A DNA stretch of 37,712 nucleotides from a virus (IMGVR_UViG_3300032291_004494:1-37712); one strand, 5' to 3'; positions 1 through 37,712 are shown, numbered from the stretch's first letter. The notes: generated by a model not told the origin, from the letters alone. Numbers and translations: made by a program.

Positions 1-213
1 CAGCATACCGCTGGCACCACCCATGATGGGTGCGTTGCCCAAAACGCCTGTCGCGCCACCTGTAATCGGCAAACTGCCGGAACCCGTCGCGGCAAGCGCG
101 ACCGCGCCCGTAGCGGAGCCAGTGAAGGGCAGGCTACCGGAAGCGGCCCCAGAAATCCCACCACCACCACCGCCCGCCACCGCACCCAGCGCAGGCGCGC
201 GAATACGCAGCAT
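1..213 (-). CDS. Gly/Ala-rich repeat protein, N-terminal part (runs off the window)
   Basis: An open minus-strand frame starts at ATG 213, one base after the TGA of the preceding gene (stop at 217-215), and continues past position 1, so only the first 71 residues are seen. After a short start (MLRIRAPALG) comes a Gly run and then a tandem pattern of about 20 residues built on G-S-L-P-(F/I)-T-G-(S/G)-A-T-G and a similar third unit. Such low-complexity beta-type repeats occur in phage tail or surface decoration proteins; that role is an inference from position at the end of the tail-fibre region. I do not recognise the family. The close coupling to the lectin-like gene before it suggests the same transcript. 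Confidence 0.6.
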   Translation of the reverse strand, partial: MLRIRAPALGAVAGGGGGGISGAASGSLPFTGSATGAVALAATGSGSLPITGGATGVLGNAPIMGGASGML

Positions 214-214
214 G

Positions 215-955
215 TCAGGCTCCGATCAGGGGCGGGCGGTTGCGGAAGGGATGGTTGGCGGGAAGGTTGGCATTAAGGCCCCACTTCCACGCAAGGTATC
301 CTTCAATGGTTCTGCGATCTCGCAAGCTTGGCGCGAAAAGTGTAATCACCACCTCTGCGATTTTTCCTCGCCAAGCCCGACCTCCAGCGCCTCGGTCACT
401 TCCAATCCAAAGAGTGGTTTTACTGCCGACCGGTGCGACGCCGTCGACCCACAGAAATGGCGTCGAAATCGTGGGCAACGGAGTCGCAATCGGATCATTG
501 CCATTCAGAAACACCTGACGCGCTGCAAACCAACCGTTCGGAGCCTCTGCGAGGACAAGGTCATCGATGCCGGCATAAGGGTATGACATCAGCGCACTAT
601 AGGCTGTAAAAGGATTTGGCCCTTCCCAATGCGCAACGCCAAAAGCCCTCACCGGGTTGAATGCTGTGCCAGTCCAGGACATTCCACTGTTCAAGGTGGT
701 GCCGTCGGTTCCATAATTTATCGCAGGCCGATTGTTGAACCCGTTTGCGGTATAAATCGGTCTCGGGCCGGCGCCAATCGCGGTCAGGTTTCGTCCGTTA
801 CCGCTTTTGTCTCGCCAGTCCGAGACGCCGCCGCTCACCGTCGTAATGGTGGACAAATCGGCGGCGTCGTACCACGCGGCAAGGCGGAATACGTTCGGCG
901 ACCAAAGCCGCCCCTGCAAGCGCGCCTCGTCGACCGGCGAAACCCCGCGCGGCAT
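215..955 (-). CDS. LamG/concanavalin-like lectin domain protein
   Basis: A 246-residue protein. Near residues 27-60 it shows the typical opening of phage and bacterial LamG-like modules (LAAWYDAADLSTIT, then a W-R-D-K-S-G-N-G-R-N stretch), and it ends with the characteristic helix EGYLAWKWGL followed by LPANHPF. These domains are beta-sandwich, sugar-binding-like folds. No signal peptide or membrane segment is seen. The gene starts one base after the stop of 957-1376 and lies downstream of the tail fibre, so a virion surface or receptor-binding accessory role is inferred. The family assignment is from sequence pattern; the ligand is unknown. Confidence 0.7.
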   Translation of the reverse strand: MPRGVSPVDEARLQGRLWSPNVFRLAAWYDAADLSTITTVSGGVSDWRDKSGNGRNLTAIGAGPRPIYTANGFNNRPAINYGTDGTTLNSGMSWTGTAFNPVRAFGVAHWEGPNPFTAYSALMSYPYAGIDDLVLAEAPNGWFAARQVFLNGNDPIATPLPTISTPFLWVDGVAPVGSKTTLWIGSDRGAGGRAWRGKIAEVVITLFAPSLRDRRTIEGYLAWKWGLNANLPANHPFRNRPPLIGA

Positions 956-956
956 A

Positions 957-1376
957 TTAGGTCACATCCTCGTTGAAGGGACGGACGTAAAGCTCATTCC
1001 CGCTCGCCGGTGTCGAGACGCCTGCGTTGTTGACGACTTGAAAGGTAAGCGGGAAGGGATACAGACGGACCATCGGGAAGGTTACAACCTTTGCGACTGC
1101 GGTTGTCGTAAGTGGCACAGTGTAGCTGTCAAATGGTCCACTATTAAGGTCCGGCGTGTCGGTCCCGTCGCCAGCGTAAACCCGCAACGTGATTGACCCG
1201 CCCGCTGTCGGGGTCAAAGACCCAAGTTTAACAGTGACCGCCGCGTACAGGTCGCGGTTGCTGCTGTTATCGTAGCTGATCGCCGCGCCGGCAGTGCCGT
1301 TTGCCAGCGAGTTGAACGTGGTGCCAGCAAGGTTGGATGACCTTGAACCGGGCGTTGCCCATTTTGCGACGGCCAT
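957..1376 (-). CDS. hypothetical virion-associated beta-rich protein
   Basis: A 139-residue protein beginning MAVAKWATPGS. An in-frame start exists 27 bases further upstream (1403), but ATG 1376 has a good ribosome site (GAGAGGAAG) ending about 8 bases before it and sits one base after the TAA of the previous gene, so I choose it. The sequence is Thr/Ser/Gly-rich with alternating hydrophobic residues (for example YAAVTVKLGSLTPTAGGSI), as expected for a beta-sandwich. No catalytic motif or membrane segment is visible. Its place among the tail-fibre accessory genes suggests a virion or host-range role, which is inference only. Confidence 0.6.
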   Translation of the reverse strand: MAVAKWATPGSRSSNLAGTTFNSLANGTAGAAISYDNSSNRDLYAAVTVKLGSLTPTAGGSITLRVYAGDGTDTPDLNSGPFDSYTVPLTTTAVAKVVTFPMVRLYPFPLTFQVVNNAGVSTPASGNELYVRPFNEDVT

Positions 1377-1377
1377 T

Positions 1378-1866
1378 TTATACACTTCCTCTCTCAAGGC
1401 CAACGCTTCGCGCTGTCACCTCAATGCCGTTTGATTCTGCCCAGGATGGAATTTTCACAGTGCCCGCCAAGATTGCGGCTTTGGTCGCGGGCAAAAGCAA
1501 CCCCATGTCTTCCAACGCCCCAAGCAGGGCCATCACCTGGCCCGCCGCGCCAGGGGCGTTTAGGTCAACGCGCAGATCACGGTCCACGGCGTCCAGCATT
1601 GTTCCAATCGCGATCAAACCCGGCGTTGGAATGGGAATGCTTTGATTGCCCGGCGCGACATCTGCCGGGAAATGGCCGAGCCTCGCGACAATACGCAGCA
1701 TCGCAAGCTCGCCGCTCAGCACGGCGGGCTCTGCGATCGCCCGGCAGGAAAATTCGACCGGAACGGCGGGCAGCGTCGCATCCGGCGCATTCAGCGCATT
1801 CGCCGCTTGCGCATCGGAAAGCGCCGTCATGTCAGGCTGTTGCAGGCGCTCGCTCAGTAAGGTCAT
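1378..1866 (-). CDS. hypothetical phage protein
   Basis: A 162-residue, mostly helical, Ala/Leu-rich protein that I do not recognise. It starts at ATG 1866 after a G-rich stretch (GGGGGTGTGAA) that can serve as ribosome site, and its TAA overlaps the spacer before the next gene. There is no signal peptide, transmembrane segment or known motif. The segment GAAGQVMALLGALEDMGLL looks like an amphipathic helix. It is one of a row of same-strand accessory genes after the tail fibre. A 46-base gap (1867-1912) separates it from the gene before it, with nothing else recognisable in the gap. Confidence 0.55.
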   Translation of the reverse strand: MTLLSERLQQPDMTALSDAQAANALNAPDATLPAVPVEFSCRAIAEPAVLSGELAMLRIVARLGHFPADVAPGNQSIPIPTPGLIAIGTMLDAVDRDLRVDLNAPGAAGQVMALLGALEDMGLLLPATKAAILAGTVKIPSWAESNGIEVTARSVGLERGSV

Positions 1867-1912
1867 TTCACACCCCCATCAGCCCGCTTTACGCGCCAAA
1901 GGGACCAGCACA

Positions 1913-2467
1913 TCACGCGCCGCCCGCGGTAATCGTGAAGGCCGTGATGTTCACCTGCTGGTTCACACCGATAGAATTATTATCGAAGGTCATGTCGGTG
2001 CCCACCTGAATAAAAGCCCAAACCGCCGAGCCGTCTGAAATGGATGCACCGACCCCACTCGGCCCACCCGAGCCAGCAGTGGTGCCCGCTGTGGTGCAGC
2101 GGTAAACGCTCCCGCCATTGTGAGCGTACTCACCCACCACAACCGCCTTCGACGCCTGCCAAGCCATCGAGACGATGCCCTGTACCTTGCACGTACCCGC
2201 CGCCTTGATGCGGAAATGACCCGCGACGCCGCCCGCATCTGCTGCTGCATCCTGCCAAGTGCCGAGAAATGTCTTTGCACCGCTAGCCGCCGCCGCCGCC
2301 CAGTCAGCAGGCAGGTTGATTGTCGCCAGGACCGTGCCGCTGTCTGCGGCTGCCGCATTGGCGGGTACCGCGCCGCTCCTGATTTCAAGCGTCGGCGACA
2401 CCCCGATGTGCGTCTCCATCGCATCCAGGGTTGCGTTCCGCGTCGCTACGTCGAATTGAAAAGCCAT
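1913..2467 (-). CDS. tail-associated protein with carbohydrate-binding-like C-terminus
   Basis: A 184-residue protein. The first ~110 residues resemble a compact phage structural domain (MAFQFDVATRNATLDAMETHIG, then a beta-rich part). Residues ~108-155 match the small aromatic module found on many phage tail and chitinase-type proteins: V-V-G-E-Y-A-H-N-G-G-S-V-Y-R-C, a T-T-A-G stretch, then I-S-D-G-S-A-V-W. That module usually binds glycans. ATG 2467 overlaps the end of the 21-codon ORF before it (TGACATG). A receptor-binding or virion-decoration role is inferred from the module and the position beside the tail fibre. Confidence 0.65.
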   Translation of the reverse strand: MAFQFDVATRNATLDAMETHIGVSPTLEIRSGAVPANAAAADSGTVLATINLPADWAAAAASGAKTFLGTWQDAAADAGGVAGHFRIKAAGTCKVQGIVSMAWQASKAVVVGEYAHNGGSVYRCTTAGTTAGSGGPSGVGASISDGSAVWAFIQVGTDMTFDNNSIGVNQQVNITAFTITAGGA

Positions 2468-2468
2468 G

Positions 2469-2534
2469 TCAAACTGTCCCTTTGGTTGTTGTGGCCGGTC
2501 CGCCCGATGCGAACCCGCCGCCTGTGATCGTCAT
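2469..2534 (-). CDS. 21-residue ORF, translationally coupled
   Basis: A very short frame (starts MTITGGGFASGGP, 21 residues, TGA at 2471-2469) fills the gap between the membrane-protein gene and the carbohydrate-binding-like gene. Its ATG overlaps the upstream stop as ATGA (2534-2531), and its own stop lies one base before the next ATG, so the whole stretch is consistent with a chain of coupled genes. The peptide is Gly/Thr-rich with no recognisable domain. It could be a real mini-gene or just a translated linker; only the tight overlaps support it. Confidence 0.35.
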   Translation of the reverse strand: MTITGGGFASGGPATTTKGTV

Positions 2535-2929
2535 TGCTCACCCATTTTCGCTGGCAACCTGGCCCAGATGCCAAGACCAAGGCCGGTCAGCGCCGCGGCC
2601 AGCACCCAGCTAAACAGCCGCGCATCAACAGCGCCGATGGCGACCGCCAGCGCGGCACCGGCGGCAACAAACGCCGCATCCTGCAAGCAATCCCGCGCCG
2701 CCGCCCAACCAGGGGCGCGCAGGTAATCCGGCAGTTCTTTAAGCAACGCATAGCCCACCGCCACGATGGCGAAGGCCCAGGCGCCCGGCAGCAGGAAGCA
2801 CAGCAACCCCGCCCACACAGCGCCGATCATGGCGTGTGCCAATTGCGCCGCCGCCCAAGCGAACCAATCCGCCTTCTGCGCGCTGGGCTGCGCCAGTTCT
2901 TTCAAAATCAGGCGAAGCTTGCCGATCAT
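2531..2929 (-). CDS. small integral membrane protein
   Basis: A 132-residue protein with a charged N-terminus (MIGKLRLILKELAQPSAQKADW) followed by hydrophobic segments at about 33-60 (AMIGAVWAGLLCFLLPGAWAF and on), 84-100 (AAFVAAGAALAVAIGAV) and 106-123 (FSWVLAAALTGLGLGIW). It therefore probably crosses the inner membrane two to three times. Start and stop overlap both neighbours (ATGA type). It is far from the lysis genes, so a holin role is not obvious; superinfection exclusion or an accessory lysis function are possible. I do not recognise the family. Confidence 0.6.
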   Translation of the reverse strand: MIGKLRLILKELAQPSAQKADWFAWAAAQLAHAMIGAVWAGLLCFLLPGAWAFAIVAVGYALLKELPDYLRAPGWAAARDCLQDAAFVAAGAALAVAIGAVDARLFSWVLAAALTGLGLGIWARLPAKMGEQ

Positions 2930-3438
2930 GCGATGCCGCCCGCCACGGCAAAAACGCCATCAATCTGTTCGTCGGTGGCGATTTCGGCACCTACCACCAG
3001 GGCGAACAGCGGATCAGACCGCAGCATGCGCGTGATACCCGCGAATTTCAGTTCCGCTTCCATCCTTTGTTCTTCCGGCAGGCCAGAAAGCGCCAGCGCA
3101 AAGGCAGGCGGCATGATGCGCTGGCGCACGGCGGCCAGCGCTTCTTCATGGCTGATAAATTCCAGCTTCCAGGCTGCCATCATGAATTGCCAGAAGCTCA
3201 CATCCATGAGGGGCGGCGGCGGTTCTGGGTCTGGTTCGGGCTCGGCAGGCGGCGGCACATCGCGCAGCAGCCACTCGCCAGCTTGCCACATCACCTCCTG
3301 CCCCTCCGCCGGCGTCGGTGGCGCCTCGGCTGTGGCGAAAGCGGGGATGAGCCAGGCTTCGGGCTCGGCAGGCGACGGATCAGCCGAGCCCTGGCCGAGC
3401 AGCGCGCCGCTGGATGGATGGTAATGCCAGATGTCCAT
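2926..3438 (-). CDS. tail-fibre-associated hypothetical protein (possible fibre assembly factor)
   Basis: A 170-residue protein directly after the tail fibre gene, the usual place of tail-fibre assembly chaperones. It starts MDIWHYHPSSGALLGQG, like the N-terminus of several fibre assembly proteins that describe a residue-plus-value beta module. It has a Pro/Glu-rich linker around residues 60-76 (PPPAEPEPDPEPPPP), then a helical C-terminal half (FWQFMMAAWKLEFISHEEA). The chaperone role is inferred from position and architecture, not from a diagnostic motif. Confidence 0.5.
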   Translation of the reverse strand: MDIWHYHPSSGALLGQGSADPSPAEPEAWLIPAFATAEAPPTPAEGQEVMWQAGEWLLRDVPPPAEPEPDPEPPPPLMDVSFWQFMMAAWKLEFISHEEALAAVRQRIMPPAFALALSGLPEEQRMEAELKFAGITRMLRSDPLFALVVGAEIATDEQIDGVFAVAGGIA

Positions 3439-3449
3439 TTAGTGTCTCC

Positions 3450-4466
3450 TCAGAACCTGATGCAGCCGAGCAGCGCGCCGTTGCGCGGCCGGGTCTCGGT
3501 GCCGCCCATCGCATTCGTCGCGCTCTGACGGTTCATGTTGAGCGTGCTGCCGCCCGCGGTCACCGCAAACAGGCCCGGCCCGTCCACCCAGAACGCGTTG
3601 GTGACCTGGCCGTGGGTGTGCGACCGAATTTCATCGGCCTGCCAGCTACCAATCGCGCGGCCCGCATCTACCCCGCGGCCATCGTCCCAGCCGCGGATGA
3701 AGTCCCCGCGCAGGTCCGGAACCCGGAATGTCGTGCTGCCGTCGCCCGTGCTGTAAGCCATGGTCGGGCCGCCGCCAGCGAGCCACGTCGCATCCGACAC
3801 CAGGTTCCCCGACGCCTGCGCATGCGCCCAGAGCCGCGCGAACGCGGTGCGCGACAGCAGCGCGCCATTGCCCTTAATCGCGTTCGGCGGCGCGGTGGTG
3901 GCGGCGATGTAGAACACCGCACCAACGGGCAGGCCGGCGTCATCCAGCCAGAACCAGGAGGACACGCCGTCGGACACCAGCATCATCCGCGCACGGGTGG
4001 GCAGCAGCAGGCTGACCGCGCCGTCGATCAGGTCCGAGCCCGCGCGCTGTATCGTCACGGTGTTCGTTGTGGCGTCGCTCCGCACGAGCAGGAGACGAAG
4101 CGGCCGCCCATTCACCGCCGCCGCCGCGGGCAGCGTGAGGGTGACAGCGCCGCTGCCGGCGTTGACCAGAACCAGACCGGCATCGTCGGCCGTGAGCGTG
4201 GCGTTCGCGGAATATGTGGCCACCCCACCACCAAACAGCCGATCCAGCGATTTCCGCACCTGCGCCAGATCAGCATTGGAAGCGGTGATGCCGCCGCGCA
4301 GGATCACGGCCAGCAATTCTTCCTGGACGCCATTGAACCATTCATACCCAGGCACCGTGGCGGGCTGGCCAGCGCCCGGATTCCCCCCGGTAAAATAACC
4401 AGGTGTGCCGCCTGCCGGCGCCGCTGGCAGGGTCACTACGGCGGAAGATCGGTTAACGCGCTGCAT
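3450..4466 (-). CDS. tail fibre protein with collar domain
   Basis: A 338-residue protein from ATG 4466. The frame is open further upstream, but ATG 4466 is preceded by AAAGGAAC at a good distance and lies 11 bases after the previous stop. The N-terminal part (MQRVNRSSAVVTLPAAP, then NPGAGQPATVPGYEWFNGVQEELLAVI) is the usual baseplate-binding head of short phage fibres. The C-terminal third carries a phage tail collar motif: VPDLRGDFIRGWDDGRG, then IRSHTHGQV, then GGTETRPRNGALLGCIRF. It should form the distal fibre used in host recognition. No invertible segment or invertase gene (as in the Mu G region) is visible in the window. Confidence 0.85.
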   Translation of the reverse strand: MQRVNRSSAVVTLPAAPAGGTPGYFTGGNPGAGQPATVPGYEWFNGVQEELLAVILRGGITASNADLAQVRKSLDRLFGGGVATYSANATLTADDAGLVLVNAGSGAVTLTLPAAAAVNGRPLRLLLVRSDATTNTVTIQRAGSDLIDGAVSLLLPTRARMMLVSDGVSSWFWLDDAGLPVGAVFYIAATTAPPNAIKGNGALLSRTAFARLWAHAQASGNLVSDATWLAGGGPTMAYSTGDGSTTFRVPDLRGDFIRGWDDGRGVDAGRAIGSWQADEIRSHTHGQVTNAFWVDGPGLFAVTAGGSTLNMNRQSATNAMGGTETRPRNGALLGCIRF

Positions 4467-4477
4467 CTGCGGTTCCT

Positions 4478-5797
4478 TTACGCATAGGTGAAAATCGGGA
4501 CGGTATGCGCGGGCGCGAAGCGCCGGATCGCGCATTCATAAGCGCCGGTTCGGAATTGGCTAAGCGGCGTTTCGCAGCCATCAAGGCAAGTGAATTCCAC
4601 CACCCGCAGCGCTCCGCCAGACACCTGGAAGGCATGTGCCCAGGCGTCATCCAGCAGCGGTTGTTCTGCGCTGTCTTCGCAATCATGCGGGCGGAATTCG
4701 TTCAGCGTGACGGTATCGCCCAGTTGCGCCGCCAGGCCGATGATGGCGATGGGTGTGGGTTCAAAGCGTTCGATCAGCCGCGCCAGAATACGCGCTCGGC
4801 GCTCTTCCACGGTCGCGATGAACAGGTTATCCGCGGCGCGGGTGCTGGCGGCTTGCGTGCCCACAGCCGGGAAAATCCGCGATGTGGCCACCGGCCCCAA
4901 CTCATGCTGCGGCGCGCCAATCCGCAGCGTGACATCCACTGTGGCTGTACCACCGCGCAGAATGTCCAAAAACCATTCGCCATAAACCACATTCAGGTCA
5001 GTCGGCGTCCAGGTGACGAAGGTCAATTGATCCGGCAGCGGCGCGGCGTTCGGCGTAAAATTCAGCAGGCCATTTTGCCCGGCAACAACGCTACCAGCGG
5101 CATTCCTACCCTGGATGCCAATGCGGCACCCCGAAATCTGTGAAAGACTACCACTTACCAAGCAGATAAACGCGCTGAAACTGCTTTGCGCGTTGTTCGA
5201 GATGTCAAGACCAAGAAGTGCGTTGCCCAAACGGACGCGTGAAAACGAACCTGAAGTCGCTGTGCCGAAAAACCGCAGATCAAGGTATGGAATGCCACCT
5301 TGTATGCCGCTGCCCATAATTTCACGTGACAGCCCGCCCAAAAATGCTGTGTCCACGTTCCCGGGCAACGTGCCGGGGTTACCCGCCACCGCACCAAGTA
5401 GCGCCGGATTGGTAAAGGCATTCGTCGCCGCCGCTTCCACCAGCACCGCTTCCGTCCGCTGGCCCAGCCCATCATATAAATAACGCGGCTCATCCACCGC
5501 CGCTTCGCGCAGCACGCCCGCGCCATCGAAGTACCAGGCGCGCGATGCACGGCTGAAGCTTTCATTGGGGTAGCATTCATCGGGCAGGCCCAGCGCGCGT
5601 TCCCAATCCGCCAGCATTTCCATGGTGCGTGCCGGGTCACTTTCCAGCAGCAGCGCTTCCACCCGGCCATCTACCCGCGCCAATTCCGCCGCCGGCACGG
5701 AAAGCAGTTGTTCCAGGCGTGAGCCAGGCTCCCGCGCCAGCGCATCACCCGGCGGCAGCAGCCCGATCAGTTGCGAAAGATAGGCGCTGGCATCCAT
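4478..5797 (-). CDS. baseplate protein gp48/YmfQ family (DUF2313) with inserted domain
   Basis: A 439-residue protein. Residues 1-79 (DASAYLSQLIGLLPPGDAL, up to RALGLPDECYPNE) and residues ~330-439 (EERRARILARLIERF, TPIAIIGLAAQLG, ending TVPIFTYA) together form a normal ~190-residue DUF2313 protein, the Mu gp48 / YmfQ baseplate component. Between them (about 80-329, nucleotides ~4811-5560) sits a ~250-residue segment with the signature of a phage lectin-like module (ASRAWYFDGAGVLREAA, then EAVLVEAAATNAFTNPALLG). The insert is visibly richer in A/T than its flanks. The gene follows gp47 by three bases, in the canonical Mu order gp46-gp47-gp48-fibre. Confidence 0.85.
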   Translation of the reverse strand: MDASAYLSQLIGLLPPGDALAREPGSRLEQLLSVPAAELARVDGRVEALLLESDPARTMEMLADWERALGLPDECYPNESFSRASRAWYFDGAGVLREAAVDEPRYLYDGLGQRTEAVLVEAAATNAFTNPALLGAVAGNPGTLPGNVDTAFLGGLSREIMGSGIQGGIPYLDLRFFGTATSGSFSRVRLGNALLGLDISNNAQSSFSAFICLVSGSLSQISGCRIGIQGRNAAGSVVAGQNGLLNFTPNAAPLPDQLTFVTWTPTDLNVVYGEWFLDILRGGTATVDVTLRIGAPQHELGPVATSRIFPAVGTQAASTRAADNLFIATVEERRARILARLIERFEPTPIAIIGLAAQLGDTVTLNEFRPHDCEDSAEQPLLDDAWAHAFQVSGGALRVVEFTCLDGCETPLSQFRTGAYECAIRRFAPAHTVPIFTYA

Positions 5798-5800
5798 GGA

Positions 5801-6850
5801 TCAGGCCCAGGTAACAGTGCCAAGCACCGCAATGGTGCCGGCAGGCAGGGCGATATCGGCGGTGGGTGCCACCAGCAGATGCGCCACTTCCCCCAGCGCG
5901 CCGCTGATGGCGGCCGACATGCGCGATACACGGATCACGCCGCCCGGTTCCGCTTCCCGCACGAAGAAATCGGTCAGTTCAGCCAGCACCGCGGCGCGGA
6001 TCGCAGCCGTATCAACAGCCAGGTCAATCGTCAGCGCCACAGCCTGCGTCGCGGGCGCAAACACCGTCACCGCAGCGGTCACAGGGCGGCGCAGATCAAG
6101 CGCAGCCTGCACCGCCGCCACCAAAGGCCCGCCAGGGATCGCGCCGCCGGTGGTGACAAAGGCCACACCCACCGTGCCCGCGCCAAGCCACAAGGGATAA
6201 ACCCAGACCTTTTCCACACCCGCCACGGCCAGCGCCCAGGTCACATAATCGGCGGCAGCGCCACCGGCAGGCGGTGTCTGGATGCGTTGCAGTAGCCGCG
6301 CGCGCAGGCTCGCATCCGTTTCCGCATCCACGCCCGCCGCAAGCCCGCCAGCGGCCACCACGGCGCTGGGCTGCACGCCAGCAACCGGCGCCACCAATTG
6401 CAGCGCCACACCGGCTTGGGCATTGCCTGCCGCACCCGCCACGCGCGCGGTCACATTGCCCGTGCCAGTGCCACCCCCGCCAATCGTCACATCAGCAGCC
6501 AGCAGAAACCGCGCATCATCGCCGCGCCGCAGCTCAGCGCCCGCCGGCACAACCGCGCCCGCCGTGCCGGTGAAGGTCACCGCGCCGATCGCGGCCGTCG
6601 CGGCGATGCGCGTCAGGCCCCAAATCGCCGCGTGGCGCGCCAGCACTTCATCTTCTGCGGTATCCGGCAGGATTTGCGCCGATGCCCATTCGATGTAGCC
6701 GTGCAATTCGTGGCTGGCGATGGCGATGGACCGCACCAGCACTTCTTCCATGGAACGCCGCAGCCGCGCATCAGCGCCAGGCAGCGCCACCGCGATTTCG
6801 GCGCCCATGCGGTCTCGGATATTTGCGGGTGAAGGGCGGGCAAAGGGCAT
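5801..6850 (-). CDS. baseplate J-like protein (Mu gp47)
   Basis: A 349-residue protein of the baseplate J / gp47 family, which forms the baseplate wedge. Features seen: an N-terminal helical part with the family pattern (AIASHELHGYIEWASAQILPD, slightly shortened here), a beta-rich middle with repeated GTAGAVVPAGAELRR and VTARVAGAAGNAQAG, and VWVYPLWLGAGTVGVAFVTTGG, typical of the C-terminal domain. The length fits Mu gp47 (~360). It lies between the gp46 and gp48 genes with almost no spacer, supporting a single baseplate operon. Confidence 0.9.
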   Translation of the reverse strand: MPFARPSPANIRDRMGAEIAVALPGADARLRRSMEEVLVRSIAIASHELHGYIEWASAQILPDTAEDEVLARHAAIWGLTRIAATAAIGAVTFTGTAGAVVPAGAELRRGDDARFLLAADVTIGGGGTGTGNVTARVAGAAGNAQAGVALQLVAPVAGVQPSAVVAAGGLAAGVDAETDASLRARLLQRIQTPPAGGAAADYVTWALAVAGVEKVWVYPLWLGAGTVGVAFVTTGGAIPGGPLVAAVQAALDLRRPVTAAVTVFAPATQAVALTIDLAVDTAAIRAAVLAELTDFFVREAEPGGVIRVSRMSAAISGALGEVAHLLVAPTADIALPAGTIAVLGTVTWA

Positions 6851-6852
6851 GG

Positions 6853-7275
6853 TCAGAGCCTCATGGTATATTGGCTGGTCGCGATATCGCCCGGGGTCGC
6901 GATGCTCACAGAAAGCCCCAACACCCCGCGCGCCACCCAGGCGGCGGTGACGGAAACGCTGGTGGCCAGCTTCGCTTCCACCAGCCAGGCCAAAGCCTCA
7001 GTCGCGTAATCCTCAGCACGGCGGCGGGTTTCTTCCGTGTGCTTTTCGCGCTTAAGCAGCCAAAGCCGTGAGCCCACGCGGTCTTCCGGGGTGAAGGCAT
7101 CCCCCACCCAGCCGCGCCGGTGGCCTTCGGCGCCGTCATCAGGCCGCGCCCGCGCGTCCAGGAATAGCGACAGCAGAACGGCGGTTTGCAGCCCGTCATC
7201 GCCCGCCAGCGCGCCGGAGGCATTCAGCGCCAGATCAGCGGCGCCCACCCCATCATTCCAGGAAAGCGCAATCAT
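6853..7275 (-). CDS. baseplate protein gp46 family
   Basis: A 140-residue protein matching the phage GP46 family: MIALSWNDGVGAADLAL, LQTAVLLSLFLDARA, and the family hallmark RRGWVGDAF followed by GSRLWLLKREK. In Mu the homologue is a small baseplate wedge/hub component related to T4 gp25-type lysozyme-like proteins. Its start overlaps the end of the gp45 gene by four bases and gp47 follows after two, so the three are translationally coupled. Confidence 0.88.
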   Translation of the reverse strand: MIALSWNDGVGAADLALNASGALAGDDGLQTAVLLSLFLDARARPDDGAEGHRRGWVGDAFTPEDRVGSRLWLLKREKHTEETRRRAEDYATEALAWLVEAKLATSVSVTAAWVARGVLGLSVSIATPGDIATSQYTMRL

Positions 7276-7841
7276 GGCTGCATAAGCGGGCTAGGCCCCG
7301 CGCCCCCGGCATGGGTGTGGCTATTGTAATCCGCGCGCATCCCATTCATGGACATGCCACCGGAAGCCGCGTTGTCGCGGATATCGCCCAGCACATCCAA
7401 GGCATTGGTCACTTCCACCAAAGGCGCTTGAAGGGTGATCTTAGTGTCGGCTTTGATCGTTATTTCATCACCCTCAATTTCGATGGTGCGATCCGCCTTC
7501 AACGTGATCTTGTGGCCGGTCTGGTGCGAATAGATGCAGACATCGCCGGGTTGCATGCCTGTCGGGCGGTGGCGCCTGTCATCCACGCCAATGATCACAG
7601 GATGATCGCGGTTGCCGCCCACGCACACCACCAGGACATCGGCGCCTGCCATGGGCACAGCACTTAAGCCATACGGTTGGATGCGTTCCACATTGTCGCG
7701 CGTTTCGCCGGCCAGCAGCGTCACCTGGCTGCGTTGCAAGCCATCGGCGTCATTCACCGGACCCAGCGTGCCACGGCCAATCGCCAGCATCACGCGGCGT
7801 TGCAGCGGCGCCATGAAGCGCTTCATATCGTCCATGTTCAT
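7272..7841 (-). CDS. baseplate assembly / membrane-piercing spike protein (gpV, Mu gp45)
   Basis: A 189-residue spike protein. It begins with an OB-fold type region (MKRFMAPLQRRVMLAIGRG, then QRSQVTLLAGETRDNVERIQ), continues with a repetitive beta-helix stretch (KITLKADRTIEIEGDEITIK) and ends with YNSHTHAGGAG. The H-T-H near the C-terminus matches the His-x-His metal-binding apex known from P2 gpV and Mu gp45. It acts as the trimeric tip that pierces the outer membrane. Start and stop overlap neighbours as ATGA. Confidence 0.9.
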   Translation of the reverse strand: MNMDDMKRFMAPLQRRVMLAIGRGTLGPVNDADGLQRSQVTLLAGETRDNVERIQPYGLSAVPMAGADVLVVCVGGNRDHPVIIGVDDRRHRPTGMQPGDVCIYSHQTGHKITLKADRTIEIEGDEITIKADTKITLQAPLVEVTNALDVLGDIRDNAASGGMSMNGMRADYNSHTHAGGAGPSPLMQP

Positions 7842-8989
7842 TCGTTCACCCGCTTCCAGCGGTCTTTTTCATCCGCGCGGGTTTCGATGATGGTATCGAA
7901 AGGCCCGCCGCCTTTGCGTTCCCCGCCACCCGCATCAGCATTCTGGCCTTTCTCAGGCAGCAGCGCGTAAGCATCCACGGGCGCCACCTGCAATTCCGTG
8001 ACGGTGCCCTGATCCGTCAGGCTGAACACCACATTGGAAATCAGCAATTCGCGTTCCAATTCCAGGAAAGCATCTTCCACCCAAACCCGGGTATTCGGCA
8101 TCCACAGATTGCCGGAGCTTCCGCGCCAGCCCGGCACGGTGTAGCGCACGCGCTTGGATTTTCCGGCCGCCACCCGCACTTCATGGGTCGCCCGGTCCTG
8201 GAACGTCACCCCTTCGCCCTGCGCTTCGGCCAAGATCACCTTTGGGCGGTGGCGCAGAATGTCTTCATCCCGCGCGCGCGCTTCGCCCTGGCTGGCTGAG
8301 GTTTCGCCCTGCGCCTGGCCACGCACCACCACCAGGTTGTGGCGTTCAGCGGCTTCAAAGCTGCCATTGGCGCGCAGGATATTGCCATCCTTGCCGCCCA
8401 GGCGCAGCGCACCGGCGGCTTCACCACCTTCACCCGCACGCGTCAGGATCAGCGTGCCCAGGCCATCCCCCGTCGCGATCACGGCGCGTTCCCGCGCGGC
8501 GCGGGCAATCGCCTCCCACGCCGCTTCGCCTGGCTGGATGGAAAAGCGCGAGAAAGGTTTGCCAAGGTCCGCTTCCGCCCGCACCGTGATGCCATAAGGC
8601 TCAGCGATGCGGCGCGCGGCTTCTTCCAGGCCGATATTTGACCATTCGTAAGGCCCATCCACCGTCGCCGCGCAATCAACCAGGTCCGCGGTAAGTTCGC
8701 GGCCGCGCACCGTGAGCGTGTGGTTCGTGGCGTCGTAGCTGACTTCCAGCGTATCCAGATAGCCCTTCACGACTTCTTCGCCTTCAAGCGTCAGGGCGAA
8801 TTCCGCACCAGGCCGAATGCTGCGCGCAATCTGCGCGGCGTCTTCCGCACCCGCCCAGCGTTCGGCCAATTCGATGGAGATTTCCGCCGCCGCCGCATCA
8901 AGCCCCAGGCTGCACTTCATGCTCCGCCAGCCGCGATAAATCAGGCCGCCGACAATCAGCGCCACGTCGGCAGCAATGGCGGCGCTCAT
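7838..8989 (-). CDS. baseplate hub protein (Mu gpP/gp44 family)
   Basis: A 383-residue protein of the gp44/gpP (T4 gp27-like hub) family. It shows the Mu-P N-terminus (DVALIVGGLIYRGWRSMKCSLG), GEEVVKGYLDTLEVSYDA, LTVRGRELTADLVDCA, and the conserved end (WMPNTRVWVEDAFLELEREL). Within the virion it links tail tube and spike. It overlaps both gpN (before) and the gp45 spike (after) by four bases. The C-terminus is a charged, probably flexible tail (ERKGGGPFDTI). Confidence 0.9.
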   Translation of the reverse strand: MSAAIAADVALIVGGLIYRGWRSMKCSLGLDAAAAEISIELAERWAGAEDAAQIARSIRPGAEFALTLEGEEVVKGYLDTLEVSYDATNHTLTVRGRELTADLVDCAATVDGPYEWSNIGLEEAARRIAEPYGITVRAEADLGKPFSRFSIQPGEAAWEAIARAARERAVIATGDGLGTLILTRAGEGGEAAGALRLGGKDGNILRANGSFEAAERHNLVVVRGQAQGETSASQGEARARDEDILRHRPKVILAEAQGEGVTFQDRATHEVRVAAGKSKRVRYTVPGWRGSSGNLWMPNTRVWVEDAFLELERELLISNVVFSLTDQGTVTELQVAPVDAYALLPEKGQNADAGGGERKGGGPFDTIIETRADEKDRWKRVNE

Positions 8990-10269
8990 GCCAGCACCTC
9001 AATCGGGCTGCCGGCAGGCACGAAGCCCGGATGGCGCACGCGGTTGCGCGCGACCAAGGCAGCGCCACGGCCAAAGACATCGGAAAGGCTGTCGCCATCC
9101 AATTGATACGCGATCACCGTCGCGGGCATCACAACTGGCAATTCAAGGCGCTTGATGCGCGGCAGCGGTGCGGCGCGCTGCGCCAAATCCGCCGCCATGG
9201 AAGCGCGCAGCGCCATCAGGCTTTGCCAAACAGCATCCCAGCCCAGCGCCGCCACAAGATCAGCCACTGACGCCAGAGCGTCCGATACGCGGTCGCGCGC
9301 TGCCATGGCATCATCGCGCGAAGCCCAGGGTACAGCAGCGGCCGCGCGGGCGAATTCACCAGCGAACATCGTCGCCGCCATCACACCCAAAGCTTCATTC
9401 GCCGTCACCAATTGCTCGCGCGCGGGCGTTGTGGCGGGCGCTGTGGGCGCCGGGACCAATTCCTGGGTGGTGAGTGCGCCAAGCGCTTCAAAGGCAGGCA
9501 CGGGCGCCGCATCCGCGCCCCGGGTCAGCGCCGCGCGCCCACCTGCAAGGGCTGAGACATCACGCGCCGCAGCGGCCAGCGCCAGCGGCACCGCTACATC
9601 CGAAACTAGGTCGGCATCAGAAAGCGTGGATAGCGCCGCGACACTACCAGCCGTCGCCCCACCCTGGCCCACGCTGGACAGCGCACCTTCAATGGCGCCC
9701 GCAATGCCCATCACGCTGGCCTTGAAGCTATCAATCACAAAATCCGCTGCGGCGCGCATGTAGCGGTATTCGGCATAGGCTGCCTGGGCGGCGGTCAGCA
9801 CTTCTTCCGCATCGGCCAGAACACTGCCAAGCCCGTCTTCTTCAATCACCGGCGCGGGCTTGGTGCCGGCCTTTTCCACCCGCAGCGAAATCCGCGCCAC
9901 GCGGGCTTCATTCACATCAGTGGAAATGCGGCAATCCAGCACCACCACCTGCATGGCGCCCAGCCACGGGTGAAGCAGCGTGGCCACTTCCGGGTCCGCC
10001 GCAGCGCGGGCAAAGGCGCGTGCCTGCAACACAACATCGGCGCCGATCAGCAGCCCTTCAATGGAAAAGCTGCGCGTCTTGGCGCCAAGGTCTTCGTGCC
10101 AGGGTTCATCCCGGCCCGGGAATTCATGCGTCACCCAGCGGCGGGTGGACGTGTCTTCTGAACGCTGCACGTAAAACAGCAGGCCACGCAAAGCACCAGG
10201 CCGCAGATTGGCGCCAACCCATGGCAGGGCCGTGGAAAAGCTGGCGAGGCTGGTGAGCGCTTCACTCAT
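8986..10269 (-). CDS. tail/DNA circularization protein (Mu gpN)
   Basis: A 427-residue protein whose first ~150 residues match the DNA circularization N-terminal family (Mu gpN, P2 gpD-neighbour type): LPWVGANLRPGALRGLLFYV, then PWHEDLGAKTRSFSIEGLLIG and LHPWLGAMQVVVLDCRIS (each slightly shortened). The middle is long and Ala-rich helical; the C-terminus contains GDSLSDVFGRGAALVARN, an LysM-like tail/baseplate sequence. Known family members are baseplate central components. It overlaps the tape measure gene (four bases) and gpP. Confidence 0.85.
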   Translation of the reverse strand: MSEALTSLASFSTALPWVGANLRPGALRGLLFYVQRSEDTSTRRWVTHEFPGRDEPWHEDLGAKTRSFSIEGLLIGADVVLQARAFARAAADPEVATLLHPWLGAMQVVVLDCRISTDVNEARVARISLRVEKAGTKPAPVIEEDGLGSVLADAEEVLTAAQAAYAEYRYMRAAADFVIDSFKASVMGIAGAIEGALSSVGQGGATAGSVAALSTLSDADLVSDVAVPLALAAAARDVSALAGGRAALTRGADAAPVPAFEALGALTTQELVPAPTAPATTPAREQLVTANEALGVMAATMFAGEFARAAAAVPWASRDDAMAARDRVSDALASVADLVAALGWDAVWQSLMALRASMAADLAQRAAPLPRIKRLELPVVMPATVIAYQLDGDSLSDVFGRGAALVARNRVRHPGFVPAGSPIEVLA

Positions 10270-12020
10270 GGCGTGGCCAGCATCCCGCGCCGCACATTCA
10301 GCGCCATGCCTTCATCCGCGCCGCGCTGCGTGACAGAAACGCCAAAGCCTTCCGGCGCGCGGATCTGCACATCCAGGCCCGCCTGCACGCGGACATCATT
10401 GGCCGGAGGCATCACGCCGCCGCCCGCGCCATCCGGCAGGGCATTGTCGCCATAGATGGATTGGCGCCGCAGGCCATTGCCCCGGCCCGCATCGCGCGGT
10501 GAGGGCGCGGCGGGGGCGCTGCTGCCGCCGCCGAAACCCAGGCGGTCCGTGACCCAAGTCAGCGCATCCCGCACGGGCTGGAAGTAGTTCAGGACATCTT
10601 GAAACACCTTTTGAATGGTGCCGCCGATGTTGGTGAAAACCTGCCCAACCCCATTCCAGCGTTCCGTGATGAAATCCGCCAAGCCACCCATGATGCGCTG
10701 CGCTTCCTGCATCTGTTCGGAATTGAAGAAGCCACGGAAGGCGTCGCCGATCTTGTTCCACACTGCGACGACCTGGTCCCAATTCTGGTAGACCAGAACA
10801 CCAAGGGCAGTGAAAAAGGCCGCAGCGGCGACGAACCAGCCCACCGGGGTCAACAGCAGCGCGACTGAAAGGGTCGTCATGGCAGTTGCGAGAGAAACCA
10901 GATTGCCGAGCAGCCCTCCGGCCAGGACGAGCGCCACACCACCCAGAAAGGTTTCAAGGCCACCAAAGCGATCCACCACCGGCTGCAAAACGCGCGAAAC
11001 TCGTTCAAAGATATTGGACAGGCGCTCAAAGGCACCCGGCGTTTCTTCCGTGCCGACCACGAATTGGCGCACCGCTTCAAAGGCCCGCGTGATGCCGGCG
11101 CCGATCTGCTGCGCCCATTGGTCCAGGCGGCCATCTTCCTTTAGGCGCTCCACCCAAGCCAGGATGTCCCTCAATTGCTGCTCAAGAAACTGGAAAGGAC
11201 CAGCTTCAGCAATCGCGCGCGTGAAACTGGACCAAGCGTCTTTCACGTTCGAAAGCAGGCCATCCCACTGATCCATGGCCTTTTCCATGGCACCAGGCGC
11301 CATGCCATTCCATGCGCGCGCCACGGTTGCCATGATGCCCGCGCGATTGTTCTTATCAATCGTCGCGCGCATCTGCTTACCGTCTTGCTCCCACTGCATC
11401 ACAATGGCGCGGCCTTCGGTGCGCGCCTGGATGCCGAAGCGTTCAATTGGGTCCAACTCACCACGGCCAGCTGCCGACATCGCGGTAATGGCCTGATCAA
11501 GGCTAGTTCTAAATGCGTATGCTGCGTTACCTGCACCCTGAAGCGCTCTATCGGCAGCCGCGCCGCGCACGCCAAAGGTCTCCAGCGCGACACCCGCACT
11601 GACAACTTCCGGCAAGCTGAAGGGCGTTCTTGTCGCAAACCTGGATAGCTCATCCAAGCGCTTCTGGGCGGCTTCCGCACTGCCCATCACCACTTCCAGG
11701 GTGCTTCGATACCGCTGAAAATCCGCCGCGCCACGCACGAATTGCTTATTGAACAGAAACGCGCCACCCGCCGCGCCAATCGCCAGCTTAGCCGATAGCC
11801 CCGCAACCGCCCCCGCCGCATCCCGCGCGCGCCCTGCCACATTGCCCAGCGCGCCGGCCAGCAAACTGGCACCACTGACATTCGAAAGCCGCTGCGCCGC
11901 CTGGCCCACCGCCAGCATGCCCGCCGCAATGCCACCAAGCCGCGCCTGCAAGGCCGCCAAGGGCTGCGATGCGCGGTCAATCGCCTCGATCAGGATGGAT
12001 AGTCGGAGGGAACCCGACAT
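10266..12020 (-). CDS. tail tape measure protein
   Basis: A 584-residue protein, short for a tape measure and therefore predicting a short contractile tail. The N-terminus (MSGSLRLSILIEAIDRASQP) and the segment RGAADFQRYRSTLEVVMGSA are typical of phage tail tape measure domains. Two to three hydrophobic segments lie around residues 355-412 (FLGGVALVLAGGLLGNLV and LLLTPVGWFVAAAAFFTALG), as expected for the part inserted into the host membrane at infection. The rest is helical. The ATG at 12020 follows the end of the frameshifted chaperone frame (12029) by eight bases, the standard arrangement. Confidence 0.88.
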   Translation of the reverse strand: MSGSLRLSILIEAIDRASQPLAALQARLGGIAAGMLAVGQAAQRLSNVSGASLLAGALGNVAGRARDAAGAVAGLSAKLAIGAAGGAFLFNKQFVRGAADFQRYRSTLEVVMGSAEAAQKRLDELSRFATRTPFSLPEVVSAGVALETFGVRGAAADRALQGAGNAAYAFRTSLDQAITAMSAAGRGELDPIERFGIQARTEGRAIVMQWEQDGKQMRATIDKNNRAGIMATVARAWNGMAPGAMEKAMDQWDGLLSNVKDAWSSFTRAIAEAGPFQFLEQQLRDILAWVERLKEDGRLDQWAQQIGAGITRAFEAVRQFVVGTEETPGAFERLSNIFERVSRVLQPVVDRFGGLETFLGGVALVLAGGLLGNLVSLATAMTTLSVALLLTPVGWFVAAAAFFTALGVLVYQNWDQVVAVWNKIGDAFRGFFNSEQMQEAQRIMGGLADFITERWNGVGQVFTNIGGTIQKVFQDVLNYFQPVRDALTWVTDRLGFGGGSSAPAAPSPRDAGRGNGLRRQSIYGDNALPDGAGGGVMPPANDVRVQAGLDVQIRAPEGFGVSVTQRGADEGMALNVRRGMLATP

Positions 12021-12028
12021 TTATGTGA

Positions 12029-12450
12029 CTACCTCGCGGCCATGCGGCGGTTCCATTCCACCGCGCGTTGCGTCAGGAACCGAAGCTCGGCGGCACTCCA
12101 CCGCTGCCATCCGGCAGCAAGCCCGAAGGTGCCCCAGACAATTTCGCAGCATTCGGGCCAGTCTGCTGGCCAGGCTGCAAAAAACCGGAGGCGACTTCCG
12201 ACAGCGCGAAGAAATCCTCCACGCTCAAATCTTCCACCTGCGCGCGCGTCAGGCCGCAGCAGCGCGCGGCAAGGGCCAGCATCATGGAACCATTGCCACC
12301 AGCGCCGCCCGCATCCATGGCCGCTGCCATATCGCCCGCGCGCGGTTCACGGAATTCCAGGGTGGCGATGCGATGCACCTCGGCCCCGGTTTCCGCATTC
12401 CGCAACACAATCGGTTCCTTTAGCGTGATCTGAATGGTGGCGCGCATCAC
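12029..12450 (-). CDS. tail assembly chaperone, predicted -1 frameshift product
   Basis: The frame after codon 91 of the chaperone gene can be left by a -1 shift at T TTT TTG (12184-12178). Reading then continues from G at 12178 as AAWPADWPECCEIVWGTFG and on to TAG at 12031-12029, adding 49 residues and giving a 140-residue fusion. The extension is rich in Trp and ends W-N-R-R-M-A-A-R, like the gpG-T type extensions of other long-tailed phages, including the homologous genes of Mu-like phages. The extension has no start codon of its own in a useful place. The product would coat the tape measure protein during tail assembly. Confidence 0.8.
12073..12450 (-). CDS. tail assembly chaperone (gp41-like), unshifted form
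   Basis: A 125-residue protein of the phage tail assembly chaperone E/41/14 family: TIQITLKEPIVLRNAETGAE, VHRIATLEFREPRAGDMAA, and a C-rich helix (LALAARCCGLTRAQVEDLS). It lies between the tail tube and tape measure genes, where all long-tailed phages keep this chaperone pair. The last ~35 residues (after Leu91) are Gly/Pro-rich and look like non-conserved read-on, whereas the alternative -1 frame looks conserved. ATG 12450 overlaps the tube gene stop by four bases. Confidence 0.88.
   Translation of the reverse strand: MMRATIQITLKEPIVLRNAETGAEVHRIATLEFREPRAGDMAAAMDAGGAGGNGSMMLALAARCCGLTRAQVEDLSVEDFFALSEVASGFLQPGQQTGPNAAKLSGAPSGLLPDGSGGVPPSFGS
12178..12184 (-). promoter_or_regulatory. -1 ribosomal frameshift slippery heptamer
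   Basis: On the minus strand the coding sequence reads GGT TTT TTG CAG; the heptamer T TTT TTG fits X XXY YYZ in the correct phase (codons 90 and 91, F-L). A -1 slip moves translation into a 49-codon open frame ending just before the tape measure start. The position relative to the two genes is the one found for programmed frameshifts in other tail chaperone genes. Confidence 0.8.
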
Positions 12451-12806
12451 AGCACTTCCTCAGCAGCCGGACCGGAAAATTTCAGGGTGATGTTCCCGCC
12501 TTCGCCATCCTTCATCGTCGGCGTATCCGTCAGGAACGCGTCGTTGATCACGAATTGCTGGCCGGTGTCGCACTGGAAAATCACCGTCACCCCCGCCATC
12601 CTGCGGAAGGTTTCGATGGATTGCCCGCTGCGCAGGCTGGTTTCGCATTCGACCATGGCGGGCATGGTTTCTTCGGACCAGCCAACCACGCGGCCCACCG
12701 TGACGGGGTTGCGCTTTGTGCCACCCACATCCAGGCTGGCACCCTTGGCGGTTTCGATCACCTGCCCATTGGCGCGAATGGTCGCGCGGCCCAGGAATTG
12801 CGGCAT
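12447..12806 (-). CDS. tail tube protein (Mu gpM)
   Basis: A 119-residue protein of the Mu-type phage tail tube family. It begins MPQFLGRATIRANGQVIETA and contains KGASLDVGGTKRNPVTVGRV and a beta-rich end (GNITLKFSGPAAEEVL). It forms the inner tube through which DNA passes. The length is as in Mu gpM (118). It follows the sheath gene by 17 bases, and AGGAGAACGGG just before its ATG serves as ribosome site. Its stop overlaps the chaperone start. Confidence 0.9.
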   Translation of the reverse strand: MPQFLGRATIRANGQVIETAKGASLDVGGTKRNPVTVGRVVGWSEETMPAMVECETSLRSGQSIETFRRMAGVTVIFQCDTGQQFVINDAFLTDTPTMKDGEGGNITLKFSGPAAEEVL

Positions 12807-12823
12807 GTCCCGTTCTCCTCAAA

Positions 12824-14296
12824 TTACAGCAGGAATTCGATTTGCGCGGCAAGCACGCGGAATTGGTTCACCAGGTCAGGTGGCAGCAAAGCATCCACAC
12901 GGTTCGGGTCACTCGCGGACCTCACCACGATGATGTCCTGCTTGAATTGATCCACGCCTTCCACCAGGCCCGCTTCTTCCCATTGCTTGAAGCGCGCGAT
13001 GATTTCCGCCCTGAGCGTCCCCGGCGTCACCACATTCTGCCCGCGCGCGAAGGCCGTGCCGTCATTGGCAAGCTTATGGCGCGGGAAGCGTACCGCAATC
13101 ATGGTCCGCAGATCGTAGCGGATATAAGACAGGGTCTTCACCGTCTCGATATCCAAATAACTGATGTCCTCCGCACCGGAAGGCGCTGTCTGATAAGTGC
13201 TGATAACGCGTTCCACGAACACCTGGCCGGCGTCATTCACCCGGAAGGTGCTGATGCCATCGCGCAGCAGCAGGTCGCGTTCCACAAAAGTAAAGCGGTT
13301 GCTGACCAAAGGCGCGACCACCGTCGGCAATTGCAGGGTTTGCACCGGGCGCGCCGGGTCAATCGCCAGCGCGGGGACGCAGATGCTGGCAAGCTGCGCG
13401 GCCCATTCCCAGGGCGGCGTGGGCGAACCACGCATGCCGATGATGCTGACATTCGGCGAATTGCGGCCCGTGCCATAGGTCGTCAGCGTACCATGCGCGC
13501 CGGAAAGCCCAGCCCAGCCATGCCCATCGCGCTGCACCAGCGGCCCCCAATTGGTGGCCATGCGCGCTTCAAGCGCGGCCATATTGGTGGCATCGGTCCA
13601 GGGCGTGACAAAATCCGTGAACCAGGTCTCTGCCACCGCATCCAAAGCCGTGGTGACCACCGGGTTCTGAGTGCCGCCTGCCATGGCGGTGATCGTCAGG
13701 CCCGTGCCTGGCGGCAGCACATCCGTCGCCAGGAAGGAATGGCGCACATCAATCGCATTGCCGATTTCGCCCTTGTGGCGCGCGGCCAGCGTCACCGTGG
13801 CGGTGGTGACCGTGCTGGTCACCGGCAGATCAAGCGCGGCGTTGATCGCGGCATTGATCGCGGTGGCGATGGCCGTGGCCGCCGTGCCGGATGCGACCGA
13901 AACTTCAAGCCGCCGCCCGCCGATCATCAGCGCAATCACGCCCGCAGCAGTGGAAGGGCCGGCGACCGTGATGGTGCAGCTGGCGGCAACGCCCGCGCCC
14001 ACATCATCCATGGCGATGCCCCAGACTTCAACCAGGGACAGGTTCTGGAACCAGGCTTCGAACATATGCGCCAGATTGCCGCCCCGGCCAAAATAAGTGC
14101 GCGCCTGCGCCGCATCCGTCACGCGGATCGGCACGCCCTGGGCAATGGTGCCCGTGGTCAGGCGCTGGCCCATGATCAGCACGCGCGCGGGCCAATCATT
14201 CAGGCCACGTAAAGCGCGCGAATTGTCAAATTCAACATAGCTGCCGGGTACGCGGATGCTATTCGGAATGTTGTTGAAACTGATGGAACCGGACAT
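12824..14296 (-). CDS. contractile tail sheath protein (Mu gpL)
   Basis: A 490-residue sheath protein. The N-terminus (SISFNNIPNSIRVPGSYVEF, then NDWPARVLIMGQRL) and the C-terminal region (DLRTMIAVRFPRHKLANDG) match Mu gpL. The family's conserved PPWEWAAQLA segment (PTPPWEWAAQLASICV) is present at about residues 293-305. Length equals the Mu sheath (~495). Presence of sheath, tube and the gp45-48 baseplate set shows a contractile tail. ATG 14296 follows the DUF2635 gene by three bases. Confidence 0.93.
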   Translation of the reverse strand: MSGSISFNNIPNSIRVPGSYVEFDNSRALRGLNDWPARVLIMGQRLTTGTIAQGVPIRVTDAAQARTYFGRGGNLAHMFEAWFQNLSLVEVWGIAMDDVGAGVAASCTITVAGPSTAAGVIALMIGGRRLEVSVASGTAATAIATAINAAINAALDLPVTSTVTTATVTLAARHKGEIGNAIDVRHSFLATDVLPPGTGLTITAMAGGTQNPVVTTALDAVAETWFTDFVTPWTDATNMAALEARMATNWGPLVQRDGHGWAGLSGAHGTLTTYGTGRNSPNVSIIGMRGSPTPPWEWAAQLASICVPALAIDPARPVQTLQLPTVVAPLVSNRFTFVERDLLLRDGISTFRVNDAGQVFVERVISTYQTAPSGAEDISYLDIETVKTLSYIRYDLRTMIAVRFPRHKLANDGTAFARGQNVVTPGTLRAEIIARFKQWEEAGLVEGVDQFKQDIIVVRSASDPNRVDALLPPDLVNQFRVLAAQIEFLL

Positions 14297-14299
14297 CGG

Positions 14300-14497
14300 T
14301 TACTCCTTTTGCGCGCTGCTGCGCTTCGTTTGCGGTTCTGGCGCGGGCGCCAGCGTCACATCGCCATCCGCGATGCGGCGGCGCCAATACTGGGTATCCG
14401 GCACCTCCGCACCTTCAGCCGGCAGGTGGCGCGGCATGGGCGGCAGAGCTTCAGGATTGGCGACCAGAAGGTCAGGATGGGCGGGCTTCACAAACAT
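14300..14497 (-). CDS. DUF2635 family protein (Mu gp38)
   Basis: A 65-residue protein beginning MFVKPAHPDLLVANPEALPP and containing HLPAEGAEVPDTQYWRRRIA followed by D-G-D-V, the complete DUF2635 pattern (V-K-P, L-P-x-x-G-x-x-V, Y-W-x-R-R-x-x-D-G-D). An in-frame TTG at 14509 would overlap the previous gene; I prefer ATG 14497, which has GAGG six bases upstream and starts at the conserved motif. Small neck/tail protein of unknown exact role, always just before the sheath gene in Mu-like phages. Confidence 0.85.
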   Translation of the reverse strand: MFVKPAHPDLLVANPEALPPMPRHLPAEGAEVPDTQYWRRRIADGDVTLAPAPEPQTKRSSAQKE

Positions 14498-14505
14498 CGG
14501 GCGCC

Positions 14506-15105
14506 TCAATTTGTGGGAAGGGTGACGAGCACCACCGCATCGGCGCGATCGGCACCGGATGTCGGGGCGGGTGGGGGCTTACTCACGTTGCCGAAGGGCG
14601 GAATGTCTTGATCCGCATGGAAGGTGATGAAGTTATCCAGCGTTGTCGGCTGGGACCAATCATCCTGGATTTGCACCGGCACATCGCAGACCAAGCCATA
14701 GACCGTGCGGCCTGCTTTTTCGAAGGCAGTGGCGTAAAGGTTTTCGCAGCTTTGCACCTCAATCGGGCCCGCAGCGCCTTCAGGCACCCAGCGTTCCAAT
14801 GTGGCGGCGGCCAGCACGGCCATTTCATAAGCGCCGATGGTGGCTTCATCGCCGCGCCGGCGCGCGCGTTCGCCGCTGGCGTTCGCCGCGACCATGTACG
14901 CGCCATAGGTCGCGCGCACGGAACCAGGCGGGCGTTCGGTGCGTTGAAAGCCCAGGAAAGCCACGTAAATGGCGGGGGCGTTCGAAAGAACGCGCAGCAG
15001 CTCATCCGCGTCAAACTTGGCGGGCTTATGGTCCACCTCTTTAAGGCGGCTATCGAAGGCTTCGCGCAGGCGGCAGATGATCGCGTCTTCCAGGGCGCCG
15101 ATCAT
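14506..15105 (-). CDS. gp37-like tail terminator/neck protein (DUF1834)
   Basis: A 199-residue protein of the Mu gp37 family: MIGALEDAIICRLREAF, then YVAFLGFQRTERPPGSVRAT and DVPVQIQDDWSQPTTLDNFI (shortened). It sits between DUF1320 and DUF2635 genes, the same order as Mu gp36-gp37-gp38, where it probably acts at the head-tail connection or as tail terminator. The C-terminal ~20 residues (PPPAPTSGADRADAVVLV) look flexible. Overlaps the DUF1320 gene stop by four bases. Confidence 0.85.
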   Translation of the reverse strand: MIGALEDAIICRLREAFDSRLKEVDHKPAKFDADELLRVLSNAPAIYVAFLGFQRTERPPGSVRATYGAYMVAANASGERARRRGDEATIGAYEMAVLAAATLERWVPEGAAGPIEVQSCENLYATAFEKAGRTVYGLVCDVPVQIQDDWSQPTTLDNFITFHADQDIPPFGNVSKPPPAPTSGADRADAVVLVTLPTN

Positions 15106-15551
15106 AGCGGGCCACCCCAGCGATAGGCACCAAGATCGGCGTCAAACACGCCTGGGCTGCCTGCCTTGAAGCGCACCGCAGTGGCATCTTCCACAGGCTC
15201 CGCGCCCGTGCTGGTGATGCCCAAATCGGCCTTGCCGGCGGCAACATCCTTCAGGAAGGCAATGGCCTGGTCCCGGTCCTGCCGCACCTGTTCGGTCGGC
15301 TGGCGGTCCCCGCCCAGATGCAATTCAAATCGCGCGATGGCAGCGGAAAGCTTCACCAAAATGGTCGGCACCGCCGAAAGCGGCAAAGTGTGGCGCGGGC
15401 GCAAATAGCCATCCACCAGATCGCCCGCGTCATTGCACGCACGCTGCACCCGCACGGTATCCACCTGGCCGAGCAAGGATGGCGCAAGCTGCGCCACCTC
15501 ATTCTGGCCGAAGCGGTCAATCAAATCCTGCGGGGTGCAGTAAGCGGTCAC
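15102..15551 (-). CDS. DUF1320 head-completion protein (Mu gp36)
   Basis: A 149-residue protein with the DUF1320 signature: AYCTPQDLIDRFGQNEVAQL at the N-terminus, VQRACNDAGDLVDGYLRPRH and the helix VKLSAAIARFELHL. These are head-tail connector (adaptor) proteins. The C-terminal part carries ATAVRFKAGSPGVFDADLG, typical of the family's end. Starts three bases after the FluMu gp35-like gene. Confidence 0.88.
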   Translation of the reverse strand: MTAYCTPQDLIDRFGQNEVAQLAPSLLGQVDTVRVQRACNDAGDLVDGYLRPRHTLPLSAVPTILVKLSAAIARFELHLGGDRQPTEQVRQDRDQAIAFLKDVAAGKADLGITSTGAEPVEDATAVRFKAGSPGVFDADLGAYRWGGPL

Positions 15552-15554
15552 AGA

Positions 15555-15782
15555 TTATTCCTTGGCCTTGGCTGCGCCGCGCTGCTTGCCGGTGGAAGAT
15601 GCGCCGGCGGCCTCATCCCCATCAGCCACCGGCGCTTCCTCGACCTCATCATCCACCGCGCCCAGGGCGATGAGTTCGGGGACCAGGTCGCGGCGGATTT
15701 CAGCCACCGCGCCTTCTTCAATACGCACGCCGTCAACATCAAGGTTGCGCAGCGCGCGGATTTTCTGGGTGTCCTTCGCCAT
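15555..15782 (-). CDS. small Mu gp35-like protein
   Basis: A 75-residue acidic protein beginning MAKDTQKIRALRNLDVDGVR and then EEGAVAEIRRDLVPELIALG-A-V. This is the pattern of short gp35 / FluMu-type proteins (a small SH3-like piece with 'G-A-V' near residue 43) found between the capsid and DUF1320 genes. The C-terminal third (VADGDEAAGASSTGKQRG) is low-complexity and probably disordered. Start ATG 15782, two bases after the capsid gene stop. Confidence 0.7.
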   Translation of the reverse strand: MAKDTQKIRALRNLDVDGVRIEEGAVAEIRRDLVPELIALGAVDDEVEEAPVADGDEAAGASSTGKQRGAAKAKE

Positions 15783-15784
15783 GA

Positions 15785-16744
15785 TCAGGCCACCGCGTTT
15801 TCGAAGTAGTAGCCGGAAGCAGAAGCCGTGATCACTTCCTTGACGCTTTCGCCGACGCGCACCCGGACAGAACCGCGCAGGCCCATCTTGGGTTCATCCA
15901 TGGTGCCCGCGATCCGCGTGCCGAATTCGGCTGTCAGGCCAAAGGTCGGCTGATCCGCATCAGCGGCATCCTGGGAAATAAACAGCGCCGCAGCATGCTT
16001 ACCCCAAACGCGGGACATGGTGGCGGCCTGGCCCTTACGCGCCGTGTTCACGAAGCCCGCGCCCACAATCACTTGGCCGACTTCAAAGAAGGCCGCGACC
16101 TGTTCGCGCGAGACCGCACCGGCATTGACCTGGTTGCCCAGGATGGCGGTGACCATACGCGGATGCTGGCGCAGCTTAGACCAGGTGGCCTGGCCAAAGG
16201 TCAGCACATTCGGGCGGAAGATCGGCACATCCAGGGCGGCCAGGATGGCATCCACCGGATTGGAGTTGGTGAAATCAGACCACTGGCTGGTGCCGGAAAG
16301 CGTGGTGCGGTTAGCCGCCGGATACGTGTTGGTATTGAACACCAGGCCCGCCACGCGGATTTCCCGGTCCAACATCAGCAGGCCAGAAAGCAGCGACGTA
16401 GATTTCGCCATGGGGGACACAGGGCCACCCGAAGCGGGCTTCTGCATTTCTTCCCAAGCGATCACTTCATCATTCGGCAGAATATCGTCCAGGCCGTAGT
16501 CAATGCACTCATCGGCCACCAATTCACCGCCGAATTCCAGCACGGTCGGTTCAGCGCGGCGCGCCACGCGCGTGGATGGCACGGTGTAGGCATCGGCCAG
16601 CGGATAGCGCGTCCAGGTGAATTTCTTGCCCACGCGGCCCACGCGGGGCAATACGCGATCGGCAATCAGATCAACATCGCGGTTCTGATAGCCGATCGCG
16701 ATGGCGGTCAGGGTCGGATTTACGGGAAAGGCGGTGGTTGCCAT
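15785..16744 (-). CDS. major capsid protein
   Basis: A 319-residue protein starting MATTAFPVNPTLTAIAIGYQ. Features that identify it as a capsid protein are the N-terminal arm pattern (RDVDLIADRVLPRVGRVGKK), the middle FRPNVLTFGQATWSKLRQHP and the C-terminal VRVRVGESVKEVITASASGY. It does not look like the Mu gpT head family; it resembles the capsid proteins of other alphaproteobacterial Mu-like phages, so the head module may be of mixed ancestry (inference). Gene order decoration-capsid after protease gpI supports the call. Confidence 0.85.
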   Translation of the reverse strand: MATTAFPVNPTLTAIAIGYQNRDVDLIADRVLPRVGRVGKKFTWTRYPLADAYTVPSTRVARRAEPTVLEFGGELVADECIDYGLDDILPNDEVIAWEEMQKPASGGPVSPMAKSTSLLSGLLMLDREIRVAGLVFNTNTYPAANRTTLSGTSQWSDFTNSNPVDAILAALDVPIFRPNVLTFGQATWSKLRQHPRMVTAILGNQVNAGAVSREQVAAFFEVGQVIVGAGFVNTARKGQAATMSRVWGKHAAALFISQDAADADQPTFGLTAEFGTRIAGTMDEPKMGLRGSVRVRVGESVKEVITASASGYYFENAVA

Positions 16745-16761
16745 TTCTATGTTCCTTCAGA

Positions 16762-17136
16762 TCAGCCCTGGACCGAGCCGGGGCTCAGCAGGACGCGAAT
16801 TTGATCGCCGGCGGCCACAGCGGCATCCAGCGCGATACCGATGTGGCGGTTATTGACGCCTGCGGCAGGCGCGGCGGCGACACCACGGCCCAAGCTGTCA
16901 GCGGTAACCAGCAGGCCAATGGTAATGGCGGCCCCAGCTTCCACCCAGGCAATGCCCTGCGTCATCACTTCCACACGCTCACCGGACACAATGGTCAGGT
17001 CAGTATTGACCCCGAACATGCTCTCAGTCGCGGCGGCGGCCTGGACCACCGTATCGGCGGCAGAAAACCGCACGATGCGGTAAGGGCTGATGGCGCCACC
17101 AGCGGTGAAGCCCTTCATCAAAAGCGGGTTGCTCAC
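16762..17136 (-). CDS. capsid decoration/cement protein (DUF2190-like)
   Basis: A 124-residue protein, beta-rich, with the pattern FTAGGAISPYRIVRFSAADT, GERVEVMTQGIAWVEAGAAI and a C-terminal AAVAAGDQIRVLLSPG. This is typical for the small beta-barrel capsid cement / DUF2190-like proteins encoded between scaffold/protease and capsid genes. ATG 17136 overlaps the stop of gpI by four bases. The role on the capsid surface is inferred from family and position. Confidence 0.75.
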   Translation of the reverse strand: MSNPLLMKGFTAGGAISPYRIVRFSAADTVVQAAAATESMFGVNTDLTIVSGERVEVMTQGIAWVEAGAAITIGLLVTADSLGRGVAAAPAAGVNNRHIGIALDAAVAAGDQIRVLLSPGSVQG

Positions 17137-18293
17137 GCAGACCTCCTGTTGGTTACATGTTCGACGGCGGCGGCCATTGAAACGTTTTGGCCCACCGCTG
17201 CGCGCTCGGCCTGATAGGCCTTGGCGACATCTTTGATGGCGACGGGATCATCAGCGGCGAATTCAACCTGGCCAGCAGGCGCCAATTCACGGAATTCCAC
17301 ACGCGCAGGCAAAGCGGCCAGCACAGCGCGGAAGGCATCCAGCGGCGCTTCCTTCACGGTGGCATCGCCTTCGGTGAAGGAAACCTCACCGGTGGCGGGT
17401 AGGCTGGCAGCAAAGGCCAGGATGCGCGGAACCACCCCTTGCGGGATGCGCGCTTCGGTCACCAGCTTTTCAGTGAAGGCGGCCATCTCAGCAGCGCGCC
17501 GCGCGGCATCCGCCTCAGCAAAGGCAGCTTCGCGCGCCTGCAATTCGCGTTCGCGCGCTTCAAGCGCAGCGATGCGATCCGCATCATCCGTTTTTTCAGT
17601 CGGCACTGTCACAGTCTCCTGTTGCTTGTCTTCGGCAAAAGCGGGGGGCGGAATGGCGGTGGCGCGGGCGCCTTCGGCTTCGCCCTGCATGCGCGCGGCT
17701 TCATCCGTCATGCGTTGAACGGTTTGCGCGGGCAGCAATTTCTCTGCCGCCTCCACGCCTTCCTTCGCGACCATCCAATCGCGGATGCCACGGAACAGCC
17801 CGCCAACATCGGCCATCAGCCACGAAAAGCGCCACGGGCTGACAGCAGCGCCATCGGCGGCGAATTCAAGGGTGATCACATCTGCTTCATCAGCCGTGAA
17901 GGCGACATCGCGCAGGCCCTTCACGGCCGGCGCGGCTGCGCCCAGAAAGCCGACATGCTTCAGATAGAAGGCGCCGGGCTTCGGGTTGGATGGATGCTGC
18001 GGCGCGTAGAAGGACGCGCTGATTTTCTTGAAGCGGCCCGCAGCCACCATCTCGGCAAAGGCCGGTTCCACCTGATGCGGTTCCGCGACCAGGTCGCCAC
18101 CTTCAGCGCGCAAAGCGCGCACCCAGCCATAGGCAGGGGCATCGAGTTTCGGATGGCCCACCACAATCGGCGCTTCGCCGAAGGCGGGATCATAGGCAGC
18201 GGCGGTCGCGGCCAGATCGGCCTCGCGGAATTCAATCGCACCGCCCTGCATGGGCTGGTGGATGCCGGCGCGGAAAATATGGAGCTGCTTCAT
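17133..18293 (-). CDS. prohead protease / scaffold (Mu gpI family)
   Basis: A 386-residue protein. Residues 1-~160 match Mu-like I protein: KQLHIFRAGIHQPMQGGAIE, FGEAPIVVGHPKLDAPAYGW, FKKISASFYAPQ and HVGFLGAAAPAVKGL. The second half is charged and helical (EDKQQETVTVPTEKTDD, IAALEARERELQAREAAF), a coiled-coil scaffold region. In Mu the scaffold Z is made from an internal start in I; I cannot identify a convincing internal start here. ATG 18293 is preferred over the adjacent GTG 18296 because of AAGG eight bases before it. First gene after the palindrome at 18330-18347. Confidence 0.85.
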   Translation of the reverse strand: MKQLHIFRAGIHQPMQGGAIEFREADLAATAAAYDPAFGEAPIVVGHPKLDAPAYGWVRALRAEGGDLVAEPHQVEPAFAEMVAAGRFKKISASFYAPQHPSNPKPGAFYLKHVGFLGAAAPAVKGLRDVAFTADEADVITLEFAADGAAVSPWRFSWLMADVGGLFRGIRDWMVAKEGVEAAEKLLPAQTVQRMTDEAARMQGEAEGARATAIPPPAFAEDKQQETVTVPTEKTDDADRIAALEARERELQAREAAFAEADAARRAAEMAAFTEKLVTEARIPQGVVPRILAFAASLPATGEVSFTEGDATVKEAPLDAFRAVLAALPARVEFRELAPAGQVEFAADDPVAIKDVAKAYQAERAAVGQNVSMAAAVEHVTNRRSA

Positions 18294-18307
18294 CACCGCC
18301 TTACTGG

Positions 18308-18321
18308 CAGTGCTGGCACTG
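18308..18321. repeat. 14-bp palindrome CAGTGC-TG-GCACTG
   Basis: A perfect inverted repeat of six bases around a 2-bp centre, 15 bases upstream of the gpI start codon and 8 bases from the larger palindrome. It does not recur at the other late-promoter palindrome near 27075. It could be a second operator or a leader hairpin covering the transcript start; there is no further evidence. Confidence 0.5.
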
Positions 18322-18329
18322 TAAAATTA

Positions 18330-18347
18330 TGCGGACAGGCGTCCGCA
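18330..18347. promoter_or_regulatory. late-activator operator candidate, copy 1 (before gpI)
   Basis: Perfect interrupted palindrome TGCGGAC-AGGC-GTCCGCA. The same arms and spacing occur once more in the window, at 27075-27092 before the endolysin gene, and the identity extends into the flanks (plus strand: A before, CGG after), although the 4-bp centres differ (AGGC and GTAT). Half-site centres are 11 bp apart, one helical turn, as for a dimeric activator. Its centre is 45.5 bp upstream of the gpI ATG. Binding by the Mor/C-family protein at 27097-27465 is inferred from the Mu precedent. Confidence 0.7.
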
Positions 18348-18509
18348 CGGCCCCAATCCTCGCGCGCGCGTGATGCGCAACCGCGACCCGTGCCGATTAA
18401 GAGCGAATAAGAGCCTTAAGAGCGGGGTCAGGCGCCTTCAAAAGACCGTGACGCCCGGATGCTGCGCGCGGGCCACCTTCCCGCCTGTAGCGCGCCCGTA
18501 TGCGGTTCG

Positions 18510-19010
18510 TCACGCGCCACGCATTGCACGCCGCGCGTGGTCTTGAAAGATCGCCATGATCTCGGCGCGGTCCGCATCCGAAACGCCAAGCCATGGCCGC
18601 GCGGGGATGCTGACGCTGCGCGCGAAGACCCGCGTGCGGCCAAGCCGGAAGGCGAGCCGCCCGCCAGATTTCGGGCGGATGGTGCCGCCGAATTGATGGA
18701 TGGCGGCGTAGATCACATTCGTGCCGACCACCACGCGATTGCCATCGGCGCGGCGCGAAAGGCTGCCCAGCAGCCGGCCTGTCTCACGCAGCATGGAACC
18801 GCCACGCTTCGCCGCCGCATAGCCAGGGTGCAGCTTTGGCCAGGCCACGCCATCCGGCGATTGCTCCGCGGCCGCGCGTTCCTGGGTGGATAGGATCAGC
18901 GCTTCGCCGATTTCTGCCATCGCGGCCTGCGGGCGGCGCATCAGCGCGCCCAGGCCCTGGATGGCGTCGCGGAATTCGGCGGTGTTGATGGTGATGCGCA
19001 CGCCGGTCAT
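18510..19010 (-). CDS. virion morphogenesis protein (Mu gpG)
   Basis: A 166-residue protein of the phage virion morphogenesis family. Hallmarks are the N-terminal helix (FRDAIQGLGALMRRPQAAMA), SPDGVAWPKLHPGYAAAKRG, MLRETGRLLGSL, the VVGTNVIYAAIHQFGGTIRP segment and the end RPWLGVSDADRAEIMAIF. In Mu, gpG is a tail-completion/morphogenesis factor and gene G lies just before I, as here. Two bases separate it from the small gene before it. Confidence 0.92.
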   Translation of the reverse strand: MTGVRITINTAEFRDAIQGLGALMRRPQAAMAEIGEALILSTQERAAAEQSPDGVAWPKLHPGYAAAKRGGSMLRETGRLLGSLSRRADGNRVVVGTNVIYAAIHQFGGTIRPKSGGRLAFRLGRTRVFARSVSIPARPWLGVSDADRAEIMAIFQDHARRAMRGA

Positions 19011-19012
19011 GA

Positions 19013-19261
19013 TCAGAAATGCTCCTCTACCGCCGCGAGCAAGGCCGCGAAGGCGCGCTTGTCGCTTTCCGCCTGCGCGGGGTCCAGCGCGCGAATGACA
19101 GCATCATTCGCCACGGCTTCCGCGTTCTTCAGGCCCATCCGCTCGGCGGCGTAGCTGTATTGCGCCGCCCAGACCGCGATGCGGATATCCACGTACTCCA
19201 CGGCATTGATTGGGACCAGCGCATAGCCGAAGCGGCGAAGCAGGGTGCGGAGCAGTTTCAT
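19013..19261 (-). CDS. hypothetical protein between gpF and gpG
   Basis: An 82-residue protein from ATG 19261, which overlaps the gpF stop as ATGA; a longer in-frame start at 19375 would lie inside gpF and is not needed. The N-terminus is basic (MKLLRTLLRRFGYALVPINA); the rest is Ala-rich helical (AAERMGLKNAEAVANDAVIR). No known domain. Its conserved coupling with head genes suggests a small head-assembly or accessory function. Confidence 0.6.
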   Translation of the reverse strand: MKLLRTLLRRFGYALVPINAVEYVDIRIAVWAAQYSYAAERMGLKNAEAVANDAVIRALDPAQAESDKRAFAALLAAVEEHF

Positions 19262-20508
19262 GGGTTGTCTCCCTGTGGCCGCTGATACACCAGCGCGCCG
19301 GATCGCTGTTTTTCCAAATACGCCGTGGCGCGCGCCAGCAGCAGCGCGGTGCCGAACCAGCCAGCATCCGTCCATTCCAGCACGGCCAGGCCCGCCGCCG
19401 TGCCCGCGAAGCGGCGCAGGTAGCGCCGGCGCAAGCGCAGATTGCCATCGGGCGTTTCAGCCCAATCCACCCAAATCTCATCTGGGTCTTTGAGCGCTTC
19501 GGCCAGCTGCTCCAGCTGCTGCACCCGCCGCGCATTCCGCACCACTTCGCCATCCGCATTCAGGAACAGATCGCGGCTGATCACCACGCGCGAGCCCGAC
19601 ACATCACGGAACACGGCGGGGCGGTCGCGCGTGGCGCCAAACTCACCCAGGAATTTGTCAATCGCCACATTCGCATCACCACCTGCTGGCGCTGGCGTGG
19701 CGCTGGAAGGCCGCGCGGGCGGCATGGCGGGCAGATCACCCGGGCGCTGGCCCGAAGAGCGCAGGCCACCACCACGATAAGGCTGAAGCGGCTCCGCCAG
19801 CGGTTGCGGTACCACGCCCTGCGTCCAGCTTGCGCCGACGTTATAATCCCAGCCCGGATCAATGCCGGCAGGCAAAGCCGAAATCTCCCCGGTGTTCGGG
19901 TCTCGGTAAGGCCTGGTCCCCGCAGGCGGCGCTTCATCCGGGCCAGTCTTGCCAGCGCGCGCCAGGTCTCGCGGGCCAAGGGATTGGATGAAACAGCCAC
20001 AGCCCCAACCGTTCGGAGGGTAGTGTGTCTGCCAGAACGGATCATCCGCGCGCAGCACCAGGCCATCCCAGGCCTTATGCTGTTTGCGCGCATCGCGCTT
20101 GCCGCTGTGGCGATACCGCCAGAAGGGCCGCGCCGCCAGCACATCCGGGTCCGTCATCTGCGCATACCGCCCGGCGGCATAGGCGGTGCGCATGTTGGTC
20201 TCGTAGATCACGCGCGTGCGCCAGCCCACATAGCCAGGCCCGCGATCCGCCCAGCCCAATTCACCCAACAGCGGGGCGATATCGGCGCGGAATTGATCCA
20301 GCGTCGTGCCCTGCGCGATGGCCTTATCCATCGCGCGGCGGATATCGGCCAGCATGTCATCCGCCTGCACACCCGCGACGGACCAGGCGCGGGCATGGGC
20401 GCCGTGGCGCAGATCATCCCAGGCGCGGGTCGGCGTATTCACCTTCGCGCGGAAGAAGCGGATGGCTTCTTCCGGCGGCAGGTTCAGCGCATCAATGCTG
20501 CCGCTCAT
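19258..20508 (-). CDS. minor head protein (Mu gpF / SPP1 gp7 family) with C-terminal nuclease-like domain
   Basis: A 416-residue protein. Residues ~1-180 match the phage head morphogenesis family: PEEAIRFFRAKV, RTRVIYETNMRTAYAAGRYA, and a Cys/His region KQHKAWDGLVLRADDPFWQT followed by HYPPNGWGCGC. After a Pro-rich linker (~250-277), residues ~281-410 form a separate module (FLGEFGATRDRPAVF, SGSRVVISRDLFL, DEIWVDWAETPDGNLRLRRR) of the type described as Barnase-EndoU-ColicinE5/D-RelE-like phage nuclease. Such a domain could act on host RNA or DNA after ejection (inference). Stop overlaps the next gene and start overlaps the portal gene. Confidence 0.87.
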   Translation of the reverse strand: MSGSIDALNLPPEEAIRFFRAKVNTPTRAWDDLRHGAHARAWSVAGVQADDMLADIRRAMDKAIAQGTTLDQFRADIAPLLGELGWADRGPGYVGWRTRVIYETNMRTAYAAGRYAQMTDPDVLAARPFWRYRHSGKRDARKQHKAWDGLVLRADDPFWQTHYPPNGWGCGCFIQSLGPRDLARAGKTGPDEAPPAGTRPYRDPNTGEISALPAGIDPGWDYNVGASWTQGVVPQPLAEPLQPYRGGGLRSSGQRPGDLPAMPPARPSSATPAPAGGDANVAIDKFLGEFGATRDRPAVFRDVSGSRVVISRDLFLNADGEVVRNARRVQQLEQLAEALKDPDEIWVDWAETPDGNLRLRRRYLRRFAGTAAGLAVLEWTDAGWFGTALLLARATAYLEKQRSGALVYQRPQGDNP

Positions 20509-22001
20509 GTCGGCGTGGCTTCATCCTGCGCATCGCTGCGCCCGGCCAGGTGGCCCACGATCAAGGCGGGGGTCAGTTCTTCCACCAGGCGGCCCACCGG
20601 CATGGCGGCCGATAAGCGCAGCAGGCGCATTTCAAGATCAGCGAAATCCACCGCCGCCGAAACCTCGGCACGGATCGCGGCCAGCATCGCGGCCTGGGCA
20701 GGCGCACCGCGGCGCGCAAGCTGATCCGCCAGCGCTTCCGGAATGGTGGCGGGGTCTTCGCCTTCGGCAAATTCAGGCGGCGGCTCCGGCGGCTCGCTTG
20801 GCTTGTGGCCGGCGATCCGCTCATAGCCGGGACCATAGCGTTCCAGGATGAACGCTTCAGTCGGCGCAAAGCCCAACTTAAACAGCTTTTCATCCAGCGT
20901 CGCATCCGCCAGCAGGTCAGGTTCTTCCGGCGCCTTGCGCCACACCATCGGCTGCGCCGCGCCGGGCAGATTGAGTTCCACCATCCACCGAAGCAGGCTC
21001 TCATTCAGTTCTTCGGACAGCATATCCGCATCCGCATCGGCCAATTCGGTGCGGACATCATTATGGGTTTCGGATGCCGCGCGCGCGCCATTCTGGCCCA
21101 TCTCTGTGGTCAGCGTTTCGCCCAGCACGATCTTGCTGATTTCGGCATTCATCGCCTGCACCAATTCCTTGTGCATATCCGCCGTGCCGTTTTTAGACAC
21201 CTCCAGCATCTTGATCAGCGTGCCGGAAGGCACCGCCACGCCGGCGCCGCGCGCGATGCCCTGGATCATCGTCACCAGGCGGTCCACATCGCCATTCGAT
21301 GTGCCGTTCGGATATTCGGCATAGACGAAGGGCTGGCCATGCTTTTCAAGCAAGGCATTCCAAAGGGCCACGCCGTTCCGCTTGAAAAACACCGGCCAGA
21401 ACAAATCATAGCCCAAGCCACGGCCATAGGCGTCTTCATTTTCCTCGGCCCAATAGCGCACCAGGATGAATTTGCGGTCCGGCACCGGGATGCCCTGGGT
21501 GCGGTTTTCCCGCGTCAGCAGCCGCAGCTTGCCTTCGCGGTCGAACGCGAAGCGGCGTGGGTTCCGCACCCGGATATCGGCGGGCACAATCCAGGTGCGG
21601 CGCGTGCCGTCCACCTCAATCTCCGCCGCTTCCCACATGATCTCCGCCACCGAGATCCCGGTCAGCACCGCACTCAGCAGGCCACGGCAGGCACGGTCGA
21701 AGCGGATCCGCTTCAGTGCGGCTTTCACCAGTTCCGCCGCCAGCAAATCAGCCGGCGCTTCGCCACCTGCTTCCACCTGATATTCGCGCGCCACCACGGC
21801 ATTCCGGCGCTTGCGCAGCACCGCGCCCGCATGGCCATCCCGTGCCAGGTCTTGATAAATGCCAAGGCCCTTGGCAGCGCCGCGTGTCAGGATGATGTCG
21901 TCGCGGGTCGCCATGGTGAAGGCGTAGTAATTGGCCGTGATGTCGCGTTCGAAGGTCGCGACCTCGTCCCTCAATTCCTGGGGCAGGCGGGTGCCGCTCA
22001 T
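20505..22001 (-). CDS. portal protein (DUF935, Mu gp29)
   Basis: A 498-residue portal protein of the DUF935 family: LPQELRDEVATFERDITANY near the start, then DGHAGAVLRKRRNAVVAREY, GRGLGYDLFWPVFFKRNGVA, EKHGQPFVYAEYPNGTSNGD and TLTTEMGQNGARAASETHND. It forms the dodecameric ring at the portal vertex and lies between large terminase and gpF as in Mu. AAGGAAATCAC precedes ATG 22001 as ribosome site. The C-terminal ~100 residues are Pro/Glu and Ala-rich, variable in this family. Confidence 0.92.
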   Translation of the reverse strand: MSGTRLPQELRDEVATFERDITANYYAFTMATRDDIILTRGAAKGLGIYQDLARDGHAGAVLRKRRNAVVAREYQVEAGGEAPADLLAAELVKAALKRIRFDRACRGLLSAVLTGISVAEIMWEAAEIEVDGTRRTWIVPADIRVRNPRRFAFDREGKLRLLTRENRTQGIPVPDRKFILVRYWAEENEDAYGRGLGYDLFWPVFFKRNGVALWNALLEKHGQPFVYAEYPNGTSNGDVDRLVTMIQGIARGAGVAVPSGTLIKMLEVSKNGTADMHKELVQAMNAEISKIVLGETLTTEMGQNGARAASETHNDVRTELADADADMLSEELNESLLRWMVELNLPGAAQPMVWRKAPEEPDLLADATLDEKLFKLGFAPTEAFILERYGPGYERIAGHKPSEPPEPPPEFAEGEDPATIPEALADQLARRGAPAQAAMLAAIRAEVSAAVDFADLEMRLLRLSAAMPVGRLVEELTPALIVGHLAGRSDAQDEATPT

Positions 22002-22010
22002 GTGATTTCC

Positions 22011-23591
22011 TTAGCCAAGATAGGTTGCGACAGCGCCGTGCGGCGACATGCCCAGAATGCTATTGTCATCAGGTAGGGCCATGCTGTCGCTGCGCGGGAT
22101 TGGGAAATTGGTCATGCTGCCCCAGTCGCGGCTGGCGGCGTAAATCACCAGCGCGGCGGCAATCGCCGCGTCACCATGACGCTGGCCAGCATTCGGATCG
22201 CGGTCTTCGCCGCGCGCGGTGGCCTGGCGCTGCCGCACGCGCGCCACGCCATTCACCAGTTCAATGGCGCGGAAGTCTTCCACCACCAGCGCATCTGCAG
22301 GAATGTCGAAGCTCGCATCCTGGAAGGCCGCGCGCAGCTTCGGCATGTGGTCGCGGTACCAGCCTTCCGTCAGGTGAATGCCTTCCACGCGATGGGCGCC
22401 GTAGCGCTGCATGGTGCGTTCGGCCAGCCACGCGCCATTGCCGGTGCGGTCCAGCACCAGGCCGGAAAGCCGGGGCTGGCGATCCGCCAGATAGAACAGG
22501 ATTTCGCGCTGCTGTTCGAAAGGCACGTTGCGCAGTTCAATGGTGAAGGGCGTGGCGCGCATCAGGTTCGGCATGATCTGGATGGGCCACATCACGGAAA
22601 GGTCGGCGATGCGGCCAAAGTCCATCCCGGTCAGGCTGCGCAGCAGCGGGTCCAGCCGGTCCAGCAGGGGGCGGATATTGTCTTCGCACCAGGCCAGCGT
22701 CTCCTTGGTGCGGATATGGTCGGGCTGATGCACGAAGGCGTCGGCGCATGTGTAGCGCAGCACGGGGATATCGCGGCTGGTGCGCGCTTCAATCAGGTGC
22801 AGCGGCAGATACCGGCCGGAACCGGCGCGCGGCACAACATCCAATTCCTCGGTCGCGCTGTCCCCATAGAAGGCGCGGATTTCCGCCTTCCAGGCGGCCT
22901 CATTCGGCGCGGACCATTCCTGGCCAAGCTTCAACGCCACGCGGCGATAAAGCCCCTGGTCGCAGGCTTCATCGAAGCTGGTGCGCAGCAGGTGGTAGGG
23001 TTTTCGCTTGGCGCGGATATCATTGATCAGTTCCGCGAAGGGGTTTTCCGCACCATCATGCGTGGACACCACCAGGATGCGTCCGCCCCAAATAAGCAGC
23101 GCCAAAGCAGCCTTTAGAAGCGCCGGAAGATCATCATGGAAGGCCGCTTCATCGATGATCACAAAGCCCTGCCGGCCACGCAAAGACCGGGGCCGCGATG
23201 CCAGGGCCAGGATTTCAAAACCCGATGCAAACTTAATCCGGAAGGCCGCGATGTGCCGTTCCATGCCCTTGTCTTCCTGGTCACTGAACAGGAATTCGCC
23301 AATCTCACCGGCGGCCAGGCCAAAGCTCCGCGCCCACATGGCGCAGACATCAATGAATTCGCGCGCCATATCCAAATTGTACCCGATGTAAAGCACGTCC
23401 ATCCCGCGCTGATCACGCCCCGCACCGGCGGTCAGCACCGCTTGCGCGCCCACGCCCCAGGTCGCGCCGATGCGGCGGGATTTTTCATAGACCGTGACGG
23501 AATGCTGCGCGACCGCGCGCACCAATTCCTGCTGGTATGGCAGCAGCACGCCGCCAATATCTTGCGTACTCGAAGGCTTCGAGTTCTTCAT
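22011..23591 (-). CDS. terminase large subunit (Mu gp28)
   Basis: A 526-residue packaging ATPase/nuclease. Residues 14-50 contain GVLLPYQQELVRAV and EKSRRIGATWGVG, the atypical Walker A of Mu-type terminases (KSRRxGxTW). Walker B is GFVIIDEAAFHDD near residue 147, and motif III-like ILVVSTHDG follows. The nuclease part shows TGMDFGRIADLSVMW and LSGLVLDRTGNGAWLAERTM with the expected acidic residues. It drives headful packaging. It is preceded by a DNA methyltransferase gene instead of directly by the small terminase. Confidence 0.93.
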   Translation of the reverse strand: MKNSKPSSTQDIGGVLLPYQQELVRAVAQHSVTVYEKSRRIGATWGVGAQAVLTAGAGRDQRGMDVLYIGYNLDMAREFIDVCAMWARSFGLAAGEIGEFLFSDQEDKGMERHIAAFRIKFASGFEILALASRPRSLRGRQGFVIIDEAAFHDDLPALLKAALALLIWGGRILVVSTHDGAENPFAELINDIRAKRKPYHLLRTSFDEACDQGLYRRVALKLGQEWSAPNEAAWKAEIRAFYGDSATEELDVVPRAGSGRYLPLHLIEARTSRDIPVLRYTCADAFVHQPDHIRTKETLAWCEDNIRPLLDRLDPLLRSLTGMDFGRIADLSVMWPIQIMPNLMRATPFTIELRNVPFEQQREILFYLADRQPRLSGLVLDRTGNGAWLAERTMQRYGAHRVEGIHLTEGWYRDHMPKLRAAFQDASFDIPADALVVEDFRAIELVNGVARVRQRQATARGEDRDPNAGQRHGDAAIAAALVIYAASRDWGSMTNFPIPRSDSMALPDDNSILGMSPHGAVATYLG

Positions 23592-24310
23592 GGCTTCACC
23601 GGCGGCGCGCTAGGCTGCAACACACCCTGCCGCGCGGCGGCTTCTATGCGGCGGCAGGCCGTGTCAAAGTAGCCTTCGTCAATTTCAATGCCGATGAACG
23701 GATGGCCAAGCTGCATGGCGGCTACGCCGGTTGAACCGGAACCCATGTAGGGGTCGAGGATAACCCCGCCTGGGGGCACGCGGGCCTTTTCGATACACCA
23801 GCGCATAATGACAGCCGGCTTTTGTGCTGGATGTACGCGCCGTATGCCGGGCCGGCAGTCTTCCTTTGCTTCAGTTCCCACACAAATCCCAGACCAAACA
23901 ACTGATTTCAAGCGCACCGCCCTTGGGGGCTTATCATTCACCCATGCCATTTCGGCATGCGACTGGGTTGTGTGGGCCGTTTTCCCCCCACCCGTCTTGT
24001 CCCAGACTAGCACCGTGCCTGGTGGCAACTTATGCGCCAAACGATGTTGCCCCCAGATCAACGTGATCGGAGCGAGACCAAGTAAGTGCGCCGGATCGAA
24101 ATCCGCATCATCGCCAATGATTGGCTTCCAGTTTCCATTTCGTACATATCGAACATTTTTGCCAGCCGTTGCACGCGTGACCATTTGCAGCTTTTGCCCA
24201 TAAGGCGGGTCTGTGATGGTTGCATCCACCTTCTCAAGCCCCGGCAAAATCTCCCGGCAGTCGCCCAGGTAAAGCGTCGCGTTGCCGATCTTTTCAACCC
24301 GCGCGACCAT
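23588..24310 (-). CDS. DNA modification methyltransferase (beta-type, N4/N6)
   Basis: A 240-residue S-adenosylmethionine-dependent DNA methylase. The catalytic DPPY lies near residues 34-37 (TITDPPYGQK), and the cofactor-binding motif comes late (VILDPYMGSGSTGVAAMQLG, then FIGIEIDEGYF), the beta-class order shared by N4-cytosine and N6-adenine methylases. There is no cognate nuclease nearby, so it is an orphan enzyme, probably protecting phage DNA or altering host methylation. The middle (about 23800-24200) is richer in A/T than its neighbours, suggesting acquisition. ATG 24310 overlaps the preceding stop (TGATG); GTG 24313 is an alternative. Confidence 0.88.
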   Translation of the reverse strand: MVARVEKIGNATLYLGDCREILPGLEKVDATITDPPYGQKLQMVTRATAGKNVRYVRNGNWKPIIGDDADFDPAHLLGLAPITLIWGQHRLAHKLPPGTVLVWDKTGGGKTAHTTQSHAEMAWVNDKPPRAVRLKSVVWSGICVGTEAKEDCRPGIRRVHPAQKPAVIMRWCIEKARVPPGGVILDPYMGSGSTGVAAMQLGHPFIGIEIDEGYFDTACRRIEAAARQGVLQPSAPPVKP

Positions 24311-24501
24311 CACACGCTGCCTTGCGCCGGTTCCATGGCGGCGACGAAATCGGCGGCATTGCGCACCACGCGCGCCAATTCGCGCGCCTGCATCGGCGTC
24401 AGCACCACCTGGACACCCAGAACCTGTCCAGCCTGATCCGCCACGGCCAAGGACACGGCGCCGTCTTCACACCAAACCTTAAGGCCAATCGGTGCCGTCA
24501 T
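24310..24501 (-). CDS. small hypothetical protein
   Basis: A 63-residue protein (MTAPIGLKVWCEDGAVSLAV, then VVLTPMQARELARVVRNAAD). The short beta hairpin followed by a helix is compact, but the family is not recognised. It overlaps the DUF3486 gene by four bases and the methylase start by one codon position, so it is part of the packaging operon. No membrane segment is seen. Confidence 0.6.
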   Translation of the reverse strand: MTAPIGLKVWCEDGAVSLAVADQAGQVLGVQVVLTPMQARELARVVRNAADFVAAMEPAQGSV

Positions 24502-25070
24502 GCCGCCACCCCCAAGATGCTCGCCTTGATTGTCGCAATCGTATCGGCGCTCAGCCCCTGGGCCCGGGCGGCGGTCTCCGCGGCACGGGCAGCGCCGGCC
24601 TTCGCCTTCTGCGCCGCACGATCTTCCACGCGGGCCACGAATTCCACATTGTGCCGGCTGGCCGTGGTCAGGCGCTGCACCGCTTCCGCCATCAGCGCCA
24701 CGGATTTCGGGTCGCGCACATGGGCCAGCGCGGCTTCGCTGCCTGCATCCGTGCCGCCTTCTTCGGCCGATGCCAGGAAGTCGAACAGGAAGGAATGCAT
24801 CATTTCAATATTCAGCGTCGCGGTGCGGCTTTCCGGCGCATCGCCAAGCTGGCGCACCAGTGCTTCAGATATCGCGCGGGATCGGCGCAGCCTTTCGCCA
24901 ACCTTGTCCATCTGCTGCACGTGCCGGCCCAGCGCAGATCGGCTGACGGATACCTCCATGCCTTGCAGGTGGTTCAGAATTTCATCCAGCGTGCGGCCCT
25001 GGTCGCGCAGCCGCCCGATGGCTTCGCGGATTTCGTTCGGCAGGCGCGCGATGGTAGAAGGCCGCCCCAT
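24498..25070 (-). CDS. terminase small subunit-like protein (DUF3486, Mu gp27)
   Basis: A 190-residue protein of the DUF3486 family: MGRPSTIARLPNEIREAIGR, TLDEILNHL, then VSRSALGRHVQQMDKVGERL and the helical remainder. The N-terminal part is a helix-turn-helix that probably recognises phage DNA, making this the small terminase counterpart. It is separated from the large subunit by a small ORF and the methylase gene. Starts three bases after the gp26-like gene. Confidence 0.88.
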   Translation of the reverse strand: MGRPSTIARLPNEIREAIGRLRDQGRTLDEILNHLQGMEVSVSRSALGRHVQQMDKVGERLRRSRAISEALVRQLGDAPESRTATLNIEMMHSFLFDFLASAEEGGTDAGSEAALAHVRDPKSVALMAEAVQRLTTASRHNVEFVARVEDRAAQKAKAGAARAAETAARAQGLSADTIATIKASILGVAA

Positions 25071-25073
25071 ATC

Positions 25074-25376
25074 TCAATGCCCCGGCAGCGGGCGCGCGAC
25101 ACCCGGATGCGGGCGCCCGCGCGCGACATCCACGCCATCTTCCGTGGCCCGCGCCACCCAAATCACGCCATCATCCAATTCGCGCAGCGTCACCAGGCGG
25201 TGATCCTTCAACCAGGCCAGATCACCGCGCAGCATATCGCGCGACACTTCATGGCCGAGCGATGCCAGCGCGCGCTTCAGCACGCTGTCATTCAGCGCGT
25301 AGTCATGATCTTCGGCTAAGGCGCGCAGGATGATCAGGCGGCGGTCTTCGGCCAGCAGCGCGGCGAAATCAGGCAT
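25074..25376 (-). CDS. gp26-like winged-helix phage protein (VpaChn25_0724 family)
   Basis: A 100-residue protein: MPDFAALLAEDRRLIILRAL, then YALNDSVLKRALASLGHEVS and MLRGDLAWLKDHRLVTLREL. This is the ArsR-like winged helix seen in small Mu gp26-type proteins. ATG 25376 has AAGGAAA six bases upstream; the in-frame GTG 25379 is the alternative. The gene overlaps the end of the DUF2730 gene. The family's role is unclear; it may be a packaging accessory. Confidence 0.78.
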   Translation of the reverse strand: MPDFAALLAEDRRLIILRALAEDHDYALNDSVLKRALASLGHEVSRDMLRGDLAWLKDHRLVTLRELDDGVIWVARATEDGVDVARGRPHPGVARPLPGH

Positions 25377-25713
25377 CACGCTTTCCTTCCCTCAGCTGGT
25401 GATGCACCAAAAGCCCGGTCTGGTGTTCCACCCGCTTTAAAATTTCATGCACCCCGCCAACCCGTTCCGCGACCACGGCAACCGCGCGTTCCAATTCGCC
25501 CACACGGCTTTGCAGCACCCGCAAATCATCATGGGAAGGCATGGTGGAAAGGCGCTGTTCCACGGCGGTCAGGCGCGCCACTGTGGCCAGCAGGTCAGGC
25601 CGCGCGGCAAAATCACCGGCCAGCTTGAAGCGTAAAAACGCCAAAAGAAGGCCACCGACAATCGCGGCGGTGGTGCCGATCCAGGCCATGTCTTTGTATT
25701 CGAAGCTGATCAC
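25369..25713 (-). CDS. DUF2730 protein with membrane anchor and coiled coil (Mu gp25)
   Basis: A 114-residue protein with an N-terminal membrane segment (MAWIGTTAAIVGGLLLAFLR, residues ~9-28), followed by a long heptad-like helix (VARLTAVEQRLSTMPSHDDL, then LQSRVGELERAVAVVAERVG). This is the DUF2730 layout. GTG 25713 overlaps the preceding TGA (GTGA). It resembles a spanin or holin-associated shape, but the family's place before gp26/gp27 is typical and the role is unknown. Confidence 0.82.
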   Translation of the reverse strand: MISFEYKDMAWIGTTAAIVGGLLLAFLRFKLAGDFAARPDLLATVARLTAVEQRLSTMPSHDDLRVLQSRVGELERAVAVVAERVGGVHEILKRVEHQTGLLVHHQLREGKRDA

Positions 25714-25847
25714 GAATCATCCTCCGCTTCCTTTACGGGTTGCGGCGGCATTGGCGTCTGGGCGGCCTGGCGCGCGCGCATCCGTGCAATTGCATTGGCG
25801 CGGTGGCGTTCTTCCAGTTCCTGCGCAAAATCCACGGCATCAGGCAT
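25710..25847 (-). CDS. 45-residue TraR/DksA-like remnant without zinc finger
   Basis: A small gene (MPDAVDFAQELEERHRANAI, ending PVKEAEDDS). The start matches the N-terminal helix of the short phage TraR/DksA-type proteins that normally continue into a C-x2-C ... C-x2-C zinc finger; here no cysteine follows and the protein ends at residue 45. ATG overlaps the Rz1 stop (TGATG) and its own TGA overlaps the GTG of the next gene, so it is embedded in the operon. It may be a shortened, still expressed derivative. Confidence 0.6.
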   Translation of the reverse strand: MPDAVDFAQELEERHRANAIARMRARQAAQTPMPPQPVKEAEDDS

Positions 25848-26107
25848 CAATCGGTCCTCGCTTCAAAAATCTCACGCACGCGGGCAAGGCGCGTGCGGCA
25901 ATCATCCCCTGCCTCAATCACATCCAGCAGAAAGCCCATCAGATCGGCGTCGCTTGTCATGGCGGGCACGGGCGGTTCATCGCGGCAGGCCAGCAGGCTT
26001 GGCGCCAGCGTCAGGCCGGGGGCTGGGCCGCTGGCTGGCGCGCAGCCGATCAAGGCCAGCAACAACAGCAGGGCTGGCCAAGCAGGCCTGGGTGCGGTTA
26101 GCGGCAT
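25847..26107 (-). CDS. o-spanin lipoprotein (Rz1-like)
   Basis: An 86-residue lipoprotein from ATG 26107: MPLTAPRPAWPALLLLLALI followed by G-C, a clear lipobox (LIGC) after a hydrophobic stretch, then a Pro-rich region. Processing would leave an outer-membrane-anchored mature protein of ~65 residues. The first 131 bases overlap the Rz gene in a different frame, the classic nested Rz/Rz1 arrangement. An upstream in-frame start (26173) would add a Pro/Arg-rich N-terminus before the signal and is unlikely. Confidence 0.8.
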   Translation of the reverse strand: MPLTAPRPAWPALLLLLALIGCAPASGPAPGLTLAPSLLACRDEPPVPAMTSDADLMGFLLDVIEAGDDCRTRLARVREIFEARTD

Positions 26108-26381
26108 GGATGGTCCTTCGGATGGGTTCGATGCGTTGCTGCGTGGCGGCCGTGGCGGCGGCCTGGCGTTCAAGCGCGCTGATCACCTGCGCCCGATCCG
26201 CCAGGGCCTGCTGCGCCGCGCCTAATTCCGCACGGGTTTCGGTAAGGGTTTCTTCCGCACCCGCGCGGCGCCAGGCTTCAACGCGCCAGGCGGTGGCCAG
26301 GCCCAGCACAACCACCAGCAAGGCGCCGGCCAAATACGGCAAGGCCGGCGTCAGCAGCCGGCCCAGGAAGGCGCCGATCAT
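25977..26381 (-). CDS. i-spanin (Rz-like)
   Basis: A 134-residue inner-membrane protein with one N-terminal membrane segment (PYLAGALLVVVLGLATAWRV, residues ~14-33) and a charged periplasmic helix (ETLTETRAELGAAQQALADR, then VISALERQAAATAATQQRIE). This is the layout of Rz i-spanins, which pair with Rz1 to fuse inner and outer membranes at the end of lysis. ATG 26381 overlaps the holin stop as ATGA. Confidence 0.8.
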   Translation of the reverse strand: MIGAFLGRLLTPALPYLAGALLVVVLGLATAWRVEAWRRAGAEETLTETRAELGAAQQALADRAQVISALERQAAATAATQQRIEPIRRTIHAANRTQACLASPAVVAGLDRLRASQRPSPRPDAGAKPAGLPR

Positions 26382-26626
26382 TTGTCAATTCCGTTCGCGC
26401 GCGGCACGGTGGCTGTGGCGGTGCGGAAATCCAGCGCGCCGATGCCCATATACCCGGCGACCAACCATGCGATCAGCGTCAGCGCTGCCGGCACCACAAT
26501 GCCCGCGCTGATTTCGCTGAAGTAGATGCACAGGAACACTGCGCACCAAGCGGCAAGGCAATTGCCAACCACCAATGCGCGCGAAAAGCTTCGCGATGAT
26601 TTGGGCGGGATCACGGGTTCGGTCAC
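26378..26626 (-). CDS. putative holin
   Basis: An 82-residue protein from GTG 26626 (overlapping the endolysin stop as GTGA). It has a short cytoplasmic N-terminus (VTEPVIPPKSSRSFSRAL) and two hydrophobic segments (VVGNCLAAWCAVFLCIYF and IVVPAALTLIAWLVAGYMGI). The open frame extends upstream inside the endolysin gene, but that part is out of place and lacks membrane character. Size, topology and position between endolysin and spanins indicate a holin; the family was not identified by a specific motif. Confidence 0.75.
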   Translation of the reverse strand: MTEPVIPPKSSRSFSRALVVGNCLAAWCAVFLCIYFSEISAGIVVPAALTLIAWLVAGYMGIGALDFRTATATVPRANGIDK

Positions 26627-27039
26627 GGGTAGTGCCGCCAATCCAATTCGAAGTGCGGGCCATCGGGGAAGCCCTTCCAATCGCCACCCCAGGTGATCGC
26701 CACGCCAAGGTCCGCGGCTACCTGCTTCACCCAGCGCGCCTGCTGGTGATACAGCGGCCAATCCCAGCGCACTTCGCCGTTCTCGACCTTGCCGTCGCCA
26801 TCATCCAGCCAATAGCCAAGGTCCACGGCATGGCCGGTCAAATGTCGGCTATTCATGGTGCGCGATGCGCCGATATTCACAAGCTCTCGCTGGCGCTCTC
26901 GCGTGCGGAGCCCTTCCAGCACAATGAAGGGGGTAAATTGCCGCACGGCCTGCACCAACAGCACCAAATCCGGATGCACGCCCTTGAGGCGTTCATGGTC
27001 GCGCGGCAGAAGAAGGTCGGGAAGGGCTTCGTTTGTCAT
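26623..27039 (-). CDS. endolysin, M15-type zinc peptidase
   Basis: A 138-residue peptidoglycan peptidase (L-Ala-D-Glu / VanY-like M15). The zinc site is visible: SRHLTGHAVDL (His66, Asp73) and DGPHFELDW (His129); VLEGLRTRERQRELVNIGAS is the usual preceding helix. There is no signal peptide, so it needs the holin. ATG 27039 is chosen; an in-frame TTG at 27063 would add eight residues. No strong ribosome site is seen. It is the first gene after the palindrome 27075-27092 and opens the late operon, like lys in Mu. Confidence 0.88.
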   Translation of the reverse strand: MTNEALPDLLLPRDHERLKGVHPDLVLLVQAVRQFTPFIVLEGLRTRERQRELVNIGASRTMNSRHLTGHAVDLGYWLDDGDGKVENGEVRWDWPLYHQQARWVKQVAADLGVAITWGGDWKGFPDGPHFELDWRHYP

Positions 27040-27074
27040 GGCCGCACCATCGCGCGCGCGCAACGGTCAGTTCA

Positions 27075-27092
27075 TGCGGACGTATGTCCGCA
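27075..27092. promoter_or_regulatory. late-activator operator candidate, copy 2 (before endolysin; Plys-like)
   Basis: Perfect interrupted palindrome TGCGGAC-GTAT-GTCCGCA, with the same arms, spacing and flanks as 18330-18347. It fills the gap between the Mor/C-family gene (ends 27097) and the endolysin gene; its centre is 44.5 bp from ATG 27039, nearly the same distance as at gpI. In Mu, C protein activates Plys at this position. No convincing -10 or -35 box is seen downstream, as expected for an activator-dependent promoter. Confidence 0.72.
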
Positions 27093-27096
27093 CGGC

Positions 27097-27465
27097 TTAG
27101 CGGAAGAAGTCGCCTTGGGAGGTAGTCAGACCAGCATCAGTCAGGATGCGCCCAACCGCGCGTTCCGTGATGCCAAGCCTGCGCGCGATGGCCGGATACG
27201 TCATGCCCGCCGCGCGATATAGCCGCACGCGCCAGGCGCGCGCGATCGGCACCAGGATGTGTTCCCCGCCATAGGCTTCGCCCAGGCGGCGCGCTTCGGG
27301 CAGCGGCAAGGCCAGCCGCGCGGCGGAATTCTGATTGACGTCTTTGGGCACGTAAACCCGCGTCCCGCCATGCGCTTCAATCATGCGCAGCGCTGCATCC
27401 GCACCAATGATGTTGGTCAGCCAGTGAATTTCGGCTGGCGCAGGAAGGGTGCGATTAGGCTTCAC
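27097..27465 (-). CDS. Mor/C-family late transcription activator
   Basis: A 122-residue DNA-binding protein of the Mor/C family: IGADAALRMIEAHGGTRVYV-P near residues 20-40, EARRLGEAYGGEHILVPIAR at 57-76 and a C-terminal helix-turn-helix (YPAIARRLGITERAVGRILT). In Mu these proteins bind dyad sites as dimers and recruit RNA polymerase to middle and late promoters. Only one family member is visible here, so it may do both jobs. The start is GTG 27465 without a clear ribosome site. Its gene ends four bases before the palindrome 27075-27092, its likely own target. Confidence 0.87.
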   Translation of the reverse strand: MKPNRTLPAPAEIHWLTNIIGADAALRMIEAHGGTRVYVPKDVNQNSAARLALPLPEARRLGEAYGGEHILVPIARAWRVRLYRAAGMTYPAIARRLGITERAVGRILTDAGLTTSQGDFFR

Positions 27466-27530
27466 GGAAATGCTTGCGCTCGTTGCTGAAAGCAGGTGAT
27501 AAGATGGTGCGTTTCAACGGAGGAACAACG
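27466..27530. promoter_or_regulatory. divergent intergenic region: activator (-) / moron (+)
   Basis: A 65-base gap from which the activator gene reads left and the secreted-protein gene reads right, so it must hold at least the promoter of the latter. On the plus strand TTGCGC and GATAAG (18 bases apart) are a weak sigma70-like pair before GGAGGA. The activator's own promoter is not evident; the copy of the palindrome is on the other side of that gene. Confidence 0.4.
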
Positions 27531-28034
27531 ATGCGCCGCGCTTTCCTTTCGTGCCTGCTGATCCTTACGCTGTTGCTGCCAGCCTTTGCCACGGCGCAGC
27601 CCGCGCCGCCCGTGTGGGGGCGCAGCACGGATACTTTCACCGATGCCTTCAACGATGCCGCGAAAAAGCAGAAGCTTCGGCTGAACATCGGCTCCGTGAT
27701 TTGCGGAATGGGCAGCACCATCGAATGCGATGCAGGCACCGGCACGCTCGGCCTCAAGCTCCGCGCCAGCAACAATCCTGAAGCCATGCGTGAAGTGGCC
27801 ATTCCCTTTACGGGCAACACCTCTATGGCGCAGGTGGTCGGCATGAGCCACGTGATCCTGGAAGCACTGGAACCCCGCATCAATGAGCAAGAACGCCGCA
27901 ATGCAGTGCTGGGCATGTTCGGCCTGGGCAATGTGCCCAAAAACGCGACCCCGCAGGTCGGCCAGACACGGATGCTGATACGCGATGGCTTTCGCGGCGG
28001 CGAAGTGCAGTTCCAATTCGTCCCGCAGCCCTGA
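27531..28034 (+). CDS. secreted protein of unknown function (prophage moron candidate)
   Basis: A 167-residue protein from ATG 27531, with GGAGGA nine bases upstream; earlier in-frame ATGs (27474, 27504) lack this. Residues 1-23 are a clear signal peptide (MRRAFLSCLLILTLLLPAFA, cleavage after ATA or FA). The mature part has two cysteines (SVICGMGSTIECDAG), possibly a disulphide, and no known motif. It is the only plus-strand gene between the early and late operons and is divergent from the activator. A separately expressed gene in such a position is typical of lysogenic-conversion morons; the function is unknown. Confidence 0.8.
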   Translation: MRRAFLSCLLILTLLLPAFATAQPAPPVWGRSTDTFTDAFNDAAKKQKLRLNIGSVICGMGSTIECDAGTGTLGLKLRASNNPEAMREVAIPFTGNTSMAQVVGMSHVILEALEPRINEQERRNAVLGMFGLGNVPKNATPQVGQTRMLIRDGFRGGEVQFQFVPQP

Positions 28035-28036
28035 CA

Positions 28037-28153
28037 TCACTGCCAGACCTTCAGGCTGAGCGCCGCCAGTAGCCGTTCAGCCGCTGGCAGCCGGGCCAGC
28101 ACCCGGCGCCATTGCCGCAGCCTCTGCCGGTGGCGCCACGCACGGTAGCTCAT
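28037..28153 (-). CDS. 38-residue Arg-rich ORF, end of early operon
   Basis: A short frame (MSYRAWRHRQRLRQWRRVLA, ending LSLKVWQ) whose ATG overlaps the stop of the zinc-finger gene as ATGA (28153-28150). Its TGA (28039-28037) is two bases from the end of the convergent secreted-protein gene, so the two genes meet almost exactly. It has a strongly basic Arg/Trp-rich N-terminus, suggesting nucleic-acid binding if real. Support is only the coupling and the exact fit between genes. Confidence 0.45.
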   Translation of the reverse strand: MSYRAWRHRQRLRQWRRVLARLPAAERLLAALSLKVWQ

Positions 28154-28530
28154 GGCGCGGCCTGCACCGCGTAGGCGTTACACCCAACGCACAAGCGATT
28201 GCCGATATGGGCAGAGCTGAACACCTCGCGGCAACGCAGGCATGTGCGCGGAAGCGCTTCTGTCGTTTTATCGCGGTAGCGGCGCATGGAACAGGTCAGG
28301 TTCCATTTACCTCCACGGCCACAAATCCCGGTAATGCGCGCGCCGTCGCGCTTCAGTTCCCAAAAGCCGTGCCGGTGGCCAGCATCCAACAGCCGGTAGA
28401 AATCCGAATTGCTGACGCCTATCGCACAGGCAATACTGGTAATGCTGGGCATCACCGGCCCAATTTCTGCCAGCCGCTTGAATTCCTGAAGCAGGTTATC
28501 CAGGCGGGTGTTGGGGCGCGGCGCGTTCAT
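28150..28530 (-). CDS. early regulatory-type protein with HTH and C4 zinc finger
   Basis: A 126-residue protein. The N-terminal half looks like a helix-turn-helix (MPSITSIACAIGVSNSDFYR, then LLDAGHRHGFWELKRDG). The C-terminal part carries a zinc-binding CLRCREVFSSAHIGNRLCVG-C, a C-x2-C ... C-x2-C finger. It lies at the end of the early operon, next to GemA, where Mu-like phages keep small regulators; its target is unknown. It overlaps both neighbours by four bases. Confidence 0.65.
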   Translation of the reverse strand: MNAPRPNTRLDNLLQEFKRLAEIGPVMPSITSIACAIGVSNSDFYRLLDAGHRHGFWELKRDGARITGICGRGGKWNLTCSMRRYRDKTTEALPRTCLRCREVFSSAHIGNRLCVGCNAYAVQAAP

Positions 28531-28958
28531 GCGGCGGCATCCTTCATCAACCGCGCGCGCCAGGCCTTCAGCCCTTCCAGCACACGGTTGGCCAGCGGCG
28601 CGGTCAGGAAATTCGGGCTATCCACGCCTTCCGGGTGATCTTCCGTCTTCGTCTGGCGTCGCACAAAGCTGCGCAGCGCTTCTTCATCACCCCGGCCTTG
28701 CAGCTTGCAAATATCCCCCCATACGGCGTGGATCATGCGGATTTGGGGCTGGGCGCTGCGCTTGGCGGCAGGCTTCGCGCGCCAGCCCAGCCGGGCGAAT
28801 TCGCGCAGCACCGCGTCAAGCTGGTCCACCCGCATCTTGCCCGCGCTGTCCAGGCCCGTGATGCGTTCCAGGATGGCGCGGTAGCTTTCTTCGGCCAGGG
28901 CCAATTGCTTCTTCGCCAGATGGATTTTGGCGATCATGCGCTTGCGGTCTTGGGTCAT
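28527..28958 (-). CDS. gemA: GemA-like protein (Mu gp16 family, DUF1018)
   Basis: A 143-residue protein with the GemA/gp16 pattern: KRMIAKIHLAKKQLALAEES, YRAILERITGLDSAGKMRVD, LDAVLREFARLGWRAK, then MIHAVWGDICKLQGRGDEEA and LRSFVRRQT. In Mu, GemA (gene E16) modulates host gene expression and DNA topology; the exact activity here is inferred. It overlaps the neighbours on both sides (four bases). Confidence 0.9.
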   Translation of the reverse strand: MTQDRKRMIAKIHLAKKQLALAEESYRAILERITGLDSAGKMRVDQLDAVLREFARLGWRAKPAAKRSAQPQIRMIHAVWGDICKLQGRGDEEALRSFVRRQTKTEDHPEGVDSPNFLTAPLANRVLEGLKAWRARLMKDAAA

Positions 28959-29179
28959 AGGCCAAGCCCCCCCTGGCGCACGCGCATCAGCTTCACGTGA
29001 TTGTCGAAGTCCTTCTCCGCGCTCTTGGCCTGCACCAGGTGCAGATGCTGACGGTCTGCGAAGTAGCGCTGCTGCGCGGTGCGCATTTCAAGCGCCAACA
29101 TCGCCAATTCGCGGATGTCTTGCGCATCGGCCTGCGCCACCAATTCCTGCCATTGGCGATCAACGGTGCGCGGCATCAT
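28955..29179 (-). CDS. small hypothetical early protein
   Basis: A 74-residue helical protein (MMPRTVDRQWQELVAQADAQ, then LAMLALEMRTAQQRYFADRQ and EKDFDNHVKLMRVRQGG). It is rich in charged residues and could form a coiled coil. No known domain. It sits between the DnaA-I-like gene and GemA and overlaps both. Confidence 0.6.
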   Translation of the reverse strand: MMPRTVDRQWQELVAQADAQDIRELAMLALEMRTAQQRYFADRQHLHLVQAKSAEKDFDNHVKLMRVRQGGLGL

Positions 29180-29739
29180 GGTGTGGCCCGCCTTTCCGCC
29201 GGCGGGGCGACCTCAATTTCAAGCTCCGGCCGGCGCATGGCGCGGCGCAGAACATCCGCGTAGTGCTGGCGCACCCAATCGCGGTGGAACCGCGTGGGCG
29301 CATGCAGCATGGCGTAGCCGTGTTCATCGCAGGCGATGATTTCCAGCGGCTGTATCCAGGCGATGAATTCCGCATCACTGATCGCGCCACGGATTGCGGC
29401 ATAAAGCGGATGAAAGCGGTCCAACGGGCGCGAAGCGCTGGTTTTTTCCGCAACCGGCGCGGCATTCAAATAATCCAGGAACCTTCGCTGACGCAGGAAG
29501 GTCGCGGCATGAACCACGAAGGCCGCTTCAATGTTCTGCGCCTTCACTTCGGCAGCGTAGCCCGCCGCCGCGCGCGCCAGATCATCAGGCGCCGCACCAT
29601 CCTTCACCGCGCGCGCATAGGCCACTTCGGCCAGCGCGCGCGGGTTTGGCTGGCGCGGCGGATAAGCCGCCCAGAAAATATCGAAGTCATCACGCAGATG
29701 CTTCGGCAGGCCGTCCTTGGGGAAAAGGGCGCGCTGCAT
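29176..29739 (-). CDS. replication-associated protein with DnaA domain-I-like C-terminus
   Basis: A 187-residue protein of two parts. Residues ~18-90 (FDIFWAAYPPRQPNPRALAE, then VVHAATFLRQRRFLDYL) resemble the FW-x-x-YP module of phage replication proteins. Residues ~110-178 (FHPLYAAIRGAISDAEFIAW, then IQPLEIIACDEHGYAMLHAP and TRFHRDWVRQHYADVL) match DnaA domain I, including W-I-x-P-L, A-P-x-R-F and D-W-V-R. In DnaA this domain binds DnaB helicase and other DnaA molecules. A role as host-helicase or DnaA partner in phage replication is inferred. The AAA+ domain is absent. Confidence 0.75.
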   Translation of the reverse strand: MQRALFPKDGLPKHLRDDFDIFWAAYPPRQPNPRALAEVAYARAVKDGAAPDDLARAAAGYAAEVKAQNIEAAFVVHAATFLRQRRFLDYLNAAPVAEKTSASRPLDRFHPLYAAIRGAISDAEFIAWIQPLEIIACDEHGYAMLHAPTRFHRDWVRQHYADVLRRAMRRPELEIEVAPPAERRATP

Positions 29740-29742
29740 GGT

Positions 29743-30114
29743 TCAGCACCAAGGCTCGCGCGGGCCGCGACCATGGTAGCGGCGCGCGAGCCCTTCCGCG
29801 ATCATCACATCGGCCACATCGCGCCCGGTCGCGTCACGCACCACCGCCAGCACGCGGGCGTAGCGATCATGCCCATGCCGCTCCACGGTAAAGCCAGGCG
29901 CCAGCAATTGCGCCAAGCGCAGCCGCGCGCGATAGGCCAGATCAGCTTCAGCATCGCAGCGAGCGTGGATTTCCGGCGCGTCCATGCCCATCAGCCGAAT
30001 CGCCTGCCCACGATAAACGATGGTGTCGCCATCAATCACGCGTGGCGCCTCGGCTGCGGCGGGTGCCGCCAGCGCCAACACCAGCGCGGCGGCGATTTTC
30101 AGGTGGCGGATCAT
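29743..30114 (-). CDS. secreted thermonuclease-family protein (SNase)
   Basis: A 123-residue protein with a signal peptide (MIRHLKIAAALVLALAAPAA, cut near AAA-EA). The nuclease core shows RVIDGDTIVYRGQAIRLMGM followed by D-A-P-E, with Arg40, Asp45 and Glu48 at the spacing of the catalytic site, and GHDRYARVLA (Arg87), so the active site appears complete. It degrades DNA and RNA with calcium. Position in the early operon, beside Gam, is unusual for an exported enzyme; it may act on foreign DNA in the periplasm (inference). Confidence 0.85.
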   Translation of the reverse strand: MIRHLKIAAALVLALAAPAAAEAPRVIDGDTIVYRGQAIRLMGMDAPEIHARCDAEADLAYRARLRLAQLLAPGFTVERHGHDRYARVLAVVRDATGRDVADVMIAEGLARRYHGRGPREPWC

Positions 30115-30311
30115 GCGGCGTTCTCATTCGCGGGCTTCACCCGCGCTGCTTCGGCCTGGGCGCAGATCATGATGGCGGCGTAGCCTGCCTGATCCAGGCG
30201 CTGCGCTTCGCGTTCCGCACGCGGGCGCGTGGCGGCGGCTACGCCGGCATCAAAGGCGGCGGCGACAATGCGCTTCACCACCTGGTCAAGGGGTTGGGTG
30301 TTGTTGCTCAT
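30111..30311 (-). CDS. small hypothetical early protein
   Basis: A 66-residue Ala-rich helical protein (MSNNTQPLDQVVKRIVAAAF, then AEREAQRLDQAGYAAIMICA). It overlaps the Gam gene stop and the SNase start by four bases each. No known domain or membrane segment is seen. Likely expressed with the early genes; function unknown. Confidence 0.6.
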   Translation of the reverse strand: MSNNTQPLDQVVKRIVAAAFDAGVAAATRPRAEREAQRLDQAGYAAIMICAQAEAARVKPANENAA

Positions 30312-30826
30312 GCTGCCATTTCCTTCTGCCCTACGGGTTCAACCACAAAACTTTCACCCGCGCTTTCGATCAGCACGCCGGGCGTCTCAGACGCCAGATC
30401 AGGGTTCGCCAGCATAGCTTCGCGGTTGATCTCAATCTTGCGGCGAAGGAAATCCTCACGCTCATTCTCAATCAGAAAGGCCAGCGCCATCTCCGGCGCC
30501 TTGATGCGCACGGAAGGCGGCGCCTGGCGCCACGCGATGGTGCCATTGTTCATCCGCACGGTCTTGGTTTTGCCGCCATCGGTCAGGGCGTGCCGGTTGG
30601 CCTCGGCCCAAAGCTGCAAGCCGCGGAACAGCCGGTCATGTTCTTCCGTCAGCTTCGCGCTGGATGCTTCCATTTCAGCGGTCACATTCGCAACGGCTTC
30701 CGCCAGCGCCATTTTGTTCAATTGGATTTCGCGCTGGATCAGGCCGATCTGTTCCAGATAGGCTTCCGCCTCGTCTCGATGTTTGGGCGGCGTCGCGGTC
30801 TCCGCCGCGCGCTTGTTCTTAGCCAT
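30308..30826 (-). CDS. gam: host-nuclease inhibitor Gam
   Basis: A 172-residue protein from ATG 30826, preceded by AAAGGAAG; a longer open frame upstream (to 30934) overlaps the zinc-finger ORF and is not needed. The sequence shows a long coiled coil (YLEQIGLIQREIQLNKMALA, then EAVANVTAEMEASSAKLTEE) and the core VRMNNGTIAWRQAPPSVRI, typical of the Mu Gam family, which binds DNA ends and blocks host exonucleases (RecBCD in the Mu precedent). Length equals Mu Gam (174). Confidence 0.87.
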   Translation of the reverse strand: MAKNKRAAETATPPKHRDEAEAYLEQIGLIQREIQLNKMALAEAVANVTAEMEASSAKLTEEHDRLFRGLQLWAEANRHALTDGGKTKTVRMNNGTIAWRQAPPSVRIKAPEMALAFLIENEREDFLRRKIEINREAMLANPDLASETPGVLIESAGESFVVEPVGQKEMAA

Positions 30827-31007
30827 GATGAACTTCCTTTTTTGGGGATGTGGGATGGGGCGCGGCGGCAGGCTTGCCGCGCTTAGGCTTTTGCGCCCGG
30901 CAAAGCGCCGGGAAGTTATGCCGATGAACCGCATCTGCGGCGTAGGACCGGAAGGTCTTGCCGCAGATGCAGCTGTAGATTTGAGACCAATGCATGGCGG
31001 GCATCAT
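30819..31007 (-). CDS. small zinc-finger-like peptide
   Basis: A 62-residue protein (MMPAMHWSQIYSCICGKTFR, then SYAADAVHRHNFPALCRAQK). The pattern C-x-C ... H-x-H ... C resembles a small zinc-binding finger such as the C2H2-like ones in phage early proteins. The C-terminus is Lys/Pro-rich. ATG 31007 overlaps the DnaA-IV gene stop as ATGA and the end overlaps the Gam gene start. Possible DNA- or RNA-binding role. Confidence 0.55.
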   Translation of the reverse strand: MMPAMHWSQIYSCICGKTFRSYAADAVHRHNFPALCRAQKPKRGKPAAAPHPTSPKKEVHHG

Positions 31008-31390
31008 TTCAGGCCCTCACGCAGCCGCTTCATCTTTTCACGGAATCGCGGATCATTCGCCTCATGCGTCCAGACCGCATGATAGGCGTGGCGCACCGTC
31101 GCGCGGTCCTTCGAAAAGGCGCGCGCCACGCGTGAGACAGTCATGTTCATCACGTCGATGCACAGGTTGATCACCACCTGCCGCGCCAGCACCACCTGGC
31201 GGTCGCGGCGGCAGGAAGTGAGGGCCAGCGCCGTCACTTCAAATTCCGTCGCCACCGCTTCGATCACGTCACTGATCGCCACGGGCGGCGGCGGCGTGAA
31301 CAAGTCGCGCGTGTTGGTTTCAAGCGCGCGTACCCGGCGGCTCAGCAGGTCCACCTGGGTGCGCAGATCAGCCAAGGCGCCGGGCGTCAT
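31004..31390 (-). CDS. DnaA domain IV-like DNA-binding protein
   Basis: A 128-residue protein. After a leucine-zipper-like N-terminus (residues 5-28) and a Pro linker, residues ~38-108 match the DNA-binding domain IV of bacterial DnaA: ISDVIEAVATEFEVTALALT, RRDRQVVLARQVVINLCIDV, and FSKDRATVRHAYHAV, where DnaA has a G-R-D-H-T-T-V-L-H-A motif. The DnaA ATPase domain is missing. It starts directly at the stop of the MuB-like gene. Binding to DnaA-box-like sites, either phage or host, is predicted from the family; the purpose is open. Confidence 0.83.
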   Translation of the reverse strand: MTPGALADLRTQVDLLSRRVRALETNTRDLFTPPPPVAISDVIEAVATEFEVTALALTSCRRDRQVVLARQVVINLCIDVMNMTVSRVARAFSKDRATVRHAYHAVWTHEANDPRFREKMKRLREGLK

Positions 31391-32364
31391 CAGGCTGCCT
31401 CAGCCATCAAGGGTGCGCCGGCAGAAAGCCGTTCCCAGGCCATTCTGATATGCGGCTCAGCCACCGCTTCAGCGCCATCGGCACCGGCCAGCATATGCGC
31501 CATGCGCAGCACCTTGGTCAGGTTGCGCAGCGCGCCCGGGCGCTTGGCAATCTTCAGCAGCATGGCGCGTTCTTCCTTGCCGCCGATATCCCAGGCATCC
31601 ATCAATTGTTCGATATCGCCGTTCAGCGCGCGCGGGCGGGCAAGGCGCATGCCGACGCGCGAAAATAGCTGCGCGAATTGCGCCGCGCGGGCACCACCTT
31701 CAAGCTTCGCATGCACGGCTTCATTGCCCAGCAGCGCCATGCCCACATCGGCCAAATCGTAGAACATGCGCAGCTGATCCAGCGTCTGGCTGGTCAAGTG
31801 CTGCGCTTCATCCACCAGGATCAGGCCCTGGCTGCCGGCCATGCGCTTCGTCAGGCTGCGCGAAAGCTGCTGCGTGGAAAGCCCGCGCGATGGCACGCCA
31901 ATCGCTTCGGCCAATTCTTCCAGCACCGCGCGCGGGGTGGACATGGTGGGCTCTGCCGTGATCAGCCACACATTGGTGTTGCGCTTGGCATAGGCGCGCG
32001 CGCTGCTGGTTTTGCCAACACCGGGGGCACCCGTGATCACCACAAATTCCGGCATGAATTGCGCGTGTTCCAGCGTGGCCAGGATGGCGTTCGCTGTTGG
32101 TGTTTCCAGAAAGCCCGGCGCTTTCGGCGCCAGTGCCCGCGTGCGATCCGCGGCTTCCAGCCCGGCCAGCCAATGCCGCGCCTGTTCGGCGATGGGGTTC
32201 TGGCGGCCGCGATAGGTATTGCCCATCCAGCTGCTGAAGGTGCCGTAGGGAATGCCGGTCTGCCGCGCAACATCCGTCATCGCAAGGCTGCGTTCCTGCA
32301 TTTTCGTGCGGATGTGCTGGCGCAGCGCATCCATTTCGTCTGCGTCAACAATATGGTCAGTCAT
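31390..32364 (-). CDS. target-DNA activator B, AAA+ ATPase (MuB-like)
   Basis: A 324-residue protein with an N-terminal HTH (TDVARQTGIPYGTFSSWMGN, ~30-50) and an AAA+ domain: Walker A GAPGVGKTS (112-120), Walker B LILVDEAQH (~181-189). The C-terminal part follows the MuB pattern (QLMDAWDIGGKEERAMLLKI, then LRNLTKVLRMAHMLA). In Mu, B polymerises on target DNA, brings in transposase and provides target immunity. It directly follows transposase A (31 bases) as in Mu. The stop overlaps the next gene. Confidence 0.9.
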   Translation of the reverse strand: MTDHIVDADEMDALRQHIRTKMQERSLAMTDVARQTGIPYGTFSSWMGNTYRGRQNPIAEQARHWLAGLEAADRTRALAPKAPGFLETPTANAILATLEHAQFMPEFVVITGAPGVGKTSSARAYAKRNTNVWLITAEPTMSTPRAVLEELAEAIGVPSRGLSTQQLSRSLTKRMAGSQGLILVDEAQHLTSQTLDQLRMFYDLADVGMALLGNEAVHAKLEGGARAAQFAQLFSRVGMRLARPRALNGDIEQLMDAWDIGGKEERAMLLKIAKRPGALRNLTKVLRMAHMLAGADGAEAVAEPHIRMAWERLSAGAPLMAEAA

Positions 32365-32395
32365 GTTCGTCTTTCGCTTGGGGATGAGCCGAGGA

Positions 32396-34390
32396 TCACG
32401 CCTCGGTGTCGTCAGTGTTCAGCAGGCGCAGATGCGCGGGCGATGGTGCCTTCCGCATGCTGGCGCGCGCTGTCACGAAAAGCCTTTCGGACCGCGCTTC
32501 CGATGTTTCTTCCTCCGTCTCATGCTTGGGTTTCAGCGCCACCGCGCCACGGAAAAGTGGGCGCACAATCTGCGGTGCGGGTGGGTCTGGAATGTCGCGC
32601 TGCGCGGCGGCGATATCGCGCGCAAGCTGTTCGGCGCTGATGCGTGATTCCGCATCCGCCAGCAGCTTCAGGCCACGGCGGCGCAGGCGCACGGCGGTCG
32701 CGGTGCGGCGTGCGGCGTCCGTATCGCCAAAGCCCTGATCAGCCCAGCATTCGGCGGTGCAGAAGTAATCGCCATTCGCCAGATACACATGGACCGGCGC
32801 ATGCAGCTTGTCCGGGTCGAACCGCAGGGCAACGTTTCGCCCGCGCAATTCGACCAGCCGCGCGTCATGATAACGATTGCCCAGCAGATGGATCGTGGCG
32901 TCACGCCTGACGCGCACTTCTTCCGCCGCAAGCAGGAAGATGCGCCGCTGCGCTTCCGTCGCGCGCGTGATGGGCGCTTCGGCGTAGCTTTCGGCAAAAG
33001 TGTCATCGAAGGACCGGCCCCGGCAATTCAGCGCCGCGCGACCAGGCCGAGCATTATGTTCGGCAATTGCCGCTTCCAGCACGCCCATGAATTCCGCCAG
33101 CGGCACGGCCTTTTTGCCGTAATCGAAGGGCTTGTCGGTGGGCTTATTGCCGGTCCAGGCGCCTACAAAAGCCGGGTGCCGCGCGACATCGCGGGCAAGG
33201 TCGCCAAAGGCGCGTTCGATCGGCTTTGACTGGCCCGAAAAAGGCTTCGCCCAATGCACGGCCACGCCAAGGCTGGCGAAGATGCCAAGCGGTTCTTCTT
33301 CCCGCACCTTGAAGCGAAAGCGCCGCTTCAACCCGCCTGACATGGTCTTATTCGCGGCGGCCAGCGTGTTATCAATTGTCACCGCGCCGGGGATGCCAAA
33401 CTTGTCCACCACATCACTGAAGGCAAGGCGGAACGTGTCGCCCGTCTCCGCCTGCGCCACGCGGTACGTCAGCAATTTGCCCGAATAAAGGTCTTGGAAG
33501 AACACACCCATGGGGCGCGCCGTGGTGCCATCTGGCCACTTCACGAACACATCGAAGCGATGGCCGTCTGCATTCACCCATTGCAGCGCGTGCAGCATGG
33601 AACGGTCGCGCCGCTGCGCCGGGAACATGCGGTTGGTCGCATCCGGCCCTTCGCGGTGCCAGGACACCACGGTGGCGGGCAGCGCAGCAATCCGGCGGCG
33701 CAGCGTCTGCGCCGATGGCAAGCGCCAGCCCTTTTGCACCGCCACCTGCTGCAAATCCCGCCAGCAGGCTTCGAATGTGGGGCGGTTCGGCAGCAGATAC
33801 CGCGCGCGCAGCCATTCCCAGGCGTCATCAGCGCATGCCGCGCGCGGGCCTTTCGCGCCCACATATTGCGGCACCAGCCGCGCCATCCAATGCGCGCGAT
33901 CCGTGCCTTCAACCAGCGCCGCCCAGGCATAAAGCGCAGCGCGGGAGACATCATGCGTGGCCGCCACTTCCATCATGGCCACGCTGCGCGATTGGCCCTG
34001 CGCTACCAGCGCTGCCACCGCATCCAGCGCCGCCACACGCTGCGCGGCACGCTGCTTGTGTTTCTCGGGCGCGCGCTCATACCCCTGCCAGGCGGCGTCA
34101 TCGCTCAATTCGCGCAGCGCTGCATCGCGCGCGGGGGCGGGGTGTTGCGCCGCTTCCTTGGCCAGCAGCTTCGCCTGCGTGAAGCTGGGCAGCACGCCAA
34201 TCCAGTATTCAATGCCGCCACCACGGCCCTGCCGGCGGCGCCACAGGCGGCCTTCCGCAGCCGGGTGGCTCCATTCCTCGCGTTCCGCCTGTAGCGCCAG
34301 GCCGCGCCGCGTATCGGGAATGCCGGGCAGGCCCAGCGCGGCCAATTCGGCGAGCGTAAACCAGCAGTCGGTCTGCGCGGCCATCATCAC
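32396..34390 (-). CDS. DDE transposase A (MuA-like)
   Basis: A 664-residue transposase, the length of MuA (663). The N-terminal Mu DNA-binding domain is visible (WFTLAELAALGLPGIPDTRR, then GLALQAEREEWSHPAAEGRL). The DDE core has Asp275 (WVNADGHRFD), Asp340 (GAVTIDNTLAA) and Glu392 (KPIERAFGDL). After it come the Mu-type C-terminal parts (FMGVLEAAIAEHNARPGRAA and the beta-barrel region). It joins phage ends to target DNA in integration and replication. Start ATG 34390 overlaps the preceding gene. Confidence 0.95.
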   Translation of the reverse strand: MMMAAQTDCWFTLAELAALGLPGIPDTRRGLALQAEREEWSHPAAEGRLWRRRQGRGGGIEYWIGVLPSFTQAKLLAKEAAQHPAPARDAALRELSDDAAWQGYERAPEKHKQRAAQRVAALDAVAALVAQGQSRSVAMMEVAATHDVSRAALYAWAALVEGTDRAHWMARLVPQYVGAKGPRAACADDAWEWLRARYLLPNRPTFEACWRDLQQVAVQKGWRLPSAQTLRRRIAALPATVVSWHREGPDATNRMFPAQRRDRSMLHALQWVNADGHRFDVFVKWPDGTTARPMGVFFQDLYSGKLLTYRVAQAETGDTFRLAFSDVVDKFGIPGAVTIDNTLAAANKTMSGGLKRRFRFKVREEEPLGIFASLGVAVHWAKPFSGQSKPIERAFGDLARDVARHPAFVGAWTGNKPTDKPFDYGKKAVPLAEFMGVLEAAIAEHNARPGRAALNCRGRSFDDTFAESYAEAPITRATEAQRRIFLLAAEEVRVRRDATIHLLGNRYHDARLVELRGRNVALRFDPDKLHAPVHVYLANGDYFCTAECWADQGFGDTDAARRTATAVRLRRRGLKLLADAESRISAEQLARDIAAAQRDIPDPPAPQIVRPLFRGAVALKPKHETEEETSEARSERLFVTARASMRKAPSPAHLRLLNTDDTEA

Positions 34391-34836
34391 GCGCCACTCC
34401 GCGCGCTGCGCATCAGGAATTCCCGGCGCCGGCGCAATTCATCTTCATGTTCACGGATGGCCGCGACCTCAATCAGCGGCAGGTGGCGGCGCTCAATCAC
34501 CGCCCAGCCCATGGGCTCCGCGATAAGTTCCAGCAGGCGGCGGTCGCGGGTCGCATGCAGCAGGCCCATCAGGCGCGGCACGCTGATCTTGTGGTCTTCG
34601 CGCGCCTGGCTGGCATAGGCATCCAGCATGGCGGGGGAGACACGCTCACCCAGGAAGGTGGACATGCGGGCCGCGATGGTTTCGCGGTCCACATCCGCAT
34701 CCGCCAGCGCCACCGCCACCGCGCGGGAAACGCGGGCGGCGAAGCTGGCGGCGCGCACCTGTTCTTCCGGGAAGCGTTTTACCGCTTCCGGCGCTTGCCA
34801 ATCCAAAAGATCAGGCTGTCCGGGGTGGCGAACCAT
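34387..34836 (-). CDS. early hypothetical protein upstream of transposase
   Basis: A 149-residue helical protein (QPDLLDWQAPEAVKRFPEEQ, then SFAARVSRAVAVALADADVD and RETIAARMSTFLGERVSPAM). The RxTIAARMSxFLGE... segment resembles a helix-turn-helix found in small Mu-like early proteins. Such genes directly before A are common in alphaproteobacterial Mu-like phages; function unknown. Nine bases separate it from the small membrane ORF. Confidence 0.62.
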   Translation of the reverse strand: MVRHPGQPDLLDWQAPEAVKRFPEEQVRAASFAARVSRAVAVALADADVDRETIAARMSTFLGERVSPAMLDAYASQAREDHKISVPRLMGLLHATRDRRLLELIAEPMGWAVIERRHLPLIEVAAIREHEDELRRRREFLMRSARSGA

Positions 34837-34845
34837 GACCGAGCC

Positions 34846-34962
34846 TCAGGGCTTTATGCCAGCGGCCACGAAGGCCAGCGTGCCGAACCAGAAGAAGCCA
34901 AGGACAAACCCGGCAAAGGCCGCGCCGCCCAGCGCGGCGCGCAGCAGGCGGCGCGCTTGCAT
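34846..34962 (-). CDS. 38-residue single-span membrane peptide
   Basis: A short frame (MQARRLLRAALGGAAFAGFV, then LGFFWFGTLAFVAAGIKP) between the ParB-like gene and the pre-transposase gene. The ATG overlaps the preceding stop (TGATG at 34964-34960). It has a basic N-terminus and one hydrophobic stretch, so it would insert in the inner membrane with the N-terminus inside. A phage early membrane peptide could affect host envelope or act in superinfection exclusion; this is speculation. Confidence 0.55.
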   Translation of the reverse strand: MQARRLLRAALGGAAFAGFVLGFFWFGTLAFVAAGIKP

Positions 34963-35792
34963 CACCGCTCACCCCCGATTTCGCCTTCGGCGACCAGGAA
35001 GTCGATGAAGCGGCGGCGCGCTGCCTGCCGGGCCTTCCGCCAGGCATTGATCAGCCGTTCATATTCCTGCGATGCTTCTGCGGCGGCGGCGCCTTTGGGT
35101 CGGGGGGTGAATTCCGCAATGGCGGCGGCAAGGTTCCGGGCTGGCCCTTCTTCGCGGGTCAGGGCCTCAGCCGCCTTCCGTTGCTTCCAGTGTTCCAGCT
35201 TAGTCAGGCCATCCAGAACGCTGCCATTATCGGCCCATTTGGAATGGGCCAGCATGCCCTTCACATCATCGGCCAGGGCATTGTTCCGGCGAATGGCGCG
35301 GTCCACTGATCGGGGGGAAAGCCCCAGCCTTTCGGCGGCGTCTTCGGCGAAGGTTGGAATTAAAGACAAATTTGTCTTTAATTTCTTCCTTCCAACAACA
35401 GCAGTTTCTGGATTGAGCCTGATCCAGACCGCCTTGCGCTCCGCCAGGAAGGTGGCGCGGTCAAGTTCCGTCAGGTCGCGGCGGCAAAGGTTCTCGTCAA
35501 TCTCGCGCAGCCGCGCCTGGTCTTCATCGGCGTCGGTAATGCTGGCCGCGATCTGGTCCATCTCTGCCAGCCGGGCCGCTGCCAGCCGGTGCGCGCCCGC
35601 GACCAGAACAAACTTGCCGGCCTCATCGCGTCGCACCTCAATCGGCGTCATCTGGCCATTGGTGCGGAAGCTTTCCGCGATCAGCGCGGCATGGTCCGGG
35701 TTCACGGACCGCAGGCGGTCCTCGACAAGGATTTGATCCACCGGGATCATTTCAATCCAGCCGGGTGGGTCAAGCATAGGCGCGTTGTTCAC
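34962..35792 (-). CDS. ParB-like nuclease/partition-domain protein
   Basis: A 276-residue protein. The N-terminal ~100 residues match the ParB/Srx-like fold: IEMIPVDQILVEDRLRSVNP, SFRTNGQMTPIEVRR, FVLVAGAHRLAAARLAEMD. A middle helical part follows (ENLCRRDLTELDRATFLAER), then a helix-turn-helix (EDAAERLGLSPRSVDRAIRR) and a basic Ala/Arg-rich end. Full partition function needs ParA and a parS site, neither of which is seen; phage ParB-like proteins often have other DNA-binding jobs. It overlaps the Ner-like gene by 23 bases. Confidence 0.82.
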   Translation of the reverse strand: MNNAPMLDPPGWIEMIPVDQILVEDRLRSVNPDHAALIAESFRTNGQMTPIEVRRDEAGKFVLVAGAHRLAAARLAEMDQIAASITDADEDQARLREIDENLCRRDLTELDRATFLAERKAVWIRLNPETAVVGRKKLKTNLSLIPTFAEDAAERLGLSPRSVDRAIRRNNALADDVKGMLAHSKWADNGSVLDGLTKLEHWKQRKAAEALTREEGPARNLAAAIAEFTPRPKGAAAAEASQEYERLINAWRKARQAARRRFIDFLVAEGEIGGER

Positions 35793-36156
35793 TGGCTCTC
35801 TCTTTTCTGACGTTGCAGGGCGGGTTGGCAGGCGCTAGGTTTTTGGGGCGCCTGATATGCAGCCCAGCCATGGGTCGCCCGTCAGGCGAGTATCGGCTGG
35901 GCCATATTTCGTGGGGCTCGCGGCCAAGGCGCGCAGCAATCGCGGCCTCCATCCGTGGCCAGGGGATCAGCAGCGCGCGCTTGGCGGCACCCTCAGAAAA
36001 GCCAGCCGCGCGGCTGAGGTCAGAAAGCGTCATGCCGGTTTTCCGGATGGCCGCTTTAATGTCCTCAGGGTGCCAATCTGCGGAGGGTTTAGTGATGGGT
36101 TTAGCGCGCAACAGGGGTGCCTTTGGGTGGTCGGTTTTGCCGTTTGGTAAAACCAT
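35770..36156 (-). CDS. Ner-like early regulator
   Basis: A 128-residue protein if started at ATG 36156. The core WHPEDIKAAIRKTGMTLSDL, SRAAGFSEGAAKRALLIPWP, then AARLGREPHEIWPSRY matches the Ner/Nlp winged-helix family (Mu Ner, repressor of early and c promoters). ATG 36156 follows GGGGAAGT; TTG 36183 is the extreme open-frame start but overlaps the likely -35 element, and TTG 36111 with AAAGG upstream is a further option. The C-terminal ~55 residues (PMAGLHIRRPKNLAPANPPC) extend beyond the usual Ner length. Confidence 0.8.
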   Translation of the reverse strand: MVLPNGKTDHPKAPLLRAKPITKPSADWHPEDIKAAIRKTGMTLSDLSRAAGFSEGAAKRALLIPWPRMEAAIAARLGREPHEIWPSRYSPDGRPMAGLHIRRPKNLAPANPPCNVRKERASEQRAYA

Positions 36157-36158
36157 AC

Positions 36159-36173
36159 TTCCCCAATTGGGAA
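36159..36173. promoter_or_regulatory. repressor/Ner operator candidate O1
   Basis: TTCCCCAATTGGGAA, with 5-bp arms TTCCC/GGGAA around a 5-bp centre. The identity with the second copy extends to CTTCCCCAATTGGGAAAT. The distance between the two centres is 42 bp, four helical turns, so two bound dimers would face the same side. It overlaps the early promoter and the region just before the Ner start codon. Confidence 0.7.
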
Positions 36174-36200
36174 ATGCCGTCAAGTGTTTTTTGTTCCACC

Positions 36201-36215
36201 TTCCCCAATTGGGAA
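36201..36215. promoter_or_regulatory. repressor/Ner operator candidate O2
   Basis: Second identical copy of TTCCCCAATTGGGAA, 23 bp before the repressor ATG 36238. It is preceded by TTCCACC, so the left part reads TTCCACCTTCC, the same 11-mer that forms the long inverted repeat at 36299-36325. Likely role: autoregulation of the repressor gene and blocking of early transcription. Confidence 0.7.
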
Positions 36216-36237
36216 ATTTTCGTACAAAAGCCCTTAA

Positions 36238-37011
36238 ATGTCTGTTTTAATTGAGGAAATCCCGAAGGTGGAACTAGAAAAAGAAGGTGGAAGCGCAGTT
36301 CCACCTTCCAGATCGGAAGGTGGAAGCGAAAATGAGGCGTTCCCATCCGGGGAAATGGCTTTCCGATTGGAACTCGCCATCGCCCAGGCTGGTGGTCCCA
36401 GTGCAGTGGCGCGGCGGGCGGACATGTATCCCAGCACCTTGCACCGCTATCGCGCAGGCCGAGAATTGCCGTCCTCTGCGCTAGTTTCGCTGGCCCGCGC
36501 CGCCGGCGTCAGGCTGGAATGGCTGGCCACCGGCGAAGGCCCGATGCAGGGCGAACACCCGGTCGTCACGGCCTCAGCCGCGCCGCCTGGCTACGTGCTT
36601 TTGCCCTTGGTGGAAGCCCGCGCAGCGGCAGGAAATCACGGGGGGCTCCGCAGTGACCAGATTGTAGACTTCATCGCATTTTCCGAGAGTTTCTTGAAGC
36701 AGACCCTGCGCCGAGCCCCCAAAAACCTGGCCTTGCTCACCGCCTCAGGCGATAGCATGGACCCCACCATCCGGGACGGAGATTTGCTGCTGGTGGATAC
36801 CTCCGCCCGGCGCATCGAAGGCAGCCGAATTTACGTGCTGGCCATCGGTGGCGCGCTGATGGTCAAGCGCATCCAGCTTCGCCTGGATGGGTCCGTGGTC
36901 GTGAAATCAGACAATGCTGTCTATGAACCCGAAGTGCTGGCCGCCGACCAAACCAGCACCCTGAATATCCTCGGCCAGGTGGTGTGGCAGGCCGGCCCGG
37001 TACGCTCTTAA
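36238..37011 (+). CDS. LexA/S24-type c repressor
   Basis: A 257-residue repressor. The HTH spans ~43-75 (FRLELAIAQAGGPSAVARRA, then DMYPSTLHRYRAGRELPSSA). The peptidase S24 domain has the serine in TASGDSMDPTIRDGDLLLVD (Ser173) and the lysine in ALMVKRIQL (Lys210); a possible self-cleavage Ala-Gly lies in EARAAAGNHG (131-132). So prophage induction by RecA/SOS is predicted, unlike Mu itself. Start uncertain: ATG 36238 has no ribosome site, and residues 1-39 are low-complexity encoded by a repeat; ATG 36355 (GGGGAA upstream) would start right before the HTH. Confidence 0.88.
   Translation: MSVLIEEIPKVELEKEGGSAVPPSRSEGGSENEAFPSGEMAFRLELAIAQAGGPSAVARRADMYPSTLHRYRAGRELPSSALVSLARAAGVRLEWLATGEGPMQGEHPVVTASAAPPGYVLLPLVEARAAAGNHGGLRSDQIVDFIAFSESFLKQTLRRAPKNLALLTASGDSMDPTIRDGDLLLVDTSARRIEGSRIYVLAIGGALMVKRIQLRLDGSVVVKSDNAVYEPEVLAADQTSTLNILGQVVWQAGPVRS
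36299..36325. repeat. 27-bp perfect inverted repeat inside repressor 5' region
   Basis: TTCCACCTTCC-AGATC-GGAAGGTGGAA, 11-bp arms around 5 bp. The half-site GAAGGTGGAA also occurs at 36264-36273 and 36283-36292, and its complement within 36194-36204, giving five copies in about 130 bp. The pattern suggests a protein-binding cluster (third operator or an IAS-like enhancer) rather than plain coding sequence. Confidence 0.65.
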
Positions 37012-37213
37012 GAACCTATTGAGAGGCTAAGAAGGATCATGCTCTTTGTCTGGAACCGTGTGGCAAAAACGGCGAAAACCAAATTTTTGTCCAGAACCTT
37101 GGCGAAACCCAATTTTCGCCGATCATCCTCGGAAAACCCAAATTTTCTCGCATCTTATCCCAACCCATCCCCGATCATCCCGGTTCGTCCCGGATGTCTA
37201 GAATGATGTGTCA
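37012..37213. mobile_element. phage left-end region (attL side)
   Basis: The 202 bases between the repressor stop and the host sequence contain no gene. On the minus strand the end reads TGACACATCATTCTAGACAT, i.e. it starts with the 5'-TG typical of Mu-type ends (plus strand ...TGTGTCA at 37207-37213). The region is A/T-richer and holds three repeats for transposase. Junction at 37213/37214 is inferred from the stop of the PriA frame and the CA/TG terminus; the other end lies outside the window. Confidence 0.7.
37071..37150. repeat. three end repeats, putative transposase-binding sites
   Basis: Three related units begin at 37071 (GGCGAAAACCAAATTTTT), 37101 (GGCGAAACCCAATTTTCG) and about 37130 (CGGAAAACCCAAATTTTCTC), about 30 bp apart. 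Consensus GGCGAAAACCCAAATTTT. They resemble in number and placement the L1-L3 MuA sites. Additional GATCATCC words occur at 37121 and 37173. The terminal 60 bases carry no further copy of the unit. Confidence 0.65.
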
Positions 37214-37426
37214 AGGAACATCGGATGCCTCATCCCACACCACGCCAAGCACCTGCCGCCCGCCCAGGGGCACAGCCACAAAACTGCCAGGGGGCGGCGC
37301 GTCATCCTCCGCCCGGTAATCATAGGCATCCGCAAGCGGCAGCGGCAGCAATACGCGCAAGCGTTTGGCAGTGTTTGAAGAAATTGATTCAGGCAAAAGG
37401 GACTGCTTTCGCGAAGGGGCCGGCAT
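37214..37426 (-). pseudogene. priA: priA N-terminal fragment, interrupted by prophage
   Basis: The minus-strand frame from ATG 37426 encodes about 70 residues: KRLRVLLPLPLADAYDYRAE, then APPPGSFVAVPLGGRQVLGV and VWDEASDVP. This is the N-terminal DNA-binding domain of primosomal helicase PriA (normally ~730 residues, involved in replication restart). The frame ends with a TGA formed from the phage end (37213-37211). The remaining codons should lie beyond the other end of the prophage. The bases AGGAA (37214-37218) are the predicted 5-bp target duplication. Confidence 0.8.
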
Positions 37427-37529
37427 GGGCTAAGGTTTAGCCCATTCGCGAAGGGAAGGCTTGCGCTTTGCATCGCGCGGCGCCATTCCCCGCCGAAGCC
37501 TTGTCTTTCGCCATGCAGGATTGGAATTC
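37427..37529. promoter_or_regulatory. divergent host intergenic region priA/transaldolase
   Basis: A 103-base gap between two divergent host genes. It must contain both promoters, but I see no clear -35/-10 pair; AGGA about 10 bases before the transaldolase ATG (37530) is the ribosome site. No operator or RNA gene is evident. Confidence 0.35.
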
Positions 37530-37712
37530 ATGAAGTTTTTCGTTGATACCGCCGAAGTTGCCGAAATCCGCGCCCTTGCCGAATTGGGCATGGTGGATGG
37601 CGTAACCACCAATCCTTCTTTGATCGCCAAATCCGGCCGCGACATGAAGCAAGTGATTGCAGAAATCTGCGCCATAACGCCCGGGCCTGTCAGCGCCGAA
37701 GTGACCGCGACG
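37530..37712 (+). CDS. transaldolase / fructose-6-phosphate aldolase family, N-terminal part
   Basis: The first 61 residues ([20 protein letters not shown], then [18 protein letters not shown]) run off the window. F-V-D-T-A ... G-V-T-T-N-P-S-L is the signature of the small (~217-residue) class I transaldolase/FSA family, which transfers dihydroxyacetone units in the pentose phosphate pathway. The Schiff-base lysine lies further downstream. It is a host chromosomal gene divergent from priA; the symbol tal or fsa cannot be decided from this part. Confidence 0.88.

Follow-up and report, generated by a model that had tools for sequence, protein, structure and literature searches.

Background

Phages are already known to use DnaA-like proteins, to encode helicase loaders and to carry free DnaA domain IV proteins. 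The passage of a Mu-like phage from transposition to replication is, to our knowledge, known only in E. coli, where it proceeds via restart proteins. In this host, PriA, PriC and DnaT are required by Mu for loading of the replicative helicase DnaB at the fork (PMC3334882). E. coli DnaA itself binds DnaB via Glu21 and Phe46 of its domain I (PMC6127211), and it is attacked by phage proteins, i.e. YfdR, which binds to Phe46 of domain I, and lambda P, which binds to domain III (PMC4776307). DnaC/DnaI is absent from most bacteria (PMC9825169; PMC5109545). Moreover, in species bearing DciA, conservation of the DnaB residues that meet DnaA in E. coli is only moderate or poor (PMC9825169), and the E. 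coli contacts may therefore not hold there. Regarding domain IV, Caulobacter GafY is a homologue of it that binds promoters and contacts sigma-70; its proposed mode of action does not involve oriC (PMC9632790, PMC11150451).

Here, we analysed an IMG/VR virus record of 37.7 kb (hereafter the window, i.e. the whole stretch of 37,712 nucleotides), in which a first-pass annotation had reported DnaA domains I and IV as two separate proteins of a transposing phage. The two genes, designated dI and dIV, were characterised by profile, fold, phylogenetic and genomic context analyses. In the open-licence literature searched, we found no transposable phage described as carrying a DnaA domain I joined to a phage replication module.

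Methods

Relatives were sampled by MuB, by the dI fusion and by dIV. Sampling by MuB covered 299 genomes belonging to the order, and 33 genomes were also searched with Pfam. Sampling by the dI fusion in IMG/VR provided 12 additional loci (L131-L142, 42-61 % identity), and sampling by dIV in IMG/VR matched at least 444 contigs, of which 80 were kept. Stretches of E. coli DnaA served as ruler in the residue alignments; that of domain I agrees with the alignment to 2e0g.

Results

The gene set of the window is Mu-like, with a MuA DDE transposase, MuB, Gam, GemA, Mu Gp27, a Mor-like protein (27097-27465, score narrowly below the Pfam cut-off) and a contractile tail; an S24 repressor, a terminase and portal, sheath and baseplate genes are also encoded. 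Both dI and dIV belong to the replication/transposition operon (Table 1), where the first-pass annotation had placed them at the right coordinates with the minus strand unstated. The plus-strand frame across the dI gene (29176-29739) is meaningless. The start codon of dIV overlaps the stop codon of the B gene (TGATG junction), and this neighbour, announced as an AAA+ ATPase, turned out to be MuB on the basis of its Phage-MuB_C and AAA_22 domains. On one side dI adjoins the nuclease-like gene, and on the other a small ORF followed by GemA. The operon order A-B-dIV-Gam-SNase-dI-GemA is also found in prophages of Roseomonas MAGs, and the phage host is therefore probably a Roseomonas-like (freshwater Roseomonas-type) bacterium.

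Table 1 Features of the early operon of the window
Feature	Coordinates	Strand	Evidence
GemA	28527..28958	-	PF06252 89.2 bits
dI gene, 187 aa: phage replication-initiator C-terminal module + DnaA domain I	29176..29739	-	phrog_270, Pfam DnaA_N, fold matches, relatives
Staphylococcal-nuclease-like protein, immediately upstream of dI	29743..30114	-	PF00565 SNase 37.3 bits
Mu Gam-like end-protection protein	30308..30934	-	Phage_Mu_Gam 96.9 bits
dIV gene, 128 aa: coiled-coil-like helix + stand-alone DnaA domain IV	31004..31390	-	Pfam Bac_DnaA_C, fold matches
MuB-type transposition ATPase (AAA+)	31390..32364	-	Phage-MuB_C 68.4 bits; AAA_22; phrog_296 E 8e-78
MuA-type transposase	32396..34390	-	DDE_2, HTH_Tnp_Mu_1/2, Mu-transpos_C
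CII-like regulator, upstream of A	34387..34836	-	phrog_2345 E 1e-37

Residues 116-169 (of 187) of dI match Pfam DnaA_N (E 7.3e-14, 51.7 bits for a cut-off of 24.6) and residues 39-105 (of 128) of dIV match Bac_DnaA_C (E 1.7e-14, 54 bits for a cut-off of 31.5). As these scores are far above the curated thresholds, the initial reading of both domains from short motifs was correct. Likewise, domain III had been said to be lacking, and no Pfam match to Bac_DnaA (AAA+ domain III) was obtained in either protein; against the full-length DnaA model TIGR00362, the two proteins score 21 and 59 bits for a cut-off of 344.

Profile and structure comparison led to the same assignments. An 11-sequence profile of dI homologues retrieves E. 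coli DnaA domain I (2e0g, E 3.6e-6), the domain I part of the dI model is confident (pLDDT 83-90), and DnaA domain I accounts for each of the top five matches in the fold search against PDB (probability 1.00, E 0.014-0.18). The best PDB matches of the dIV model (pLDDT 87) are the DnaA DNA-binding domains 3pvp (M. tuberculosis, Foldseek E 4e-6) and 1j1v (E. coli, Foldseek E 4e-5), with a TM of 0.88-0.90 by target and 0.90 for 1j1v. In this model, domain IV is preceded by a long N-terminal helix (aa 3-30) that is coiled-coil-like and had gone unnoticed in the first-pass annotation. DciA was found at rank 8 among the dI fold matches in PDB.

The dI protein is more than a bare DnaA domain, since its DnaA domain I follows a replication module of phage origin to which it is fused, and which the first-pass annotation had overlooked. 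Residues 15-107 correspond to the module found at the C-terminus of phage replication initiators (phrog_270, E 1.3e-15; related families weaker), with the motif FWxxYP...HAATFLRQRR and weak matches to Lactococcus phage replication proteins. The alignment covers profile positions 175-266 of 383, and positions 1-174 are unmatched in dI, which begins at the C-terminal module. The AlphaFold model of this N-terminal half is too poor for a fold to be read from it (pLDDT about 39-68) and profile search of solved structures gave no PDB sequence match for it, so that the activity proposed for this half is deduced from its family. In the Mu-like loci examined, the replication module is always fused to DnaA_N. 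In a non-Mu viral contig (L190), a full-length DnaA gene (TIGR00362 366 bits, cut-off 344) adjoins a gene for a 475-aa replication protein composed of an N-terminal part and a dI-type module, followed by DnaA_N; this arrangement indicates that the module + DnaA_N architecture belongs to phage replication initiation.

The residues that contact DnaB in E. coli were then located in domain I. Phe46 and an acidic residue equivalent to position 21 are both kept in the window. Among divergent dI homologues, Phe46 is kept in all except one (G911), Trp25 is present in all and position 21 is mostly E or D. Trp6, the residue through which domain I self-associates, is lost in all phage dI homologues examined. 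The first-pass suggestion that the phage may recruit DnaB is thus in line with retention of the docking residues, from which we infer a binding to DnaB.

In domain IV, the motif that reads the DnaA box is formed by R399 and D433-H434-T435. Most divergent dIV proteins bear the canonical RDHTTV and the window's clade bears KDRATV; with this change at the base-contact motif, the dIV of the window may read a changed site and its binding to DnaA boxes is doubtful. Titration of DnaA boxes, another initial proposal, was rejected, box-like sites being at the shuffled level in the phage genome for two consensus forms (24 vs 26 expected for TTWTNCACA, 33 vs 35 expected for TGWTNCACA). In a domain IV tree of about 95 columns, the deep branching inside which is weak, phage dIV falls on the DnaA side and is split from the GafY family with a support of 100/99.

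Among the nearest relatives, every locus spanning both genes carries dI as well as dIV. The two genes are conserved in position and evolve under purifying selection, median dN/dS ranging from 0.21 to 0.44 (N-terminal half of dI 0.21, domain I 0.35, domain IV 0.44; GemA 0.16). Synonymous divergence within dI is higher for domain I than for the N-terminal half (0.51 vs 0.32), which suggests from the sequences that the domain I part was exchanged by recombination.

Regarding co-occurrence on a larger scale, MuB-ascertained prophages with a B protein at 61-92 % identity carry both genes in G001, G004, G077 and G215 (on broken contigs in the last), and G125 (B at 65 % identity) has dIV only, Gam being directly followed by GemA. 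Prophages with B at 44 % identity or less have neither gene. Among these MuB-ascertained genomes, the association between dI and dIV gave a Fisher p of 1.6e-4 with kinship ignored. In the sampling by the dI fusion, dIV lies upstream of Gam in all 12 loci (Pfam check of several). In place of MuA/MuB, one of them (L140) has a TniB-like ATPase and an rve-type transposase bearing a Mu C-terminal domain, indicating that the pair persists across different transposition modules. No second Bac_DnaA_C protein was found with the divergent fusions (about 30 % identity) of G468 (two loci) and G564. At the thresholds used, the fusion was found in 3/385 alphaproteobacterial genomes and 2/398 genomes of the phylum, and is therefore rare.

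Many of the 80 contigs kept in the sampling by dIV contain short stand-alone domain IV frames, which shows that phages commonly encode a free DnaA domain IV. The Mu-like loci of this sampling include some with both genes (L144-L146, L144 being the L133 contig and L146 the L131 contig) and others with dIV and without dI (L147, L152, L167 and L203). Co-occurrence, which the first-pass annotation had made a test of its proposal, thus holds for the near-clade loci spanning both genes and for the 12 loci with at least 42 % identity, but is not obligate, with exceptions both ways. The fusion nearly always comes with dIV and dIV often comes without the fusion, i.e. there is linkage and not obligate pairing, which counts against a split initiator. 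Mu-like phages do not share the trait as a rule, since no DnaA domain was detected among the B-to-GemA genes scanned in the reference phages RcapMu, StopSmel, YPCBV-1 and POA1180.

Discussion

The reading that we favour, at a probability slightly below one half (about 0.45), is that dI is a helicase-recruitment adaptor and dIV a separate DNA-binding partner or regulator, in hosts without PriC. The dI protein would be a phage primosome organiser for replicative transposition, whose N-terminal half would attach to the fork or to further replication proteins of the phage and whose domain I would dock the host DnaB through the Phe46/Glu21 patch. DnaB would in this way be delivered to the strand-transfer forks produced by MuA/MuB, and dI would replace the PriA-PriC-DnaT-DnaC route used by Mu in E. 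coli. For its part, dIV would be a DNA-binding protein of DnaA type in its own right, with a coiled coil and probably a dimer, which would serve the same early replication programme. Its targets could be phage sites, with a role in marking the phage DNA or in the regulation of phage genes, or it could fill DnaA sites of the host. PriC scored below the cut-off in 13/13 host genomes searched, and the control matched in E. coli. Nevertheless, many Mu-like prophages of the same order are devoid of dI in hosts also devoid of PriC (G159, G205, G165 and G280), where Mu-type replication can hence do without dI. The G125 prophage without dI likewise counts against an adaptor, as does the moderate to poor conservation, in DciA-bearing species, of the DnaB surface that meets DnaA in E. 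coli (PMC9825169). A more ambitious version is doubtful: a two-protein, DnaA-derived primosome organiser of transposable phages in DciA-type alphaproteobacteria, in which dIV would mark the phage DNA or transpososome, dI would bring DnaB to the strand-transfer fork in place of PriA-PriC-DnaT-DnaC, and the pair would have survived while transposition modules were exchanged.

It is also conceivable, if unlikely, that dI and dIV are dominant-negative decoys of host DnaA that halt chromosome initiation in the lytic phase. In that case, dIV would fill the DnaA boxes at the host oriC without bringing an AAA+ domain, and dI would sequester DnaB or other domain I partners from DnaA. This would suit two DnaA fragments without domain III, the faster evolution of domains I and IV compared with GemA and the canonical box-reading motif of most divergent dIV proteins. 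It would also suit the position of dIV between B and Gam, a region that in Mu holds early host-takeover genes. YfdR and lambda P provide a precedent for phage proteins targeting DnaA (PMC4776307). However, a conserved phage replication module is unexpected in a pure decoy, and KDRATV in the window's clade makes box binding uncertain. A somewhat weaker candidate is a transcription activator similar to GafY/GafA for dIV, with dI as an unrelated replication helper. GafY offers the precedent of a domain-IV-type protein that switches on phage-like gene-transfer-agent genes, the DR[SA]TV motif is common to the dIV of the window and GafY-like proteins, and the phage shows no excess of DnaA boxes. Against it, the tree (from a short alignment) sets phage dIV apart from the GafY family, dIV scores 20-28 bits against the PRK06030 small-protein families (cut-offs 136-181), Pfam revealed no DUF6456/GafZ-like partner among the early-operon proteins, and the phage has its own Mor-like protein.

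The first-pass idea of a split initiator, according to which dI and dIV would be separated halves that together regain the activity of a DnaA-like initiator, MuB supplying the AAA+ part, fared worst and is in our view highly improbable. Co-occurrence in all near-clade loci and in the 12 divergent fusion loci, together with the Fisher test above, would be expected from it. Yet the two genes are separable both ways (dIV without dI in G125 and in the four Mu-like loci cited above, fusion without dIV in G468 and G564), which rules out an obligate pair, and they are not halves of one host gene; dI is joined to an unrelated phage domain, and its domain I has lost the self-contact residue Trp6. We conclude that dI and dIV are probably separate replication helpers, which may cooperate.

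Domains I and IV of the phage proteins belong to the same sequence families as those of host DnaA, have the same folds and retain most of the key residues. However, they are encoded as two proteins, neither of which has an AAA+ domain III, and domain I is fused to a phage replication module. Identity to Roseomonas DnaA is 38-39 % for domain I of dI and 28-29 % for domain IV of dIV, and these low values rule out a recent capture from host DnaA. With GafY and the N-terminus of GafA, dIV has in common that it is a small alphaproteobacterial protein of DnaA domain IV type tied to phage-like elements (PMC9632790, PMC9638019), but it belongs to a separate clade, no GafZ-like partner was seen and the phage has a Mor-like regulator. 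Orthology with GafY is thus excluded by the tree and the family cut-offs, leaving a functional analogy only. Pelagiphages and other phages (HTVC203P, Skadi phages, hundreds of IMG/VR contigs) also encode stand-alone DnaA-like proteins, which resemble dIV in having a free or short domain IV; most of these, however, lie outside transposable phages and have no dI fusion as partner.

The task proposed for dI is the same as that of the Mu restart route, i.e. placing DnaB at strand-transfer forks (PMC3334882), but the restart proteins are encoded by the host in E. coli, PriC was not found in the 13 hosts searched, and the factor proposed here is phage-encoded and DnaA-derived. A DnaA helicase-docking domain beside a phage replication module makes dI a concrete candidate for this step outside enterobacteria. 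As most such hosts manage DnaB with DciA and not with DnaC, dI would offer a small system for the contact between DnaA domain I and DnaB, and could inform how this contact is made in alphaproteobacteria. Regarding the other half of the protein, phrog_270 initiators (e.g. the replication protein of Lactococcus phage BK5-T) share the module FWxxYP...HxxTxLxQRRxxDY with dI, which differs from them by the absence of their long N-terminal part and by ending in a DnaA domain I. Among the architectures found, the closest complete one (N-terminal part, module and DnaA_N) is that of viral contig L190.

DnaA domains in other viral contigs

A search of IMG/VR with dIV, the stand-alone DnaA domain IV protein, placed DnaA domain IV proteins on at least 444 viral contigs, and many of the 80 loci kept from these (L144-L223) are short stand-alone frames. 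At ten non-Mu loci among the same 80 matches, a replication protein carrying a dI-type module is encoded close by the domain IV gene.

On viral contig L190 (IMGVR_UViG_3300035704_000384, 6879-9771), a full-length DnaA gene, whose product scores above the TIGR00362 cut-off, is directly followed by the gene of a 475-aa replication protein, in which a phrog_270-type module is joined to a C-terminal DnaA domain I.

The freshwater 'Bacteriophage sp.' MW462191.1 (L098) is a phage by its record label. Its gene order, i.e. a GafY-like gene, then a 268-aa gene, together with a sulfur acceptor gene, is the chromosomal synteny of GTA regulators, and the record may be bacterial rather than phage sequence.

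Variation and further genes in the early region

Among near-identical operons (window 29176-29739 and relatives), the domain I half of dI is far more diverse than its N-terminal half (pS 0.51 vs 0.32), which suggests recombination or diversifying pressure acting on domain I.

Between dIV and Gam, a small zinc-ribbon-like ORF is present in some relatives and absent from others; in those lacking it, the dIV frame continues through to its C-terminal sequence. The Staphylococcal-nuclease-like protein has an apparently signal-like N-terminus. A ParB-like partition protein is encoded in the window, and RcapMu and other alphaproteobacterial Mu-like phages also have one.

Additional early-region features of the window
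Feature	Position	Detail
Small ORF	30819-31007	zinc-ribbon-like start (CxC...H...C)
Staphylococcal-nuclease-like protein	29743-30114	early operon, directly 5' of dI
ParB-like partition protein	34962-35792	early region; phrog_3264, E 4e-55
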